Positions 1 to 64,000 of a stretch of 64,000 nt of DNA are shown one piece after another. Every line of letters starts with the position of its first letter. Within the stretch, counting starts at the first letter, position 1. The DNA is from Antrihabitans stalagmiti. Its GTDB lineage: Bacteria > Actinomycetota > Actinomycetes > Mycobacteriales > Mycobacteriaceae. The notes under the pieces are model-generated. The model was not told where the DNA came from, did no database searches, and saw nothing but the letters and a program-made list of their open reading frames with translations. The translations under genes were made by a program, and so were the position numbers. Location of the stretch: assembly GCF_016482825.1 (NCBI RefSeq), contig NZ_JAEMNV010000009.1:1-64000 (forward strand). The letters run 5' to 3'.

Positions 1-1817
1 CCGCCCTGGGCTGCTCGGCCACCACCGCACACACCATGGTCGACGTCGGCATCGAACTCAACTCCCGATTCCCCTTGTTTTACACCGCGTTCGACGACGG
101 CCGACTCGACTACGCCCGCGTCAAAGTCGTCTGCACCACCCTCAAAGAAGCCAGCACGACGACGATCGAGAAGATCGAGTTCCTCGCACTGTGTGCAGCG
201 AAAATCCTCACCCCCGGCCCGTTGCGACGTGAGATCTGGCGACTGTGGATCGAGGCCGACCCGAAAGAGGCCGCCGAAGCCCGCGAACAATCGACCCGCA
301 GCGACCGCACCGCCTATGTGCGGAAAGGGACTGCGGGGTTGTCGTGGCTCAGTGCAGCCATCACCGACCTCGAAGGTGTCGAAGCCGATCAACTGCTCGA
401 CGAAATCGCCGACACCGTCTGCCCCGACGACTCCCGCAGCCGCAACGCCCGCCGCGCCGACGGACTGATGGCCCTGCTGCACGGGGAACGGTCGTTGCGG
501 TGTGACTGCCGATCGGCTGATTGCCCGACCCGCGACATCGAATTAGCCCCGCGGCGAGGACATCTCGCCCAGATCGTCATCGACGCGAAAACCCTCCTCG
601 GCCTGAGCGCAGATCCCGCACACCTCGGTGACGGAACACCGATCGACCCGGAACTGGCCCGCATCCTCGCCGCCGACGCGACCTGGCAAGCCATCCTCGT
701 CGAACTACGGTCCGCCGCGGTGGCAGCGGCCGGACAGGCAGGCGACGAAGGAGATGACGCGGCACAGCCGGATCCGCACAATGACGACACCAAACCAGCC
801 TACGAACCAGACCTGCCAACGGCAGAACAACATTCGAGCCATACTGCCGACAACGCACTCGGCGACAATCTCGTGAACGAACACACCGATCCGGTCGTCA
901 CCGATCCGATCGACGACGACAACGGAACTAACCTCGATCCCGAACCTGTTGACCCCGAACCAGATACGGCACCCGCCGAGGTCGAGTACCTGCACTACCT
1001 CCGCCGCGGTCGTAAACACCGACCCGGCGCCATCGCCCACCCCACTACGACGGCACCGCCCTGCCTGCAACGGGTCCGCAGTGCCGGACCAGTCATCGAC
1101 GACATCCTCACCGCCATCGCCGACGACGCATCCCTACGCCGCGGTGTCTATCCAGACGGCCACGGTGGACATCTGCAACCTCCACCCGGGGCGTTGATCT
1201 ACCGACCCCGCGCCGAAGTCGCCGAGTTGGTCCGCGCCGCCTACCCGACGTGTGTGTTCCCCAATTGCACTGTGCCGTCGCGCACATGCGAACTCGACCA
1301 CCGCGTCCCCTTCCACCACCCCAACCCCACCACGGGTGGCTGGACCATCTTCGACAACCTCCAACCCCTGTGCAAGCGACACCACGACATCAAAACCTGG
1401 CAACTCTGGACCTGCACCGCCCTCGCCGGCGGCGCCATCCTCTGGACCAGCCCCACCCACACCCCGCACATCACGCTGCCGGCCAACCACAACATCGTCG
1501 GCGCACCCCAACCCGAACCGGCGGAACCCGCACCACCAACTCCAGTCCCCGTCAGCTACGCCGACCCACTCACCGCCTACGAAGCCAACGAACTGCTCTA
1601 CGAACCCACCTGGTGGGAAACCTTCGCCGGTACCGACGCCACCGCAACCTTCGCCGACCACGACCCCTACCTCCGAGACCGCTACCGCGAACACCTCGCC
1701 ATCGTGAGCAAACGCCTCGACGACGCCGGACCCCCATGGGAGGCAGACCCCACCACCGAATGTGGGGCGTGCCCCAGTGACCCGGATGCCGTCGGTGCGG
1801 AATCGTCTCCGCAATGA
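1..1817 (+). CDS. DUF222/13E12-family protein with C-terminal HNH endonuclease domain (5' end outside window)
   Basis: The reading frame is open from the first base of the window with no stop before the ATG at 36, and the residues before that ATG continue the DUF222 helix pattern, so the real start lies upstream and this is a partial gene. DUF222 covers roughly the first 230 residues; then comes an acidic, Pro/Asp-rich linker (bases about 740-980), and a zinc-ribbon HNH nuclease domain at bases 1250-1400 with the CxxxxC, ELDHRVPF and LCKRHH elements. These proteins, related to the 13E12 repeat family of M. tuberculosis, are numerous in mycolata and are thought to be domesticated or mobile-element-derived nucleases, but no cellular role is established. 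The HNH residues look intact. The next gene overlaps by four bases. Confidence 0.9.
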   Translation, partial: ALGCSATTAHTMVDVGIELNSRFPLFYTAFDDGRLDYARVKVVCTTLKEASTTTIEKIEFLALCAAKILTPGPLRREIWRLWIEADPKEAAEAREQSTRSDRTAYVRKGTAGLSWLSAAITDLEGVEADQLLDEIADTVCPDDSRSRNARRADGLMALLHGERSLRCDCRSADCPTRDIELAPRRGHLAQIVIDAKTLLGLSADPAHLGDGTPIDPELARILAADATWQAILVELRSAAVAAAGQAGDEGDDAAQPDPHNDDTKPAYEPDLPTAEQHSSHTADNALGDNLVNEHTDPVVTDPIDDDNGTNLDPEPVDPEPDTAPAEVEYLHYLRRGRKHRPGAIAHPTTTAPPCLQRVRSAGPVIDDILTAIADDASLRRGVYPDGHGGHLQPPPGALIYRPRAEVAELVRAAYPTCVFPNCTVPSRTCELDHRVPFHHPNPTTGGWTIFDNLQPLCKRHHDIKTWQLWTCTALAGGAILWTSPTHTPHITLPANHNIVGAPQPEPAEPAPPTPVPVSYADPLTAYEANELLYEPTWWETFAGTDATATFADHDPYLRDRYREHLAIVSKRLDDAGPPWEADPTTECGACPSDPDAVGAESSPQ

Positions 1818-2542
1818 CACGACGTACTGCGACGCTCGTCGCCCTCGCAATCGCCCTCGGTGCTGCATTCGTCTTCGTTCCCCGGTTGTTCGCGAACGAC
1901 ATCGCCGACAAGCTGAGCCCAGCGTTCGTCGAGTACTGGACCTCCGGTGAGCGGGAACTGCCTCCTCCGCTCGCTGCCCTTGTCGACGACTGGTTCGCCT
2001 TCCACGCTGTGAAGGCCTCGATCGCGGCCATCCTGCTGGTCGTGCTGATCGCACTCTCCGCACAACATTGGAAGACGTTCCTGCGGAACGGCGGTCGCGC
2101 ATTGGCGCTCGCTGGCGTCGTCGTCACCGGACTCACGCTCTTCGCGCTGGTGGCCCTATTGGCCAACATTCAGGGCGCGGCAGCACCTTTCGCGTCGCTG
2201 TTGCCGATGCTGAGGTCGGACACAATCGGCCAGGTCGACCAAGCACTCACCGCCGGGGGCCCGACCCCGCCTAGCTTCGGCGTGATGTCAGACGACTTCG
2301 CGGTCTACCACGCGGCAATGGCGGTGCTCGCGGTGACCGCGGCGGCAGGGTTCATCGGTACGAGCGTTTTGTTGTGGCGCAAGTTCGCAGGTGCGCACTC
2401 GCGACCGAAACGGCTGTTCGCCGGACTTGGAGTCACTTCGACGCTCGTCGCACTGGCCCTGGTCGTTGTTGCCGTGGCTAATACTTCGAACGCCGTCGAT
2501 CCCGAACCGGGCCTGCGGGCCTTCTTCGAGGGAGGATGGTGA
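1814..2542 (+). CDS. Small integral membrane protein of unknown function
   Basis: 242 aa. The ATG overlaps the stop of the HNH gene as ATGA, so translation is probably coupled. Four hydrophobic stretches are visible: residues about 7-27 (possibly a signal anchor), 58-76, 92-117 and 160-182, with a fifth near 200-220. This alternation with short polar loops resembles small actinobacterial membrane proteins with a tyrosine- and tryptophan-containing extracytoplasmic loop (around EYWTSGE and DDWFAFH). The latter pattern is repeated as DDFAVYHAAMAVLA later in the protein, suggesting an internal duplication of a two-helix unit. I do not recognise a named family. The start is secure because of the overlap. 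Confidence 0.75.
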   Translation: MTRRTATLVALAIALGAAFVFVPRLFANDIADKLSPAFVEYWTSGERELPPPLAALVDDWFAFHAVKASIAAILLVVLIALSAQHWKTFLRNGGRALALAGVVVTGLTLFALVALLANIQGAAAPFASLLPMLRSDTIGQVDQALTAGGPTPPSFGVMSDDFAVYHAAMAVLAVTAAAGFIGTSVLLWRKFAGAHSRPKRLFAGLGVTSTLVALALVVVAVANTSNAVDPEPGLRAFFEGGW

Positions 2543-2965
2543 TCAGGGATGCATGCGGGAACCCTTGACGATTTTGTCGACGACGTTCTTTCCGGCATAC
2601 AGACCGATGCCGACGAGGTCGAGTTCCTCGGTCGTCACCGCCCGCACGGCCGCGCGATTGTCGACGTCGTTGCTGGTGGCGAACAGGTCGGAGGTGAAGA
2701 TCGAGATCGGCAGGTCCCGGCCCATGGCCCGTGCATGCGCCGTTCGCAACGTCTCCTTGGATCCCGCGAAAACCAGTACAGGCTGGCGGAACACGGCCAG
2801 GTACTCCATGTCGGCGGCATCCACATACGGGTCGCCGATGAGTTCCGGGTTTGCGGCCGCGATCCCGGACACGAGGAACGCGGTGACATTGAGCCGCTGC
2901 CACCCCTCGAGGTCGTCACGCAACAGGACGGCGATCTTGGTAATTGGCGATTCGATGTTCTCCAC
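2543..2965 (-). CDS. DUF2000 family protein
   Basis: About 140 aa from the GTG at 2965, which has a GCAGGA element ten bases upstream; the frame can be extended to a TTG at 2986 (147 aa) but that start has no ribosome binding site. The sequence fits DUF2000: a beta-alpha opening (TKIAVLLRDDLEGWQRLNVTAF), a conserved Gly-Asp-Pro-Tyr-x-Asp segment, and a central hydrophobic VLVFAGS strand. Family members are small alpha/beta proteins of unknown activity, frequently encoded next to an AraC-type regulator, and that is the case here: the divergent AraC gene begins only about 70 bp away. The natural inference is that the AraC protein controls this gene. Confidence 0.85.
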   Translation of the reverse strand: MENIESPITKIAVLLRDDLEGWQRLNVTAFLVSGIAAANPELIGDPYVDAADMEYLAVFRQPVLVFAGSKETLRTAHARAMGRDLPISIFTSDLFATSNDVDNRAAVRAVTTEELDLVGIGLYAGKNVVDKIVKGSRMHP

Positions 2966-3038
2966 GATCGATAATCCTGCCCCCAACCGCGCATCGCCGT
3001 CTTGTACGTTCCTGACTGCTGCGCAGTAGAATTCGTTC

Positions 3039-3860
3039 GTGGGGGACGGATCCGAAGTTGGCGCTTGGCGGCCAACCGTCGAAGGAATCGAGGAAGTTTT
3101 TCACGCCACCTTCGTCGATCATGCGTATCCGTCGCACACTCATGACACCTGGACGTTGCTGATCGTTGACGCGGGCACGATCCGTTACGAACTCGACGGC
3201 AACGAACATGACTCGATTCAAGAGTCCGTCACGCTGCTGCCACCACAGATTCCGCATGACGGGCGCACGGTCAGCGCCGGTGGCTTCCGCAAACGCGTCC
3301 TGTACCTGGGCGCCGACGTGTTGCAGGGCATCGGGCGCGCGGTCGACGGACCCACGCTGCGCGACGGGCTGCTCCGAGACCGCGTCAACCGCCTGCACCG
3401 GACACTGCTGTTCCCCGACGATAGTTTCGAGGCCGACAGCCGGCTCGCCTTCATCGTCGAACGCTTGCAGAACTACCTGCGACGGCTAGCGCCGGATTCG
3501 CCCGTGTTCCGGGACGTGCCATTAGCCCGGCAACTGCGCGAGCTGATCGACGCCGACCCGACGACCAAAATCACGCTGAACGAGGCGGGCATCCTGTTGC
3601 ACGCCGACCCCACCCATCTGATCCGCACATTCAGCCGGGAGTTCGGCATCCCGCCGCATCAATACCTGACCGGCCGGCGGATAGATCTGGCACGTCGGCA
3701 CCTACTCGATGGCCATCGAGCGGGCGAGGTGGCGACGATGGTGGGGTTCCATGACCAAGCCCACCTGAACCGGCATTTCAAACGCATGATCGGTACCACT
3801 CCAGCGAAGTTCGCGCGCAGCGGATCCGTCACACGAAGACTGGCAAGCACTGCTGACTAA
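3039..3860 (+). CDS. AraC-family transcriptional regulator
   Basis: 273 aa from a GTG. Residues about 10-110 form a cupin-like AraC sensor domain (HAYPSHTHDTWTLLIV, then PPQIPHDG), which is the usual ligand-binding module; residues about 160-265 carry two helix-turn-helix motifs of the AraC/XylS type, including the diagnostic second-helix region VGFHDQAHLNRHFKRMIGTTPAKF. Divergent from the DUF2000 gene, sharing a short intergenic region that must hold both promoters. The neighbouring cupin gene downstream is in the same orientation but separated by 140 bp with its own operator-like site, so it is probably not in the same transcript. Confidence 0.92.
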   Translation: MGDGSEVGAWRPTVEGIEEVFHATFVDHAYPSHTHDTWTLLIVDAGTIRYELDGNEHDSIQESVTLLPPQIPHDGRTVSAGGFRKRVLYLGADVLQGIGRAVDGPTLRDGLLRDRVNRLHRTLLFPDDSFEADSRLAFIVERLQNYLRRLAPDSPVFRDVPLARQLRELIDADPTTKITLNEAGILLHADPTHLIRTFSREFGIPPHQYLTGRRIDLARRHLLDGHRAGEVATMVGFHDQAHLNRHFKRMIGTTPAKFARSGSVTRRLASTAD

Positions 3861-3938
3861 GCCGAATAGCAACGTGCGGATGGACAAACGGCATCGACGG
3901 GGCGATCCCGCGTCCCGGTCCATAGGCGTTGTCCCATT

Positions 3939-3956
3939 GTGACAACGACTTGTCAC
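3939..3956. promoter_or_regulatory. Perfect 7-4-7 inverted repeat upstream of the cupin gene
   Basis: GTGACAA-CGAC-TTGTCAC lies 45 bp before the cupin ATG. A third half-site-like GTTGTC sits at 3928-3933, itself opposed to GACAAC at 3941-3946, so two overlapping palindromes share the middle arm. This layout is typical of a repressor or activator operator; the neighbouring AraC protein is one candidate, but nothing in the sequence identifies the binder. Confidence 0.45.
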
Positions 3957-4000
3957 GCCTTCTCTGGTGAAGGCAATTCGTCACTCTGTCAGGAGTCGCC

Positions 4001-4393
4001 ATGCACATCACCAAGAGCGAGATACCCGTCAAGATCGATGTACCGGGGGCCAAGGCACGCCAGCTACCCGACTTCGGGTGGGCGGCCTCCGGGCCAGTCG
4101 GCGCGGAGTATTTCAGCCTGGGAGCCGGGACCGATATAGCGCCACTACTCCAGGGTTTGGACAACGACGCCTGCCACTCGCCTCACTGGGGCTATGTGAT
4201 CTCCGGAGAGGTGGCCGTCAGCTTCACCGACGGCACCAGCGAGACCTGCGTCGGCGGCGATGTGTACTACTGGCCACCGGGCCATTCAGTACGCGTTGTG
4301 CACGATACAGAGGTGGTGATGTTCAGCCCGCAAATCGAGCACGGCGCCGTGATGGACCACATGCTCACCAAGCTCGCGGGTGCGACGCCGTAG
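4001..4393 (+). CDS. Cupin-domain protein
   Basis: 130 aa, preceded by AGGAG at a good distance. A single conserved beta-barrel cupin is visible: the first motif around CHSPHWGYVISGEVAV (His, His and Gly-rich turn) and the second around YYWPPGHSVRVVHD. Such one-domain cupins bind a metal through His/Glu and act as small enzymes or sensors; no substrate can be assigned. It is transcribed towards the convergent TPR gene, 26 bp away. The upstream 7-4-7 palindrome suggests it is regulated individually. Confidence 0.85.
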   Translation: MHITKSEIPVKIDVPGAKARQLPDFGWAASGPVGAEYFSLGAGTDIAPLLQGLDNDACHSPHWGYVISGEVAVSFTDGTSETCVGGDVYYWPPGHSVRVVHDTEVVMFSPQIEHGAVMDHMLTKLAGATP

Positions 4394-4419
4394 TTCGAGA
4401 GTCGTTGCCGCTGCTCGGT

Positions 4420-6411
4420 TCAACGTCGCACGGTCCAGTTGATCGGCGCCACCGTGTCGGGTGAGTAGCTGCAGCAACTTCCGGTCCGGACGGTTCTCTT
4501 GAGGTGCTCGCCCAGCACGTGATCGTGGTCGGCGAGTCGGTCGAGCGCATACCGCAGTGACCTGGTGACGCTGGTCCGGGCGCGTTCGGCCGCCCCACCG
4601 GTGTGGCGCAGTCGCCCACCCAGGCCGACGGCCCCGCTCAATTCGGCGAGGAGGAACTCGCGGTCGCGGCTCGCAAGGTCGACGCGCGCGAGGTCGTTGT
4701 TGTGCTGTGCTTCGGCGATGTCCTGATCGACTTCGTCGAGTCGTCGGCGGTACGCCGCACGGGCGAGTACATCGATGACCGGGACCGGGTCGGCTACATC
4801 GTGACCACCGCACAGGTCCAGCGCCCGGAACTCGTGCCCGGGCCGCGACAGCAACGTCGCCAGATACTGCAGGCCTTTCAGGTCGGAAAGGGCGATCTCG
4901 GTGTCGCGGAACGCGAAACGCCACCGGTCACCGGTCCACGCCATCGTCGCTGTCAGGGATTGATGTGTCGGCGTACGGGGTTCGCCGGCCAACAGGTTGG
5001 CAACCTCTGCCGCCCGCCTCACCGCGCCGAACGATTCGAATTCGGCGTGGGCAGCCTGCCAGTCGAGGCGACTTCGCACCGCATCCCCCGACGCTGCGTA
5101 TGCCGACCCAAGAACCACGCGAGCCACGGCCGCCTCGTAGGGTGCGTCGAGCTCACACCACCGCACCACGGCGATGTCTGCGTCACCGATGGCGAGCGCG
5201 GGGTCGCCTGCCAACATGTGTGCACGCGCCGTGGCCAGCGCTGCACATGCCGCCAGACCCGGACTCACGAACCTTTCACCGATGTCACTCAGGCGGGCGG
5301 CGGCGCGTGTTGCCGTCGCCGTGTCGCCACTGGCGAAGGCGATCTCGGACTGAGCGTCGAGCAGCGGTACGAGCCGCAGGTCACCGAACGGTGGTCGTTC
5401 CTTCCATGGCAGATCCGGCGGATTGTTCACCGCGTCCGCGATGAGTTTCGTCGCCGTATCGGCCTCTCCTTGTTCCAGCCGCAACAGCGCAAGACCCGGC
5501 AGTGACGGCCACGCCCGTCGATGCGCCTGCAAGAACGCATCCTCGGCACCATCCAGATCGCCGAGTCGAAGTCTGATGTTGCCGAGTTCGACCAGCGGCC
5601 AACCGAATTCGCGGCGCATCCAGGGCCGCAGTTCGTCGCACGCCGCGAGCGCCTCGAGTTCGGCAGCCGCACCGGGGCCGCTGACCCGCAGCAGTTCAGC
5701 CCGGTGCACGCGGCACCGTCCGTGCAAACCTCCGTACGCGTGGCCGTGGCGCCAGTGCTCCATGACGTCGGTCCACTCGCGGGCCCGATCGTAGGCGAGC
5801 AATCCCTGCGCGGCACAGACCAGTTCGCAATAGAGCATTCCTGTGGTGAACGGATCGACGGCGCCTGACATGAGCTGGAGCGCAGCATCGTCGAGAGCGG
5901 CGAGGCCCTGCTCCACCTCACCGTCAGCGATGAGCAACCGTGCGGTCGCGACCTGCCCGAGGAGTACGGCAGGCGAGACATTGAGCCGCGCACCGAGTTC
6001 CATCGATCGCCGAGCTTGTCGGCGTGCCCCATCCGGGTCACCGCACATGAACCGTTCGTAGGTCCGCACCATCGCGAGCAACGCGTGTGCAGGTACTTCG
6101 CCCAGCCCCTCGAGCTCGCGATCGGCCCGCGCCACCCAGCTACGAACCGGTGCCATCAAACCGGTGTCGACCAGAAGGTACAGTGCCACATTCGCTGCGG
6201 CCCAGCCCGCGCCCGCATTCTCGCCTGCCTCGCGTCGGGATTCATACAAGGACTCCCACACGCCCACAGCAACTTCGAACTCGCCGTTACCGTAATGGGC
6301 GATTGCCCGGGCCTCGGCGGCCTCGGGGGAAGTCTCGTCCGCGAGCAGATTCACCGCCGCGGTCCAATCGTCTCGCGCCATGGCCGCCTTGGCGTCGGCC
6401 AGCCGGCTCAT
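4420..6411 (-). CDS. TPR-repeat protein with conserved C-terminal regulator-like domain
   Basis: 663 aa from the ATG at 6411 (sequence MSRLADAKAAMARDD); the frame stays open to an ATG at 6486, but the extra 25 residues are Arg/Ser-rich and look non-coding. Residues about 1-470 are a helical array of degenerate TPR units (alternating A/L/G-rich helix pairs). The C-terminal about 170 residues hold the region RFAFRDTEIALSDLKGLQYLATLL, followed by AYRRRLDEVDQDIAEA and a GLGGR-RARTSVTRSLRYALDRL segment ending in a VRTGSCCSY motif. This tail also occurs at the C-terminus of actinobacterial adenylate cyclase/LuxR-like ATPase regulators, but here there is no ATPase and no LuxR helix-turn-helix. I infer a signalling scaffold or regulator; the true activity is unknown. 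Confidence 0.8.
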   Translation of the reverse strand: MSRLADAKAAMARDDWTAAVNLLADETSPEAAEARAIAHYGNGEFEVAVGVWESLYESRREAGENAGAGWAAANVALYLLVDTGLMAPVRSWVARADRELEGLGEVPAHALLAMVRTYERFMCGDPDGARRQARRSMELGARLNVSPAVLLGQVATARLLIADGEVEQGLAALDDAALQLMSGAVDPFTTGMLYCELVCAAQGLLAYDRAREWTDVMEHWRHGHAYGGLHGRCRVHRAELLRVSGPGAAAELEALAACDELRPWMRREFGWPLVELGNIRLRLGDLDGAEDAFLQAHRRAWPSLPGLALLRLEQGEADTATKLIADAVNNPPDLPWKERPPFGDLRLVPLLDAQSEIAFASGDTATATRAAARLSDIGERFVSPGLAACAALATARAHMLAGDPALAIGDADIAVVRWCELDAPYEAAVARVVLGSAYAASGDAVRSRLDWQAAHAEFESFGAVRRAAEVANLLAGEPRTPTHQSLTATMAWTGDRWRFAFRDTEIALSDLKGLQYLATLLSRPGHEFRALDLCGGHDVADPVPVIDVLARAAYRRRLDEVDQDIAEAQHNNDLARVDLASRDREFLLAELSGAVGLGGRLRHTGGAAERARTSVTRSLRYALDRLADHDHVLGEHLKRTVRTGSCCSYSPDTVAPINWTVRR

Positions 6412-6573
6412 CGCCCCAGATCGATCATCGGCCCAGTATGACCGGGCACGCGACGTCCGATTGGGCGAACTCGCAAACCTCCGCACTTCAGGCGGTGCCC
6501 ATCCGCCCGGTGTCAGTCAGGTGTGTGTTCAACGCAGGTCCGAGGAGAATGCCTCTCACCTGCCATCTAAACG

Positions 6574-6645
6574 TGGGCGCAGAGGGGTTCGAACCCCCGA
6601 CCGCTGGTGTGTAAAACCAGAGCTCTACCGCTGAGCTATACGCCC
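6574..6645 (-). tRNA. tRNA-Val (anticodon TAC)
   Basis: Read on the minus strand, the 72 bases fold as a complete cloverleaf: 7-bp acceptor stem (GGGCGTA with TGCGCCC, one G-T pair), D arm GCTC/GAGC, anticodon stem CTGGT/ACCAG around loop TTTACAC giving anticodon TAC, five-base variable loop and a T arm with the GTTCGAA loop. CCA is not encoded. It follows ahpE on the same strand after a perfect hairpin. Confidence 0.95.
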
Positions 6646-6648
6646 TTC

Positions 6649-6671
6649 GACAACCGGCTGAGCCGGTTGTC
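6649..6671 (-). terminator. Perfect 11-1-11 hairpin after ahpE, before tRNA-Val
   Basis: GACAACCGGCT, one base, AGCCGGTTGTC. It starts seven bases after the ahpE stop and ends four bases before the mature 5' end of tRNA-Val on the same strand. It has no T tract, as is common for actinobacterial terminators; it could end the ahpE transcript or be part of a processed ahpE-tRNA transcript. Confidence 0.55.
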
Positions 6672-6677
6672 AACGCC

Positions 6678-7148
6678 TCAAGAATCTAGCGTGGCTAGCG
6701 CATTCTCCCAAAGTGACTGGTCACGGGCCTCGCCGGGACCGTTCATTTCGGCGAATCGGATAATTCCGGCCTTGTCGACGACGAAGGTTCCGCGGTTTGC
6801 GAAGCCGGCCTTGTCGTTGAACACGCCGTAGGCCTGCGCGACTTCGCCGTGCGGCCAGAAGTCGGAAAGCAATGGAAAGACGTAACCCTGCTCCGACGCC
6901 CAGATCTTGTGCGTCGGAGAGGGTCCGACCGAAATCGCGAGGATTTCGGTGCCGTCGTTCTGGAATTTGGGAAGCTCGTCCCGCACCCGGCACAGTTCGC
7001 CTTGGCAGGTTCCGGTGAAGGCCAGCGGGTAGAACACGATCAGCACGTTCTTCTTGCCCCGGTAATCCGAGAGCGTCACGACCTGATTGTTCTGGTCCTT
7101 CAGCGAGAAGTCGGGCGCGGTTGCGCCAACCTCGAGCGGCATCGACAA
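6678..7148 (-). CDS. ahpE: Peroxiredoxin AhpE
   Basis: 156 aa thioredoxin-fold peroxidase that reduces peroxides and peroxynitrite in the cytoplasm. The peroxidatic cysteine sits in PLAFTGTCQGEL, with the preceding Thr of the PxxxT/SxxC motif, and the Arg in the GPGEARD region near the C-terminus is present. The sequence reads almost colinearly with M. tuberculosis AhpE (Rv2238c), including SVGPSPTHKIWA and LLSDFWPHGEVAQAYGVF. A second cysteine follows at GELC, unlike the Asp found there in the mycobacterial protein as I recall it, so the reduction route (mycothiol/mycoredoxin in AhpE) might differ slightly. It is in the same gene order as in M. tuberculosis, before the DUF3052 gene. Confidence 0.95.
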   Translation of the reverse strand: MSMPLEVGATAPDFSLKDQNNQVVTLSDYRGKKNVLIVFYPLAFTGTCQGELCRVRDELPKFQNDGTEILAISVGPSPTHKIWASEQGYVFPLLSDFWPHGEVAQAYGVFNDKAGFANRGTFVVDKAGIIRFAEMNGPGEARDQSLWENALATLDS

Positions 7149-7189
7149 ATCCTTCGGTTATGTGAGTTACGAGTTCGAGACGAGGTGCG

Positions 7190-7612
7190 TCAGCGCTTCG
7201 GTACGCGCGCTTTCGGCTGAACCAATCGGCTGCCTGCCCAGTCTCCGAGGTTGATCGCGGAAGTCTGAGTCAACCCTGCCGTCGGTGCCGATTCTGCGAT
7301 TTCGCTCGGCTCGACATGGCCGGGATGGCCGGTCTTGGGAGTAAGGACCCATACGAAGCCGTCGTCGGAAAGCGACACGATGGCGTCCATCAGAGCGTCG
7401 ACGAGGTCGCCGTCTCCGTCACGCCACCAGAGCAACACGACATCGATAACTTCGTCGGAATCCTCGTCGAGAAGATCACCGCCGACCGTTTCCTCGATAT
7501 CGGCGCGCAAATCGTCGTCTGTGTCATCGTCCCAACCAAGCTCTTGAACGGCCATATCGTGAGAAATGCCAAGCTTCTGGGCGTAGTTCTGCGCGTCCGC
7601 CGCGGCGACCAC
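7190..7612 (-). CDS. DUF3052 family protein (Rv2239c-like)
   Basis: 140 aa from a GTG with a strong GAGGAGG upstream. The body is strongly acidic (DDDTDDDLRADIEETVGGDLLDEDSDEVIDVVLLWWRDGDGDLVDAL), followed by a short beta-strand rich segment VWVLTPKTGHPGHVEPSEI. This matches DUF3052, an actinobacteria-specific family with no established activity, whose M. tuberculosis member lies at the same place between ahpE and aceE. It probably shares a transcript with ahpE, 41 bp downstream. Confidence 0.9.
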   Translation of the reverse strand: MVAAADAQNYAQKLGISHDMAVQELGWDDDTDDDLRADIEETVGGDLLDEDSDEVIDVVLLWWRDGDGDLVDALMDAIVSLSDDGFVWVLTPKTGHPGHVEPSEIAESAPTAGLTQTSAINLGDWAGSRLVQPKARVPKR

Positions 7613-7754
7613 GGTGGTGTCCTCCTCTAGTTAGAGCGTTCAGGTAGTGAAAGCGAACATGGTCGAAGCCGATAGCGCAAGCTGCAGGCTCGAATTCACT
7701 GCCAAAAACCGTCGCCGTGGCCGATCTTGGTTGCCGAGCCGCGTCGAGCGAAAA

Positions 7755-8294
7755 TCAGGGGCATTTATCCAGAGCGGCGTTCTTGGCGTCGTTGGATGCT
7801 GTTGCCGCCGCGTTCAGCGGCGCAACAGGGACCCTACGCTCGACCGCATCGGCCAACCCATTCTCCTTGGCAACAACGTCGCGCATGGCAGCGCTGACGT
7901 CATCGTTCAAATCGCTGCTGATCACGCCGTCGACCGTGTTTGCCCCATCGCGGAGAGCACCTGCAGCTGCCGTTCGCTTCGCTTCCATGTCGGGCGCGTT
8001 GGCGTCGAGCGCGGCGATGAAGTCGTTGTATTTCGCTGTCGACGCACGCGTCGCGTCCTGCATCGACGTGCATGCGGTGACCAATGCGGTCGCGCGCTTC
8101 GACGATGTCGCCGCGGCTGCGGAGCTGGCCGCCGCCTTCGAGGACGAGGTGACCTCTTTTTTGTATTCCGTGACCTGCGCCTGATTGGCGTCGGGTGTGC
8201 CGGACACCTGCGATGTGCACGCGACAAGCACCAATCCAGTGGCCACCGCCGCGCATGCAGCTGCCAGTCCAGTCCTCGCTGATACGAAATTCAT
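7755..8294 (-). CDS. Putative lipoprotein, Ala/Ser-rich
   Basis: 179 aa from the ATG at 8294, which gives a clean lipoprotein signal: [21 protein letters not shown] then LVAC, with cysteine as the presumed lipidated residue. The open frame upstream to 8390 is discarded because it destroys this signal. The mature part is an Ala/Ser/Asp-rich helical region without recognisable catalytic motifs, and two further cysteines (VTACTS and the C-terminal DKCP) could form a disulfide. M. tuberculosis has a hypothetical gene, Rv2240c, at the same place. It is divergent from aceE, with about 175 bp between the starts. Confidence 0.8.
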
Positions 8295-8469
8295 CGCCGC
8301 CCCCACTCTCCTGACAGGTTTCCTCGAGCACGTTAGTCGATTCACCGAACGCTGGCACACGATGGTGAGGGATGATTGCAGGTGCAACACACGTCACATG
8401 TGCAGCCCACACCCGGACCGTGCATTGGAGGGCACGCCTACAGCGCGTGCAGCCACACGAGGAGCAACG

Positions 8470-11313
8470 TTGACCGACCTGACCAACGAATCGACAACCG
8501 GGACAAGCGAAGGTGGCAGCAAGCCACCGGCCGCAGCCAACGGCCGCGGTGGCTCATCGGATCGGGTGCGCGTCATCCGAGAGGGCGTCGCGTCCTACCT
8601 GCCTGACATCGACCCGGACGAGACCGGTGAGTGGCTGGAGTCGTTCGACGCACTGCTCGACCGTTCCGGGCCTGGTCGGGCCCGCTACTTGATGTTGCGC
8701 TTGCTCGAGCGCGCAGGCGAGAAGCGCGTATCGATTCCCGCCCTGACCTCCACCGACTACGTCAACACGATCCCCACCGAGAACGAGCCGTGGTTCCCCG
8801 GTGACGAGGATGTCGAGCGCAGATTCCGCGCGTGGATCCGTTGGAACGCGGCCATCATGGTCCACCGCGCGCAGCGTCCCGGCGTGGGCGTCGGCGGCCA
8901 TATCTCGACCTATGCGTCCTCGGCCGCGCTGTACGAGGTCGGCTTCAACCACTTCTTCCGTGGCAAAGATCACCCCGGCGGCGGCGACCAGATCTTCATT
9001 CAGGGTCACGCCTCCCCCGGTATCTACGCCCGCGCATTCCTCGAGGGCCGCATTCCCGCGTCGAAGATGGACGGTTTCCGCCAGGAGTACAGCCACGCGG
9101 ATCAAGGTGGCGGCCTCCCGTCCTATCCCCACCCTCGGTTGCTACCCGACTTCTGGGAATTCCCGACGGTGTCCATGGGCTTGGGCCCGATGAACGCGAT
9201 CTATCAGGCGCGGTTCAACCACTATCTGGCCGACCGCGGCATCAAGGACACCTCGGACCAGCATGTTTGGGCATTTCTCGGCGACGGCGAGATGGACGAA
9301 CCCGAGTCGCGCGGACTCACTCACGTCGCCGCGACCGAAGGTCTCGACAACCTCACCTTCGTCGTCAACTGCAACCTGCAGCGCCTGGACGGACCCGTCC
9401 GTGGCAACGGCAAGATCATTCAGGAACTCGAATCGTTCTTCCGTGGCGCTGGTTGGAACGTCATCAAGGTCGTCTGGGCTCGTGAATGGGACGAACTGCT
9501 GCACCGGGATCGCGACGGCGCACTGGTGAACTTGATGAACACGACGCCGGACGGTGATTTCCAGACCTACAAGGCCAACGACGGTGCCTACGTTCGCGAT
9601 CACTTCTTCGGTCGTGACCCGCGGACGAAAGAGCTGGTCAAAGACCTCAGCGATCCGCAGATCTGGAATCTCAAGCGTGGTGGACACGACTACCGCAAGG
9701 TTCATGCCGCCTACGCGGCGGCTCTGCAGCACAAGGGCCAGCCGACCGTCATCCTCGCTAAGACGATCAAGGGCTACACCCTCGGCAAGCACTTCGAAGG
9801 CCGCAACGCGACGCACCAGATGAAGAAGCTGACGCTGGACGATCTCAAGGACTTCCGCGACGTGCAGCGCATCCCGATCTCGGACGCCGAATTGGAGAAG
9901 GACCCGTACCTGCCTCCCTACTACCACCCGGGGAAGGACGCGCCAGAGATCGCCTACATGCTCGACCGGCGCAAGGCGCTCGGTGGCTTCCTGCCCGAGC
10001 GGCGTACCAATGTGAAGCCCCTGAAGTTGCCCGGCGACGACACGTACAAGGCAGCCCGCAAGGGCTCGGGCAAACAAGAGGCCGCCACCACCATGGCGCT
10101 CGTCCGCATCATGAAGGAACTGTTGCGGGACAAGGAGATCGGCTCGCGAATCGTGCCGATCATTCCCGACGAGGCCCGCACGTTCGGCATGGACTCGTGG
10201 TTCCCGTCGTTGAAGATCTACAACCGCAACGGTCAGCTGTACACGTCGGTCGACGCCGAACTGATGCTCGCTTACAAAGAGAGCCCGATCGGGCAGATTC
10301 TGCACGAGGGCATCAACGAGGCAGGGTCGACGGCCAGCTTCACCGCGGTCGGCAGTTCGTATGCGACACATGGCATTCCGATGGTCCCGCTCTACATCTT
10401 CTACTCGATGTTCGGGTTTCAGCGGACCGGCGACGGACTGTGGGCCGCCGCCGACCAGATGGCACGAGGATTTGTTCTCGGCGCGACAGCGGGCCGAACG
10501 ACGTTGACGGGTGAGGGTCTGCAACACGCCGACGGGCATTCGCAGGCTTTGGCCGCAACCAATCCCGCGGTGGTCAGCTACGACCCGGCGTTCTCCTACG
10601 AGATCGCCCATATCGTCAAGGACGGTCTGCGTCGGATGTACGGCGGCACCGAGGGTGTCGAAGGGTTCGGCGGCGAGAACATTTTCTACTACATCACGCT
10701 GTACAACGAGCCGTACGTGCAGCCGCCGGAGCCGGAGAACCTCGACGTCGAGGGTCTGCTGGCAGGCATCTACCTCTACAAACGCGGCGCCGAAGGTGGC
10801 CCTCGGGCACAGATTCTCGTCTCGGGCGTGACCGTGCCGGACGGACTCAGGGCGCAGGCGCTGCTGGAGGAAGACTGGGGTGTGCACGCCGACGTGTGGT
10901 CGGTGACGTCGTGGAACGAACTGCGTCGCGACGGCATCGAGTCGGAGAAGAAGGCGTTGCGCGATCCGAGCGTCGACGCCCCTGTCCCCTACGTGACGAG
11001 GGCGCTCGCCGACACCGAAGGACCGTTCGTCGCGGCATCGGACTGGATGCGTGCGGTGCCGGATCAGATCAGGCAGTGGGTGCCAGGCGACTTCACGACA
11101 CTGGGCGCCGACGGTTTCGGTTTCTCCGACACCCGGACCGCGGCCCGACGGGTTTTCAACATCGACGCGCAGTCGATCACTGTCGCTGCTCTGTCCGCGC
11201 TTGCGCGTAGCGGCGAGATCGACCGCGACAAGGCTGTCGAGGCCGCAGAGAAGTACGGCATCGACGACGTTCTCGCTGCACCGATTTCGACTGCGGACCC
11301 CGGCTCGGCCTGA
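8470..11313 (+). CDS. aceE: Pyruvate dehydrogenase E1 component, homodimeric type
   Basis: Decarboxylates pyruvate with thiamine diphosphate and transfers the acetyl group to the lipoyl E2, feeding acetyl-CoA into the FAS genes that follow. I place the start at the TTG at 8470 (947 aa): GAGGAG lies six bases upstream and the protein then aligns from [18 protein letters not shown] onwards with M. tuberculosis AceE. The frame is open to 8185 but the added residues overlap the divergent lipoprotein promoter. The ThDP motif [10 protein letters not shown] followed about 30 residues later by NCNLQRLDG is intact, as is the [13 protein letters not shown] active-site region. The length fits the AceE type rather than the alpha2beta2 type. 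The next gene, mabR, is 42 bp downstream. Confidence 0.96.
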
Positions 11314-11355
11314 CGTTGGCTTCGATGACCCTGGAAGGGGCGTAGGTTCAGACGT

Positions 11356-12687
11356 ATGGCCGAGCAACGTCCGCCGACCGGACGCGATGGGGGTCAGCGG
11401 CTTCCCGAGAACGAGGTGTACCTACCTGTCGCGGCGCTGTCTCCCGCAAAGCAGAACCGGGATCCGCTACCGGACACACTGCTCAAACGGGTGAAGCAGT
11501 TCTCCGGCAGGTTGTCCACCGAAGCAGTCACCTCGATGCAGACCCAGTTGCCGTTCTTCGGGGATCTGGACGCCGCCCAGCGAGCCGGCGTCCAGATGCT
11601 CGTGCAGACGGCTGTGGTCAACTTTCTCGAGTGGTTGCAGAACCCCGAAAGCGACATACGGTTCAGCCTGGACGACTTTCAGGTGATCCCGCAGGACCTG
11701 GCCAGACGACTGACGCTGCGGCAGACCGTCGACATGGTCCGAGTGGCCATGGAGTTCTTCGAACAGTGGCTGCCAGCGCTTGCGCGTAACGACCGGCAGT
11801 TGGTCGCATTGACCGAGGCCGTGCTTCGCTACGGTCGCGAACTCGGTTTCGCGGCCGCATCGGTCTATGCGAGCGCGGCGGAATCTCGCGGCGCGTGGGA
11901 CACCCGGCTGGAAGCGCTTGTCGTCGACGCCGTCGTCCGCGGTGACACGGGTTCGGACATGCTCTCCCGGGCGGCCACGCTCAACTGGGACGCCACCGCA
12001 CCCGCAACGGTGCTCGTCGGCACCCCGCCCGAGGATCAGGGCCTTTTCGTGGTGGGTGCCGTGCACTCGATCGCCCAGAAACACGGTCGTGCCGCGCTCG
12101 CGGTCGTGCAGGGCAGTCGTCTGGTCGCCGTGGTCAGCGGTGAACTTCACAACGGTGTCGCGAACGGCAGCTTCCTGAGCGACCTTCTGTCTGCGTTCTC
12201 CGATGGGCCGGTCGTGATCGGACCGACGACGCAGACCCTCGCCGCCGCACACACCAGTGCGGCCGAGGCGTTGGCAGGTATGGAGGCGGTCGCCGGATGG
12301 CGTGGCGCGCCTCGTCCGGTGCATGCGGCGGAGTTGCTTCCCGAGCGCGCGCTGGTGGGTGACAACGCCGCGGTTTCCGCTCTGAACGAACATATCGTCG
12401 TCCCGCTCGCTGCTGCCGGATCGGCTCTTGCGGACACACTGGATGCCTATCTAGACTGCGGCGGAGCTGTCGAAACCTGCGCGCGCATACTGTTTGTTCA
12501 TCCAAATACCGTTCGGTACCGACTCAAACGAATCGCCGAAGTTACCGGCCGGGATCCGATGAATCCCCGCGATGCGTACGTACTTCGAGTCGCATCAACA
12601 GTAGGTCGACTGACTCAAAACCGTAACGATCTGCGGTCTTCTGCATCAGCAGCCACACACGTCACATTTGGAGAATTCGGGACGTAA
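11356..12687 (+). CDS. mabR: PucR-type regulator of the FAS-II operon, MabR orthologue
   Basis: 443 aa. The C-terminal helix-turn-helix of PucR regulators (about residues 375-415) is clear: CARILFVHPNTVRYRLKRI, VTGRDPMNPRDAYVLRVA; the middle carries the GGDEF-like PucR sensor region. It occupies the place of Rv2242 (MabR), which controls transcription of the fabD-acpM-kasA-accD6 operon in mycobacteria; the Streptomyces counterpart upstream of fabD is FasR. In mycobacteria MabR binds a palindrome before fabD and responds to long-chain acyl-CoA; a matching site is present here at 12728-12748. The ATG at 11356 is preceded by GGAAGGGG about 15 bases away, which is weak. Confidence 0.92.
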   Translation: MAEQRPPTGRDGGQRLPENEVYLPVAALSPAKQNRDPLPDTLLKRVKQFSGRLSTEAVTSMQTQLPFFGDLDAAQRAGVQMLVQTAVVNFLEWLQNPESDIRFSLDDFQVIPQDLARRLTLRQTVDMVRVAMEFFEQWLPALARNDRQLVALTEAVLRYGRELGFAAASVYASAAESRGAWDTRLEALVVDAVVRGDTGSDMLSRAATLNWDATAPATVLVGTPPEDQGLFVVGAVHSIAQKHGRAALAVVQGSRLVAVVSGELHNGVANGSFLSDLLSAFSDGPVVIGPTTQTLAAAHTSAAEALAGMEAVAGWRGAPRPVHAAELLPERALVGDNAAVSALNEHIVVPLAAAGSALADTLDAYLDCGGAVETCARILFVHPNTVRYRLKRIAEVTGRDPMNPRDAYVLRVASTVGRLTQNRNDLRSSASAATHVTFGEFGT

Positions 12688-12727
12688 CGCCAGGGCTTGT
12701 CTGGCGATGGCCGCCCAATTCCAGCTC

Positions 12728-12748
12728 TTTTGTTGGAAGCCCACAAAG
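12728..12748. promoter_or_regulatory. MabR-type operator upstream of fabD
   Basis: TTTTGT-N9-ACAAAG, 67 bp before the fabD start. The published mycobacterial MabR palindrome, as I remember it, is TTTTGT-N9-ACAAAA; this site matches 11 of 12 arm bases with the same spacing, in the same position between mabR and fabD. It therefore supports both the regulator assignment and autonomous regulation of the FAS-II operon from this 127-bp gap. A small 6-7-6 hairpin (12688-12706) follows the mabR stop just before it. Confidence 0.75.
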
Positions 12749-12814
12749 CAGGTCACCAAGGTTCATGGTCAACAACATCTCTTCGGAGCGGGTCGAAGGT
12801 GTTCTCTTGTAGAC

Positions 12815-13732
12815 GTGATCGCAATGCTTGCGCCCGGACAGGGCTCCCAGACTCCCGGCATGCTCGGACCATGGCTCGAACTGGCCGGTGCAGCCGACCG
12901 TCTCGCGCTTTGGTCGAAAGCGTCGGGTCTGGATTTGGTCACCCTCGGCACCACCGCGACAGCTGAAGAGATCACCGATACCTCGATCACACAGCCGCTC
13001 GTCGTCGCAGCAGCGCTGCTTGCATACGAGGAACTCGAAAGCCGCGGCGTCATCCCGGCCGACGCGATCATCGCGGGACACTCGGTCGGAGAACTCGCCG
13101 CAGCAGCTATCGCGGGCGTCATCACAGCAGACGAAGCAGTCACCCTCGCAGCGATCCGCGGCGCGGAGATGGCGAAGGCATGTGCGCTCGAAGCAACCGG
13201 TATGTCGGCCGTGTTGGGCGGCGACGAAGCCGAAGTGCTCGCCCGTCTCGCCGAACTAGACCTAATCCCAGCGAACCGCAACGCAGCCGGACAGATCGTC
13301 GCCGCGGGCAAACTGGATGCCCTCGCCGAACTGGCGGCGAACCCGCCCGAGAAGGCCCGCGTTCGCCCGCTTCCCGTCGCAGGCGCGTTTCACACGTCCT
13401 ACATGGCACCGGCACAGGACGCGGTTACCGCGGCAGCCGCCAAGATCACGCCGACCGACCCGACCCGCACGCTGCTCTCGAACTTCGACGGCGAGCCTGT
13501 CGCATCCGGGGCCGACGCGCTGACTAAGCTGGCCGCGCAGGTCACCCGACCGGTGCGCTGGGACCTGTGCACCGCAACCATCCGGAACGCGCAAGTGTCC
13601 GCGATAACAGAACTTCCGCCGGCAGGTGCGCTCATCGGTATCGCGAAACGCGAGCTGCGTGGCACACCGACACTGGCACTCAAAGTGCCGGCGGATATCA
13701 CCGCATTGGTCGAGCTCGAAGGGTTCGGCTAA
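12815..13732 (+). CDS. fabD: Malonyl-CoA:ACP transacylase
   Basis: Transfers malonyl from CoA to AcpM for FAS-II elongation. Start set at the GTG 12815 (305 aa), giving VIAMLAPGQGSQTPGM as in mycobacterial FabD; an ATG at 12824 is an alternative, and the frame upstream to 12668 runs through the MabR operator and is not coding. The nucleophile motif GHSVGE (about residue 92) and the catalytic histidine in GAFHT (about residue 195) are present, with the QxxR-like arginine at RGAEMAKAC. First gene of the FAS-II operon; acpM follows after 99 bp. Confidence 0.95.
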   Translation: MIAMLAPGQGSQTPGMLGPWLELAGAADRLALWSKASGLDLVTLGTTATAEEITDTSITQPLVVAAALLAYEELESRGVIPADAIIAGHSVGELAAAAIAGVITADEAVTLAAIRGAEMAKACALEATGMSAVLGGDEAEVLARLAELDLIPANRNAAGQIVAAGKLDALAELAANPPEKARVRPLPVAGAFHTSYMAPAQDAVTAAAAKITPTDPTRTLLSNFDGEPVASGADALTKLAAQVTRPVRWDLCTATIRNAQVSAITELPPAGALIGIAKRELRGTPTLALKVPADITALVELEGFG

Positions 13733-13831
13733 TTCAGCGCGCAGCCGGTGCTGCGCAACCGCACTAGGCCAACCGGCCGACCTGCACGCGTCCAACTCGG
13801 ACACAGACCCAATATAGAAGGGAGCCACGCA

Positions 13832-14134
13832 GTGGCCACTCAGGAAGAACTCATTGCCGGCATCGCGGAGATCATCGAGGAAGTTACCGGCATCGAGCCG
13901 TCCGAGGTGACCATCGAGAAGTCCTTCGTCGACGACCTCGATATCGACTCGCTCTCCATGGTCGAGATTGCAGTGCAGACCGAAGACAAGTACGGCGTCA
14001 AGATCCCCGATGAGGATCTCGCCAGCCTGCGCACCGTTGGCGACGCCGTCAACTACATCCAGAAGCTGGAATCCGAGAACAGCGACCTGGCTGCCGAGCT
14101 GCGCGAAAAGTTCAGCGCCGACAGCGCAGAGTGA
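13832..14134 (+). CDS. acpM: Meromycolate extension acyl carrier protein AcpM
   Basis: 100 aa from the GTG at 13832, with AGAAGGGA seven bases before it. The phosphopantetheine attachment serine is Ser40 in [11 protein letters not shown]. The C-terminal extension after the ACP fold (from about residue 78: [17 protein letters not shown]) is charged, a feature of the mycolata AcpM type that is longer than ordinary ACPs. It carries the growing chains for KasA in the FAS-II system. The upstream extension of the frame to 13748 has no ribosome binding site. The stop overlaps a possible GTG start of kasA. Confidence 0.96.
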
Positions 14135-14142
14135 GTAGAGCC

Positions 14143-15393
14143 GTGACCAGTCCTTTCCTCAGAAACGGGAACTTCCCCAACGTCGTCGTGACGAGCATGG
14201 CAGCGACGACGTCGATCGCGGGTGACGTGGACGCAACGTGGAAGGGCCTGCTCAACGGCGAAAGCGGTATCGACGTACTCGAGGACGACTTCGTTGCCGA
14301 ATACGACCTTCCGGTCAAGATCGGCGGCAAGCTGAAGGTCAATCCGGCGACCCTGCTCACCAGGGTCGAGATGCGTCGACTCGCTTACGTCGAGCGGATG
14401 GCCACGGTGCTCGGACGCGAAGTCTGGCGTAATGCAGGCAGCCCGGTGGTCGACCCCGAACGTCTCGCGGTCGCCATCGGCACCGGCCTCGGCGGCGGCG
14501 ACGCACTGATCGATTCGGTGGAGAAGCTGAAGAACGGCGGGTACCGCAAGGTGTCCCCGCTTGCCGTTCAGATGGTCATGCCGAACGGTCCGTCGGCGGT
14601 CGTCGGCCTGGAACTCAAGGCGCAGGGCGGCGTGATCACGCCGGTCTCGGCTTGTTCCTCGGGTTCCGAGGCCATCGCCAACGCATGGCGAATGATCGTG
14701 ATGGGTGACGCCGACATCGTCGTCACCGGCGGCGTCGAGGGTCATATCGATGCTGTCCCGATCGCGGCGTTCACCATGATGCGCGCCATGAGCACCCGCA
14801 ACGACGATCCGAAGGGCGCATCGCGTCCGTTCGATCGTGACCGCGACGGATTCGTCTTCGGCGAGGCCGGCGCACTCATGGTCCTCGAATCCGAGGAGCA
14901 TGCTCGCGCACGCGGAGCAACGATCCATGCTCGGGTGCTCGGCGCAGGCATCACGTCCGACGGATACCACCTCGTCGCGCCCGATCCGGAAGGCAACGGC
15001 GCAGCCCGTGCCATGCGGCGGGCGATCGAGACCGCGGGCTTGACCAAAGCGGACATCACGCACGTCAACGCTCACGCAACGGCAACACCTATCGGTGACA
15101 CAGCCGAAGCCAACGCGATCAACAAGGCTGTGGGCAACCATGCTTCGGTGTACGCACCGAAGTCTGCACTCGGTCACTCGATCGGCGCCGTCGGCGCTCT
15201 CGAGTCCGTGCTCACAGTCATGAGCATCAGGGACGGGATCGTCCCACCGACGCTGAACCTGGACAACCAGGATCCAGCGATCGATCTCGACGTCGTGCAC
15301 GGCGAACCTCGTCGTGGCGAAATCGAGTATGCGATCAACAACTCGTTCGGTTTCGGCGGGCACAACGTAGCGCTCGCCTTCGGTCGGGCATAA
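14143..15393 (+). CDS. kasA: Beta-ketoacyl-ACP synthase KasA
   Basis: Condenses malonyl-AcpM with acyl-AcpM during FAS-II elongation of mycolic acid precursors. From the GTG at 14143 the protein is 416 aa, exactly the length of M. tuberculosis KasA, and the nucleophile becomes Cys171 ([11 protein letters not shown]), also the same number; the GTG at 14131 that overlaps the acpM stop is the alternative (420 aa). The two active-site histidines are in [12 protein letters not shown] and [12 protein letters not shown], and the Gly-rich [10 protein letters not shown] terminus is intact. The first histidine is followed by Ala rather than the Gly of the usual HGT motif, as in KasB-type enzymes. No kasB follows, so this may be the only FAS-II synthase of the operon. 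Confidence 0.95.
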
Positions 15394-15416
15394 CCCGACC
15401 AGCTAGCTCGTCTCGA

Positions 15417-15453
15417 TCCGGATGGATCGCCTCACCAAGGCGATCCATCCGGA
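15417..15453 (+). terminator. Perfect 16-5-16 hairpin between kasA and accD6
   Basis: Left arm TCCGGATGGATCGCCT at 15417-15432, loop CACCA, right arm its exact complement at 15438-15453. It begins 23 bp after the kasA stop and ends 40 bp before the accD6 ATG. There is no T run, so it can be a Rho-independent terminator of the actinobacterial type, an attenuator, or a transcript-stabilising element that sets the kasA:accD6 ratio. Confidence 0.65.
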
Positions 15454-15493
15454 CCACGGCCCCTTCGTGGGCCATAGCTTCAGGAGGACGGCG

Positions 15494-16927
15494 ATGACTA
15501 TTTTGGCCCCCGCGACAAGGCTGGATTCAGCTACGGATCCGCGCGATCCTCTTGTAAGGCTCCAGAACTTCTTCGATTCGGGCACCGTCACGCTGTTGCA
15601 CCCGCGCGACAGGTCCGGCGTCCTCGCCGCGATCGGCGAAGTCGACGGCGTCCGCACCGCCGCATACTGCTCGGACGCGACCGTCATGGGCGGCGCAATG
15701 GGAGTCGACGGCTGCAAGCACATCGTCCTCGCCATCGACACGGCGATCGACAAACAAATTCCCGTTGTCGGACTTTGGCATTCCGGTGGGGCACGCCTCG
15801 CCGAAGGAGTCGAAGCCCTGCACGCCGTCGGACTCGTCTTCGAGGCGATGGTTCGAGCATCCGGCAACGTCCCACAGATTTCGGTCGTCCTCGGCTTTGC
15901 TGCCGGTGGCGCCGCATACGGTCCGGCACTGACCGACATCGTCATCATGGCTCCGGAAGGCCGCGTCTTCGTGACCGGCCCGGACGTCGTGCGCAGTGTC
16001 ACCGGCGAGCAGGTCGACATGGCCTCCCTCGGCGGACCCGACACCCATACCAAGAAGTCCGGCGTCGCCCATATCGCGGCCGCCGACGAGGCCGATGCCT
16101 TGCACCGCGCACGCCGCTTGGTTTCCATGTTCTCCGAGCAGGGCACCTTCGATCAGGTTGCCGCCGAGCACGGTGACACCGACCTGAAGGCTCTGCTCCC
16201 CGCGTCCGCGCGGCGCGCATACAACGTCAAGCCGATCGTTCACGAACTTCTCGACAACGTCGACGGTGAGTCGAGTTTCGAAGAGCTGCAAGCGAACTGG
16301 GCTCGTAGCATCGTGACCGGACTCGGTCGGATCAGTGGCCGCACCGTCGGTGTCATCGCCAACAACCCGATCCGCCTCGGCGGTTGCCTCAATTCCGAGA
16401 GCGCCGAGAAGGCCGCACGGTTCGTGCGACTGTGCGACGCGTTCGGCATTCCGTTGGTTGTGATCGTCGATGTACCCGGCTATCTGCCCGGCGTCAGTCA
16501 GGAATGGGAAGGTGTGGTTCGCCGCGGCGCCAAGCTGCTGCACGCCTTCGCGGAGGCTCGGGTCCCGCGGGTCACCTTGGTGACCAGGAAGATCTACGGC
16601 GGCGCGTACATCGCGATGAATGCTCGCGCTCTCGGCGCGACGGCGGTCTTCGCGTGGCCCGAATCAGAGGTTGCGGTGATGGGCGCGAAGGCTGCGGTCG
16701 GCATTCTGCACAAGCGCGCCCTCGCGGCTGCGCCCGACGACGAGCGCGAAGCGCTGCACGACCGCCTGGCTGCCGAACACGAAGCCATCGCTGGCGGCGT
16801 GGGGCGCGCTGTCGAGATCGGCGTGGTCGACGAAATCATCGATCCAGCCAAGACGCGAAGCAAGATCACCGCGGCGCTGGCTGCTGCGCCCGCGCGACGC
16901 GGCAATCACAAGAACATTCCGCTCTGA
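15494..16927 (+). CDS. accD6: Acetyl/propionyl-CoA carboxylase beta subunit AccD6
   Basis: Carboxyltransferase subunit that, with a biotinylated AccA3-type alpha subunit, makes malonyl-CoA for FAS. 477 aa from the ATG 15494 with AGGAGG six bases before it; the frame open to 15422 would start inside the hairpin. Typical carboxyltransferase elements are present: SGGARLAEG and GGAAYGPALTD in the N half, VDVPGYLPGVSQEWEG and RKIYGGAYIAMN in the C half. The position directly after kasA and the length agree with M. tuberculosis AccD6 (Rv2247). The convergent acidic protein gene ends 7 bp away. Confidence 0.95.
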   Translation: MTILAPATRLDSATDPRDPLVRLQNFFDSGTVTLLHPRDRSGVLAAIGEVDGVRTAAYCSDATVMGGAMGVDGCKHIVLAIDTAIDKQIPVVGLWHSGGARLAEGVEALHAVGLVFEAMVRASGNVPQISVVLGFAAGGAAYGPALTDIVIMAPEGRVFVTGPDVVRSVTGEQVDMASLGGPDTHTKKSGVAHIAAADEADALHRARRLVSMFSEQGTFDQVAAEHGDTDLKALLPASARRAYNVKPIVHELLDNVDGESSFEELQANWARSIVTGLGRISGRTVGVIANNPIRLGGCLNSESAEKAARFVRLCDAFGIPLVVIVDVPGYLPGVSQEWEGVVRRGAKLLHAFAEARVPRVTLVTRKIYGGAYIAMNARALGATAVFAWPESEVAVMGAKAAVGILHKRALAAAPDDEREALHDRLAAEHEAIAGGVGRAVEIGVVDEIIDPAKTRSKITAALAAAPARRGNHKNIPL

Positions 16928-16933
16928 CCGGTT

Positions 16934-17320
16934 TCAGTCCGAGGTCTTGTCGTCGCTCTTGTCAGCGTTTTCTGCAGCGGCCTTCTTGTCTTCTTCCGTG
17001 GCGTTTTCACGATCTTCGGGCGGGATGATCTCGCCTTTGTCGTCGAGCCAGTCCGCGATGGCCGTCCCTGACACAGTGCCGTCGGTACCTGGCAAAACGA
17101 CAGACTTTCGCGCGTCGGGTTCGTACTTGTCCTCGAGTTGCTTGGCTTCCTCTTTGGCGCTGTCGAGGGCGTCCTGATCGGGCTCCGGCGTCTCGGTGAC
17201 CTGCTGGCCATCGGTCGGGTCGGCGCGGTCGACCGCGTCGGAACCGGTGCCTTCGTCGGCCGCCTTCGCTTGCTCTGCATCTGTTGATGTCATACGACGG
17301 GGGTTCCCTTGCCCCGTCAT
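16934..17320 (-). CDS. Small highly acidic protein, unknown function
   Basis: 128 aa from the ATG at 17320, which has AAGG six bases upstream; an internal ATG at 17293 would give 119 aa. The sequence is almost entirely Asp/Glu/Lys/Ala with no hydrophobic core (for example EEDKKAAAENADKSDD), so most of it is probably disordered; only the middle DARKSVVLPGTDGTVSGTAIADWLDD looks foldable. Codon third positions are GC-rich as in the neighbours, supporting a real gene. It lies 17 bp after the DUF3145 gene on the same strand and is probably co-transcribed. I do not recognise it. Confidence 0.7.
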   Translation of the reverse strand: MTGQGNPRRMTSTDAEQAKAADEGTGSDAVDRADPTDGQQVTETPEPDQDALDSAKEEAKQLEDKYEPDARKSVVLPGTDGTVSGTAIADWLDDKGEIIPPEDRENATEEDKKAAAENADKSDDKTSD

Positions 17321-17336
17321 GTCAAACCTTGAAAAC

Positions 17337-17849
17337 TCAGCCGACGTCGCGACGCAGCCAGGTCACTTCGGCACCTTCGCCGCCACTGCGATAGGGCTCG
17401 AGTGCGTCGTCCCACGCTGTGCCGAGAGCCGTGTCGAGTTCGGTCATGAAGCTGTCGCGGCCGGCGGCCAGCATCGAGCGCAGGCGCATCTCGCCGAGCA
17501 CGACGTCACCGTTCGCGCTGGTCGATCCACGCCAGAGTCCGAGTCCGGGAACGAAGCTGAACCGTTCGCCGTCGACACCTTCGCTCGGATCTTCGGTGAC
17601 TTCGAAACGCAACATCGACCAGGACCGCAGCGCGTTTGCGATCCGCGAACCGGTGCCGACGGGGCCGACCCAGTTGCTTGTCGCACGCAGCAGCCCGTCA
17701 GAGGCCGGCTGTGCCGTCCACTTCAAGTTCGCCCGTGTCTCGAGAGCCGCTGTCAGGGCCCATTCGACATGCGGGCACAGCGCAGCTGGCGACGAGTGGA
17801 TGTAGACAACACCCGATGTCGCTTCGGCGAACTGATTTAATGCGCGCAC
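17337..17849 (-). CDS. DUF3145 family protein
   Basis: 170 aa from the GTG at 17849, chosen because GGAGG stands eight bases upstream; a GTG three codons earlier (17858) overlaps that element. The protein fits DUF3145, an actinobacterial family of unknown function, throughout: SGVVYIHSSPAALCPHVEWAL, NLKWTAQPA, NWVGPVGTGSRIANALRSW, and the C-terminal GTAWDDALEPYRSGGEGAEVTWL. The conserved His-Ser, Cys-Pro-His and Trp residues could line a pocket, but no reaction is known. Frequently found beside fatty-acid genes, as here, next to accD6. Confidence 0.92.
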   Translation of the reverse strand: MRALNQFAEATSGVVYIHSSPAALCPHVEWALTAALETRANLKWTAQPASDGLLRATSNWVGPVGTGSRIANALRSWSMLRFEVTEDPSEGVDGERFSFVPGLGLWRGSTSANGDVVLGEMRLRSMLAAGRDSFMTELDTALGTAWDDALEPYRSGGEGAEVTWLRRDVG

Positions 17850-17981
17850 CTCAAACACCTCCGGCTTCGACGAGGGGACGTCTTCCCCAACGGCCTCTGT
17901 CTGAACGGAGAGCGATGCTTCAGTTACCTAGTGTGCCCTGTGGGACCCCTGTTGCGCTAGTGCAACGGCCCGGCGTGTTGT

Positions 17982-18803
17982 CTACCTGCGTAGATCGTCG
18001 ACGACGGCGTCGCTGAGATCGGGCCACACAGTCTTCGCCCAGTCACCGAAAGCACGATCGGTCAGTACAACGCACGCGGCGGCGAGCGCTGGGTCGACCC
18101 ACAGGAACGTTCCGGACTGCCCGAAGTGCCCGTAGGTTTGCTTCGAATTTGCCTCGCCGGTCCAATGTGGAGCCTTGCCGTCCTTGAGTTCGAACCCGAG
18201 GCCCCAGTCGTTCGGCCGCTGCGGTCCGAAGCCAGGCAGCACGCCGGCGAGATCGGGAAACTGCAGCGACGTCGCGTCGTATGCCGTCGCGGGATCGATC
18301 AGTGTCGGCGACACGAGCTCGCTCGCGAATCTGGACAGGTCCCCGACCGTCGATTCGGCACCGTGCCCAGCCGGACCGCTCAGGACGGAACTGTTCATGC
18401 CGAGTGGGACGAAAACAGCCTCGTGCAGATACTCGGCGAAGGCGATCGACGTCTTCTCCTCGACGAAGTCCGCGAGAACCTCGAAACCGGCGCTCGAGTA
18501 GATCCGCCGGGTACCAGGTTCGGCCTGGACCCGGTTCTGATCGAACGCGAGGCCCGATGCGTGGGCAAGCAGATGACGGACCGTACTACCGGCAGGACCA
18601 GCGGGGTCATCGAGTTCGAACGCGCCCTCTTCGACGGCGATCAACGTCGCGTAGGCCACAAGCGGCTTCGTGACCGAGGCGAGTGTGTACACCCGGTCCA
18701 CGTCACCTGCAGTGCCCTGCACCCCAGCTGCAGTGACCACCGCCGCCGCTGCGTTGTCGACGGGCCACCGACCGATCTGTTCCAGACTGCGCACGCCTGC
18801 CAC
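17982..18803 (-). CDS. Serine hydrolase of the beta-lactamase (class C/penicillin-binding) fold
   Basis: About 273 aa from a GTG at 18803 (GTG 18794 is an alternative); the same frame continues to 19835 but that part is the antisense of the neighbouring gene. The active-site serine is in SVTK (YTLASVTKPL, S-x-x-K), followed by RRIYSSAG as the Y-x-S/N element and HFGQSG in place of the K/H-T/S-G motif. There is no signal peptide, so it is likely a cytoplasmic esterase or peptidase-like enzyme rather than a secreted beta-lactamase. It is divergent from a second enzyme of the same fold, with only 36 bp between the two starts. Confidence 0.85.
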   Translation of the reverse strand: MAGVRSLEQIGRWPVDNAAAAVVTAAGVQGTAGDVDRVYTLASVTKPLVAYATLIAVEEGAFELDDPAGPAGSTVRHLLAHASGLAFDQNRVQAEPGTRRIYSSAGFEVLADFVEEKTSIAFAEYLHEAVFVPLGMNSSVLSGPAGHGAESTVGDLSRFASELVSPTLIDPATAYDATSLQFPDLAGVLPGFGPQRPNDWGLGFELKDGKAPHWTGEANSKQTYGHFGQSGTFLWVDPALAAACVVLTDRAFGDWAKTVWPDLSDAVVDDLRR

Positions 18804-18839
18804 CCTACGGCTGCGACGACGGGAATAGACTCCCGCGTC

Positions 18840-20045
18840 ATGGCTATGACAGCGACCTCGGTGACCATCCACGGCGATGTCGACGAGGGTTTCGGCGGTG
18901 TCGCAGACGCTTTTCGGCGGAACTTCACGACCCACGGTGAGATCGGGGCATGCGTCGCGGTGTACCGAGACGACAAACTTGTCGTCGACCTGTGGGCAGG
19001 ACATCGCGACCGCCGCCGCAAGGTCGAGTGGGAACGCGACACCATCGCGCCGCTGTTCTCGTCCACCAAGGGCATGGCTGCGTTCACGATCGCGGCAGCT
19101 GTGTCCGCGGGCCTGCTCGACTACGACGAGCGCGTCGCGCACTACTGGCCCGAATTCGCTGCCAACGGCAAGGACGAGGTGACAGTTCGGCAGCTGATCG
19201 ACCATCAGGCCGGGCTGTCCGGACTCGATGTGGACCTCCGGCTCGACGATCTCCTCGACCTCGACGCACTCGCCCCGATCCTTGCCGCCCAGAAGCCGGC
19301 GTGGCGGCCCGGCACCAAGCACGGCTACCACGCCATCACTCTCGGGTTCTACGAGGGCGAATTGATCAGGCGCGTGGATCCCGAACACCGTTCCCTCGGC
19401 CGATATTTCGCCGAAGAGATCGCGGCGCCACTCGGCCTCGACTTCTTCATCGGCTACCCCGAGTCCGAAGGACTCGAACGGGTGGCGGCGTTGTCGGCAA
19501 CGCGTGGTCTCGATGTCGCTCGGTACGAACGCGACCTGCCGGTGCGAATCGGCATCGACCTTTTCCGCAAGAGCGGGCTCGCCTATCGCGCGTTGTCCAA
19601 TCCGAATATCGGTGCGCCCGAACGCGCAGCGCGCCAGAAGTTTCTGACCCCCGAGATTCCGGCGTCCAACGGCGTCGGCAATGCGCGAGCACTTGCTACG
19701 GCCTACGGTGCCGCAGCGACGGGGCGGTCGGAACTGCCTGTGTCGGCCGAGGTATTGGCAGAACTCGGTGAACCAGGAAGGGACGGAACGGTTCCCGCGC
19801 ACGACCTCGTGCTCTACACCGACAGCCGCTACCATCTCGGTTTCCGGAAGTCGAGTCCAGCGTTTGCCTTCGGCTCACCCGATCATCGGGCCTACGGAAC
19901 GACCGGCCTCGGTGGGTCGTTCGGTTTCGCCGACCCGACAACCGGACTCGGCTTCGGGTACGTCATGAATCGGTTGGGCCTGGCAATTCTCGACGATGTG
20001 CGCAGCCGGAATCTTCGAACGGCGGTCTTCCGCGCATTGGCATAG
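18840..20045 (+). CDS. Beta-lactamase-fold serine esterase (EstB/class C-like)
   Basis: 401 aa from the ATG at 18840 (ATG 18846 is also possible). The nucleophile is in SSTKG (LFSSTKGMAAF), with HGYHAITLGFYEGELI containing the catalytic tyrosine region, and TTGLGGSFGFADP near the C-terminus as the third motif. The pattern, together with the early ACVAVYRDDKLVVDLWAGHRD strand, matches the esterase/carboxylesterase branch of class C beta-lactamases (EstB type, family VIII), which hydrolyse short-chain esters. No signal peptide. Divergently paired with the smaller homologous-fold enzyme at 17982-18803. Confidence 0.88.
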   Translation: MAMTATSVTIHGDVDEGFGGVADAFRRNFTTHGEIGACVAVYRDDKLVVDLWAGHRDRRRKVEWERDTIAPLFSSTKGMAAFTIAAAVSAGLLDYDERVAHYWPEFAANGKDEVTVRQLIDHQAGLSGLDVDLRLDDLLDLDALAPILAAQKPAWRPGTKHGYHAITLGFYEGELIRRVDPEHRSLGRYFAEEIAAPLGLDFFIGYPESEGLERVAALSATRGLDVARYERDLPVRIGIDLFRKSGLAYRALSNPNIGAPERAARQKFLTPEIPASNGVGNARALATAYGAAATGRSELPVSAEVLAELGEPGRDGTVPAHDLVLYTDSRYHLGFRKSSPAFAFGSPDHRAYGTTGLGGSFGFADPTTGLGFGYVMNRLGLAILDDVRSRNLRTAVFRALA

Positions 20046-20108
20046 CGGACACGGCAGTCGCGCCTTACAATCTGCGCTGTCGGGCCGCTGCGTCGGAAGG
20101 CACCTTTC

Positions 20109-20900
20109 GTGAAAACCGTGGGTACTGTGATCGACAAAGTTCTTGCCAATCCCATTGCAGGACTTGCTCCGTGGATCGTCTACAGCCTCGTCGAGGGCGA
20201 GGGCAGGCTCGAACTGTCCGCATCTCTCGCCTTCGGTGTTGCACTGGCCATTCTGCTGATCAACTGGCTCCGGGGTAGCGCGCCCAAGTTGCTCGAATAC
20301 GCCGACGTCGTATTCTTCGGCGGGGTCGCACTTTTCGTCGCGGTAGCAACGGACGGCCAACGCGATTGGCTCGAGTTGTGGGGCGGTGAAATCGCCAATC
20401 TTGCCCTTGTCGTGATTTCGGTGGGCTCCATTCTGATCCGCAAACCGTTCACGTTGGCGTACGCCAAAGAGGAAACTCCCGAAGAGTACTGGGACACACC
20501 GCAATTCCTGCGAGCGAACTACATCATCACCGGGGCGTGGGCGCTCGCCTTCATCGTCGAGGCTGCGTCAGGTTGGTACGGCGACGCAGTCCTGCACAAC
20601 TCGGACAACATCTGGACCGGCTGGGTCGTGCAGACAGCGGCTCTGCTGATCGCAGTGCAGTTCACACTCTGGTACCCGGCACGAGTCGAAGCCCAAGGTG
20701 CGATCGCGGCGGGCGAATCAACGACTCCCCCACCACCGATCACGGCCTTCTTCGCTCAGATCACTCCCCTGCTCGCTGTCGCCGGCATCATCGCGCTCTT
20801 CGTCGGCGATGTGCCGGTGTGGGTCGGCGTCGCTTTGATCGTCGTCGGTGTCGGGCTCACCAAGGCCCTGTCTTCGCCGAAGCCCGTCGTCGCGGCCTGA
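20109..20900 (+). CDS. Polytopic membrane protein, unknown function
   Basis: 263 aa. Hydrophobic helices are visible at about residues 12-28, 38-54, 64-80, 93-108, 137-155, 168-185, 215-232 and 235-252, so seven or eight membrane spans. A conserved-looking cytoplasmic segment IRKPFTLAYAKEETPEEYWDTPQF separates the two halves; the same kind of segment occurs in septation-protein-A-like (IspZ) membrane proteins, but I would not assign that name on this basis. The ATG follows GGAAGGCACC at a workable distance. It runs convergently into the alcohol dehydrogenase gene (3 bp between stops). Confidence 0.7.
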   Translation: MKTVGTVIDKVLANPIAGLAPWIVYSLVEGEGRLELSASLAFGVALAILLINWLRGSAPKLLEYADVVFFGGVALFVAVATDGQRDWLELWGGEIANLALVVISVGSILIRKPFTLAYAKEETPEEYWDTPQFLRANYIITGAWALAFIVEAASGWYGDAVLHNSDNIWTGWVVQTAALLIAVQFTLWYPARVEAQGAIAAGESTTPPPPITAFFAQITPLLAVAGIIALFVGDVPVWVGVALIVVGVGLTKALSSPKPVVAA

Positions 20901-20903
20901 GCG

Positions 20904-22034
20904 CTACCGGTCGGCGTCCGTGTACTTGATGACACCGCGGATGTTGCGACCTTCGAGCATGTCCTTGTAGCCCTCGTTGATCTCGTCGAGGGAGTAGGTC
21001 CTGGTGATCATGTCGTCGAGATTGAGCTGACCCGACTTGTACAGGCGCAGCAGCCGAGGAATGTCCTTGCGCGCGTTGCCACCTCCGAAGATGGCGCCCT
21101 GCACACGCTTCTGCAGCATTGCCAGCAGGAAGTTGTTCTGCTTGACGTCGAAATCGATCATGTGACCCATCGCCGTGACAACGCAGGTGCCCGCCTTGCT
21201 TGTCAGCGTCAACGTCGGCTCGACCAATTCGCCCTTCATCTCACCGACCGTGATGATCGACTTCTCCGCCATCCGCCCCTCGGTCAACTCCATGACCGGG
21301 ACGATCGCCGATTCGACGTTCTCGAACGTGTGCGTCGCGCCGAATTTCATGGCCATCTCCCGTTTCCACGGCAGCGGATCGATGGCGATGACGTTCGTGG
21401 CACCGGACAGCACGGCACCCTGCAGTGCGCTCATCCCGACACCACCGATACCGACGATCACGGTTGTATCGCCCGGCATCACGTTGGCGACGTTCGTCGC
21501 AGAGCCGAATCCGGTCGGAACGCCACAACCGACGAGGCACGCGACCTCGAAGGGAACCGTCGGATCGATTTTCACGACCGACGTGTGATGGACGGTCATG
21601 TACGGCGAGAACGTGCCGAGCAAGCACATCGGGATGACGTTCTGGCCGCGGGCCTGAATTCGATAGGTGCCGTCGCTGATCGCGAGGCCGGACAGCAGTC
21701 CGGCGCCGAGGTCGCACAGTGCCATCTGGCCACTCACACACGCGGGACAGCGACCGCACGCCGGAATGAACGACAGCACAACGTGATCGCCGATCGCGAG
21801 GTCCGCAGGCACCCCCGGCCCGAGTTTGGTGATGACGCCGGCGCCTTCGTGCCCGCCCATCACGGGGAACGACGGCATCGGCGTCGCTCCGGTGACGATG
21901 TGGTGATCCGAGTGGCACATTCCAGCGGCTTCGAGCTGGATCTGCACTTCGCCGGCGACCGGCTCGCCGATTTCGATTTCCTCGACCGACCACTGCTCGC
22001 CGAGCCCCCACAGAACAGCGCCCTTGGTTTTCAT
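20904..22034 (-). CDS. NDMA-dependent (zinc) alcohol dehydrogenase
   Basis: 376 aa class of medium-chain zinc dehydrogenase; start at ATG 22034 (MKTKGAVLWG), with GAGG nine bases upstream, not at the open-frame start 22079. Catalytic zinc ligands lie in AGMCHSDHH and GGHEGAG; the structural zinc set is CGRCPACVSGQMALC; the Rossmann motif is VGIGGVGMSALQGA. The MKTKGAVLW start and the length place it with the actinobacterial N,N-dimethyl-4-nitrosoaniline-dependent enzymes, which hold NAD(H) tightly and act on alcohols and formaldehyde-type substrates. The two following genes on the same strand start upstream of it, so it may be distal in an operon with the DinB protein and phosphotransferase. 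Confidence 0.93.
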   Translation of the reverse strand: MKTKGAVLWGLGEQWSVEEIEIGEPVAGEVQIQLEAAGMCHSDHHIVTGATPMPSFPVMGGHEGAGVITKLGPGVPADLAIGDHVVLSFIPACGRCPACVSGQMALCDLGAGLLSGLAISDGTYRIQARGQNVIPMCLLGTFSPYMTVHHTSVVKIDPTVPFEVACLVGCGVPTGFGSATNVANVMPGDTTVIVGIGGVGMSALQGAVLSGATNVIAIDPLPWKREMAMKFGATHTFENVESAIVPVMELTEGRMAEKSIITVGEMKGELVEPTLTLTSKAGTCVVTAMGHMIDFDVKQNNFLLAMLQKRVQGAIFGGGNARKDIPRLLRLYKSGQLNLDDMITRTYSLDEINEGYKDMLEGRNIRGVIKYTDADR

Positions 22035-22105
22035 TCCGTCCAGCCTCTCGTATGCATGAGCCACCATGTGACCGCTCACACATTACGTCAAAACTGAAAC
22101 ACGTT

Positions 22106-22636
22106 CTAGGGCGACTCCCCGACATCGTGCAAGTGGTGGATCGGGTCGTGCACGAAGTAGCGGGCAAGGGACTCGGCGGTGAAGTGTGCACCGTCGCTGC
22201 GGCGCGCGGATCGGTGCCGCAGTTCCGGTGCGACGCTGCCGAACGCCGTCGCGGCAACCTCCGCGGCCGCCGTCAATTCGTCGGCAACAACGGCGGGATC
22301 CTGCAGGTCGTAGCGCTCGGCAACGGCAGTCGCATCCTGATCCCAGTTGGCGAAGAGCGGATCGTCCTCGGTGAGCAGCAAGGCCAATCGCTCGGGAAAC
22401 AGGCGGAAGACGTCGCGAACGTGTGCGGCATACTCCAACGGAGACCACGTCGAATCGTTCGGCCGCTCACGGACATCGGGGCGAGCGAGCACCGCGGGCC
22501 AGGCAGCGGCGTTGCGGCGCAACAACTCCGGAATCGAATCGTAGGCAGTCGAGGCGGGATCGAAGGAACATTCCGGGCACGGACGCTCGAGGACCCAGGT
22601 CCAGTCTTTGGTTTCGGGAACGATAGCCATTGGCAC
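22106..22636 (-). CDS. DinB-like four-helix protein
   Basis: About 176 aa from GTG 22636, or 174 aa from the ATG 22630; neither has a convincing ribosome binding site. The family is recognised from its spaced metal ligands: WSPLEYAAHVRDVF supplies the first histidine and YFVHDPIHHLHDV the C-terminal histidine pair. DinB/DUF664 proteins include thiol transferases (mycothiol- and bacillithiol-dependent enzymes) and damage-inducible proteins of unclear role. Here the neighbours (phosphotransferase, alcohol dehydrogenase) give no firm clue. A cysteine pair near the N-terminus (RPCPECS) is unusual. Confidence 0.8.
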   Translation of the reverse strand: MPMAIVPETKDWTWVLERPCPECSFDPASTAYDSIPELLRRNAAAWPAVLARPDVRERPNDSTWSPLEYAAHVRDVFRLFPERLALLLTEDDPLFANWDQDATAVAERYDLQDPAVVADELTAAAEVAATAFGSVAPELRHRSARRSDGAHFTAESLARYFVHDPIHHLHDVGESP

Positions 22637-22708
22637 AGAATAGATTTCGACTCCACTGCCGCGCCATCAACAATCGGCCAGCCAACGACGATATCGAGAC
22701 AAACCGCC

Positions 22709-23767
22709 TCACTCCAGCAGGGCCGCTGCCTTCTCGAACAGCCGGACCGTCATCGAGTGCAACAGATCGCCGACCGGCTTCGGCGCCTTTCCTGCACAGG
22801 CGCGTGCATGCGTGCCTTCGAGCACGATGCCCAGCTTGAAACAGGCAAGCACGGTGTACCAGGAGACGGCGCCAAGGTCACGATCGGAATGCTCGCCGTA
22901 GTGCGCGATCAATTCGGCCGGTGTCGCCAGACCGCCTGCAGTCGAGAGCGCACCGACAAGGGCATTCAACTCCGACCCGTCGGGCCACGTTGCGAGCAAC
23001 CAACCGAGATCGAGGAGCGGATCGCCGATCGTCGACATCTCCCAGTCGACCAACGCCGCAAGTTCGGGTCCGTCGTAGCGGAACATCATGTTGGCGAGGT
23101 GGCAGTCGCCGTGCAGGATGCCGGGCGTCCACTGCGCCGGGCGGTGCTGTTCCAGCCACGCGGCGACCTTGTCGACCCCTGGGATGTCCGGACCCGGATA
23201 GCCGTCGTTGCGACTGTAGGACTCCAGCTCCGACAGCCACCTCGGCACCTGGCGTTCCAGGAAGCCATCGGGTCGGCCGTAGTCGCCGAGGCCGATCGCC
23301 TCGTAGTCGATGTTGCCGAGTTGTGCGAGCGCCGCTGCGGCGGACAGTCCCATCCCGTGTCGGATCGACGCATCGGAGGCATGCAGATCCGGCAACCCGA
23401 CCGCCGGGCTGAATCCCTCGATGGGTTCCATCAGGTAGAACACCGCGCCGCCGAGAACGGTCTCGTCGGTGCATGCCGCGATGAGCCCGGGTGCGGGAAC
23501 AGCGGTGTCGTTGAGGGCCGCGAGCAAACGTGACTCGCGGCGCAAGACCTCGTTGCTCTTCGCCCTCAGGTGCCGCGGCGGTCTACGCAGAACGAACTCC
23601 CGCCCGCCTCGGGTGAACCGCAGCAGGACGTTCTGTGTCCCGCCGCCGATCGTTGCGACGTCGGTGAACGGTCCGGTTTCCAGACCTTGCGACTCCATCC
23701 AATCACCGACGACGGCGAAGTCGACGAGGCTCGGATCGACGTTGGTCGGCTGCGCTACATCGGGCAT
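22709..23767 (-). CDS. Phosphotransferase-family protein (APH/choline-kinase fold)
   Basis: 352 aa. The protein-kinase-like fold is clear: a nucleotide-binding N lobe with GGGTQNVLLRF and FVLRRPP, the catalytic loop HGDCHLANMMF and the metal-binding DWEMSTIGDPLLDLGW. This sequence type (RRPPxHLRAKSNEVLRRE) belongs to the actinobacterial family found with acyl-CoA dehydrogenases (FadE36-like), for which small-molecule phosphorylation of fatty-acid-derived hydroxyl substrates has been proposed but not generally shown; it is not an antibiotic-resistance enzyme by any sign here. Divergent from pabAB, 72 bp apart. Confidence 0.9.
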   Translation of the reverse strand: MPDVAQPTNVDPSLVDFAVVGDWMESQGLETGPFTDVATIGGGTQNVLLRFTRGGREFVLRRPPRHLRAKSNEVLRRESRLLAALNDTAVPAPGLIAACTDETVLGGAVFYLMEPIEGFSPAVGLPDLHASDASIRHGMGLSAAAALAQLGNIDYEAIGLGDYGRPDGFLERQVPRWLSELESYSRNDGYPGPDIPGVDKVAAWLEQHRPAQWTPGILHGDCHLANMMFRYDGPELAALVDWEMSTIGDPLLDLGWLLATWPDGSELNALVGALSTAGGLATPAELIAHYGEHSDRDLGAVSWYTVLACFKLGIVLEGTHARACAGKAPKPVGDLLHSMTVRLFEKAAALLE

Positions 23768-23839
23768 CAGGCCATTGTGCAGGACGCCACGGCGAGCCCA
23801 CCGGTGGAGTCTGCGAAAATTCGACAGTCACCGAAGAAG

Positions 23840-25969
23840 ATGAGTGAGCCATTGCGGACGCTGCTGATCGACAACTACGACTCGTTCACGTACAACCTGT
23901 TCCAGCTGCTCAGTGTCGTGAACGGCACCGAGCCGGTTGTCGTGCGCAACGACGAAGTCGACGGTATCGCGGCGCTCGGTCTCGCCGCCTACGACAACAT
24001 CGTCATCTCACCGGGACCCGGACACCCCTCGGTACCAAGAGATTTCGGCGTCTCGGCCGACCTCATCCGCTACGCCGACCTACCCCTGCTCGGCGTCTGC
24101 CTCGGCCATCAGGGCATCGTGGTCGACGAGGGCGGCACCGTTGCCGCCGCGCCGACCCCGCGCCACGGTTACGTCGAACGGATTCACCACACCGGCACCG
24201 AACTGTTTGCCGAACTCCCCCAAGACTTTTCGGTCGTTCGGTATCACTCGCTCGCGGCAGCCGTCCCGCTTCCGGATTCGCTCGAAGCGACGGCCTGGGC
24301 ACCGGACGGCGTAGTTATGGCTCTCCGGCACCGCACCAAGCCTCGCTGGGGCGTGCAGTTTCATCCCGAGTCGGTCGCGTCGGAACACGGAACGACGTTG
24401 CTGCGCAACTTCGCTGACCTGACTCGCACGCGACGAGTCACCCGACCTTCGATCGCCATTCGTCCCGAACAAATTGCGCCGGTGCTGATTCCGCATCCGC
24501 ACGCGTCTGCTTACCGACTCAACGTCGCGGTCATAGACCGCGCCGTCGAAACCGAGGGCGCGTTTCTTCGCCTGTATTCTGCTGCCGCACATGCATTTTG
24601 GCTCGACAGCGAACACGTCGAACCCGGGTTGGATCGATTCTCCTTCCTCGGCGACGCTTCCGGACCGCTTGCCGAACTGGTTCGCTACGACGTCGGCGAC
24701 GGGAGTGTGAGCGTCGAGACCACAGCCGGTCGCACAACCGTCGCAGGGACCGTCTTCGACTATCTGCGGCAACGGCGGATCGGAAAGCCGACCGACCTAC
24801 CGTTCGACTTCACCTGTGGCTACGTCGGCTATTTCGGCTACGAACTCCGCGCCGATGTCGGTCCGGCGGGGCAGCACCGCGCCGACACTCCGGACTCGCA
24901 GTGGATCTTCGCCGACCGCATGATCGCTGTCGACCACGAGGACAACGCGACGTATCTGCTTGCGCTCGACGACGGTGGCGACAGCGGCAGCGCAGGGTCC
25001 GCGGCAGCGCAACAGTGGCTGTCGGAGACACGCGCGCTGTTGGCGACGGTACCGACCTGGCTGGAGCCGACCGGGCTGTCCCGGTCCGTCGACGTCGCGG
25101 CCGCAGAGCAGACGCTCGTGCGCGACCATTCCCGCTACCTCGCAGACATCGCGATCTGTCAGGAGAAGCTGCGAGCAGGCGAATCGTACGAGGTGTGCCT
25201 GACGAACAGTTCTCGCGTGCCTGCCACCGGCAACGGGCTAGGCCTGTATCGCGTACTTCGCCGCTGCAACCCGGCACCGTACGGCGCGTATCTCCGCCTG
25301 GCGGGCTGCGAAGTAGCGTGCTCGTCGCCCGAACGTTTCCTCAAGGTCGACCGCAATCGAATGGTCGAGAGCAAACCGATCAAAGGTACGGCAGCGCGCG
25401 GTGCCACCACCTTCGACGACGACCGGCTACGCGACGAACTGGCATCGAGCAGTAAGACGCGCGCCGAGAACCTGATGATCGTCGATCTGCTGCGCAACGA
25501 CCTCGGCAAGGTGTGCGAGATCGGTAGCGTGCACGTTCCCAAGTTGATGGTCACCGAGACCTACCGGACCATGCACCAACTGGTGTCGACAGTGCGCGGG
25601 ACGTTGCGCCGGGATGTCGACGTCGTCGATTGTGTCGAAGCCTGTTTTCCCGGCGGTTCGATGACCGGTGCACCGAAGCTGCGAACGATGGAGATCATCG
25701 ACGGCCTGGAGACGGAGGCGCGCGGCATCTACTCGGGCGCGATCGGCTTCCTCGGACTCGACGGAACAGCGGACCTCAATGTCGTCATCCGGACCGCCGT
25801 GCTCACGGACGGCGAATGGCGGATCGGCGCGGGAGGAGCCATCGTGCTCGATTCCGACGCCGAGGACGAGTACCAGGAGATGGTGCTCAAAGCTGTCGCA
25901 ACCCTGCGCGCTCACGATACGTACGGAAACGACGACCTGAGCGCCGGTGCGTATGGTGGACCCCGATGA
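23840..25969 (+). CDS. pabAB: Fused aminodeoxychorismate synthase (PabA-PabB)
   Basis: 709 aa from the ATG 23840; the open frame back to 23570 overlaps the divergent gene and is not used. Residues about 1-195 are a class I glutamine amidotransferase with Cys87 in LGVCLGHQGI and the HPES pair at FHPESVASEHG. Residues about 230-700 are the chorismate-utilising domain with the PIKGT motif (ESKPIKGTAARG), whose Lys marks PabB rather than TrpE, and GSMTGAPK near the end. It converts chorismate and glutamine to 4-amino-4-deoxychorismate for folate; fused PabAB are otherwise typical of Streptomyces antibiotic clusters and some mycolata. No pabC-like lyase is next to it. The ATGA overlap couples the next gene. 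Confidence 0.93.
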   Translation: MSEPLRTLLIDNYDSFTYNLFQLLSVVNGTEPVVVRNDEVDGIAALGLAAYDNIVISPGPGHPSVPRDFGVSADLIRYADLPLLGVCLGHQGIVVDEGGTVAAAPTPRHGYVERIHHTGTELFAELPQDFSVVRYHSLAAAVPLPDSLEATAWAPDGVVMALRHRTKPRWGVQFHPESVASEHGTTLLRNFADLTRTRRVTRPSIAIRPEQIAPVLIPHPHASAYRLNVAVIDRAVETEGAFLRLYSAAAHAFWLDSEHVEPGLDRFSFLGDASGPLAELVRYDVGDGSVSVETTAGRTTVAGTVFDYLRQRRIGKPTDLPFDFTCGYVGYFGYELRADVGPAGQHRADTPDSQWIFADRMIAVDHEDNATYLLALDDGGDSGSAGSAAAQQWLSETRALLATVPTWLEPTGLSRSVDVAAAEQTLVRDHSRYLADIAICQEKLRAGESYEVCLTNSSRVPATGNGLGLYRVLRRCNPAPYGAYLRLAGCEVACSSPERFLKVDRNRMVESKPIKGTAARGATTFDDDRLRDELASSSKTRAENLMIVDLLRNDLGKVCEIGSVHVPKLMVTETYRTMHQLVSTVRGTLRRDVDVVDCVEACFPGGSMTGAPKLRTMEIIDGLETEARGIYSGAIGFLGLDGTADLNVVIRTAVLTDGEWRIGAGGAIVLDSDAEDEYQEMVLKAVATLRAHDTYGNDDLSAGAYGGPR

Positions 25970-26757
25970 CTCTCCCACTCCTCACGCTGGAACCAACGCG
26001 TCTCGGCATGGTCGCGGCAGCGGACCAGCTCGGGTTGCTGGGTGGCCTCGAGGAGCCGAGTCAAGCGTGCCGAGCGGTATTCCTCGCCGCCGAGGTCGGG
26101 GCAATCGCGTGGGACGAAGAGGCCTGGCCGGACCTCGCGTTCGGCGTCTGGTCCGACGGAGTCGAGGCAACCACGTCGCGTCGCCGCAGGTCTGCCGATA
26201 CCCCGACCGCTGAATTGAGTACGTGGTTGCAACTGCAGCCGGAATGGCCGCAACTCGGGGGCACTGCCATCGAATGGCCGCTGCCGTCAGCGAAGGAACT
26301 GCTCGGTTTCGACGATCGGCTCCGAGCCTTGTCCTTCGCTGCGGTGGAGTCGTTCAACAGCATTCACGATCGCGCCGTGCGGATGGCCCGAGCGCTGGTC
26401 GGCGACGCTCCTCCGGTTGCGACACCCAGACCTGCGCCGCAACCCGCCCATAGCCCACGCCGCACGTTCACCGCTGCGGGAGTCGCCGGCTCGGAACACG
26501 ATGTGCCCGATGTGTTGGCGTCGCTTGCTCGGAGCGCCGAGATCAACGCGGCCGACGGCAAGAACGGCGAGAGGCCCACAGGGGTACTCGCACATCTCGG
26601 GCACGCCGTCACGGTGCTGCCGAACGGTTCCGTGCCGTTGACGGGCAACGCACATCACGGTCGATTTCTGGTAACCCTCACAGCGACCATCGAGTCGCCC
26701 GCGCACTCCGTGTCGACCAACGGTTCGATGCCACGAAACGGTTCGGCACCAACTTAG
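25966..26757 (+). CDS. Unknown protein translationally coupled to pabAB
   Basis: 263 aa; its ATG overlaps the pabAB stop (ATGA). The first 130 residues look like a compact mixed fold (MTLPLLTLEPTRLGMVAAADQLGLL, DEEAWPDLAFGVWSDGVEA, ESFNSIHDRAVRMARAL); then follows a Pro/Ala linker and a Ser/Thr/Asn-rich tail (TNGSMPRNGSAPT) that is probably disordered. No motif of aminodeoxychorismate lyase (PLP lysine, transaminase class IV) is visible, so it is not a disguised PabC. The coupling suggests a role with pabAB, but I do not recognise the family. Confidence 0.65.
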   Translation: MTLPLLTLEPTRLGMVAAADQLGLLGGLEEPSQACRAVFLAAEVGAIAWDEEAWPDLAFGVWSDGVEATTSRRRRSADTPTAELSTWLQLQPEWPQLGGTAIEWPLPSAKELLGFDDRLRALSFAAVESFNSIHDRAVRMARALVGDAPPVATPRPAPQPAHSPRRTFTAAGVAGSEHDVPDVLASLARSAEINAADGKNGERPTGVLAHLGHAVTVLPNGSVPLTGNAHHGRFLVTLTATIESPAHSVSTNGSMPRNGSAPT

Positions 26758-26764
26758 ATTCTCG

Positions 26765-27172
26765 CTAGCGTCGCCGCGGCTTCGGAGTCGGCGCCGGCGG
26801 CTCCTCGTCGAAATGCACGCCGGTGATTCGCCCGAGCGTGTCGACACCGGGAAGCCGCGCGACCAGCTTGCGGACATCTTCGGCGACGCCCGCCAACTGC
26901 TCGAGCCGAGGCATGATCTGGTCGAGCGTTGCGAACAGCGGATCGGCAAGTGCGAGAGTCCGATCCAGCCGATCGAGCGTCCTGTTGAGGCGTTCGACCG
27001 CGTTGGCGAGATTGTCGATCAGGTCCGGCATCTGCGCCGCCAGATGTACCGATGCCTGCGGTGTACGAATGGCGGTGTCGAATGCGCTCGCGGCGACGGC
27101 CTGCGCGGCCTCCACTGCAGCCTGCGCCGCGGCGAGGATGTCCGACGGATTGGGAACCTTAGGGCTCGTCAT
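26765..27172 (-). CDS. Small helical protein, unknown function
   Basis: 135 aa from the ATG 27172; the open frame to 27505 is the antisense of the FMO gene. Residues 10-40 are an Ala-rich amphipathic helix (ILAAAQAAVEAAQAVAASAFD); residues 50-105 form a heptad-like Leu pattern (LIDNLANAVERLNRTLDRLDRTLAL, MPRLEQLAGVAEDVRKLVARL) that predicts a coiled coil; the basic tail ends PKPRRR. Such phasin- or DNA-associated-looking helices are common in small actinobacterial proteins, but there is no specific family match. It is convergent with the pabAB-linked gene. Confidence 0.65.
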   Translation of the reverse strand: MTSPKVPNPSDILAAAQAAVEAAQAVAASAFDTAIRTPQASVHLAAQMPDLIDNLANAVERLNRTLDRLDRTLALADPLFATLDQIMPRLEQLAGVAEDVRKLVARLPGVDTLGRITGVHFDEEPPAPTPKPRRR

Positions 27173-27234
27173 GACATCTACTCTGCCCCACCGCGATGCA
27201 GACTGCAGCAAATTTGTAGCAAGACGTGCAGACC

Positions 27235-29058
27235 TCAACTCAGGTGATGCACCTTCTGCAGTCCGTAGACGGGCGTCGGGATGTCCTCGTAGCGTGCCTT
27301 GAGCTGGAGGGCCAGATACAGCGAATAGTGCCGCGACTGGTGCAGATTCCCGCCGTGGAACCACAGGCCGGGTTGCTGGGTCGGCTTCCACATGTTGCGC
27401 TGCTCGCCTTCCCACGGTCCAGGGTCCTTCGTCGTGTCGGAGCCGAGTCCCCAGCATTTGCCGACCTTGTCGGCGACATCCTGTCCGATCAGATCGGCGG
27501 CCCACCCGTTCATCGAGCCGTAGCCGGTCGCATAGACGACGAGGTCGGCCTCCAGTTCGGTGCCGTCGGCGAGAATCACACTGTGCTCGGTCAATTCACG
27601 GACCTGACCGTGCGCGAGCTTGATGTCGCCGTTCGCGACGAGCTCCGCGGCACCGACGTCGATGTAATAGCCCGACCCACGCCGCAGATACTTCATGAAC
27701 AGCCCCGAACCGTCGTCACCCCAGTCGTGATCGAAGCCGGCCGCCTCGAGCCGGTCGTAGAAGTCCTTGTCGCGCTCTCGAATTGCGTCGTACACGGGGA
27801 TCTGGAACTCGTGCATGATCCGGTACGGCAACGATGCGAAGGTCAGATCTGCCTTCTGCGTCGTCATGCCTGCCGCGAGTGCACGCTCCGAATACAGATC
27901 GCCGAGACCGAGATCCATCAGCGAATCCGACTTGACGATGTGCGTCGAAGACCGCTGCACCATCGTCACGTCGGCGCCCGCCTCCCACAGCGCGCCACAG
28001 ATGTCGTGGCTGGAGTTGTTGGCTCCGATCACGACGACCTTCTTGCCTGCATACCGGTCCGGTCCGGGGTGGTGACTCGAATGATGTTGCTCGCCTTGGA
28101 ATTTGTCCTGGCCCGGGAAGGTGGGAACATTCGGCTTGCCCGACATACCCGTCGCAAGCACAAGTTGTTTCGGTCGTAGCGTGACCTCTTCGCCCGCGCG
28201 GTCGACGACGACGGTCCACTCTTCGGCGGCTTCGTCGTAGGTCGCGGATTTGCAGGTCGTGGAACTCCAGTACGGCACCTCCATAACCTTCGTGTACATC
28301 TCGAGCCAGTCGCCGATCTTGTCTTTCGGCGCGAACACCGGCCAGTTCTCCGGGAACGGCATGTATGGCAGGTGGTCGTACCAGACGGGATCGTGCAGGC
28401 ACAGCGACTTGTAGCGATTGCGCCACTGATCGCCCGGTCGGGCTTGCCGGTCGACGACGATCGCGGGAACGCCGAGTTGGCGCATCCGGGCGCCGAGCGC
28501 GATCCCGCCCTGGCCACCGCCGACGATGACGACGTAGGGCTGGCGAGTGTAGCCGAGTTCGGCTTCTTCGTTGGCCCTCTGCTCCGACCAGGTCACGCGG
28601 TTGGGGTCGGCGCCGTGCTGCACACCTCGCGGGCGGCTCGTACCTTTACCTTCCTCGTGCCCCTTCAGTTCCTGCATCGCGGTGAGCAACGTCCACGCGC
28701 CTTCGTCGTTGAGTCGCAGATGGCCGGTACCCCGCCCGACGGAAGTCTCGAACGCAATCCACGCCGAGGTGACGCCGCCGTCCTCGGTCGGGGTTTCGGT
28801 CGTTCGGAAGCCGCTGGGGTCGGTGTCGGCGAGCCGCTCGGTAAGCATCTCGGCGACGCCCTCGCGCCCTTCGACCGTCTTGAGATTCCAGGTGAAGGAG
28901 ACGAGGTCGCGCCAGAAACTAGCTGTGGCGAACATTCCGGCCGCAGCGTCGATGTCGCGTGCAGCGAGCGCGGCTTCGAACCCCGCGAGCCAAGCGTCGA
29001 CCCGTTCCTGTGGTCCCTGCGGCAGGCTGCCGGTCTCTCGTTCGAGTGTTCGGGTCAT
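27235..29058 (-). CDS. SnoaL-flavin monooxygenase fusion (FMO-like oxidoreductase)
   Basis: 607 aa from the ATG 29058 with AAGGAG seven bases before it. Residues about 15-125 resemble a SnoaL/NTF2-like domain; the rest is an FAD/NAD(P)H monooxygenase with GGGQGG (FAD Rossmann, about 174-179), the FMO-identifying region FQGEQHHSSHH, and a second Rossmann motif IGANNSSHDIC. The HSS form of the FMO motif is that of the YUCCA-like or N-hydroxylating branch rather than classical Baeyer-Villiger enzymes. The substrate cannot be told. It is divergent from a GAF-domain regulator at 29220, which is the likely controller. Confidence 0.88.
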   Translation of the reverse strand: MTRTLERETGSLPQGPQERVDAWLAGFEAALAARDIDAAAGMFATASFWRDLVSFTWNLKTVEGREGVAEMLTERLADTDPSGFRTTETPTEDGGVTSAWIAFETSVGRGTGHLRLNDEGAWTLLTAMQELKGHEEGKGTSRPRGVQHGADPNRVTWSEQRANEEAELGYTRQPYVVIVGGGQGGIALGARMRQLGVPAIVVDRQARPGDQWRNRYKSLCLHDPVWYDHLPYMPFPENWPVFAPKDKIGDWLEMYTKVMEVPYWSSTTCKSATYDEAAEEWTVVVDRAGEEVTLRPKQLVLATGMSGKPNVPTFPGQDKFQGEQHHSSHHPGPDRYAGKKVVVIGANNSSHDICGALWEAGADVTMVQRSSTHIVKSDSLMDLGLGDLYSERALAAGMTTQKADLTFASLPYRIMHEFQIPVYDAIRERDKDFYDRLEAAGFDHDWGDDGSGLFMKYLRRGSGYYIDVGAAELVANGDIKLAHGQVRELTEHSVILADGTELEADLVVYATGYGSMNGWAADLIGQDVADKVGKCWGLGSDTTKDPGPWEGEQRNMWKPTQQPGLWFHGGNLHQSRHYSLYLALQLKARYEDIPTPVYGLQKVHHLS

Positions 29059-29219
29059 CGCAACTCCTTGTGATCTTTGTGACTGATCGTTGTGACTCAC
29101 AGCACACGCTTCTGCTGCAATCGCGACAAGGGTTGCATCGGGTTGCACGGCCGCAGCGGTGTGGCGGAGGACACAAAAGCCCGCCTATGCTCGCAGTGAG
29201 TACCCGACAGAGAGCAGCC

Positions 29220-30509
29220 GTGAGCAATTTCAGCGCGATCACGCCAGGCACCGACCTGCCGCGATACGCGCGTGAGCTGAGTCGGATGCACGACGCCGTC
29301 ATCGCGGGCAGCCGCTCGGGTATGCGACCACGCGACATCGTCGCTCGCTCGTGGTCGCGGGTGCTCGAATCCGGACTCGATCCCGACGGCAGCAACGTGC
29401 GCGACCCGATGTCGGTCGACGAGGTACAGCGCCGCCGCCGCGAATCGCCGCTGTCGAGTGTCATCGACGAGTTGGAACAGGTGATTTCGGCGGTCGCCGA
29501 CGTGTCCCAACTACTTCTGGTCGTCACCGATGCCGAGGGCGTCATCCTGTGGCGTATGGGTGCGGCGAACGTCCGCCGCCGTGCGGACAGTCTCGGCTTC
29601 AGCGAGGGAGCCGAGTGGACGGAGGCGCGGGTCGGCACCAATGCGATCGGCACCGCGCTGGCCGAAAGCGCTCCTGTGCAACTGTTTTCGGCCGAGCACT
29701 TCGAGCAGTCACAGCACCCCTGGTATTGCACAGCGGCACCGATCCACGATCCGCGCACCGGCGAACTGCTCGGCATCGTCGATGTGAGCGGTCCGGCGTT
29801 GACGCTGCACCCCACGATCACCGCGCTTGTCGAAACCGGGGTCCGACTCGCGGAGTCGCAACTGTGGAGACATCACGAACACCGGCTCGACCGGCTCCGG
29901 ACCGCGGCAGCACCACTGCTTGCGTCGGTCCGCGGACCGCTGCTTCTCGTCGACGAACACGGCTGGGTCGCGCATACGTCGGGCGTGACGAGCCGCGCCC
30001 GTATCGCAGTTCCGCGATCCGAGCGTGCGCTTGCGGTGCCCGGCCTCGGTCTGTGTATGCCGGAGCGGATCTCCGACGGCTGGCTGATCCGACCTGCAGG
30101 CGACAACACTCGGCTGACCATTCGGCTCGATCTGACGGGGACGCCTGCCGTCGAACTCACCGGCGCGGACGCGCAGTGGCGGAGCGCGTTGACGTCGCGG
30201 CATGCCGAGATACTGCTACTGCTCCACCTGTCCGGACCACAGGGTGTCACCGCGGCTGCCATGAGTCAGGCGATCTACGGCGACGCCGAACATGTCGTCA
30301 CGGTGCGCGCCGAAGTATCTCGACTGCGTCGCACACTCGGTGCGGTGATCGAGAGTCAGCCGTATCGCCTCGCCGAATCAGTTGACATGACAATCGATTT
30401 CGGGGCCGCCGCCTCGCTGTCGGACTGCGCGTTCGTCAGAGCGTCGTCCAGTCCTGCACTTCGCGAACTTGTTGCGCGCGCGGTCGATTCGAATCAGGTG
30501 CGAAACTGA
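29220..30509 (+). CDS. GAF-domain transcriptional regulator (AcoR-like sensor, no sigma-54 domain)
   Basis: 429 aa from GTG 29220 with AGAGAG before it; an ATG at 29187 is in frame but poorly placed for a ribosome binding site. The first 110 residues (SRMHDAVIAGSRSGMRPRDIVARSWSRVLESGLDP) and the GAF domain that follows (LLLVVTDAEGVILWRMG, WTEARVGTNAIGTALAE, YCTAAPIHDP) are those of AcoR-type activators. The C-terminus lacks AAA+ and Fis parts and instead ends in a winged-helix-like segment (ALTSRHAEILLLLHL, VVTVRAEVSRLRRTLGAVIESQPYRL). Divergent from the SnoaL-FMO gene, so likely its regulator. devR follows 120 bp downstream. Confidence 0.85.
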   Translation: MSNFSAITPGTDLPRYARELSRMHDAVIAGSRSGMRPRDIVARSWSRVLESGLDPDGSNVRDPMSVDEVQRRRRESPLSSVIDELEQVISAVADVSQLLLVVTDAEGVILWRMGAANVRRRADSLGFSEGAEWTEARVGTNAIGTALAESAPVQLFSAEHFEQSQHPWYCTAAPIHDPRTGELLGIVDVSGPALTLHPTITALVETGVRLAESQLWRHHEHRLDRLRTAAAPLLASVRGPLLLVDEHGWVAHTSGVTSRARIAVPRSERALAVPGLGLCMPERISDGWLIRPAGDNTRLTIRLDLTGTPAVELTGADAQWRSALTSRHAEILLLLHLSGPQGVTAAAMSQAIYGDAEHVVTVRAEVSRLRRTLGAVIESQPYRLAESVDMTIDFGAAASLSDCAFVRASSSPALRELVARAVDSNQVRN

Positions 30510-30524
30510 AACCCGTGCCGATAG

Positions 30525-30544
30525 CTAGGGCCTTTGGTCACCTG
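30525..30544 (+). promoter_or_regulatory. Degenerate DevR-box-like site upstream of devR
   Basis: The 20 bases centred on GGGCCTTTGGTCACC match the DosR/DevR consensus (TTSGGGACTWWAGTCCCSAA) at about 13 of 20 positions, keeping the GGG, CTTT and GTC core. It lies about 86 bp before the devR start and could serve autoregulation. Weak by itself; the better site is at 32933-32952. Confidence 0.35.
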
Positions 30545-30629
30545 CATCCAGGGATGATTCGGGTATTCCCGCGACCATCAGCGGGCTAACCTGGACGCAG
30601 GTCCAACGATGAAGCGGGGTTCACCGGCG

Positions 30630-32905
<2,276 letters not shown>

Positions 32906-32918
32906 CCGACAGATCGCG

Positions 32919-32952
32919 TTTGGTCCCTTCGATTAGGGACCAAAGTCCCATC
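32919..32952. promoter_or_regulatory. DevR-box-like palindrome upstream of the CBS gene
   Basis: Two overlapping repeats: TTTGGTCCCT-TCGATT-AGGGACCAAA, a perfect 10-bp inverted repeat (32919-32928 and 32935-32944), and GGGACCAAAGTCCC at 32936-32949, which fits the DosR core GGGACTWWAGTCCC except for one base. It is centred about 86 bp before the CBS-gene ATG. This position and match suggest that the CBS protein is a DevR target; in M. tuberculosis hrp1, a CBS protein, is one of the strongest DosR-regulated genes. Confidence 0.7.
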
Positions 32953-33028
32953 AAACGAGTGCTCTAGTAGCTGTTGTCATGTCACATGAGCGGGGATTCT
33001 CAGGTACCAACCCGATTGAGTGGAGACC

Positions 33029-33523
33029 ATGAAATCCATGCCGGCATTCGAGTTTCCGATGCGAAACGACCCCGAAGTCGAATCGATCCGTGCACTCGAT
33101 CTGATGACCAGTCCCGTTGTGACCCTTCGAGACGGTGCGCGACTCAGCGAGGTCCTCGAGACCATACTCGCGAGCGGCGTCGCGACACTTCCTGTGGTGA
33201 GCACGGACGGGACGTTGATCGCACTGGTGACCGAGGAGTCCGTCGCGAAGGCAGAGATGCTCGGGTTGTGGTCGGGGCGTTTCACGTGGAGTGACATCAC
33301 GCTGTCGAAGCGGATGACGGCGGCGGTGTTCCATTTCGCCGAGCCGGCCACCTCGGTCGGTCCGGCGGCACGACTGTCCGAGATCGTCGACCAGATGCTG
33401 GAAAAGCGGTTGCGCTCGATACCCGTCGTCGACGACGGAAATGTCATCGGGATGGTCGGCTGGCGCGAAATCTTCGCGGCCCTCGTTCGACTGCACTCGA
33501 ATCCGCCGTACTCGACCAGCTGA
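33029..33523 (+). CDS. CBS-domain protein, likely DevR-regulated (Hrp1-like)
   Basis: 164 aa, two CBS domains: about residues 24-80 (SIRALDLMTSPVVTLRDGARLSEVLETI, ATLPVVSTDGTLIALVT) and 88-150 (LSKRMTAAVFHFAEP, LEKRLRSIPVVDDGNVIGMVGWREIF). CBS pairs usually bind adenosyl ligands. I chose the ATG 33029 with GTGGAG just before it; a GTG at 33020 is in frame. The DevR-box-like palindrome upstream and the position directly behind devS suggest a hypoxia-response protein comparable to Hrp1 of M. tuberculosis, although that protein has a zinc-binding pair of cysteines and none are seen here. Confidence 0.9.
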   Translation: MKSMPAFEFPMRNDPEVESIRALDLMTSPVVTLRDGARLSEVLETILASGVATLPVVSTDGTLIALVTEESVAKAEMLGLWSGRFTWSDITLSKRMTAAVFHFAEPATSVGPAARLSEIVDQMLEKRLRSIPVVDDGNVIGMVGWREIFAALVRLHSNPPYSTS

Positions 33524-33527
33524 GCGC

Positions 33528-34076
33528 TCAGTGCGTCATGGGCAACTGGCGAACAAGCGACTCACAGATCGCCCGGCGTTCGTTCTGGTCGAATTGATGC
33601 ACGAGTAGGCCTTCGACGGTGAAGACCCAGATCTTCACGACCGCGTCGAGTTCGGATTCGACGACGCCGAGCGCATTCAGCTCACCGCGCAGGACCGCCT
33701 CACTCATGCCGTGGAACCCGTCGTGCCAGGCATCGATCGACGCCGACACCGCGATCCGGGAATGCACGGTCGTGATCAACTTGCTCGTGTCGTCCAACCG
33801 CTCGACCAACCACAACAACCGGTCCGCCATCTGGGTCGGTGCGGTCGTGACGTAGGCCTGCCACGCGTCGGCCAGCACGGCGTCGAGCACGGCGAGCAGA
33901 ACGTCGTCCTTGTCACGGAAGTACCAGTAGATCGTGTTCGCCGCGATGCCTGCACCGGCGGCAAGCTTGCTCATCGCCGTCGCCTCGTAGCCCTCTTCCA
34001 GGAAGAGCCGACGTGCGACCGCGACGATTTCGGCAGTCTTCTCCTCACGATCCTGTGGGCGTTTGTTCCGTGGCAT
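33528..34076 (-). CDS. TetR-family regulator
   Basis: 182 aa from the ATG 34076 (MPRNKRPQDREEKTAEIV); the open frame to 34106 has no supporting signal and would reach into the operator. N-terminal helix-turn-helix: TAEIVAVARRLFLEEGYEATAMSKLAAGAGIAANTIYWYF, in order, with the usual Tyr-Trp-Tyr-Phe recognition segment. The C-terminal ligand domain is all helical. Divergent from an SDR gene; two copies of a 17-bp palindrome lie in the shared promoter region, so it probably represses itself and the SDR. Confidence 0.92.
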   Translation of the reverse strand: MPRNKRPQDREEKTAEIVAVARRLFLEEGYEATAMSKLAAGAGIAANTIYWYFRDKDDVLLAVLDAVLADAWQAYVTTAPTQMADRLLWLVERLDDTSKLITTVHSRIAVSASIDAWHDGFHGMSEAVLRGELNALGVVESELDAVVKIWVFTVEGLLVHQFDQNERRAICESLVRQLPMTH

Positions 34077-34090
34077 CGTGACGAGCCTAT

Positions 34091-34147
34091 CTTGAATAGC
34101 GATCAAGAAGAAGCTAGGGTCGGTATCGTTCTTGAATCGCGTTCAAG
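34091..34147. promoter_or_regulatory. Two TetR-type operators in the divergent promoter
   Basis: CTTGAATAGCGATCAAG at 34091-34107 and CTTGAATCGCGTTCAAG at 34131-34147. The second is a perfect CTTGAA-TCGCG-TTCAAG palindrome; the first keeps CTTGA/TCAAG. They are 40 bp apart, four helical turns, so two dimers would sit on the same face. They lie between the TetR start (34076) and the SDR start (34171). Confidence 0.75.
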
Positions 34148-34170
34148 ATAAAGACAACCAGAGGACACCT

Positions 34171-34959
34171 ATGACCACGCGTACCGCACTCATCACCGGA
34201 GCGTCCGCAGGCATCGGCGCAGCGTTCGCCAGGCACCTTGCGGCGGAGGGCTTTTCGCTGCTTCTCGTCGCCCGCCGGGCCGAAAAGCTGGAAGACCTTG
34301 CTGCGGAGTTACGCGACGACACCATCCGCTGCGACGTGTTCGCCGCCGATCTCACCGACCCCGCCGCTCCCCGCGCGATCGTCGACTTCGCCCGTGAGCA
34401 GGGCATCGACATCGATGTCCTCATCAACAATGCTGGACTGTCCGGCAAGACCGCTTTCGCCGAAACATCCTGGGAGACACTGGCAGGCGAGATTCAACTG
34501 ATGGTCACCGCCGTGACCGAACTCGCGCACCTCGTCATTCCCGGGATGCGCGAGCGCGGCTGGGGCCGGATAGTCAATCTGTCGTCGATCGCAGCCTTCT
34601 CGCCGCCCGGTGCGAGCTTGCTGTACACCGGCATCAAGAGCTACGTCCTCAACATCTCGCAGTCACTCGATATGGAGTTGAAGCCCGACGGCATCCACGT
34701 CACTGCGCTGTGCCCTGGATTCACCCACAGCGAGTTCCACGACACGATGGGCACTCGCGACACCGCCTCCAAACTGCCTGCAATTCTGTGGCAGGAACCG
34801 GAAGACGTTGTACGCGAAGGCTGGAGCGCTGTTTCGAAGGGCAAACCGGTCTGCGTGCCCGGCACCGTCAACAAACTGATCTCCAACAGTATGCGTCCGG
34901 TGCCGTTCAGCCTGCAGTACGTCCTCGGCCGCACGTTCAATCCGTTCAAGAACGGCTGA
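34171..34959 (+). CDS. Short-chain dehydrogenase/reductase
   Basis: 262 aa from the ATG 34171, with AGAGGAC seven bases before it. The cofactor motif TGASAGIG (about 8-15), the NNAG motif (about 86-89), the catalytic Ser in IVNLSSIAAF and the YxxxK triad YTGIK are all intact. The overall pattern (SQSLDMELKPDGIHVTALCPGFTHSEF) matches actinobacterial SDRs related to Rv2509-type keto-mycolic reductases, but family-level recall is not enough to give a substrate. The tail NSMRPVPFSLQYVLGRTFNPFKNG may associate with membranes. Controlled by the divergent TetR gene through the pair of operators. Confidence 0.92.
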   Translation: MTTRTALITGASAGIGAAFARHLAAEGFSLLLVARRAEKLEDLAAELRDDTIRCDVFAADLTDPAAPRAIVDFAREQGIDIDVLINNAGLSGKTAFAETSWETLAGEIQLMVTAVTELAHLVIPGMRERGWGRIVNLSSIAAFSPPGASLLYTGIKSYVLNISQSLDMELKPDGIHVTALCPGFTHSEFHDTMGTRDTASKLPAILWQEPEDVVREGWSAVSKGKPVCVPGTVNKLISNSMRPVPFSLQYVLGRTFNPFKNG

Positions 34960-35258
34960 CGTGGCCTAAGACTCGGCGCCCGAATCCAGCGCCGAGCAGG
35001 CACTTATTGTGGAGGCCACCCGCGTTTTGCTGCAACAACCGCCTGCAGGGCGAGCGGCTGCCCTCAGGCTGGCGGCCCGTCCGCGTGTCCGCCGCGACTG
35101 CGTATCGCTGGCCCCGAATCGCGTTACACCGCAACGTCGCCAATGCATTACCGACCTCACACGCCTGATCAGCCATGCGAGGTCGGTAACCGGCATGCGA
35201 GGTCGCACAACGGAGTCCCCCAGCGCCGGATCGCGACGCTGGGAGCCCGTTCGGCGGG
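34960..35258. repeat. Non-coding gap with terminator-like hairpin and REP-like repeats
   Basis: No open frame here looks coding. It holds an 8-9-8 hairpin CTCGGCGC/GCGCCGAG at 34972-34996, a likely SDR terminator; an 11-bp inverted repeat TTACCGACCTC (35148-35158) with GAGGTCGGTAA (35179-35189); and a 12-bp direct repeat CATGCGAGGTCG at 35174-35185 and 35194-35205. The last two share a GAGGTCG core and look like one repeated intergenic element. Confidence 0.55.
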
Positions 35259-37169
35259 CTATGCCCCAGTCAGGTCGTACACCGTCGACCCCCCAACTGT
35301 GATCGCGGTGAAGTTCGCCTCCACCCAGGCTTTGATCTCGGCCGAAGCACCTGATCCGCCACCCGGTCCGCCACCCATGCCACCGTTGTCAGCGACGAAG
35401 TAGCTGATGTTGTGATCGGCCACGTAGGCCTTGAACTGCTCGAGCGTCGGCGAATTGTCCGAGCCACTGAATCCGCCGATCGCGATGATGGCTGTGCCCG
35501 TGCTCAATTCGAGACTGCTTGCCGACATGGCACCGATCGTCGCTGCGGCCCAGCGGGTGTCGGTCTCCTCCAACAACGCTTCGAGGTCGGCGTTATCTGC
35601 CGTCGCGCCACCAAGACCTCCCAGCCCAGCAGGAACTCCCATCCCATCCGGAGCCCCCATTCCGCCCGCGTTCGGACCCGACGACGGGACCGAACCCGTA
35701 TGTGGTTGCGCCGCAGTCTCGATGGCGTATGCCGCTGTCCCGCCGATGCCGAACAGCAGGCCCGCAATGGCGACAGCAACCGTGAACTTGCCGAGTTGAT
35801 GCGCGCCGACAACGAGTATCGAGGCAATGACGATCGTCGCGACCACGATGACCCAACGCATCGCGGGGTACCAGTCCGGCGTCCGGTCCAAGAGGATGAA
35901 ACTCCAGATGCCGGTGCCTGCCAACATTGCACCCAACGCGAGGCGAGCGGGCAGATAGTTTCTGCCGCGCCACAATTCCCGCACCGCGACGCCGACCAGT
36001 GCGGCAATCGCCGGGGCCAACGCGACCGTGTAGTACGGATGGACAATGCCCTGCATGTAGCTGAATACGACGCCCGTCACCAAAAGCCAACTGCCCCATA
36101 GCAACAGACTCGCCCTGATCCGATCCGTCCTAGGCGCCCGCCGCGTGAACCACAGTCCCGCAACCAATCCGATCAGCGCGGCAGGTAGTAGCCACGAGAT
36201 TTCGGTACCCATCGAATCGCCGAAGAGTCGCGCGATCCCGGTCCCACCACCGAATCCTGCACCGCCGCCGCCTCCCCCACTCATGTTGCCCGAGCCACCG
36301 ACGACGCGTCCGAGACCGTTGTAGCCGAGCGCGAGTTCGAGCAGCGAATTGTCGGTAGAGCCGCCGATGTACGGACGAGAATCACTTGGCCACAGGCTGA
36401 CCAATGCGACGAACCAACCACCGGAGACGATCATCGCTACGCAAGCAATCAGCAATCTGGCGATCCGTCGCCAGAAGGTGATGGGTGCAGCAACGAGGAA
36501 GACCAGGCCCAATGCGGGAACGACAAGGAAGGCCTGCATCATCTTCGTCAGAAATGCGAAGCCGACCGCGCTACCCGCAAGAGCGAGCCAACGACCGCTG
36601 CCGTTCTCCGTCGCCCGCACGGTGCAGTACGCCGCGAGAACGAGTAGAAACACCAATAGTGCGTCCGGATTGTTGAACCGAAACATCAACGCTGCGACGG
36701 GCGTCGCCGCCAGCACCGCGCCTGCGAGCAAACCTGCTCCCGGCCCGCGCCAGCGTTTGACCGCCGCGTACACAAGAGCCACCGACCCGACACCCAGCAA
36801 CGCTTGCGGCGCAAGCATCGAGAACGAGCTGAATCCGAAAAGCCTTCCGGACAATCCCATCACCCACATCGCCGCAGGCGGCTTGTCGACGGTGATGGCG
36901 TTGCCTGAGTCGAGTGACCCGAACAGCAGGGCCTTCCAGTCCTGGGTTCCGGCTTGCACTGCTGCGGCATAGAACTCGTTCGCCCAACCGGAGGCGCTCA
37001 GACCCCACAGATACAGCGCGGCGGTCGCCACCAACAGCGCAAGCAACGCCGGGCGTGCCCAACCGGGCTGGTCGGCGGGGCCGCGCACGAGACGGCGTGA
37101 TCGGGACATCAGGTCGGACGTCGCGTGCGCCCGCACGGTCCGCGCAGGTCGTTCGGCAATGATGGTCAC
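35259..37169 (-). CDS. GT39-type polyprenyl-phosphate glycosyltransferase, paralogue A
   Basis: 636 aa from a GTG with AAGGAAC five bases before it. About twelve membrane helices start after residue 40; the early loop WANEFYAAAVQAGTQDWKALLFGSLD contains the acidic Asp/Glu typical of PMT/ArnT GT-C enzymes, and the DKPPAAMWVMGL motif is family-specific. A Gly/Met-rich segment (GGSGNMSGGGGGGAGFGGG) lies in a mid-protein loop and another (GGMGAPDGMG, GGLGG) before a soluble C-terminal domain of about 110 residues (STGTAIIAIGGFSGSDNSPTLEQFKAYVADHNISYFVADNG). These enzymes transfer a sugar from a polyprenyl phosphate to an acceptor outside the membrane. Same run as the GT2/GtrA gene and paralogue B. 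Confidence 0.88.
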   Translation of the reverse strand: MTIIAERPARTVRAHATSDLMSRSRRLVRGPADQPGWARPALLALLVATAALYLWGLSASGWANEFYAAAVQAGTQDWKALLFGSLDSGNAITVDKPPAAMWVMGLSGRLFGFSSFSMLAPQALLGVGSVALVYAAVKRWRGPGAGLLAGAVLAATPVAALMFRFNNPDALLVFLLVLAAYCTVRATENGSGRWLALAGSAVGFAFLTKMMQAFLVVPALGLVFLVAAPITFWRRIARLLIACVAMIVSGGWFVALVSLWPSDSRPYIGGSTDNSLLELALGYNGLGRVVGGSGNMSGGGGGGAGFGGGTGIARLFGDSMGTEISWLLPAALIGLVAGLWFTRRAPRTDRIRASLLLWGSWLLVTGVVFSYMQGIVHPYYTVALAPAIAALVGVAVRELWRGRNYLPARLALGAMLAGTGIWSFILLDRTPDWYPAMRWVIVVATIVIASILVVGAHQLGKFTVAVAIAGLLFGIGGTAAYAIETAAQPHTGSVPSSGPNAGGMGAPDGMGVPAGLGGLGGATADNADLEALLEETDTRWAAATIGAMSASSLELSTGTAIIAIGGFSGSDNSPTLEQFKAYVADHNISYFVADNGGMGGGPGGGSGASAEIKAWVEANFTAITVGGSTVYDLTGA

Positions 37170-37202
37170 TTGAGTTCCTTTTCGAATTACGTTGTCTCAG
37201 AG

Positions 37203-38486
37203 TTACTTAGAAGTTCGGCGTGGATGAAATACCCAGCCGCGAAGCAGGACGAAGCGGACGACCGTCGCGGCGAGGTTCGCGAGCACGAGGACGCCGAGCT
37301 CCACCCACCGCGGTGCCGCGGACACGCTGTGTAGCAACGCGAGTGAGCCGCTCGTCAGCGCCAATCCGATGCCGAACACCGCCAGGCCCTCGAACTGTCG
37401 TTTGACAGCGCCCGCCCTTTCGCGCACGCCGAACGTGAACCTGCCGTTGGCCGCGGTGTTGGCAATTGCGGTGATCAGTAGCGCCACCAAGTTCGCGGCC
37501 TGCGCACCGATCGCTCCATGTAGCAGCAGAAACAGCAGAAGATACGCTGCGGTGCTCACGACGCCGACTGCACCGAAGCGCACAGCTTGGCGAAGCAATG
37601 TCGGCGAACCGTGTCTGGTGGTCGGCCGGTCGAGCGCTCCTGCGGCGACGAGTTGGGCGGTCAGGACCTTCATCGGTATTGCACCACTTGCGAAGCCGCG
37701 CACCAGTCGGGCAATACCGACCAGATCGGCCTTTGCGGTCGCGACGATGTCGACCCGACTGTCTGGGTCGTCTATCCAATCCACCGGCACCTCGTGGATC
37801 CGCAGACCGCTGCGTTCCGCGAGTACCAGCAGTTCGGTGTCGAAGAACCATCCGGTGTCGACGACGAGCGGAAGCAGGTGCTCGGCCACGTCGGCGCGCA
37901 TGGCCTTGAAACCGCACTGGGCATCGGAGAATCTGGCCGACAGCGTCGAACGCAAGAGGAGGTTGTAGCACCGCGAGATCAGCTCACGCTTGGCGCCACG
38001 GACTACCCGCGATCCCCGACCGAGGCGTGTGCCGATGGCCAGGTCGGAGTGGCCGGAGATCAGTGGGGCAATCAGCGGGGCGAGCGCCGCCAGGTCGGTC
38101 GATAGGTCGACGTCCATGTAGGCAACCACCGGCGCGTCCGACGTGGACCACACCGCGTGCAGCGCCCGTCCCCGGCCCTTCTGCTCGAGCCGGATCGATC
38201 GCACCTCGGCGAACTCGGCGGCAAGTGCGGCAGCGATCGACGGCGTGTCGTCGATGCTCGCGTTGTCCGCGATGGTGATACGAAACGAGTACGGAAACTG
38301 CGTACTCAGATGCTCGTGCAGTCGTTGAATCGAATCGGCAAGTGCCGCTTGCTCGTTGTACACCGGAACCACCACATCGAGGACCGGTACGCCCTGTTCG
38401 CGGGCGATGGTCGCGGCGTTCGGTCGGGCGTGGCGCGTGTCCGGCCCGGAGGTGGCGCGGGAGGCGATTGTGGTCATGTCACTCAT
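37203..38486 (-). CDS. GT2 glycosyltransferase fused to a GtrA membrane domain
   Basis: 427 aa from the ATG 38486 (a second ATG is at 38477). Residues about 35-265 are a GT-A family 2 transferase of the dolichol-phosphate sugar synthase kind: VVVPVYNEQAALADSI, then the DxD motif in AYMDVDLSTD, and GFKAMRADVAEHLLP. Residues about 295-420 are a GtrA-like domain with four helices (FGAVGVVSTAAYLLLFLL, NTAANGRFTFGVRERAGA). Such fusions make and flip a polyprenyl-phosphate-linked sugar, which the neighbouring GT39 proteins would use. It sits between the two GT39 paralogues, 33 bp before A and 47 bp after B. Confidence 0.9.
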   Translation of the reverse strand: MSDMTTIASRATSGPDTRHARPNAATIAREQGVPVLDVVVPVYNEQAALADSIQRLHEHLSTQFPYSFRITIADNASIDDTPSIAAALAAEFAEVRSIRLEQKGRGRALHAVWSTSDAPVVAYMDVDLSTDLAALAPLIAPLISGHSDLAIGTRLGRGSRVVRGAKRELISRCYNLLLRSTLSARFSDAQCGFKAMRADVAEHLLPLVVDTGWFFDTELLVLAERSGLRIHEVPVDWIDDPDSRVDIVATAKADLVGIARLVRGFASGAIPMKVLTAQLVAAGALDRPTTRHGSPTLLRQAVRFGAVGVVSTAAYLLLFLLLHGAIGAQAANLVALLITAIANTAANGRFTFGVRERAGAVKRQFEGLAVFGIGLALTSGSLALLHSVSAAPRWVELGVLVLANLAATVVRFVLLRGWVFHPRRTSK

Positions 38487-38533
38487 CGTGTCGTCGCGGT
38501 GTGTGTCAGCCTTTTGCACAAGCTGTGCGTGAC

Positions 38534-40390
38534 CTATGAACCGATTTGCACGCTCAGGTCGTAGACCGCCACGCCGTCGATCGTTCGAGCGGTGTAGTTG
38601 GCGGCGACCCACGCGGCGATGTATGCGGCCTCCTTACTGCCACTGGATTCGCCGCCGCGCCCGAACGCCATGGCCCCGCCGACGAAATAGTGAATCTGCT
38701 GATCCGCGACGTATTGTCGGAATTGTTCGAGGGTGGGCGCGGGATCCGTGCCGTTGAACCCCCCGACCGCCATGACAGGAACACCACTCGCCAACTGGTA
38801 GCCCGCTGCATTGTTGGACCCGACAGTCGCTGCCGCCCAAGTGAAGTCGTCCGCATTGCTACTCAGGGTCGTGGCGAGTTCAGCGCCGACCACGACGGTA
38901 CCGAGCAGCCCACCCATCGCTCCCGCACCCGGCCCTCCGCTGCCGGGACCCGCCGACGGAATCGCGCCACTGTGCGGAGTCGACGCTGTCGCAACGGAGT
39001 ACGCAGTGGGTCCAGCGAGACAGGCCGCGAGCGCCACAGCGACAACACCGCGAGCTGCGCGCCCGGAGAGTCTGTCGACGACGAGCAGCAGCACCGAGGC
39101 AAAGACGCCGACGACCGCTATCGTCGGCCGTAGCCACGGCTGCCAGTCGGCATTGCGACCGAGCAGGACACAACCGAGCACGGTGGTCGTCGCGGTCATG
39201 CCGACGAGTGCGATGCGCGCTCGAATATCGTTGCGGCACTGCCAGAGTAGAACCGACCCGATACCGACGACGCCTGCCACCGCAGGCGCTAGTGCCACGG
39301 TGTAATAAGGGTGAACGATCCCGTTCATATAGCTGAAAACGACGCCTGTCACTGCCAGCCAACCGCCCCACAGCAGGATCCCAGCGCGCAGCGGATCGGT
39401 CCGCGGCTTCGAACCGGTGATCCACATTCCCGCGCCGATCGCGATCACAGCCGCGGGCAGCAACCATGCGATCTGCGTCCCCATCTCCGACCCGAACAGT
39501 CGACCCCAGCCCACGTCGTGGTTGAGATTGCCGAGCCCACCTGTCTCGTTGCCGGTGAGCCGTCCCAATCCGTTGTAGCCCAGAGCCAATTCGAGAATAT
39601 TGTTCTCCTGCGACCCACCGATGTACGGCCGCGACGACGCGGGCCACAGCGCGACGAGCGCGATGTACCAACCACCGGAGACGACAACAGCACCCAGCGA
39701 CCCGACCAAGTGCACAAAACGCTGACGCAACGGAGCGTGTGCGGCAATCAGATACACCAGCGCAAAGACCGGCAGCACCAGAAACGCCTGCATCATCTTT
39801 GCGAGAAATCCGAACCCGACCGCAGCGCCCGCAAGCGGAAGCCACCAGACGCTGGACTCCTTTTCGATCGCTCGGATGACACAGTAGGCGGCGGCGACGA
39901 GTAGCAGAACGAGCAGTGCGTCCGGGTTGTCGAACCGAAACATCAGCACTGCGACCGGTGTGAGCGCGAGCAGGGTTCCGGCGATCAGTCCTGCACCAGG
40001 GCCGGCGACGCGTCGCACTGTCGCGACGAGCATCGCAACGGCGGCAACTCCTTCGAGCGCCTGTGGGACGAGAACGCTCCACGAGTTGAAGCCGAAGATT
40101 CGAACCGATAGGCCCATCACCCACAGGGCCGCCGGGGTCTTGTCGACCGTGATGGAACTCGCGGCATCACTCGAACCGAACAGGAGGGCTTTCCAGCTCT
40201 GCGAACCGGCCTGCACCGCAGCGGAATAGAACGAATTTGCCCATCCACTCGCCGAAAGATCGCACAGGTAGAGGACAGCCGTACCAAGAAGAAGTGCGAC
40301 GTATGCCAGCTGCATTCTGCGCGGTCTGCGCATATCTCGCTGTGCAGCAGTCGATTCCGGTCGTGCGTGTTCGAGCATGGTTGTGGGCAT
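38534..40390 (-). CDS. GT39-type polyprenyl-phosphate glycosyltransferase, paralogue B
   Basis: 618 aa (an ATG four codons in is possible). Clearly homologous to the protein at 35259 over its length: WANSFYSAAVQAGSQSWKALLFGS, DKTPAALWVMGL, LMFRFDNPDALLVLLL, SRPYIGGSQENNILELALGYNGLGRL, and the same soluble C-terminal domain (SGVPVMAVGGFNGTDPAPTLEQFRQYVADQQIHYFV). The mid-protein Gly-rich loop of paralogue A is replaced here by a shorter GGLGNLNHDVG stretch, so the two probably use different acceptors or sugars. It begins 51 bp after the trcS-like gene stops, on the same strand, which argues for co-transcription with the two-component system. Confidence 0.88.
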   Translation of the reverse strand: MPTTMLEHARPESTAAQRDMRRPRRMQLAYVALLLGTAVLYLCDLSASGWANSFYSAAVQAGSQSWKALLFGSSDAASSITVDKTPAALWVMGLSVRIFGFNSWSVLVPQALEGVAAVAMLVATVRRVAGPGAGLIAGTLLALTPVAVLMFRFDNPDALLVLLLVAAAYCVIRAIEKESSVWWLPLAGAAVGFGFLAKMMQAFLVLPVFALVYLIAAHAPLRQRFVHLVGSLGAVVVSGGWYIALVALWPASSRPYIGGSQENNILELALGYNGLGRLTGNETGGLGNLNHDVGWGRLFGSEMGTQIAWLLPAAVIAIGAGMWITGSKPRTDPLRAGILLWGGWLAVTGVVFSYMNGIVHPYYTVALAPAVAGVVGIGSVLLWQCRNDIRARIALVGMTATTTVLGCVLLGRNADWQPWLRPTIAVVGVFASVLLLVVDRLSGRAARGVVAVALAACLAGPTAYSVATASTPHSGAIPSAGPGSGGPGAGAMGGLLGTVVVGAELATTLSSNADDFTWAAATVGSNNAAGYQLASGVPVMAVGGFNGTDPAPTLEQFRQYVADQQIHYFVGGAMAFGRGGESSGSKEAAYIAAWVAANYTARTIDGVAVYDLSVQIGS

Positions 40391-40441
40391 CAGTCGATTG
40401 TCGGTTCCGAACCTTGACCGAATATCGGTCGCAGCTATGCG

Positions 40442-41926
40442 TCAGCTGTGATTAGGTAGCCGCACCGTGAATTCCGTCCGTCCCGGCACGCTCTGCACGG
40501 CAATGGTTCCGTTGTGGGCCTTCACCACCGCCGTTGCGATGGCGAGGCCGAGCCCGGTACTGCCCGCACGGCGTGAACGCGAGGTATCCCCTCTGGCAAA
40601 ACGTTCGAAGATCTCGGGCTGCAGGTCGGGCGGTATACCCGGACCATCGTCGCTGACGGTCAGTAGGGCGCCACTCGTGTGGTCGGCCGCAAGCGTCGCC
40701 GTGACGACGGTGCCCGGGCCGGTATGGGTTCGGGCATTGGCAAGAAGATTGGCCAGAACCTGGTGCAGGCGTGCAGAATCGCCTGCCACGACGACCGGAT
40801 CCTCTGGGAGCTCGAGGTTCCAGACGTGGTCGGGTCCGGCGATGTGCGCGTCGCTGACCGTATCGACAAGCAGCAACGAGAGGTCGACCTGCTCGTCCTC
40901 GAGCGGACGACCGGAGTCCAAGCGCGCGAGCAACAACAGATCCTCGACGAGGCGCGTCATCCGCTCGGCTTCCGATTCCACCCTGCCCATCGCGTGTGCA
41001 ACCTGATCGGGGACCTCCCCGCGGCCGCGCTGCGCCAACTCCGCGTAGCCGCGTATCGCGCTGAGGGGTGTGCGCAATTCGTGGCTTGCGTCGGCGACGA
41101 ATTGCCGGACCCTAGTCTCGCTCGCCTGCCTCGCCGACAGCGCGGCCGCAATGTGTTCGAGCATACGATTCAAGGCATCCCCGAGTCGTCCGACCTCGGT
41201 CCGCGGATCGGCGTAGGCGGGCGGAACACGAACCGGCAGTGTGACTTCGCCACGATCGAGCTGCAGATCGGCGACATCGCTCGCTGTCGCCGCGACGCGG
41301 GTGAGCGGTGCGAGCGCACGACGAATGATCACGATCCCGGCCGTCGCCGCGAGCACGAGCGCAAGCGCTGCAACGGCCGCGAAGATCAGCAATACGGTCA
41401 TCAAGGTGTCGTTGACGTCCGACAACGACAGTCCGGTGACTATGACGTCACCGCTGCGGGTTTGCGTTGCGATCAATCGGTATTCGCCGAGCCCCGCCAG
41501 ATCACGGGTGTGCGGCGCACCGTCGATGGGTATGTCCACCAACTGTGCAGTTGCGGTGTCGTCGAGTGCGGCGCGAGCTCCTCTGGTCGTGAGAACTCCA
41601 ACGTCCGTTACTTTTCCGTCGACGATGATCGCCCCGACCGTTCCCGGTGGCTGTCCTGGAGCATCGAGAAAATCCGGTCCGGGCCCGGAGACCTGTGGTC
41701 GACGGATGTCGTCGAACGGTGGTGGCGGAAACTCGTCGATCGCTGCCGACCGATGCCCGGCGTCGGTGAGCTGACCATCGAGTTGGTGCATCAGAAACTG
41801 CTGCAGCGCAAAGGTTGTCGCACCGGCGATGATCACACACACAACGGCGAGCAGAGCGACCTGCCCGACAAGGAGCCGGGCCCGCAACGACCACGCGCGT
41901 GGGTCAGCGAGCCGGCTTGAGGACAT
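40442..41926 (-). CDS. trcS: HAMP sensor histidine kinase, TrcS-like
   Basis: 494 aa. Membrane helix at about 18-42, a periplasmic loop of some 125 residues with a proline-rich stretch (FPPPPFDD), a second helix at about 173-203, a HAMP region, then HisKA with His282 in ADASHELRTPLSAIRGYAEL and an HATPase with N box NLLANARTH, G1 SDDGPGI and G2 GLGLAIA. The gene order and lengths resemble TrcS of M. tuberculosis (phospho-His287). Its start overlaps the regulator gene by 23 bp. The following GT39 genes suggest the system controls envelope glycosylation. Confidence 0.9.
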   Translation of the reverse strand: MSSSRLADPRAWSLRARLLVGQVALLAVVCVIIAGATTFALQQFLMHQLDGQLTDAGHRSAAIDEFPPPPFDDIRRPQVSGPGPDFLDAPGQPPGTVGAIIVDGKVTDVGVLTTRGARAALDDTATAQLVDIPIDGAPHTRDLAGLGEYRLIATQTRSGDVIVTGLSLSDVNDTLMTVLLIFAAVAALALVLAATAGIVIIRRALAPLTRVAATASDVADLQLDRGEVTLPVRVPPAYADPRTEVGRLGDALNRMLEHIAAALSARQASETRVRQFVADASHELRTPLSAIRGYAELAQRGRGEVPDQVAHAMGRVESEAERMTRLVEDLLLLARLDSGRPLEDEQVDLSLLLVDTVSDAHIAGPDHVWNLELPEDPVVVAGDSARLHQVLANLLANARTHTGPGTVVTATLAADHTSGALLTVSDDGPGIPPDLQPEIFERFARGDTSRSRRAGSTGLGLAIATAVVKAHNGTIAVQSVPGRTEFTVRLPNHS

Positions 41927-42677
41927 ATCCCGCCCCTCGCATGGTGTGGATCATCGGCTCGCGGCCACTGTCGATCTTCTTGCGGAGGTAGGAGATATAC
42001 AGCTCGACGATGTTGGAACGGCCACCGAAGTCGTAGCTCCAGACCCGATCGAGTATCTGCGCCTTGCTGAGAACCCGCTTCGGATTCGTCATCATAAATC
42101 GAAGTAGTTCGAACTCGGTCGAGGTCAGGGTGATGAGTTCGCCGTCGCGTGCAACTTCGTGACTGTCCTCGTCGAGGACGAGGTCGCCGACGACGATCTG
42201 CGCCGCATTGGTTTCGGTCGATATGCCGGTGCGGCGCAACAGACTCCGCAGCCGGAGCACGACTTCTTCGAGGCTGAAGGGCTTCGTCACGTAATCGTCG
42301 CCGCCTGCCGTGAGACCCGCTATCCGATCTTCGACGGAGTCCTTGGCGGTCAACAACAGCACGGGCAGGTGCGGTATCTGTTCGCGCAGTTTGCGGAGAA
42401 CGTCGAGTCCGGTCATGTCCGGCAGCATCACGTCGAGCACGACGACGTCGGGTCGCGATTCGCGTGCCCGCGCGATGGCCGTCGCGCCGTCACCTGCCGT
42501 CGTCGTGTCCCAGCCTTCGTATCGGAGCGCCATCGACACCATCTCGGCAAGGACGGGTTCGTCGTCGACAACGAGAACTTTCACCGGGTTGCCGTCTGCA
42601 CGTCGAATGACGATTCGCTCGGGCACCGATGTCGGACTCGGTTGCTGCGGACTCGGTTGGCGGTCGACGACGGGCAT
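41904..42677 (-). CDS. trcR: OmpR-family response regulator, TrcR-like
   Basis: 257 aa, the same length as M. tuberculosis TrcR, with the phosphoacceptor Asp82 in VVVLDVMLPDMTGLDVL at the same residue number. It has a 30-residue N-terminal extension before KVLVVDDE, another TrcR feature. The OmpR-type winged helix is complete: LTSTEFELLRFMMTNPKRVLSKAQILDRVW, SNIVELYISYLRKKID, IHTMRGAGYVLK. Likely targets are its own operon and the divergent Gly-rich protein gene, 185 bp upstream, with inverted repeats in the gap. Confidence 0.9.
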   Translation of the reverse strand: MPVVDRQPSPQQPSPTSVPERIVIRRADGNPVKVLVVDDEPVLAEMVSMALRYEGWDTTTAGDGATAIARARESRPDVVVLDVMLPDMTGLDVLRKLREQIPHLPVLLLTAKDSVEDRIAGLTAGGDDYVTKPFSLEEVVLRLRSLLRRTGISTETNAAQIVVGDLVLDEDSHEVARDGELITLTSTEFELLRFMMTNPKRVLSKAQILDRVWSYDFGGRSNIVELYISYLRKKIDSGREPMIHTMRGAGYVLKPAR

Positions 42678-42861
42678 ACGCTCATTATGTGCAGGTGCGA
42701 TGGGTCGTTGCTGTGCGATTTCTATGAGTGAGCTGTGAACGTCTCGATTCGACTCGTCGGCTAAGCCGACTCAGGCCGTGCTCACAGCGCACACATAGCT
42801 TGCTTCGCCAGTGTGGTCCCCAACAACCCCGATACCTACGTCGATTCGCACAGGAGTACCC

Positions 42862-43443
42862 GTGACCGCGCAGCCAGATACCCAGCCGATCGCCACCACA
42901 ACCGAGCACACCTGGGGCGCACCACAACCCACGCCGGGGACGTGGTCCGCCCGCAAGACCGCCGCTGCCGTCGGCGTTGCCGCGGTGATCGCTGCGGGCG
43001 GCGGCGCGGCGATCTACGCGGCAACGAGCGGCGCATCCAACAACGCCGGAGGTCCCGGCGGCATGGGTGGTCCCGGCATGTTCGACGGCGCAGGCGGGCC
43101 GCAGGGCACCGGTTCTGCCGCCGCATCGTTGCACGGCGAATTCGTCGTCGCGAACCGAGACGGTGGATTCAGCACCGAACTCACCCAAACCGGCACTGTC
43201 ACAGCGATTTCCGCGACCGAGGTCACGGCAACCAGTGCCGACGACTACAGCAGGACCTATGTCGTCGACGCAGGTACGTCGGTTGGGAGCATCGCGGTCG
43301 GCGATACGGCAACCATCCGGGCGACTGTCGTCGACGGTACGGCGACCATCTCCACGATCACCGAAGGTGCACTGACGCCGGGCGCAGGCACTGCTCCGAT
43401 GGGAGGCCCTGGTGGCAGCGCTCCCGGCGTACCTGCGCCCTAG
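42862..43443 (+). CDS. Membrane-anchored Gly-rich protein divergent from trcR
   Basis: 193 aa from the GTG 42862, with AGGAG seven bases before it; the open frame to 42811 lacks a signal. One membrane helix (about 33-54, AAAVGVAAVIAAGGGAAIYAATSG) follows a 30-residue cytoplasmic N-terminus. Next is a Gly/Met-rich segment (GGPGGMGGPGMFDGAGGPQG), then a small beta-rich domain (GTVTAISATEVTATSADDYSRTYVVDAGT, TATIRATVVDGTATISTI) like DUF5666, and a Gly/Pro tail. The same kind of GGMGG/GGP segments occur in the GT39 paralogues encoded in the divergent operon. Exposed outside the membrane, it is a candidate partner or acceptor of that system; inference only. Confidence 0.8.
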   Translation: MTAQPDTQPIATTTEHTWGAPQPTPGTWSARKTAAAVGVAAVIAAGGGAAIYAATSGASNNAGGPGGMGGPGMFDGAGGPQGTGSAAASLHGEFVVANRDGGFSTELTQTGTVTAISATEVTATSADDYSRTYVVDAGTSVGSIAVGDTATIRATVVDGTATISTITEGALTPGAGTAPMGGPGGSAPGVPAP

Positions 43444-43449
43444 CGGCCG

Positions 43450-43893
43450 TCAGCGCGCCGCGATCCTCGTCATCACCGAGCTGTACCCGCCGCCCGGCCA
43501 GACCCAATCGCCCTTGCACACGGTGCCCGACGCGTCGAACTCGCCACGGAAGTAGGCGGGCGACCCTTTCTCACCGCCCCAGATGGTGAGTTGGACCCCG
43601 TCGAATTCCCAGACGTAGGTCAGTGTGTCGCCGGTAGTCGTGTACACGCGCGACACGATGTCCGCACTCGGCGCTTCGCCGAAGCTCCGGTCGTGCCCGA
43701 TGTACTCGACAGACCGAATCGTCTGACCATCGTGGTGGATGTCGCTTCGCTGGACGAGGAAGAATCCGCCTTCGTGCCACTCGAACCGGGTTGCGCCGGA
43801 GATGCCGCCGGACAGGCTCCAGCTTCCGACGAGGCGGTCGAAGACGGCGAGGTCCGCGGCGGGTGAGGTGATGAGTGCGGTGTTATCGGACAT
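43450..43893 (-). CDS. DUF1579-like lipocalin-fold protein
   Basis: 147 aa from the ATG 43893 with AAAGGAG six bases upstream; the start at 43926 is not needed. The first part FDRLVGSWSLSGGISGATRFEWHEGGFFLVQRSDI and the later VYTTTGDTLTYVWEFDGVQLTIWGG are the repeating strands of DUF1579/THAP4-type lipocalin domains, a family with no single known activity. No signal peptide. It ends 6 bp from the Gly-rich protein gene in convergent orientation. Confidence 0.8.
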   Translation of the reverse strand: MSDNTALITSPAADLAVFDRLVGSWSLSGGISGATRFEWHEGGFFLVQRSDIHHDGQTIRSVEYIGHDRSFGEAPSADIVSRVYTTTGDTLTYVWEFDGVQLTIWGGEKGSPAYFRGEFDASGTVCKGDWVWPGGGYSSVMTRIAAR

Positions 43894-44166
43894 GGTGACT
43901 CCTTTGTGTTGTTCGTGCATCGACACCGATACCTCGGAACCCGCTCGCGCTTTTCGACATCGCCGAGCTTTTCTCCGCGGGACAGATCACGCAACGATTA
44001 CGCGTCGTTTCCAGGCAAAGCCTGTTCGAATTTCAGCCCGATTTGTCACATTGGTTACCGACAGTGGGTACCTGGGCCCGAATCGGACGACTCGAGGGAA
44101 CTTTTCGCTCGAACGGGCTAACATTCGGGAATGGTCGTCGGGGCCTGATGCCCAGGGAGGAGAACG

Positions 44167-46320
44167 GTGCGATCGACTGATCGTCGCCGGTCGACCGAAA
44201 TTTCGGGTGCGATCGTTAGGTCCGCGCCCAACGCTGTCGTAGTCACCTCGACCGACAGCGTGATCATGGATTTCAACCCCGCCGCCGAACGGATGTTCGG
44301 AATGTCGAAGGCGGATGCGATCGGCCGCGATGTCGTCGACACGATCGTTCCCGAGTTTCTCAGATCCGAATTCCGGGCCTTGGGAGCCGACTTGTACGCC
44401 GGGAACCTCGCTCCGTCGAGCAACCGGTTTCGATCTTTCGGGCTACGCGCAGACGGAACGACGTTTCCCGTCGAATTTCGCATCGAATCCACATCGATCG
44501 GTATCGACGACACCGAAACGATTGTGCTTATCGGATTCATTACCGATCGCACGGACGATTCCGCTGCGGCGCAGCTCGTTCGCATTCCGGACCAACTGAC
44601 GATCGATCGATCGCAGGTTCGAGAGGTCCGCGAGAATCTATCGGTCGTACTGCGTTCCGCTCCAGTTCTGGTTTTCGCCATGGATCTCGAGGGGATAATT
44701 CGATTGTCGACGGGCGGACTGCTCGCCACGTTCGGATTCGAACCCGGCCAACTCGTCGGCAGCAACATCTTCGAGATCTACGGCGACCGCACCGACATCA
44801 CCGACCACTACAGGCGAGCCATCGCCGGTGAAGACTTCCGTGTTCAGGTCCAGTTGGGTGGTCTGTGGTTCGACACGCAGTACCAACCGATGTTCTCCGA
44901 GAACGGGGAGCTCGAGGGAACTTTGGGGTTGAGTGTCGACATAACGGCACAGATCGTCAGCGAGCGCGCTTTGCGACATCTGGTCGAGACCGACACCGTC
45001 ACCGGACTCAGCAGTCGATTTCATACCGAGAAGCTGCTCGACGAGGCCCTCGCAACCGCTGTACCGCTGACGTTGATCCTCATCGATCTCGACGAGTTTC
45101 GACACATCAACGATTCACACGGCCACGCCATGGGCGACCGTGTGCTGAGCAACATCGGCGAACGGATCCGCGAAACCCTACCTCCGCGTTCGATCATCGG
45201 GCGGCTCGGTGGCGACGAGTTGATCGTCGGCCTCCCGACACAGCATCCGGCCCAGGCGGCGCTCGCCGCGCAGGCCATTCTCGCCGCCGTGTCGCGACCG
45301 ATGCGAATCTCTGTCGACGTCGCCGGTGTCTGCTCGGAACTCGACATCACCATTACCGCGAGCATCGGGATGGCGCTGGCGCCGGCGGATGGGGCAACAA
45401 CGGCCGAGTTGCTGACCCATGCCGACATTGCCCTGTACGCCGCAAAGCGTTCCGGCCGTGCGTCTTACAAGTTCTACAGTTCCGACAAGGACGGATCCAC
45501 GCGCAGGCTGTCCGTCACGACTCGACTGCGGCGCGCGATCGATGCCGGCGATATCCAGGTCGAGTACCAGCCGATCTACGACCTCGAAAGCAACACCGTC
45601 GCCGGCTTCGAAGCGCTTGCCCGGTGGAACGATTCGCATCTGGGCCCGGTCAGTCCCGAGGAGTTCATCGCCTTGGCCGAATCGAGTCCCCTCATCGACG
45701 ATCTCTTCGATCTCGTTCTACATCAAGCACTTCGGGCTGCGGTCGACTGGAACGCGTGTACGCCGCGCTCGGTGCCGGACGACTGGCGGCCGCGGCGACT
45801 CGGCGGCCGGATGATCTCGGTGAGCATCAACGTCGCAGCGAGACAGTTGCACGATCCGCGCTTGCCGTCACGAATTATTGCCGCCGCCCTTTCGGTCGGG
45901 CTGCCCCTCGACTGCGTGATGATCGAACTCACCGAGTCGGCGATGATGGACGACGGACCGACCACACAGGGTGTCCTCAAAGCGCTGCGCGACGCCGGAA
46001 TGGGCGTTGTCATAGACGATTACGGCATCGGCTACTCGAACATGGCGCGGCTCGGCGAACTGTCGACCGAACGAATCCTGGACGGCGTCAAGATCGATCG
46101 AACCTTCATCGCCAATCTGCCTGCGCAACAAGCGACCACGCTGGTCAAGATGTTCCTGACCATGACCGATTCACTCGGTGTCGCGGCGGTCGCCGAAGGC
46201 GTCGAAACAGCCGAGCATCTGCAGATTCTGCGCGGGCTCGGCTATCACTACGCCCAGGGTTACTACTTTGCGAAGCCGATGTCGGCGCTCGACGCCACGG
46301 AACTCGTCTGCGGCAACTGA
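44167..46320 (+). CDS. PAS-GGDEF-EAL cyclic-di-GMP enzyme
   Basis: 717 aa from a GTG preceded by GGGAGGAG. Two PAS domains (about 10-130 and 155-265), then GGDEF (about 275-435) and EAL (about 445-710). The synthetase site reads GGDEL (RLGGDELIVG), which keeps Gly-Gly-Asp-Glu and so may still be active; the phosphodiesterase motif is intact (GFEALARW), with the metal/loop residues SINVAARQL, IELTESAMM, VIDDYGIGYSN and KIDRTF. Both making and degrading cyclic-di-GMP are therefore possible. It stands alone, ending convergently on the SDR gene with a shared 18-bp hairpin. Confidence 0.92.
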   Translation: MRSTDRRRSTEISGAIVRSAPNAVVVTSTDSVIMDFNPAAERMFGMSKADAIGRDVVDTIVPEFLRSEFRALGADLYAGNLAPSSNRFRSFGLRADGTTFPVEFRIESTSIGIDDTETIVLIGFITDRTDDSAAAQLVRIPDQLTIDRSQVREVRENLSVVLRSAPVLVFAMDLEGIIRLSTGGLLATFGFEPGQLVGSNIFEIYGDRTDITDHYRRAIAGEDFRVQVQLGGLWFDTQYQPMFSENGELEGTLGLSVDITAQIVSERALRHLVETDTVTGLSSRFHTEKLLDEALATAVPLTLILIDLDEFRHINDSHGHAMGDRVLSNIGERIRETLPPRSIIGRLGGDELIVGLPTQHPAQAALAAQAILAAVSRPMRISVDVAGVCSELDITITASIGMALAPADGATTAELLTHADIALYAAKRSGRASYKFYSSDKDGSTRRLSVTTRLRRAIDAGDIQVEYQPIYDLESNTVAGFEALARWNDSHLGPVSPEEFIALAESSPLIDDLFDLVLHQALRAAVDWNACTPRSVPDDWRPRRLGGRMISVSINVAARQLHDPRLPSRIIAAALSVGLPLDCVMIELTESAMMDDGPTTQGVLKALRDAGMGVVIDDYGIGYSNMARLGELSTERILDGVKIDRTFIANLPAQQATTLVKMFLTMTDSLGVAAVAEGVETAEHLQILRGLGYHYAQGYYFAKPMSALDATELVCGN

Positions 46321-46335
46321 GGGCGCTTCGCGCCT

Positions 46336-46377
46336 CGTGAGTCCTTTCGGAGGTCGGGCCCTCCGAAAGGACTCACG
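46336..46377. terminator. Perfect 18-6-18 hairpin at a convergent gene end
   Basis: CGTGAGTCCTTTCGGAGG, loop TCGGGC, then the exact complement. It starts 16 bp after the stop of the GGDEF-EAL gene and contains the stop codon of the opposite SDR gene (46373-46375) in its right arm. A bidirectional terminator is the simple reading. The symmetry means both transcripts carry the same structure, so the two 3' ends could also pair. Confidence 0.8.
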
Positions 46378-47272
46378 ACCGGCGTAGCCGGGCCTCGACT
46401 TTGCGAATCAGCGCGTGCACATTCTCGTCGCCGGCCATCTTCCGGTCGATGACGACGTTCGCAGCTCCACGCAGCATCGCGTAGGGCTGCCATGACGCCG
46501 GTGCGATGGTGCGCGCGGCGCGCTCACCGATTCCGTCGGCGACGGACTTGGCCGCAGCGTCGGGACTGATTCGCTGATTCAGCGGCCATGGCAGCAACTC
46601 GGCAACTTCGCGTCCCAACTCGTCGTCGTCGAGAGTGTCGTGGGTCATCGCCGTCTCGACGATGCCGAAGTAGGCGACGCCTGCACTTGCGCCGACCGCA
46701 GCAAGCTCGATGCGCAGCGCTCTGCCCAACTGCTCGACGGCAGCCTTGCTGATCATGTACGGCGAACCGCCTGCACCCGGCGCGAACGCGGCCGCAGACG
46801 ACACGACGACGACGTGACCGCCGTGCTCGATCACCTGCTCCAACGCGGGTCGCACCGTATTGAAGACACCTGTCAGATTGATGTCGATGACGCGGTCGAA
46901 GGCTTCCTCGTCGATCGTGCGCAGAGTGGCAGGCGGCGGGGCGATTCCAGCGTTGGCGACAACGACATCGAGTCGGCCGAACCGGTCGACGATGCGCGCG
47001 ACAACCGCTGCCATGGCGGGACGATCTCGAACATCAGCAGCGATCGCAACGGCGCGCTCGCCGAGGACCGCTGCTGCGGCCTCGGCCGAGTGCTCGTCGA
47101 CGTCGACGATTGCGACCGAAGCACCACGCTCGTAGAGGATTTTCGCCAACGCAAGACCGATGCCCTGACCCGCGCCGGTGATGAGAACGACCTTGCCGTC
47201 GACGTCGTAGGCCGGATTGTTGCCGAACGGGCTGGTTCCCAAGAACGGAATTGTGTTCAGCGAGAACATCAT
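46373..47272 (-). CDS. Short-chain dehydrogenase/reductase, last gene of the oxidative operon
   Basis: 299 aa from the ATG 47272, overlapping the stop of the monooxygenase gene (ATGA) with GAGGAG in front; the frame open to 47581 is antisense to that gene. TGAGQGIG cofactor motif (about 33-40), NAG at about 109-111, catalytic Ser in VVVSSAAAF and YMISK as the YxxxK triad. The extended N-terminus (MMFSLNTIPFLGTSPFG) is common in mycobacterial SDRs that work with FMO-type monooxygenases (SadH/Rv3085-like). Probably oxidises an alcohol produced by the pathway, inferred from context. Confidence 0.9.
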   Translation of the reverse strand: MMFSLNTIPFLGTSPFGNNPAYDVDGKVVLITGAGQGIGLALAKILYERGASVAIVDVDEHSAEAAAAVLGERAVAIAADVRDRPAMAAVVARIVDRFGRLDVVVANAGIAPPPATLRTIDEEAFDRVIDINLTGVFNTVRPALEQVIEHGGHVVVVSSAAAFAPGAGGSPYMISKAAVEQLGRALRIELAAVGASAGVAYFGIVETAMTHDTLDDDELGREVAELLPWPLNQRISPDAAAKSVADGIGERAARTIAPASWQPYAMLRGAANVVIDRKMAGDENVHALIRKVEARLRRS

Positions 47273-48774
47273 CGGCTCCTCACCAGGTTCGGCTGCCCGA
47301 CCGCTGTGGTCTGGCTCGGCAGCAGGTCGTAGGCGTCGCGGTCGAATCGACTTGTGCGATCGCGGTATTCGAAGCTCCAACTCGGATACAGGCCGGCGTT
47401 TTTGCCGTCCGCGGTGCGGTAGTAGGTCGTCGAACAGCCACCGGTGAGCCAGACCGTGTCGGCGCTGCGCTCGTCGACTTCGTCGAGAAATGCCTCCTGC
47501 GCTTCGGCACGTACCTCGACTCGGTCGAGTTTCTCGTCGCGCATCGTGACGAGGGCATCGACGATGTAGCGGATCTGGCATTCGATCATGTAGATCGCCG
47601 ACTGATTTCCGACTGCGCCGAACGGACCGAGTGTGCTGAAGAAGTTCGGGAACCCGGCGACCGCGGTGCCGAGGTAGCTCTGTGGCCTGTCGGCGTAGAG
47701 GTCCCCGATGGACTGACCGTCGCGACCGTGGATGCGGCCGTAGACGGCAGGTGGCACCACGAATCCCGTGCCGTAGATGATGGTGTCCACCTCGTGCTCG
47801 ATACCGTCGCGGGTGACGATCGAGTGCTCACGAATCTCGGCGATCGCATCGTCGATGACGTCGACATTGTCGCGAGCGAGAGCGGGGAGATAGTCGTCGG
47901 AGAAGATCGCCCGCTTGCACCCGATCATGTAATCGGGTGTGAGACGCGCACGCAACGTGGAATCCCGTACTTGCCGGAGCAATTGCAAACGTCCGAGGAA
48001 TTCGTATGGATGGCGGAAACCCTTGTTCACGAACCCGACGAGACCGAAACCTTCGATGCCGGTGTAGTACCCGCCGCGCAACGCCTTTCCAAGTATGGGG
48101 AGCTTGCGCAACAGCGCACGCTCGATGCGCGAGGTCGTCCGATCCATCCGAGGAATGATCCAGGGCGCAGAGCGCTGAAACACCAGCAGGCGGTCGACCT
48201 TCGGCTGGATCTCGGGCACGAATTGCACTGCCGAAGCTCCGGTTCCGAGCACCGCGACCCGCTCCCCCGTCAGGTCGTGGTCGTGGTCCCAGTGCAACGA
48301 GTGAAATGCTGTGCCCTCGAAGGTATCCAGGCCAGGGAAGTCCGGGTACCGGGCATCGCCGTACACCCCGGCGGCGGAGATCAGGATATCGGCGTTCAGC
48401 ACGCCGCTGTTGGTCTCTATTCGCCAGTTCCGCGATTGCTCCACCCACGACGCATCGACGACCTCGGTATCGAATCGCATGTGCGCGACGACGTCGTGTC
48501 GTTGTGCGACAGTGCGGAGATAGTCGAGGATTTCCGGTTGCTGCCCATAGGTTCGTGACCAGTCCGGGTTAGGCGCGAACGAATAGCTGTAGAGGTGCGA
48601 CGGAACGTCGCAGGCGCAGCCCGGGTAGGTGTTGTCACGCCAGGTGCCACCGAGTTCGGCGGAGCGTTCGAGGACGACGAAGTCCTCGAAACCGGCCTCG
48701 CGCAGCTTTATTGCCAGTCCGATTCCGCCGAATCCGGCGCCGATGACGGCGATGTGCACGCGAGTGTCGGTCAT
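47269..48774 (-). CDS. Baeyer-Villiger-type flavin monooxygenase
   Basis: 501 aa from the ATG 48774, which overlaps the aldehyde dehydrogenase stop (ATGA). FAD Rossmann GAGFGG (12-17), the GGTWRDNTYPGCACDVPSHLYS region of Baeyer-Villiger enzymes, and the type I fingerprint FxGxxxHxxxWD at residues 152-163 (FEGTAFHSLHWD) are intact; the NADPH motif GTGASA is at 177-182. It would insert oxygen into a ketone or oxidise an aldehyde or heteroatom. The M. tuberculosis MymA/EthA proteins are relatives. Middle of the six-gene operon. Confidence 0.92.
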   Translation of the reverse strand: MTDTRVHIAVIGAGFGGIGLAIKLREAGFEDFVVLERSAELGGTWRDNTYPGCACDVPSHLYSYSFAPNPDWSRTYGQQPEILDYLRTVAQRHDVVAHMRFDTEVVDASWVEQSRNWRIETNSGVLNADILISAAGVYGDARYPDFPGLDTFEGTAFHSLHWDHDHDLTGERVAVLGTGASAVQFVPEIQPKVDRLLVFQRSAPWIIPRMDRTTSRIERALLRKLPILGKALRGGYYTGIEGFGLVGFVNKGFRHPYEFLGRLQLLRQVRDSTLRARLTPDYMIGCKRAIFSDDYLPALARDNVDVIDDAIAEIREHSIVTRDGIEHEVDTIIYGTGFVVPPAVYGRIHGRDGQSIGDLYADRPQSYLGTAVAGFPNFFSTLGPFGAVGNQSAIYMIECQIRYIVDALVTMRDEKLDRVEVRAEAQEAFLDEVDERSADTVWLTGGCSTTYYRTADGKNAGLYPSWSFEYRDRTSRFDRDAYDLLPSQTTAVGQPNLVRSR

Positions 48775-50279
48775 GATCGGGTCCTTCCGTGCAACAGCTT
48801 CACAGCAACGGCGACGATGCTGTCCGTGCGCTCCGAACGCGCGAAGGTCGTCAACGCCAACGGTGACGGGAAACGCTGTCGCGTAATCGCTTTCGCGTAG
48901 GTGAACTCCTTCAGACCTTCCGGTCCGTGCACCCGACCGAAACCGGACTGACCCACGCCGCCGAGCGGCAGGGACGGAATCGTTGCATAGGCGACGAAGG
49001 CGTTGATCCCGACACCCCCGACCCGAATGCGGCGGGCGATGTCGGTCGCATTCTTCTTCGCAAAGACGGTGGCTCCAAGTCCGTACCGACTTGCGTTGAC
49101 GAGTTCGATCGCCGTGTCCATGTCGGCAACCTTGGCGATGGTCAGCGTCGGTCCGAAGGTTTCCTCTGTGACGGCAAGCGACGTTTCGGGCACATCGACC
49201 AGGACGGTCGGCTGCACGAACTGTCCCGCAACGGTGTTCAGCCCACCGAGTACCGCTCGGCCGCCCTGCTCGAGCGCGTCGGCGATGTGCCGACGGATGA
49301 CGTCGACCTGGCTCGGCATGGTGATCGGACCGATCTTGGATCCGCTGGGTGCACCGGCGTGGATCTTCGCGGAACGTTCCACGACCTCGGTGACGAACGC
49401 GTCGTACACGGCCTCGTGAACGTAGATGCGTTCGACCGCGAGACACGTCTGACCGGCGTTGGACAACCCACCCCACACCGCAGCATCGGCTGCGGCGCGG
49501 ATATCGGCGTCGGAATCGACGATAAGTGCGTCCTTCCCGCCGCATTCCATCAGCACGGGTGTCAACGTCTCGGCGCACGTCGCCATGACCTTCTTGCCCG
49601 TCGCGGTGGACCCCGTGAAGCCGATTTTGTCGACGCCCGAACGACACAGGGCTGCACCGGTTTGCGCGCCGCCGGTGAGGAGTTGCAGCACCGGTTGTTC
49701 GGGCACGGCTCGCCCGAACGCGGCGACGAGCCAGGCTCCGACGCCGGGTGTGTATTCGCTGGGTTTGAAGACGACGGCGTTACCTGCGGCGAGCGCGAAC
49801 GACACGGAGCCGAGCGGTGTGAACACCGGATAGTTCCACGGACCGATCACGCCGACCACGCCGAGCGGTGGAAACTCCACGCTCGCAGCCTGATTGAGAG
49901 TCATCAAGCTGGAGGGGACCGAACGGGATCCGAGCACCTTGCTCGCGTTTTTGCCCGCCCACGCCAAGTGCTCCAACGCCATTGCGATTTCGAGTTTCGC
50001 ATCCGAAACCGGCTTACCCATCTCGGAGTTGATCAGGGCAGCCAACTCGGCTGTGCCGCACACTATTTCGGAGCGCCAGCGATCGAGACGAGCTGCCCGC
50101 TGCGGGAAGGACAAGCTCGCCCACCACTGCGATGCAACACGCGCACGGGCAACAGTCGCCGCGACGTCCGATTCGGTGTGGATGGGAAACGTGCCGACCA
50201 CGTCGCCGGTCGCGGGACTCGTCACGTCGAAGGCGGTGTCGATCCGAACTGCCTTCTTACGAACTGGTGTTTCGGTCAT
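48771..50279 (-). CDS. Aldehyde dehydrogenase
   Basis: 502 aa. Oxidises an aldehyde to the acid with NAD(P)+. The general base Glu is in LMECGGKDALIV, the nucleophile Cys in GQTCLAVERIYV, the cofactor motif GFTGSTATGKKV, and the proline-phenylalanine element EETFGPTL. Overlaps by four bases both with the acyl-CoA ligase gene before it and with the monooxygenase gene after it. The sequence groups with succinate-semialdehyde/medium-chain types; the length and C-terminal extension (about 30 residues ending LLHGRTRS) do not define the substrate. Confidence 0.93.
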   Translation of the reverse strand: MTETPVRKKAVRIDTAFDVTSPATGDVVGTFPIHTESDVAATVARARVASQWWASLSFPQRAARLDRWRSEIVCGTAELAALINSEMGKPVSDAKLEIAMALEHLAWAGKNASKVLGSRSVPSSLMTLNQAASVEFPPLGVVGVIGPWNYPVFTPLGSVSFALAAGNAVVFKPSEYTPGVGAWLVAAFGRAVPEQPVLQLLTGGAQTGAALCRSGVDKIGFTGSTATGKKVMATCAETLTPVLMECGGKDALIVDSDADIRAAADAAVWGGLSNAGQTCLAVERIYVHEAVYDAFVTEVVERSAKIHAGAPSGSKIGPITMPSQVDVIRRHIADALEQGGRAVLGGLNTVAGQFVQPTVLVDVPETSLAVTEETFGPTLTIAKVADMDTAIELVNASRYGLGATVFAKKNATDIARRIRVGGVGINAFVAYATIPSLPLGGVGQSGFGRVHGPEGLKEFTYAKAITRQRFPSPLALTTFARSERTDSIVAVAVKLLHGRTRS

Positions 50280-52108
50280 CGGGCCGCAACCTTTCCGTTG
50301 GACGGTTCGTGAATCCCGGCGTCCGGGCGATCCGCGTAGAGCGCGTCGATTTCGGCGGAGTACTTCGTCGAGATCGGCTTGCGGCGCAATTTCATTGTCA
50401 GCGTTATCTCTTCACCACCTGCCTCCCAGAAGGTCGGAAGTACGGTGAACCTCTTGATCTGCTCGACGCGCGACAGCTTTTCGTTGCCGGCCGCCACACC
50501 GTCTGCGATGGCCGCGACGAGTTCGGGGTCGACGGCCAACGCGGCCGCGCTTGCGTCGTGCAGGCCTCGCTGCGCCGCGTAGACGGGTGCGGTTTCGGCG
50601 TCGAGTACGACGAGCGCGGTGTTGTAGGCGCGCCCATCCCCTATCACCGCCATTGCCCCGATCAGCGGAGCCGCCGCCTTGATGGTGTTCTCGATGTTCG
50701 CCGGTGACATGTTCTTACCGGAGGCGTTGATGATGAGTTCTTTCTTGCGGTCGACGACACGCAGATACCCGTCTTCGTCGACGGTGATGATGTCGCCCGT
50801 GTGCAGCCACCCATCGGCGTCCACTGCCTCTGCCGTCTTTGCCGGGTCACCGCGGTAGCCCTTCATCACCAGCGGACCGCGGACCAGGAATTCCCCGTCC
50901 GCGGCGATCTTGGATTCCATACCCGGTAGCAGACGACCGACCGTACCCAGTTTCGAATCGCGTGGATGCGACGCGCTGGCAACGCAACTCAGCTCCGACA
51001 TGCCCCAGATCTCGGCAATGGCGATCCCGATTCCTTCGAAGAAGCCGAGCGTCTCGGGCGGTATCGGGGCCGCACCGGACATGGCCCAGCGGAGTTGGTC
51101 GAAGCCGAGTTTGGCACGCAACTTCGACAGCACCAATTCGTCTGCCTTCGCCCACTCGGCGGCGACCTCGTCCGACATCGGTGCACCGGCAAGCGCTGCC
51201 GCGCTACGTTTGGCTGCGACGGACATCGCCCACTGCATACCCTGCTTCTTCGCCGGATCGGGTTCGTTCGCGATGCCGAATTCGATGGCAGCTTTGAGCT
51301 TTTCCCATACGCGCGGTACTGCGCCCCAGATCGTGGGACGCAGCTCCGGCAGTGCTGCCGCAATCTGGCGCGGGTCGGACACCGACGTGATCTGAGTACC
51401 GAAGATCTCGTGCAGATACAGCGCGGTGAAACGGTCGGCGATGTGCGCGGTCGGCATGAACGACGTGATGCGGTCGCCGAATTCGATGTCGAGGACCGAG
51501 GCGAACGCGTACGCCTCCGCGAGCAGATTGGCATGCGTGGACTCGACGCCTTTGGGATTGCCCGTCGTTCCCGAGGTGTAGATCAGCGTCGCGACGTCGT
51601 CGGGTCGGACTGCACGCCAGCCGGCGTCGAAGTCGTAGTTCGCGTCGCCGCGCGCGATCAACTCGTCGACGGTGCTTGTGCCCTCGACCGAGCCGTCGAC
51701 AACGATGATGTGCTCGATCGCGACACCGCTTGCGCGAATCACGTCCACGTACTGTGCCTCGCAGACGACTACCCGGTTGCCCGCGTTCGAGAAGACGTAG
51801 CGCAGTTGTTCGGCGGCAAGTGTGTTGTAGACCGAGAACGACGTCGCGCCGACCATCTGGGCGCCGATCTCCAACGGGTAGAACTCGATTCGGTTGGCCA
51901 TCATCAACGCGACGGTGTCGCCACGGCCGATGCCCAATGCCCCCAACCCCGCTGCGACCTTTCGGACTCGGTCCGCATAGTCGCGCCACGTCATCGTGTG
52001 CGCGTCGCCGGGGGTCCGTAGCGCGACTGCGTCGGGATCGATTGCGGCCGTGCGCATAAAAGCCTCGCACAGCGTCGTCGGTCGGTCGATCGTCGAATTT
52101 TCGGTCAT
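50276..52108 (-). CDS. Long-chain acyl-CoA ligase (FadD type)
   Basis: 610 aa AMP-forming synthetase that activates a carboxylic acid with ATP and CoA. The P-loop-like A3 motif is YTSGTTGNPKGV, A5 region is GMSELSCVAS, and the hinge/DRKKE motif (VVDRKKELIINASGKNMSPANIE, in two parts) is followed by the catalytic Lys region (LTMKLRRKPISTKY). Closest in feel to FadD11/FadD15-type ligases of mycolata. Within the operon it would activate the acid made by the aldehyde dehydrogenase, whose gene overlaps its stop. Confidence 0.93.
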   Translation of the reverse strand: MTENSTIDRPTTLCEAFMRTAAIDPDAVALRTPGDAHTMTWRDYADRVRKVAAGLGALGIGRGDTVALMMANRIEFYPLEIGAQMVGATSFSVYNTLAAEQLRYVFSNAGNRVVVCEAQYVDVIRASGVAIEHIIVVDGSVEGTSTVDELIARGDANYDFDAGWRAVRPDDVATLIYTSGTTGNPKGVESTHANLLAEAYAFASVLDIEFGDRITSFMPTAHIADRFTALYLHEIFGTQITSVSDPRQIAAALPELRPTIWGAVPRVWEKLKAAIEFGIANEPDPAKKQGMQWAMSVAAKRSAAALAGAPMSDEVAAEWAKADELVLSKLRAKLGFDQLRWAMSGAAPIPPETLGFFEGIGIAIAEIWGMSELSCVASASHPRDSKLGTVGRLLPGMESKIAADGEFLVRGPLVMKGYRGDPAKTAEAVDADGWLHTGDIITVDEDGYLRVVDRKKELIINASGKNMSPANIENTIKAAAPLIGAMAVIGDGRAYNTALVVLDAETAPVYAAQRGLHDASAAALAVDPELVAAIADGVAAGNEKLSRVEQIKRFTVLPTFWEAGGEEITLTMKLRRKPISTKYSAEIDALYADRPDAGIHEPSNGKVAAR

Positions 52109-52133
52109 GAAGAGACTCCTCGTGCGTGTAGGT

Positions 52134-53231
52134 CTAGAGGTCGAGAACGAGTGGTCCGCCCACGGACCTCGAGACGCAGACGGCCATTGCGTCTTTACGT
52201 TCGGATTCGAGCAGGCTGTTGTCGCGATGCTCGACGCTGCCCGACAGCACTCGTACTGTGCAGGTCCCGCAGTAGCCCTGCTGGCACGAGTACGTGACGT
52301 CCGGCTTGCTGCGCCGGATTGCGGTCAACGCGGATTCCTCCGCACCGACCGACAGAGTCACGCCGCTGCGCCGCAGTTCCACGTCGAAGGCCGTGCCGCC
52401 GACCACCGGTGGCGCCGAAAACCGTTCGGTGTGAAGCGAACCCGAAGCAGCGATCGCCGACAACCTGCTACGCGCGGCGTCGAGAACGGGTGGCGGTCCG
52501 CACACGTATACGGCGCCGCCCGGTAGCGCACCATCGAGGAGAGCTGAGGTGTCGGGGATTCCGAACTCGGTGTCCGGTCTGATCTCGACGTCGCCACCGG
52601 TGTAGTGGGCGAGCTCGTTCAGAAATGGCATGCTGTCGCGCGATCTGCCGAGATAGACCAGGCGCCATGGTGTTCCGCGACGATCCGCTTCCTGCACCAT
52701 CGGCAGGATCGGGGTGATCCCGATACCGCCGGCAACGAACAGGTACGAGTCCGCCGTCACCATCCGAAACGCGTTGCGCGGACCCCTGATATGCAGCAGA
52801 TCGCCGACGGTCAGCGTCTCGTGCACTTCACGAGAACCGCCGCCACCGTCTCGAATATGCCGCACTGCAACGCGATAGCGGCTTCGATCCTGCGGATCGC
52901 CGCACAGCGAGTACTGGCGCTGCTTGCCGGATGGCAGAAACACATCGACGTGCGACCCGGGGCTCCAGATCGGCAGGTCCGCTCCATCGGGTGCAGCGAG
53001 GGTCAGACTGACGACGTCGTCGGCCTGCTCGATGATCTGCTCGATCACCAGGTTCATATCGAAGTCATTGTGACGCACTGGATTCGACCGCGACAGCAAT
53101 GGCGCGAACCTGCTGTCGGCGACGAGTCGGCGGTAGCCGCCGACGGCAGTTGCCACCAGCTTCACACTCGCCGGTATGGTTCCATCGGTCGGCGTCGCGA
53201 TTCGGGTGTCGCCCCTGATCAGTCCAGTCAC
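52134..53231 (-). CDS. PDR-type flavin/2Fe-2S reductase
   Basis: 365 aa from the GTG 53231, which overlaps the PF10118 gene stop (GTGA); the long open frame to 54173 is antisense shadow. Order: an N-terminal helical extension (about 1-55), flavin-binding barrel (RQYSLCGDP), NAD-binding lobe (LFVAGGIGITPILPM and YVCGPPPVL), and a C-terminal plant-type 2Fe-2S domain with CQQGYCGTC and a fourth Cys near AVCVSR. This is the phthalate dioxygenase reductase layout that supplies electrons from NAD(P)H to an oxygenase; the nearest oxygenase candidate is the overlapping gene. Confidence 0.92.
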   Translation of the reverse strand: MTGLIRGDTRIATPTDGTIPASVKLVATAVGGYRRLVADSRFAPLLSRSNPVRHNDFDMNLVIEQIIEQADDVVSLTLAAPDGADLPIWSPGSHVDVFLPSGKQRQYSLCGDPQDRSRYRVAVRHIRDGGGGSREVHETLTVGDLLHIRGPRNAFRMVTADSYLFVAGGIGITPILPMVQEADRRGTPWRLVYLGRSRDSMPFLNELAHYTGGDVEIRPDTEFGIPDTSALLDGALPGGAVYVCGPPPVLDAARSRLSAIAASGSLHTERFSAPPVVGGTAFDVELRRSGVTLSVGAEESALTAIRRSKPDVTYSCQQGYCGTCTVRVLSGSVEHRDNSLLESERKDAMAVCVSRSVGGPLVLDL

Positions 53232-54130
53232 GACGACTCCTGGCGCAACTCCGCATTGGCGGCAGGCGAGGTAGCGAGATAGCGCAGCGCCTGGTCGAGA
53301 CTGCCCATCGACGACGGGTGGAATCCTGGCTTGAGGTACACCGGAATCTCGGTGAGGAAATGCAGTCCGCTCGGAACGAGGCCACGCATTGCCGCACTCA
53401 CGAACTGGACCGGCCACGGCTTGCCCCTGTTCGGCGAGGGATCGTGGTTCACCAGGTAGGTGATGCTGGCGAACGTCAAGACCGCGAGTGTCGTACTTGC
53501 AAGAAGGGCGGTGCGGGCGCGTCGCGCGTAGCTGCCGTCGACATGGTGGTACACGTCGAAAACGACGCTGCGGTGCTCGACCTCTTCTGCACCGTGCCAG
53601 CGCAGCAGGTCGAGCATCATCGGGTGAATGCCCGCCTTGTCGAGTTCGTCGGCCTCGAGCAGCCACTGTCCGATGATCGCGGTGAAATGTTCGAGGGCGG
53701 CGAAGAGCCCGAGCCGTTCTTTGAGCCAAGCCTTCTTCGCGCGCCCGCTGAGACCGTGATCGGTGAGCACTTTGTCGATCAGATAGTTGATGGTGTCGAC
53801 CATCGGTTCGACGTCGAGTCCATGCTCGGTCAGATACGCCCGCACACCTTCGTGCGAGGACGCGTGCATCGCTTCTTGACCGATGAAGCCGACGGCCTCT
53901 TCGCGTAGGCGCTCGTCCTCGATGTAGGGAAGTGCGTCTGCGAGCGCTCCCGCCATCGCGCGCTCCGCCTCCGGGAGTACGAGGTGCATGAAGTTCCACA
54001 CCTGGGTGACCACAGGTTCGTTCGGAACATAGTGGAACGGCATTCCGTCCCAATCGAATTGGACGTCGCGCGCGGTGATCGCGTGTGCCTCTTCGTGCCG
54101 AGCCTGCGCCGTTGCAGTCTGCTTTGTCAT
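53228..54130 (-). CDS. PF10118 'metal-dependent hydrolase' with di-iron ligand pattern
   Basis: 300 aa from the ATG 54130 (MTKQTATAQARHEE); an in-frame start at 54160 would reach into the operator. Recognised as the PF10118 family, usually named metal-dependent hydrolase without biochemical proof. The residues follow the ferritin-like carboxylate di-iron pattern: Glu54 (LPEAERAM), E86xxH89 (GQEAMHASSHE), Glu147 (LEHFTAI), E183xxH186 (AEEVEHRSVV), in a protein predicted all helical. One hydrophobic helix (about 211-226) may anchor it. The reductase gene overlaps its stop by four bases, so the pair may be an oxygenase and its reductase rather than a hydrolase. First gene of the operon. Confidence 0.85.
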   Translation of the reverse strand: MTKQTATAQARHEEAHAITARDVQFDWDGMPFHYVPNEPVVTQVWNFMHLVLPEAERAMAGALADALPYIEDERLREEAVGFIGQEAMHASSHEGVRAYLTEHGLDVEPMVDTINYLIDKVLTDHGLSGRAKKAWLKERLGLFAALEHFTAIIGQWLLEADELDKAGIHPMMLDLLRWHGAEEVEHRSVVFDVYHHVDGSYARRARTALLASTTLAVLTFASITYLVNHDPSPNRGKPWPVQFVSAAMRGLVPSGLHFLTEIPVYLKPGFHPSSMGSLDQALRYLATSPAANAELRQESS

Positions 54131-54143
54131 ATTCACAAAATAC

Positions 54144-54196
54144 ACTGTTACAGTTTGCATAGCAATGTTGCATCTAGCGATCGGCGAATGTTACAG
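54144..54196. promoter_or_regulatory. TGTTACAG repeats between the TetR gene and the oxidative operon
   Basis: A palindrome ACTGTTACAGT at 54144-54154 and a second TGTTACAG copy at 54189-54196, 43 bp apart, in the 104-bp divergent gap. They are good candidates for TetR dimer sites controlling both directions. The A+T-rich stretch just before the 54130 start may be its -10 region. Confidence 0.55.
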
Positions 54197-54234
54197 ATGC
54201 TCGAATTTGTTGCACCGGCTGCTACGCTTGCGCT

Positions 54235-54828
54235 GTGACCAGCAGTAACTCAGACCCCGCAACCGAGCGCATCCTCGATGCAGCGCTGCAGAGCTTCGAA
54301 GAGATCGGCATCCGACGGACGACGATCGAGGACATCGCGCGCCGCGCCGGGATCGAACGTGTGACGGTCTATCGCAGGGTCGGTTCCAAGGACGAGGTCG
54401 TCGTCGCGGTCATCGGGCGCGAGTCTGCGCGGTTGATTCTGGAACTCGTCGAGGCATCGAAGGTTGGCAACACATTCGACGAGCGGATCGTCCACGCGTT
54501 CACTGTTGTCATGCGCCACCTGTGGGGGCATGCCCTGGCCAATCGGCTGATTGCCCTCGAACCGGAAAGCGCGCTGCCGAGACTCACGACCGGCGGTACC
54601 GACGTGTTGGCGTCCGCTGTCTACGCCACGGTTGCGTTGCTGGAACAGTCCGTCGCCGATGGACTACTCACCGCAGCAGACGATTTCCCAGCGCGCGCAG
54701 AGGTCCTCGTTCGAATCATCCATTCGTTGATGATGACCCCTCGGGTGCATCTGGACCTGAGCGCAGACGAGCAACTGAAGGCCTTCGCACTGCGCTACAT
54801 CGTCCCGATCGCGTCGGGCCGAAGCTGA
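54235..54828 (+). CDS. TetR-family regulator of the oxidative operon
   Basis: 197 aa from a GTG. N-terminal helix-turn-helix: ERILDAALQSFEEIGIRRTTIEDIARRAGIERVTVYRRVGSKDEV in order, with the recognition helix RVTVYRRV. The C-terminal helices form the ligand pocket. Divergent from the PF10118-reductase-FadD-ALDH-FMO-SDR operon and sharing its only promoter region, so it is the probable repressor; the natural inducer would then be a pathway substrate or acyl-CoA. Confidence 0.92.
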   Translation: MTSSNSDPATERILDAALQSFEEIGIRRTTIEDIARRAGIERVTVYRRVGSKDEVVVAVIGRESARLILELVEASKVGNTFDERIVHAFTVVMRHLWGHALANRLIALEPESALPRLTTGGTDVLASAVYATVALLEQSVADGLLTAADDFPARAEVLVRIIHSLMMTPRVHLDLSADEQLKAFALRYIVPIASGRS

Positions 54829-54837
54829 CCCGATCCG

Positions 54838-55053
54838 CTATTGCAACGTCAAGTTCGAGAAGATCAACACCGGCCACGCGACGATTCCGCCTAGCGCGGA
54901 AAAAAACTTGTTCGCTCCCACAAGCGGTTCCAAGTGGTCGTTGTGGGTGTAAAGCCACACGAATCCCATCGCGAGATAGGGAATTGCGAACAGGATCGCC
55001 ATTCCGATCAGCTGGCTGACCCGAAACGGTTGGCGGAGAATCTTCGTAACCAA
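54838..55053 (-). CDS. Small membrane protein downstream of mpaB-like gene
   Basis: 71 aa from a TTG at 55053 with AAGGAC eight bases before it. Two hydrophobic stretches, about residues 14-35 (LIGMAILFAIPYLAMGFVWL) and 49-68 (FFSALGGIVAWPVLIFSN), with a short charged loop, form a two-helix hairpin protein. It lies 45 bp after the MpaB-like gene on the same strand and ends 9 bp from the convergent TetR gene. Too short for a firm family, but the ribosome binding site and hydrophobic pattern support a real gene. Confidence 0.65.
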   Translation of the reverse strand: MVTKILRQPFRVSQLIGMAILFAIPYLAMGFVWLYTHNDHLEPLVGANKFFSALGGIVAWPVLIFSNLTLQ

Positions 55054-55098
55054 GGCAGTGTCCTTCGTCGTTCTTACTGGTCAACAGGGTGTGCTGAT

Positions 55099-56082
55099 TT
55101 ATCGGGCGGTGCTGTGCAGGTTCGGATTCGACGTGCCGTATCGCTTCCGCGCCGCTGCGGGAGTGACGATGTCGGGTGCCAACGGCGGCGGACCCTGCAA
55201 CGATTTCGCCCAGACGGGACGGATCGAGGGCATAAAGGCCTTGAGCAACAACATCTTCAGCGCCACGGGCTTGGTTACCCACATCACGATCCTTGTGATC
55301 GGAACGATGAGCAAGTTGAAGAAGTTCGGCTGATCGAAGCCTCCCAGCTCACGCATCCACTTGGGCATGGTCGCGATGGTCGCCAGCGACAGCAATCTCG
55401 TGAAAGGAAATATCAGAGCCGTATCACGCTGCAGTGGTGGCCACAGGAACAGTTTCGCTATTTCGGTGGAGTGTTCGGTCATGCACAGTTGTTTGCGCAT
55501 CGACTCGAAGTATTCGCGCACAGCCTCTCGCGATCGCGGCACCTTCTCCGGATCGCACGTCTGCAGCTCGGCCGCGATGGCGCATTCGGCCCAGTACTGA
55601 TTCTCGTCGCGCTCGGAAAGCCTTCCTGGACCGTACTTTTCATAGCAGTACAGCACCGAATGCCAGGCAGTGACGTGAATCCAGAGTTGGCTGTCGGGAT
55701 TGTTCGCATTGTATCGCCGACCGGTGACAGGCTCGATTCCAACGGCGCGGGAATGCACCTTCAGAAGTAGCTCCGATGCTTCGATTGCGGCCTTGCTGTC
55801 GCCGACCGCGACTATTTCGAAGTATTCGCCGGTACGGTCCATACGATGCCGAATGTCGGCCCGCACACCATTCTGCTCGTCCACCGCGGCAGACAGGAAC
55901 GGGTCGAACGTCTCGATAGTGATCGCGCGCTGGAAGCCGATGATCGTGGATGGGCTTGTCCAGATTCGCCACGTCACCGAATCCGGACCGAAGAACCCAT
56001 AGTCTTCGCGCAGGGCATCGGGGTCGTAGAAGCCTGGTTCGTCGGGCGGACGCGTACTGACTACCGGCTGTTTCGAACTCAC
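55099..56082 (-). CDS. MpaB/DUF2236-family oxygenase-like protein
   Basis: 327 aa from the GTG 56082 with GAGGAG upstream. The family, which includes the mycophenolic acid oxygenase MpaB and the rubber oxygenase Lcp, is recognised from DPDALREDYGFFGPDSVTWRIW, HRMDRTGEYFEIVAVGD and NPDSQLWIHVTAWHSVLYCYEKYGPG; the His in LWIHVTAWH corresponds to the region of the haem ligand in Lcp. No export signal of the Tat type is seen, unlike secreted Lcp. It follows a TetR gene by 10 bp and precedes a small membrane protein gene. Confidence 0.87.
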   Translation of the reverse strand: MSSKQPVVSTRPPDEPGFYDPDALREDYGFFGPDSVTWRIWTSPSTIIGFQRAITIETFDPFLSAAVDEQNGVRADIRHRMDRTGEYFEIVAVGDSKAAIEASELLLKVHSRAVGIEPVTGRRYNANNPDSQLWIHVTAWHSVLYCYEKYGPGRLSERDENQYWAECAIAAELQTCDPEKVPRSREAVREYFESMRKQLCMTEHSTEIAKLFLWPPLQRDTALIFPFTRLLSLATIATMPKWMRELGGFDQPNFFNLLIVPITRIVMWVTKPVALKMLLLKAFMPSIRPVWAKSLQGPPPLAPDIVTPAAARKRYGTSNPNLHSTAR

Positions 56083-56092
56083 ATTCGTCTCC

Positions 56093-56719
56093 TCAGACTT
56101 TGCGGAAGGTATTGAAAAGCGTTCGACCGGTGAACTCGCCAAGGTCCTGTGGCGTCCACACACCGGGTTGATCGATGAGCATGCGAACGGCACCTTCGCC
56201 TGCCGCGAAAAAGAGTTCGACAAGCAGCGGCAGCTTCTTGTCGATGTCGACGACGTGCCAGCGCTCGAAACCCCCACGAAGGATCTCGCCGAGCCTGCGA
56301 CGGATGACTGTGCGCCCATGACCGATCCGCTGCCCCGCCCTGGAATCGATATCGGCGGCGAGCACTACCCGCCATCGCTCCGGATTGGCAGCAGCCGCCG
56401 TCAGCAATGCTTGGAAGCCTTCGATGAGCAATTGTTCGGAGTTGTCGAAGGTCGGATTTTCCGGCATCGACGCAAGTACGGCTGCCATCAACTTGCTCTC
56501 CTCTCGCTTGACGAGTGCATCCACCAACTGATCTCTAGCCGGAAAGCAGGCGTATACAACGGGTTTCGACACTCCGAGGCGGTCGGCAACGGCCATCATC
56601 GAGACGCCCGCCATCCCCCGGTCCGCAGCAATCACAGACGCGGCATCCAGGACTTGCTCCCGCCGACGGTCCGGACCCAGATGCGCCGCACGCGGACGCC
56701 CACCCTTTCCTACGGTCAC
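56093..56719 (-). CDS. TetR-family regulator upstream of the MpaB-like gene
   Basis: 208 aa from the GTG 56719. Its helix-turn-helix region reads REQVLDAASVIAADRGMAGVSMMAVADRLGVSKPVVYACFPAR in order. The C-terminal part has the typical WRVVLAADIDSRAGQR and LVELFFAAGEGAVRMLI helices. First gene of the run TetR-MpaB-small membrane protein. A 15-bp tandem repeat with TGTC/GACA symmetry lies about 75-100 bp upstream and is a possible operator. Confidence 0.9.
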   Translation of the reverse strand: MTVGKGGRPRAAHLGPDRRREQVLDAASVIAADRGMAGVSMMAVADRLGVSKPVVYACFPARDQLVDALVKREESKLMAAVLASMPENPTFDNSEQLLIEGFQALLTAAAANPERWRVVLAADIDSRAGQRIGHGRTVIRRRLGEILRGGFERWHVVDIDKKLPLLVELFFAAGEGAVRMLIDQPGVWTPQDLGEFTGRTLFNTFRKV

Positions 56720-56789
56720 GTATGAAAAAGCTACGGCATGGTAGGAAAGTTCGTCAAGAAGAAAAGTCCGACGGATTCTCCGCGGCGAC

Positions 56790-56819
56790 TGTCGGGACAA
56801 CGTATGTCGGGACAACGTA
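56790..56819. repeat. Perfect 15-bp tandem repeat upstream of the TetR gene
   Basis: TGTCGGGACAACGTA occurs twice head to tail (56790-56804 and 56805-56819). Each copy contains TGTC-GG-GACA dyad symmetry. It lies between the end of the sigma-factor gene and the start of the TetR gene, where the TetR promoter should be. Confidence 0.7.
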
Positions 56820-56857
56820 ATGACAACCCGGCCGAACATGGTTGCGGACCGATTCCG

Positions 56858-57781
56858 TCAATCGGTACCCATTCGACGAATGCGGCCATCGGTGACGGCA
56901 CGAAGCTTGTCGGGATTCGCGACATTGTGAATTGCGACGATGCGACCGTCGGCATCGAGAGCAATCGTCACAGTCGCGATCACGCGGCCTGCACCCGAGA
57001 ACACCAGGCCCTCTGCGCCGTTCAGCTCGACGACCTCGGCGCGCATGTCGCTCGGATCGACACCCTCGTACCGTCGACGCCCGACGCCCGCGAACCAGGC
57101 CGCAACCTTCTCGGCTCCGGTGACCGGCCGCAGCGCCTGACGCACCTTCCCTCCCCCGTCCGTCCACAACGTCACGTCCGGAGACAGCAGCTCCATCAGC
57201 GTATTGATGTCGCCGCCCGCCGCGGCGGCAAAGAAACGTTCCGTCACATGTCGATGCTGCGCTCGATCGGTAGCAAATCGTGGCCGCCGAGCCTGAACAT
57301 GGCCACGTGCACGATGCGCGGCCTGGCGGACCGCAGCCTCGGAACGGCCGAGCGCAGAGGCGATTTCGACGAAACTGAAAGCGAACACCTCGTTCAGTAC
57401 GAATACAGCGCGCTCGAGCGGGCTCAGCGATTCCAGAACGACCAGCATCGCCATCGACACCGATTCCGCACTGGCTGCGGCGTCGGCCCCTTCGATCGTC
57501 GTCGTGAGGATCGGCTCGGGAAGCCACGGACCCACGTAGGTCTCGCGTTGCTTGCCAACCGAACGTAACCGGTCCATCGCGACGTTCGAGACGATCCGCG
57601 CCAGATAGGCTTTCGGGTCGCTCACCTGCGACCTATCGGCGGCCGACCACTTGAGCCACGCATCCTGCACCGCATCCTCTGCGTCGGTCGCAGTGCCGAA
57701 GATGCGGTAGGCAACAGAGAACAGCAGGTTTCGGTGCTCATCGAACGCCTTCTGGTCAGCGTCCGGAATACGTTGCAGCAC
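56858..57781 (-). CDS. ECF41-type sigma factor with SnoaL-like C-terminal domain (SigJ-like)
   Basis: 307 aa. Region sigma2 at about 10-80 (LFSVAYRIFGTATDAEDAVQDAWLKW), sigma4 at about 115-165 (SPLERAVFVLNEVFAFSFVEIA, SEAAVRQAAHRAR), and a SnoaL-like extension. The signature pieces of ECF41 are present: the linker YVGPWLPEP at 82-90, DGGGK at 208-212 and NPDKL at 289-293, the last two being the regulatory contacts of the extension. ECF41 sigmas have no anti-sigma factor gene and sit beside an oxidoreductase-like gene; here they overlap by 26 bp, the oxidoreductase being upstream in the same transcript. Confidence 0.93.
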   Translation of the reverse strand: MLQRIPDADQKAFDEHRNLLFSVAYRIFGTATDAEDAVQDAWLKWSAADRSQVSDPKAYLARIVSNVAMDRLRSVGKQRETYVGPWLPEPILTTTIEGADAAASAESVSMAMLVVLESLSPLERAVFVLNEVFAFSFVEIASALGRSEAAVRQAAHRARGHVQARRPRFATDRAQHRHVTERFFAAAAGGDINTLMELLSPDVTLWTDGGGKVRQALRPVTGAEKVAAWFAGVGRRRYEGVDPSDMRAEVVELNGAEGLVFSGAGRVIATVTIALDADGRIVAIHNVANPDKLRAVTDGRIRRMGTD

Positions 57782-58991
57782 TGGCCGTCTCCTTGTCGGA
57801 CCGTCGAGTGTACCGACCGCCGTGCGGCCAGAACGCCGTCGTCCGAGGGTATTTGGTCATCCTCCTGAAGGTCGGCCACGGGGACGAGGTCACTGTTTCC
57901 TTGTACCAGACGGCACGCCGTCCGGTGAGGTACATCCGCCGGGGTGTGTCGTCCGGCTTGGTGAACTGAACCACTGCGTCGCTGCGGCCGAGGCTCAACG
58001 GTATGTGGAAATACCCGAAGCGAAAAGGTTTGGGCTGTTTACCTTTCAACTCCCGCAGGATGGATACGGCCGCGTGCACACCGGTCGGCATACCACCCTG
58101 ACACGTGCCGTGCATCGTTCCGTAGCCCTGCACTATCGAGGCGGCGTCGCCAACGGCGTAGACGTCGGGATGCGATACGGATCGCAGGGCGTGATCGGTG
58201 ACGATACGACCGTGGTCGTCGACGGTCAGTCCGGCCGCTGCAGCGATGGGCGAGACCCGCACGCCGCTGGTCCACAGCACGACGTCGGCCGCGACAGTGT
58301 CGCCGCCGGCGAGAGTGACGGCATCGGTGCGCACCTTCACAATCTCGACTCCGCTCACGATGCCTACGCCGAGACGGTCCAGAACGGTACGCAGATGGGC
58401 CTGCGCCCCCGTGCTCAGGTGCGCACCGGGCTCTCCCCTGCCGACGAGCACGACGGCAAGTCCCGGATATTGTTCGGCGATCTCTGCCGCGGCCTCGACC
58501 CCGGTGAGTCCGCTACCGCCTATCACCACTGTTCCGGTGTCCAGCCGATCGAGGTGCGCGGCGAACGACTCCGCGTCGCGGGCACTGTCGAGGGTGTAGG
58601 CGTGATCCTCGACTCCCGCGACCGTTGCGGTGTCGGCCACGCTGCCCAACCCGTAGATCAGCGTGTCGTAGGAAAGGGTTCGTCTGTCGTCGATGCGCAC
58701 GGTCCTGGCATCCGCATCGACCGCGGTGACCCAACCGCACACCAACTCGACTCCTGTGTCCGCCAACAACTCCCGCAGATCGAACTCGGCAAGTTGCTGA
58801 CCAGTCGCCGTCATGTGCAGCCGCAGCCGTTCGGTGAAACGTACTCCGGCATTGACCAACGTGATCTGCACATCGTCGCGACGCCTGGTCCTACCTGCGG
58901 CAAACGCTGCCGCGGCCAGACCGGCATAACCGGCGCCGAGGACGACGATGCGGTGCGGCGTCCGAGGCTCGATGTTCGCTGTCTCGTTCAT
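57756..58991 (-). CDS. FAD-dependent oxidoreductase (NDH-2-like), ECF41 partner
   Basis: 411 aa from the ATG 58991 with AAAGGAC seven bases before it. Pyridine-nucleotide disulphide-oxidoreductase fold of the type II NADH dehydrogenase kind: FAD motif VVLGAGYAGLAAAAF, second Rossmann GGSGLTGVEAA, and the C-terminal FAD contact DVYAVGDAAS. No redox Cys pair and no clear membrane anchor, so it is a soluble flavin oxidoreductase of unknown electron acceptor. It stands behind an ECF41-type promoter and carries the sigma gene at its 3' end, a simple positive loop. Confidence 0.9.
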   Translation of the reverse strand: MNETANIEPRTPHRIVVLGAGYAGLAAAAFAAGRTRRRDDVQITLVNAGVRFTERLRLHMTATGQQLAEFDLRELLADTGVELVCGWVTAVDADARTVRIDDRRTLSYDTLIYGLGSVADTATVAGVEDHAYTLDSARDAESFAAHLDRLDTGTVVIGGSGLTGVEAAAEIAEQYPGLAVVLVGRGEPGAHLSTGAQAHLRTVLDRLGVGIVSGVEIVKVRTDAVTLAGGDTVAADVVLWTSGVRVSPIAAAAGLTVDDHGRIVTDHALRSVSHPDVYAVGDAASIVQGYGTMHGTCQGGMPTGVHAAVSILRELKGKQPKPFRFGYFHIPLSLGRSDAVVQFTKPDDTPRRMYLTGRRAVWYKETVTSSPWPTFRRMTKYPRTTAFWPHGGRYTRRSDKETASAATYSGR

Positions 58992-59027
58992 GGTGAGTGT
59001 CCTTTCGAATAATGCTGACACCCACCG

Positions 59028-59055
59028 GACGTAAACAAGCTCACCATTCGTGACA
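59028..59055 (-). promoter_or_regulatory. ECF41-type promoter of the oxidoreductase-sigma operon
   Basis: On the minus strand: TGTCACG, 17 bases, then CGTC, 37 bp before the oxidoreductase ATG. The ECF41 consensus is TGTCACA with CGTC spaced by about 16 bases; only one -35 base differs. This places the operon under its own sigma factor. Confidence 0.8.
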
Positions 59056-59135
59056 TGCAGCGAGCGTGACCCACGTCATATTGCAGCTATGGTCGAGGTA
59101 CGGTCCGTCCGCGGCCGGTGAACAGAAGGAACTGC

Positions 59136-59702
59136 ATGTCCACGTACAAGGTCGGCTACCTGATCGGAAGCCTTTCCGCAGATTCGCTCAATCGAAAGCT
59201 CGCCAACGCTTTGATCCGCGTCGCACCGTCCGATCTCGAGTTCGTGGAGATCGAGATCAAAGACCTGCCGCTGTACAACAGCGATCTCGACGACGATTAT
59301 CCCCCAGCAGGTGTCGCGTTGAAGGAGGCAATCGCAGCCGTACAAGCTCTGCTGTTCGTGACTCCCGAGTACAACCGGTCGATACCTGGAGCTCTGAAGA
59401 ACGCGATCGACTGGGCGAGCAGGCCATGGGGCAAAAACTCGTTCAACCACGTGCCGGCAGCGGTAATCGGCGCGTCACCCGGAGCCATCGGCACCGCGCT
59501 GGCACAGCAGAGCCTGCGCGGTGTGCTGAGCTATTGCAATGCCCGCCAGATGACGTCGCCCGAGGCCTACATTCAGGTCACGCCCGGCCTCATCACCGAC
59601 GATGGCGAGATCACGAAGCCGGATACCGAAAAATTCCTCACCGAATTCATGCAGGAGTTCCGCGACCACACGTGCCGGGTGCTCACGGTCTTGCCGCGTT
59701 AG
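59136..59702 (+). CDS. NAD(P)H-dependent FMN reductase
   Basis: 188 aa from the ATG 59136 with AGAAGGA six bases upstream. The flavodoxin-like FMN site is GSLSADSLNRKLANAL, and PEYNRSIPGALKNAIDW is the family signature of azoreductase/ChrR-type NADPH-dependent FMN reductases. It supplies reduced flavin or reduces quinones and metals. Divergent from the ECF41 operon with a 144-bp gap; no ECF41-type promoter is visible in its own direction. Confidence 0.92.
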   Translation: MSTYKVGYLIGSLSADSLNRKLANALIRVAPSDLEFVEIEIKDLPLYNSDLDDDYPPAGVALKEAIAAVQALLFVTPEYNRSIPGALKNAIDWASRPWGKNSFNHVPAAVIGASPGAIGTALAQQSLRGVLSYCNARQMTSPEAYIQVTPGLITDDGEITKPDTEKFLTEFMQEFRDHTCRVLTVLPR

Positions 59703-59717
59703 GTCCGCAGGCCGCGC

Positions 59718-61565
59718 CTATGTTGCCGTGGCCAGCAGATTGTTCATTCGCCGCTGCACGGCTGCGATCTCACGGACCCCATCGCTGAGCAGGCTGCGGT
59801 TGAGGGGCGAAAGCTCCGACATCGTGACGATGTCGCCCGGGGTATGTCCTGCGGCGATCTGATCGACCTGATGTGCCATGCGCAGCCCCTGCAGCACCGC
59901 GAACACCTCGGTCAAGATCTTCGAGTCGGCCTCGGACAACAGCCCGTTGCCCGCGGCCGCTTCGAGGCGGGCAGGGGTCGACGCAGACGCTATGCCGACC
60001 GTCAGACCACCCCACCGCGCGAGATTGACGATCGGCGTCAACGCATGCGCCTTGAGGTCGAACGTGCCGCCCCGTCGCGAAAGGACATCGCGCAGCGACC
60101 ACATTCGGGCCTTGTCGGACAACGCATTCAGTAGTTGCAGCCGCAGAGCGTTGGGATGGTCGGCACGCATCGTCCGATAGGCGGCGGGCACCGTGTGCAG
60201 AGCGTTGTCGCCCCACACAACCCGACCGTCCACGAGCAACGACGACATGATCAGCCCACGATTCTTCAGTGGGTCGTCGAGCCATTCTTCAGTGGCACTT
60301 GTCCATTCGCCTGCAGACCGCGCGAACAACGGCTTAGCGGCAACGGCGCCGTTGCTGTCACCTGGGAGGCCACACGCATCGAGAATGGTGTGCACACGCC
60401 CGGCCATCCGAAGAAACCGCCCCTTCTCCGCGGTGAGTTCGTCCGCCCACGACAGAGCGCTGTCGACGTCGGAACTCGGCATCGCTTCACGACGAGCGAT
60501 ACTCCCGAGGGTCAGCCAAGCGAACTTCGACGGCGCTATCCCGACCGAATTGGCAAGCGCGAGTTCGAGAGCACGCCTGACGACACTGTCGATGACGACC
60601 GAAAGTATGCCGCTCGTCGCGGACGCGTCCGTTCCGCCACGGAAGAGGTCGACCGCAAGATCGGTGATGCCAGCCGTAACAGCCTCCAGCTCGCCGGCGT
60701 TGGCCGCCAGTCCGATCGCACGGCGCAGCACGAAACTCTGGCGCGTCGATGCTGCGAGCAGGTCGGCATCCTCGAGGACACCGAGCACCCGACCGTGGTG
60801 GGTCAGCACCGGCATGTGCCGAAGACCCATCTCCAGCATGTCCATGAGCACGGTCGCTGCAAGACGGTCCGCGGTGACACATTTGGCAGGAGCACTCATC
60901 ACCTGCCGAATCGGAACGTCGATACCGACACCCGCGGCAACGACTCGGGTACGCAGGTCCCGATCGGTGAAGATGCCGTAGTCGCCGTCGCGAAGCGGAA
61001 TCAACACGTACGACGTCCGTTGCGCCGTCATGTGTTTGACCGCATCACGAACCGTCGTGTCCGGTGTGGTGAAGACGGGCTCGGCCCTCACCAGATCGCC
61101 GACGGGGCGACGCGACGCGGCTTGCTCGACCGCGTTCGTTCTGCCGGACATCGAGTTCCACGCCGACGTCGCGAGAAAGGCAAGTCCAGGGGGCTTCGCG
61201 AAGATCGGGCGAACCAGGTTGCCAGGCAACCGAACAACGACACTCGGCTCGCTCGCGCGCGCCGTGAACTTGACGTCGCCGTCGGTCAACAGTGCAAAGA
61301 ACCCGAAGATACCGCCGGGAGCGACGGTATCGATCGGTTCGGCGGTGCTGACTTCCGCACCCACCGGTAGCAGGACCACCTGACCGGTCTGCACCATCCA
61401 GATCTCTTCAGGCACATGAGCGCCGTAATCGACAACGATCGTGCCGGTCTCGAAAGAGTGGACCGTCGCCGCACCGGCGAGCTCGTCCAACTCGTCGGGC
61501 CCCAACGACTGGAACGGTGGGTGCTCGACCAGAAACGACGCCAGATCCGTCAAAGGTGGTCGCAA
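59718..61565 (-). CDS. Cyclic-nucleotide-binding/CBS/DUF294 nucleotidyltransferase-like protein
   Basis: 615 aa from a TTG at 61565; no ribosome binding site is obvious and the TTG at 61550 is an alternative. Residues about 10-130 are a CRP-type cyclic-nucleotide-binding domain, about 150-275 two CBS domains (AEPVFTTPDTTVRDAVKHMTAQ, GLRHMPVLTHHGRVLGVLED), about 300-440 DUF294 with the nucleotidyltransferase motif LGSIARREAMPSSDVD, and the last 150 DUF294_C. These proteins, like GlnD's N-terminal domain, are suspected to transfer nucleotides in signalling; the substrate is unknown. It is 28 bp after the GMC gene on the same strand and probably in its operon. Confidence 0.9.
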   Translation of the reverse strand: MRPPLTDLASFLVEHPPFQSLGPDELDELAGAATVHSFETGTIVVDYGAHVPEEIWMVQTGQVVLLPVGAEVSTAEPIDTVAPGGIFGFFALLTDGDVKFTARASEPSVVVRLPGNLVRPIFAKPPGLAFLATSAWNSMSGRTNAVEQAASRRPVGDLVRAEPVFTTPDTTVRDAVKHMTAQRTSYVLIPLRDGDYGIFTDRDLRTRVVAAGVGIDVPIRQVMSAPAKCVTADRLAATVLMDMLEMGLRHMPVLTHHGRVLGVLEDADLLAASTRQSFVLRRAIGLAANAGELEAVTAGITDLAVDLFRGGTDASATSGILSVVIDSVVRRALELALANSVGIAPSKFAWLTLGSIARREAMPSSDVDSALSWADELTAEKGRFLRMAGRVHTILDACGLPGDSNGAVAAKPLFARSAGEWTSATEEWLDDPLKNRGLIMSSLLVDGRVVWGDNALHTVPAAYRTMRADHPNALRLQLLNALSDKARMWSLRDVLSRRGGTFDLKAHALTPIVNLARWGGLTVGIASASTPARLEAAAGNGLLSEADSKILTEVFAVLQGLRMAHQVDQIAAGHTPGDIVTMSELSPLNRSLLSDGVREIAAVQRRMNNLLATAT

Positions 61566-61593
61566 TCAGGCGATTCGCGGGGCGGCATCGTGC

Positions 61594-63162
61594 TCATACT
61601 CCCCTGATCAGATCTGCACACTTCTCCGCCATCGTCATCACCGTGATGTTCGGATTGATCGCAGGCAGTTTCGGCATCGCCGAGGCATCGACGACGCGTA
61701 GCCGCGTCACCCCTTTCACCCGGAGTTCGGGATCGAGCACCGCCATCGGATCGTCGACCGCACCCATCCGAGCGGTTCCCGCAGGGTGATAGACGGTGTT
61801 GTGGGTCTTGTGGATGTAGTCCAGAAGGTCTTCGTCGGTCGTCGCGTCCGGACCGGGCGCGAGTTCGCGGGCGATCCAGTCCCGCAACGGTTCCTGTTCG
61901 GCGATCCTGCGTGCCAACCGGATCCCCGCCAGCATCACAGCTTCGTCGTGGCCGTCCGGGTCGGTGAAGTAGCGCGGATCGACCTTTGCTCGATCACGGA
62001 AGTCGCGGGAGCGCAGCCGCACCGTCCCGCGCGATCGGCCCTGAGTCACGTTGGGCGTCAAGCAGAATCCGTTGTCGGTGGTCGGATAGCCCCAACGCAG
62101 CGTGTTCATGTCGAACGGCACGCTGCCGTAGTGCATCATCAGATCGGGTTGGTCGAGACCGTCGACGGTTGTCGCGAAAAGACCGATCTCCCACCACTGC
62201 GTCGATGTCGTCACCATCGGCCGTGAAGCCTCGTAGAACACAAGCCCTTCCACGTGGTCGTCGAGATTCTCACCGACGCCCGGCGAATCGACTCGAACCG
62301 TGATGCCGTGCTCACGCAGGTGCGCGGCTGGACCGATCCCTGACAGCATCAGCAACTTCGGGGTGTCGATCGCACCGGCGGTCACGACGACCTCCCGACG
62401 GGCGCTCACCGTGTCGTAGCCGGTGAGGTCGGGGCGTTGATACCGAACTCCCGTCGCTGCAAGCGACTCGTCGATCAGAATCTCGCTGACCCAATAACCG
62501 GTACGCACTTCGAGGTTCGGACGCTGACCGATGATCGGGTGCAGGTAGGCGTGCGACGTCGACATACGTAAGCCGTCTTCACCCGCGTTGATCTGAAACC
62601 AGCCTGCACCGTTGAGAACGGTTGTGCCACGGTTGAACTGAACAGTCGGAAGCCCCACCTTCGCCGCGGCATCGATGACAGCCTGACCGCAGGGATCGTT
62701 CGGCGGGATGTCTCTGAGCCGAACCGGACCACTGTGACCATGCAGATCGCCTGGTGCATCGTTGTTTTCGAGCCGTGTGACGTACTTCAGCACGTCGCGC
62801 GCACCCCAGCCGGTGGCGCCCATTGCCTCCCACTCGTCGAGGCCCTCCGCAGGCGGCCAGAACGCGATGCACGAATTGTGCGACGAACATCCGCCGAGAA
62901 CCTTGGCCCTGGCGTGCCGCATGAAGCTGTTGCCCTTCTCCTGCGGTTCGATCGGGTAGTCCCAGTCGTAGCCCGAATCCAGCAGATGCATCCATTCCGA
63001 CAGCACCAGAATGTTGTCGTCGCCGACGTCGGATGGTCCGGCCTCGATGAGACACACCGTCACCGACGGGTCCTCGCTCAACCGTGCAGCAAGCGCACAC
63101 CCTGCGGTACCGCCGCCTGCGATCACATAGTCGAAGGTGTCTTTGGAAGCGACGTCAGACAT
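61594..63162 (-). CDS. GMC-family flavin oxidoreductase (choline-dehydrogenase type)
   Basis: 522 aa. FAD motif GGGTAGCALAARLSEDP (about 16-32), GMC signature around RHARAKVLGGCSSHN, and the substrate-side signature GAIDTPKLLMLSGIG; the C-terminal active-site pair is in VYHPAGTARMG and PAINPNITVM. Oxidises an alcohol, possibly choline, glucose-like or aryl alcohol, with FAD. It starts eight bases inside the 3' end of the permease gene, so uptake and oxidation are co-expressed; the substrate is probably an amino alcohol such as ethanolamine or choline, by inference. Confidence 0.93.
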   Translation of the reverse strand: MSDVASKDTFDYVIAGGGTAGCALAARLSEDPSVTVCLIEAGPSDVGDDNILVLSEWMHLLDSGYDWDYPIEPQEKGNSFMRHARAKVLGGCSSHNSCIAFWPPAEGLDEWEAMGATGWGARDVLKYVTRLENNDAPGDLHGHSGPVRLRDIPPNDPCGQAVIDAAAKVGLPTVQFNRGTTVLNGAGWFQINAGEDGLRMSTSHAYLHPIIGQRPNLEVRTGYWVSEILIDESLAATGVRYQRPDLTGYDTVSARREVVVTAGAIDTPKLLMLSGIGPAAHLREHGITVRVDSPGVGENLDDHVEGLVFYEASRPMVTTSTQWWEIGLFATTVDGLDQPDLMMHYGSVPFDMNTLRWGYPTTDNGFCLTPNVTQGRSRGTVRLRSRDFRDRAKVDPRYFTDPDGHDEAVMLAGIRLARRIAEQEPLRDWIARELAPGPDATTDEDLLDYIHKTHNTVYHPAGTARMGAVDDPMAVLDPELRVKGVTRLRVVDASAMPKLPAINPNITVMTMAEKCADLIRGV

Positions 63163-64000
63163 CGGCCACGTCTTTGCTCTCCGGGGCTACCTTGGCAGGC
63201 GCTGCGTGCGACGCCAGGGTGCCGATGTGGTTGCGGCCCTTCAGTCCGTACCAGAGCAGGCCGAGCCCGAGGATCCCGCCGATGTAGACGAACGCACCCC
63301 ACTGGTTGTACCAAGGCGTGCCGTAGACGGCGGTGCGCGGCCACGCGAGGTTGATCGCCATACCGGCGCCCCACACCACGGCAAGGATGTTCACCGGGAG
63401 GCCCCAGCGGCCCATGGTGAAGTAACCGCCCGCTTTCAGGTCCTTCGGGGGCCAGGTGCCCTGCAAGCGCTTCTTGAGCAGCGGACCTGTGACCATCAGG
63501 TAGGCGAGGTAGATCATGATGATCGCGATCGAGGTGAGAACCGTAAAGATCTGCGGCTGACCGATGTTCACGACGAGGATCAAAATTGCGATAACGCCGA
63601 TCACGATGGCCGGAACAACAGGAGTCTGGGTTTTGGGATGCACGCGGGCCAGCTTCTCGCCGAACGGCAGCGCGTTGTCGCGTGCCATGGCGAACGTGAG
63701 CCGGATCGCCGCCGTATGGACCGCCAGCGAGCAGACTGTGACGGCAACGACGATGCAGCACAGGAAGATCGTGCCGAGCGGGCCCCACATGACTGCTTCG
63801 ACGATGTACTGCAGACTTCCGTCCGGGCTACCGAGCTTCGGGTCTTCGAGGTCCGGCGCAGCCATCACGGCGAAGACGAGAATCGCGCCACCGATGACGA
63901 ACGACGCGAGGATCGCGCGCAGGATCGCCTTCGGCGCCGTGCGTCGCGGCTCGACAGTTTCCTCACCGAGCGAACTGGCTGTGTCGAAGCCGTACATCAC
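63155..64000 (-). CDS. APC-family amino acid/amine permease (5' end outside window)
   Basis: Partial: the frame is open to the last base of the window, so about 281 C-terminal residues are seen. Eight or so membrane helices, for example LRAILASFVIGGAILVFAVMAA and IFTVLTSIAIIMIYLAYLMV, with the family element SSLGEETVEPRRTAPKAI at the visible start and the AIRLTFAMARDNALPFG loop. This is the amino-acid-polyamine-organocation superfamily of ethanolamine/amino-acid transporters. The C-terminal tail (KVAPESKDVADV) overlaps the start of the GMC gene. Confidence 0.9.
   Translation of the reverse strand: MMYGFDTASSLGEETVEPRRTAPKAILRAILASFVIGGAILVFAVMAAPDLEDPKLGSPDGSLQYIVEAVMWGPLGTIFLCCIVVAVTVCSLAVHTAAIRLTFAMARDNALPFGEKLARVHPKTQTPVVPAIVIGVIAILILVVNIGQPQIFTVLTSIAIIMIYLAYLMVTGPLLKKRLQGTWPPKDLKAGGYFTMGRWGLPVNILAVVWGAGMAINLAWPRTAVYGTPWYNQWGAFVYIGGILGLGLLWYGLKGRNHIGTLASHAAPAKVAPESKDVADV

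Follow-up and report, generated by a model that had tools for sequence, protein, structure and literature searches.

The window, a 64,000-nucleotide stretch of the Antrihabitans stalagmiti genome, carries on its minus strand a run of genes extending from a PF10118 gene to a short-chain dehydrogenase (SDR) gene, the members of which overlap or are separated by short gaps (Table 1). An earlier note on this DNA had placed an open reading frame between 53228 and 54130; this frame exists, lies on the minus strand and reads for 300 amino acids to its stop codon, with a further in-frame ATG available at 54160. The plus strand of the same interval runs into a stop. The neighboring gene was said to encode a PDR-type flavin/2Fe-2S reductase and to overlap the first by four bases, and both statements are confirmed: Fer2, FAD-binding and NAD-binding domains are present, and the shared bases read GTGA from 53231 to 53228. 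Among solved structures, the reductase is closest in sequence to the reductase portions of P450 fusions (6kbh, 6laa), to 7ylr and to the phthalate dioxygenase reductase (2pia), to whose type it belongs; comparison of the window reductase with models of PaaE, BenC and MmoC stayed below cut-off. As for the further claim that no other oxygenase component accompanies the reductase, it is true of the immediate neighbors; three genes on, however, the same gene run encodes a flavin monooxygenase with the Baeyer–Villiger fingerprint FxGxxxHxxxWD.

Table 1. Genes and sequence elements of the PF10118 locus, in window positions.
Feature	Position	Strand	Remarks
PF10118 protein, proposed ferritin-like di-iron oxygenase	53228..54130	(-)	300 aa from ATG 54130
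Glu56 codon, proposed helix-1 ligand	53963..53965	(-)	Glu in 112/112
Glu54 codon	53969-53971	(-)	Glu in just 56/112
Q85 E86 x x H89 (QExxH), proposed second-helix motif	53864..53878	(-)	Q85, E86, H89 in 112/112
Glu147 codon, proposed third-helix ligand	53690..53692	(-)	112/112
H179 xx E182 E183 x E185 H186 (HxxEExxH), proposed fourth-helix motif	53573..53596	(-)	Five named residues in 112/112
GTGA, oxygenase-gene stop over reductase start	53228..53231	(-)	Read from sequence
PDR-type reductase with flavin and NAD(P) domains and a 2Fe-2S domain at the C terminus (RQYS, CQQGYCGTC)	52134..53231	(-)	Fer2, FAD-binding and NAD-binding matches
FadD11-type fatty acid-CoA ligase	50276..52108	(-)	NCBIfam NF038343, 1111.6 bits, cut-off 950
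Aldehyde dehydrogenase	48771..50279	(-)	PF00171, E 1.2e-127; start overlaps ligase stop by four bases
Baeyer–Villiger-type flavin monooxygenase, start inferred	47269..48762	(-)	FMO-like, Pyr_redox_3; fingerprint FEGTAFHSLHWD
Short-chain dehydrogenase (SDR), start inferred	46373..47281	(-)	adh_short, E 9e-48
Divergent TetR-family regulator	54235..54828	(+)	Domain scan
mpaB/rubber-oxygenase-type protein	55099-56319		PF09995; beyond the divergent TetR regulator, with another TetR-type gene before it

The window protein matches PF10118 (Metal_hydrol) at an E-value of 7.9e-72, with 242.3 bits against a curated cut-off of 33.2. The family, with members in Actinobacteria and Proteobacteria, carries the name ‘predicted metal-dependent hydrolase’. 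Labels that we take to be its own (IPR016516, PIRSF007580, UCP07580, pfam10118, COG3687) do not occur in the open PMC literature, which does not imply their absence in print, and the titles and abstracts found there assign no activity to the family. PF10118 itself turns up there in one study, which puts it among protease groups, by annotation (PMC8960859). The single window protein has no sequence relatives in the PDB at E-values up to 1; a PDB search with the 22-row family profile returned three weak rows, the best at 0.61 and apparently unrelated.

Residue conservation was computed over 112 sequences: the window protein, 9 members from its own genome, 13 from further genomes in the phylum, 80 from genome-collection loci (the best 80 of at least 598 matching stretches) and 9 from plasmid records, the last chosen among 74 matched records so as to be varied and to avoid clinical isolates. 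The partial matches C1:19383 (L017/L034) and L031 were excluded from all counts, and L028 also from the 22-row alignment; a first conservation count of 26 rows contained the partial L017 row as gaps. No member of the 112 departs from E56, Q85, E86, H89, H93, E147, W178, H179, E182, E183, E185 or H186, and H148 is kept in 110. The resulting motif order, E–QExxH–E–HxxEExxH, is not a chance pattern, because it is identical throughout the set, five members of which come from Proteobacteria.

The earlier note had proposed a metal site of six residues, of which E86xxH89, E147 and E183xxH186 stand as stated. Non-conservation was encountered for Glu54 alone, and we discarded it as the helix-1 ligand: it is Glu in half of the set (56/112), whereas Glu56, 200 degrees away on an ideal helix, is invariant and thus takes its place as the helix-1 carboxylate. 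With this substitution every member shows the ferritin-like order E/D–ExxH–E–ExxH, each element on a helix of its own (E56, E86xxH89, E147, E183xxH186). The proposal had also overlooked invariant H179, four residues ahead of E183, together with invariant Q85, H93, E182 and E185. R2 has two His ligands; since H179 is invariant, the plain R2-type 2-His order was dropped in favor of a 3-His order. H93 and E185, and also W178, lie outside the AurF-like ligand set despite their identity in all 112 sequences.

The pairing with a reductase was surveyed at several depths. Of the best 80 relatives, 76 are directly followed by the reductase gene, 3, all in mycobacterial loci, have one gene in between, and 1 lacks it; the proportion of 76/80 overstates that in the family at large, because these are the closest relatives. 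An in-frame start codon would permit the same four-base overlap in 41 of these 80 loci, the starts being predicted. The 13 loci drawn from the rest of the phylum divide into 6 with an adjacent reductase, 1 with the reductase about 1 kb downstream and 6 with none inside the 1.5 kb flank. The reductase gene adjoins 3 of the 11 PF10118 matches of the window's own genome (one match is partial); three others have weaker PDR-like genes (26–29% identity) nearby, though not in that position. A tree of 44 dereplicated members, drawn from every source, contains 26 with an adjacent reductase and 18 without one. All 26 sit in a single clade of 28 (support 94/91), and adjacency requires 3 changes against a shuffled mean of 14.1, with 0 of 500 shuffles as low. 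The other 16 tree rows, which include six own-genome paralogues and three of the five Proteobacterial members, have no adjacent reductase; nor have the two further Proteobacterial members, which lie nearer the reductase clade. The paralogues (L009, L010, L011, L013, L014 and L016) belong to a second large PF10118 branch without an adjacent PDR reductase. The family is patchily distributed: of the 149 genomes sampled in the phylum, 8 carry it, that of Antrihabitans stalagmiti among them. The 6.4 Mb genome of this organism holds 11 PF10118 matches (one partial) and 11 AurF-family (PF11583) matches; the seven other PF10118-bearing genomes hold 1 to 4.

In the predicted model of the window protein, a four-helix bundle carries the residues of the proposed metal site. 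A Foldseek search with this model gave a best E-value of 0.014 and query TM-scores of 0.31–0.51. R2 and R2lox account for nearly all fold rows listed. The four-helix match by itself is unspecific, because the copper protein CopM scored highest when the bundle fragment was used as the query. By predicted fold and motif taken together, the PF10118 protein belongs to the ferritin-like superfamily. Following the bundle, residues 201–228 (window 53447-53530) are modeled as a strongly hydrophobic helix with a 19-residue mean of 1.81, which may serve in membrane attachment, dimer formation or substrate entry; a hydrophobic peak above 1.6 occurs in 57 of the 112 members, not always in this helix.

The fold rows would suit a di-metal R2lox-like oxidase, a peroxidase or an iron-handling protein, with the reductase serving a different oxygenase, and a large part of the PF10118 family does live without a reductase. 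R2 is not known to pair with PDR reductases. Against this alternative, the pairing seen here is kept across many genera, with the possible overlap recurring as described above. Of other oxygenases that the reductase might serve, the Baeyer–Villiger-type and mpaB-type genes probed for in the best 80 loci were found in just 34 and 0 of them. We regard this alternative as unlikely.

The arylamine N-oxygenases AurF and CmlI (PF11583; PDB 3chh, 5hyg) share the motif order of PF10118, in the form DExxH ... E ... HxxDExxH, and the AurF-type third histidine of HxxxExxH is present as H179 in 112/112 PF10118 members and as its AurF-family counterpart in 23/23. Profile comparison of PF10118 with the AurF family gave P values of 0.00041 (22 versus 23 rows), 0.0018 (81-row alignment) and 0.0017 (35 dereplicated rows), at low hhalign probabilities of 15–35%; the control profiles gave 0.23 for acyl-ACP desaturase, 0.41 for PaaA/PaaC, 0.15 for HD and 0.62 for mpaB. 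Profile rows taken from loci numbered 21/30 for AurF, 12/14 for desaturase, 15/30 for PaaA/PaaC, 19/30 for HD and 20/30 for mpaB, six incomplete loci being left out. The method misses some superfamily members, because two of the negative controls are themselves ferritin-like. None of 300 column shuffles reached the real PF10118–AurF score of 30.0 (best shuffle 24.8, reversed 18.8). After realignment, E56, E86, H89, H179, E182, E183 and H186 land on the corresponding AurF-family residues, with E147 one residue off the AurF-family Glu in all four alignment settings; in the two settings that omit realignment, E56 is either uncovered or displaced by one residue. The spacings also agree, with AurF-family invariants at 82, 113, 116, 164, 192, 196 and 199 against PF10118 positions 56, 86, 89, 147, 179, 183 and 186. 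Structurally, bundle fragment 48–194 aligns with AurF 92–238. If the ends are ungapped, H179, E182, E183 and H186 fall on AurF 223, 226, 227 and 230 (H, D, E, H) and E56 on AurF 100, one off E101, which we take to be a metal ligand.

This third histidine and the profile similarity could be read as signs of an AurF-type N-oxygenase of an amine or hydroxylamine. Against that reading, the PF11583 cut-off is not passed: the window protein has no match at E-values up to 1, and weak matches, the best at E 0.01, come from 3 of 22 members, such that by the cut-off of that family the PF10118 protein is not a member. PF10118 differs from AurF/CmlI in having Gln, as in CylC, in place of Asp before ExxH, Glu in place of Asp in the last motif, and the extra invariant H93 and E185. 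In addition, a PDR reductase is co-encoded, and no amine gene was seen among the nine scanned window genes. N-oxygenation is, in our judgment, improbable.

When the 22 members were scanned singly against Pfam, with HMMER filters that may lose weak matches, five families besides PF10118 drew matches from two or more members at E-values up to 1: Rubrerythrin (3 members, best E 0.0065), AurF (3, 0.01), COQ7 (2, 0.0024), Ferritin_2 (2, 0.23) and PEP-utilisers_N (2, 0.037). No hydrolase is among these five, of which four are ferritin-like; a further nine families were each matched by one member alone. This result bears on the database name, under which the protein would be a true metal-dependent hydrolase, for example one that cleaves esters or lactones from the neighboring Baeyer–Villiger enzyme. 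Baeyer–Villiger-type genes do keep company with the family, occurring in the best 80 loci at the frequency given above (22 of them with the fingerprint) and, as FMO/Baeyer–Villiger-like genes, beside the reductase-less own-genome paralogues L011, L013 and L016; this company and the family name are the pointers to a hydrolase that we found. However, beyond PF10118 itself no hydrolase family reached two of the 22 members at that threshold, the HD control profile shows no similarity, and the predicted fold matches dimetal oxidases. A flavin/2Fe-2S reductase would be of no use to a hydrolase, and a separate alpha/beta hydrolase adjoins the PF10118 gene in two inspected loci (L104 and L147). We consider hydrolysis very unlikely.

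The motifs reported for CylC-type dimetal halogenases, QExxH and HxxDExxH (PMC12101540), bring a third relative into view. The first is equal to that of PF10118 and the second differs by Glu (Hxx[D/E]ExxH), which, on these motifs, places the PF10118 order closer to CylC than to AurF/CmlI; the same paper gives an aliphatic fatty acyl chain as the NocO substrate. A CylC-like radical halogenase of unactivated carbon, to which these nearly equal motifs could point, has the slimmest of prospects: the gene context differs from that of CylC/NocO, no biosynthetic or carrier-protein gene is present among the nine scanned window genes, and the site that is proposed to become free for chloride is occupied by Glu147 in every member, although CylC relatives mostly keep this Glu too.

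On the whole, we regard the PF10118 protein as probably an oxygenase of the ferritin-like di-metal class, most likely with a di-iron site, served by the co-encoded PDR-type reductase. The earlier preference for a di-iron oxygenase over a hydrolase is supported by the fold, by the conserved residues, by weak matches across families and by the partner gene; this support is computational and short of proof. Fold class, conservation and pairing were obtained by computation, whereas we infer the identity of the metal, the flow of electrons, the O2 chemistry and the substrate. The four long helices would bear Glu56, E86xxH89, Glu147 and H179xxxE183xxH186, a 3-His/4-carboxylate set like that of AurF, CmlI and CylC, and Q85 and E182 would sit at the second-sphere Asp places of AurF. 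Electrons from NAD(P)H would pass through the flavin and the 2Fe-2S cluster of the reductase to the di-iron site, which would activate O2 and oxidize an organic substrate. Multicomponent di-iron monooxygenases (sMMO, PaaABCE) likewise combine a di-iron oxygenase with a flavin/2Fe-2S reductase. In contrast to these, the window has a single small oxygenase gene and a reductase with its 2Fe-2S domain C-terminal, as in PDR; PF10118 has no profile similarity to PaaA/PaaC, and no hydroxylase-subunit or coupling-protein family was found among the nine scanned window genes. PDR-type reductases are familiar as partners of Rieske oxygenases and P450s; a ferritin-like partner would be unusual.

Judged from the operon, the likeliest substrate would be an aliphatic or alicyclic hydrophobic compound. 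Hydroxylation by the PF10118 enzyme could be followed by SDR oxidation to a ketone and Baeyer–Villiger insertion to an ester or lactone, with the aldehyde dehydrogenase and the acyl-CoA ligase leading on to an acyl-CoA; such a catabolic route is the simplest reading of the operon. Probes of the best 80 loci, 69 of which have full flanks, detected an SDR in 38, a ligase in 11 and an aldehyde dehydrogenase in 8, in addition to the Baeyer–Villiger-type genes. The oxygenase–reductase pair stands alone, with no other probed pathway gene, in 39 of the 80, and the substrate proposal thus rests on the Nocardia/Rhodococcus-type operons. A Rhodococcus plasmid carries the same gene set together with an acyl-CoA dehydrogenase and a 3-hydroxyacyl-CoA dehydrogenase, and in an R. 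fascians plasmid an annotated limonene-1,2-epoxide hydrolase follows the reductase. As a tentative extension, the PF10118 protein and its PDR reductase may constitute a single-subunit di-iron hydroxylase of unactivated secondary C–H bonds. It would then supply the first step that is missing from subterminal alkane (or terpenoid) degradation, and its secondary alcohol would be passed to the SDR and Baeyer–Villiger enzymes of the operon. The mpaB-type neighbor was rejected as a part of the system on its absence from the best 80 loci; the genome holds 13 PF09995 matches.

Were the oxygenase reading true, a ‘predicted metal-dependent hydrolase’ family would become one of O2-activating oxidation enzymes, one clade of which has its own PDR-type reductase. 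Because a probably misnamed protein resembling a two-iron, oxygen-using enzyme is often encoded beside an electron supplier, unrecognized oxidation chemistry may lie in these genomes, and the PF10118 enzyme and its reductase are a two-protein system open to direct assay. A proteomics study of Thalassolituus grown on n-C28 reports having identified no specific subterminal alkane monooxygenase (PMC6304351). A 2025 study was unable to reproduce the initial hydroxylation of alkanes by LadA and cites similar published conclusions on AlmA (PMC12449030). PF10118 may bear on the gap at the subterminal monooxygenase; that it fills this gap is a proposal, not a result.

Several loci have features of their own. 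In L010 (8293-10305), the PF10118 domain occupies residues 397-645 of a 671-codon stop-to-stop frame with no second Pfam match, and the frame is either a chance long frame or one with an N-terminal extension. A 59% identical gene lies inside an actinomycete-like operon in L057, titled a Bifidobacterium breve MAG, and L036, titled Rhodococcus, is labeled Cyanobacteriota on the tree; both records are likely mislabeled or contaminated. In L011 (9105-10920), a tandem pair of PF10118 genes precedes a Baeyer–Villiger-type gene and an SDR. In the mycobacterial run of L104 (1667-7862), one of the three loci with the reductase one gene further, a carboxylate-reductase-like protein (AMP-binding and NAD_binding_4) and PF10118 precede the PDR reductase, and the intervening gene scanned there encodes the alpha/beta hydrolase.
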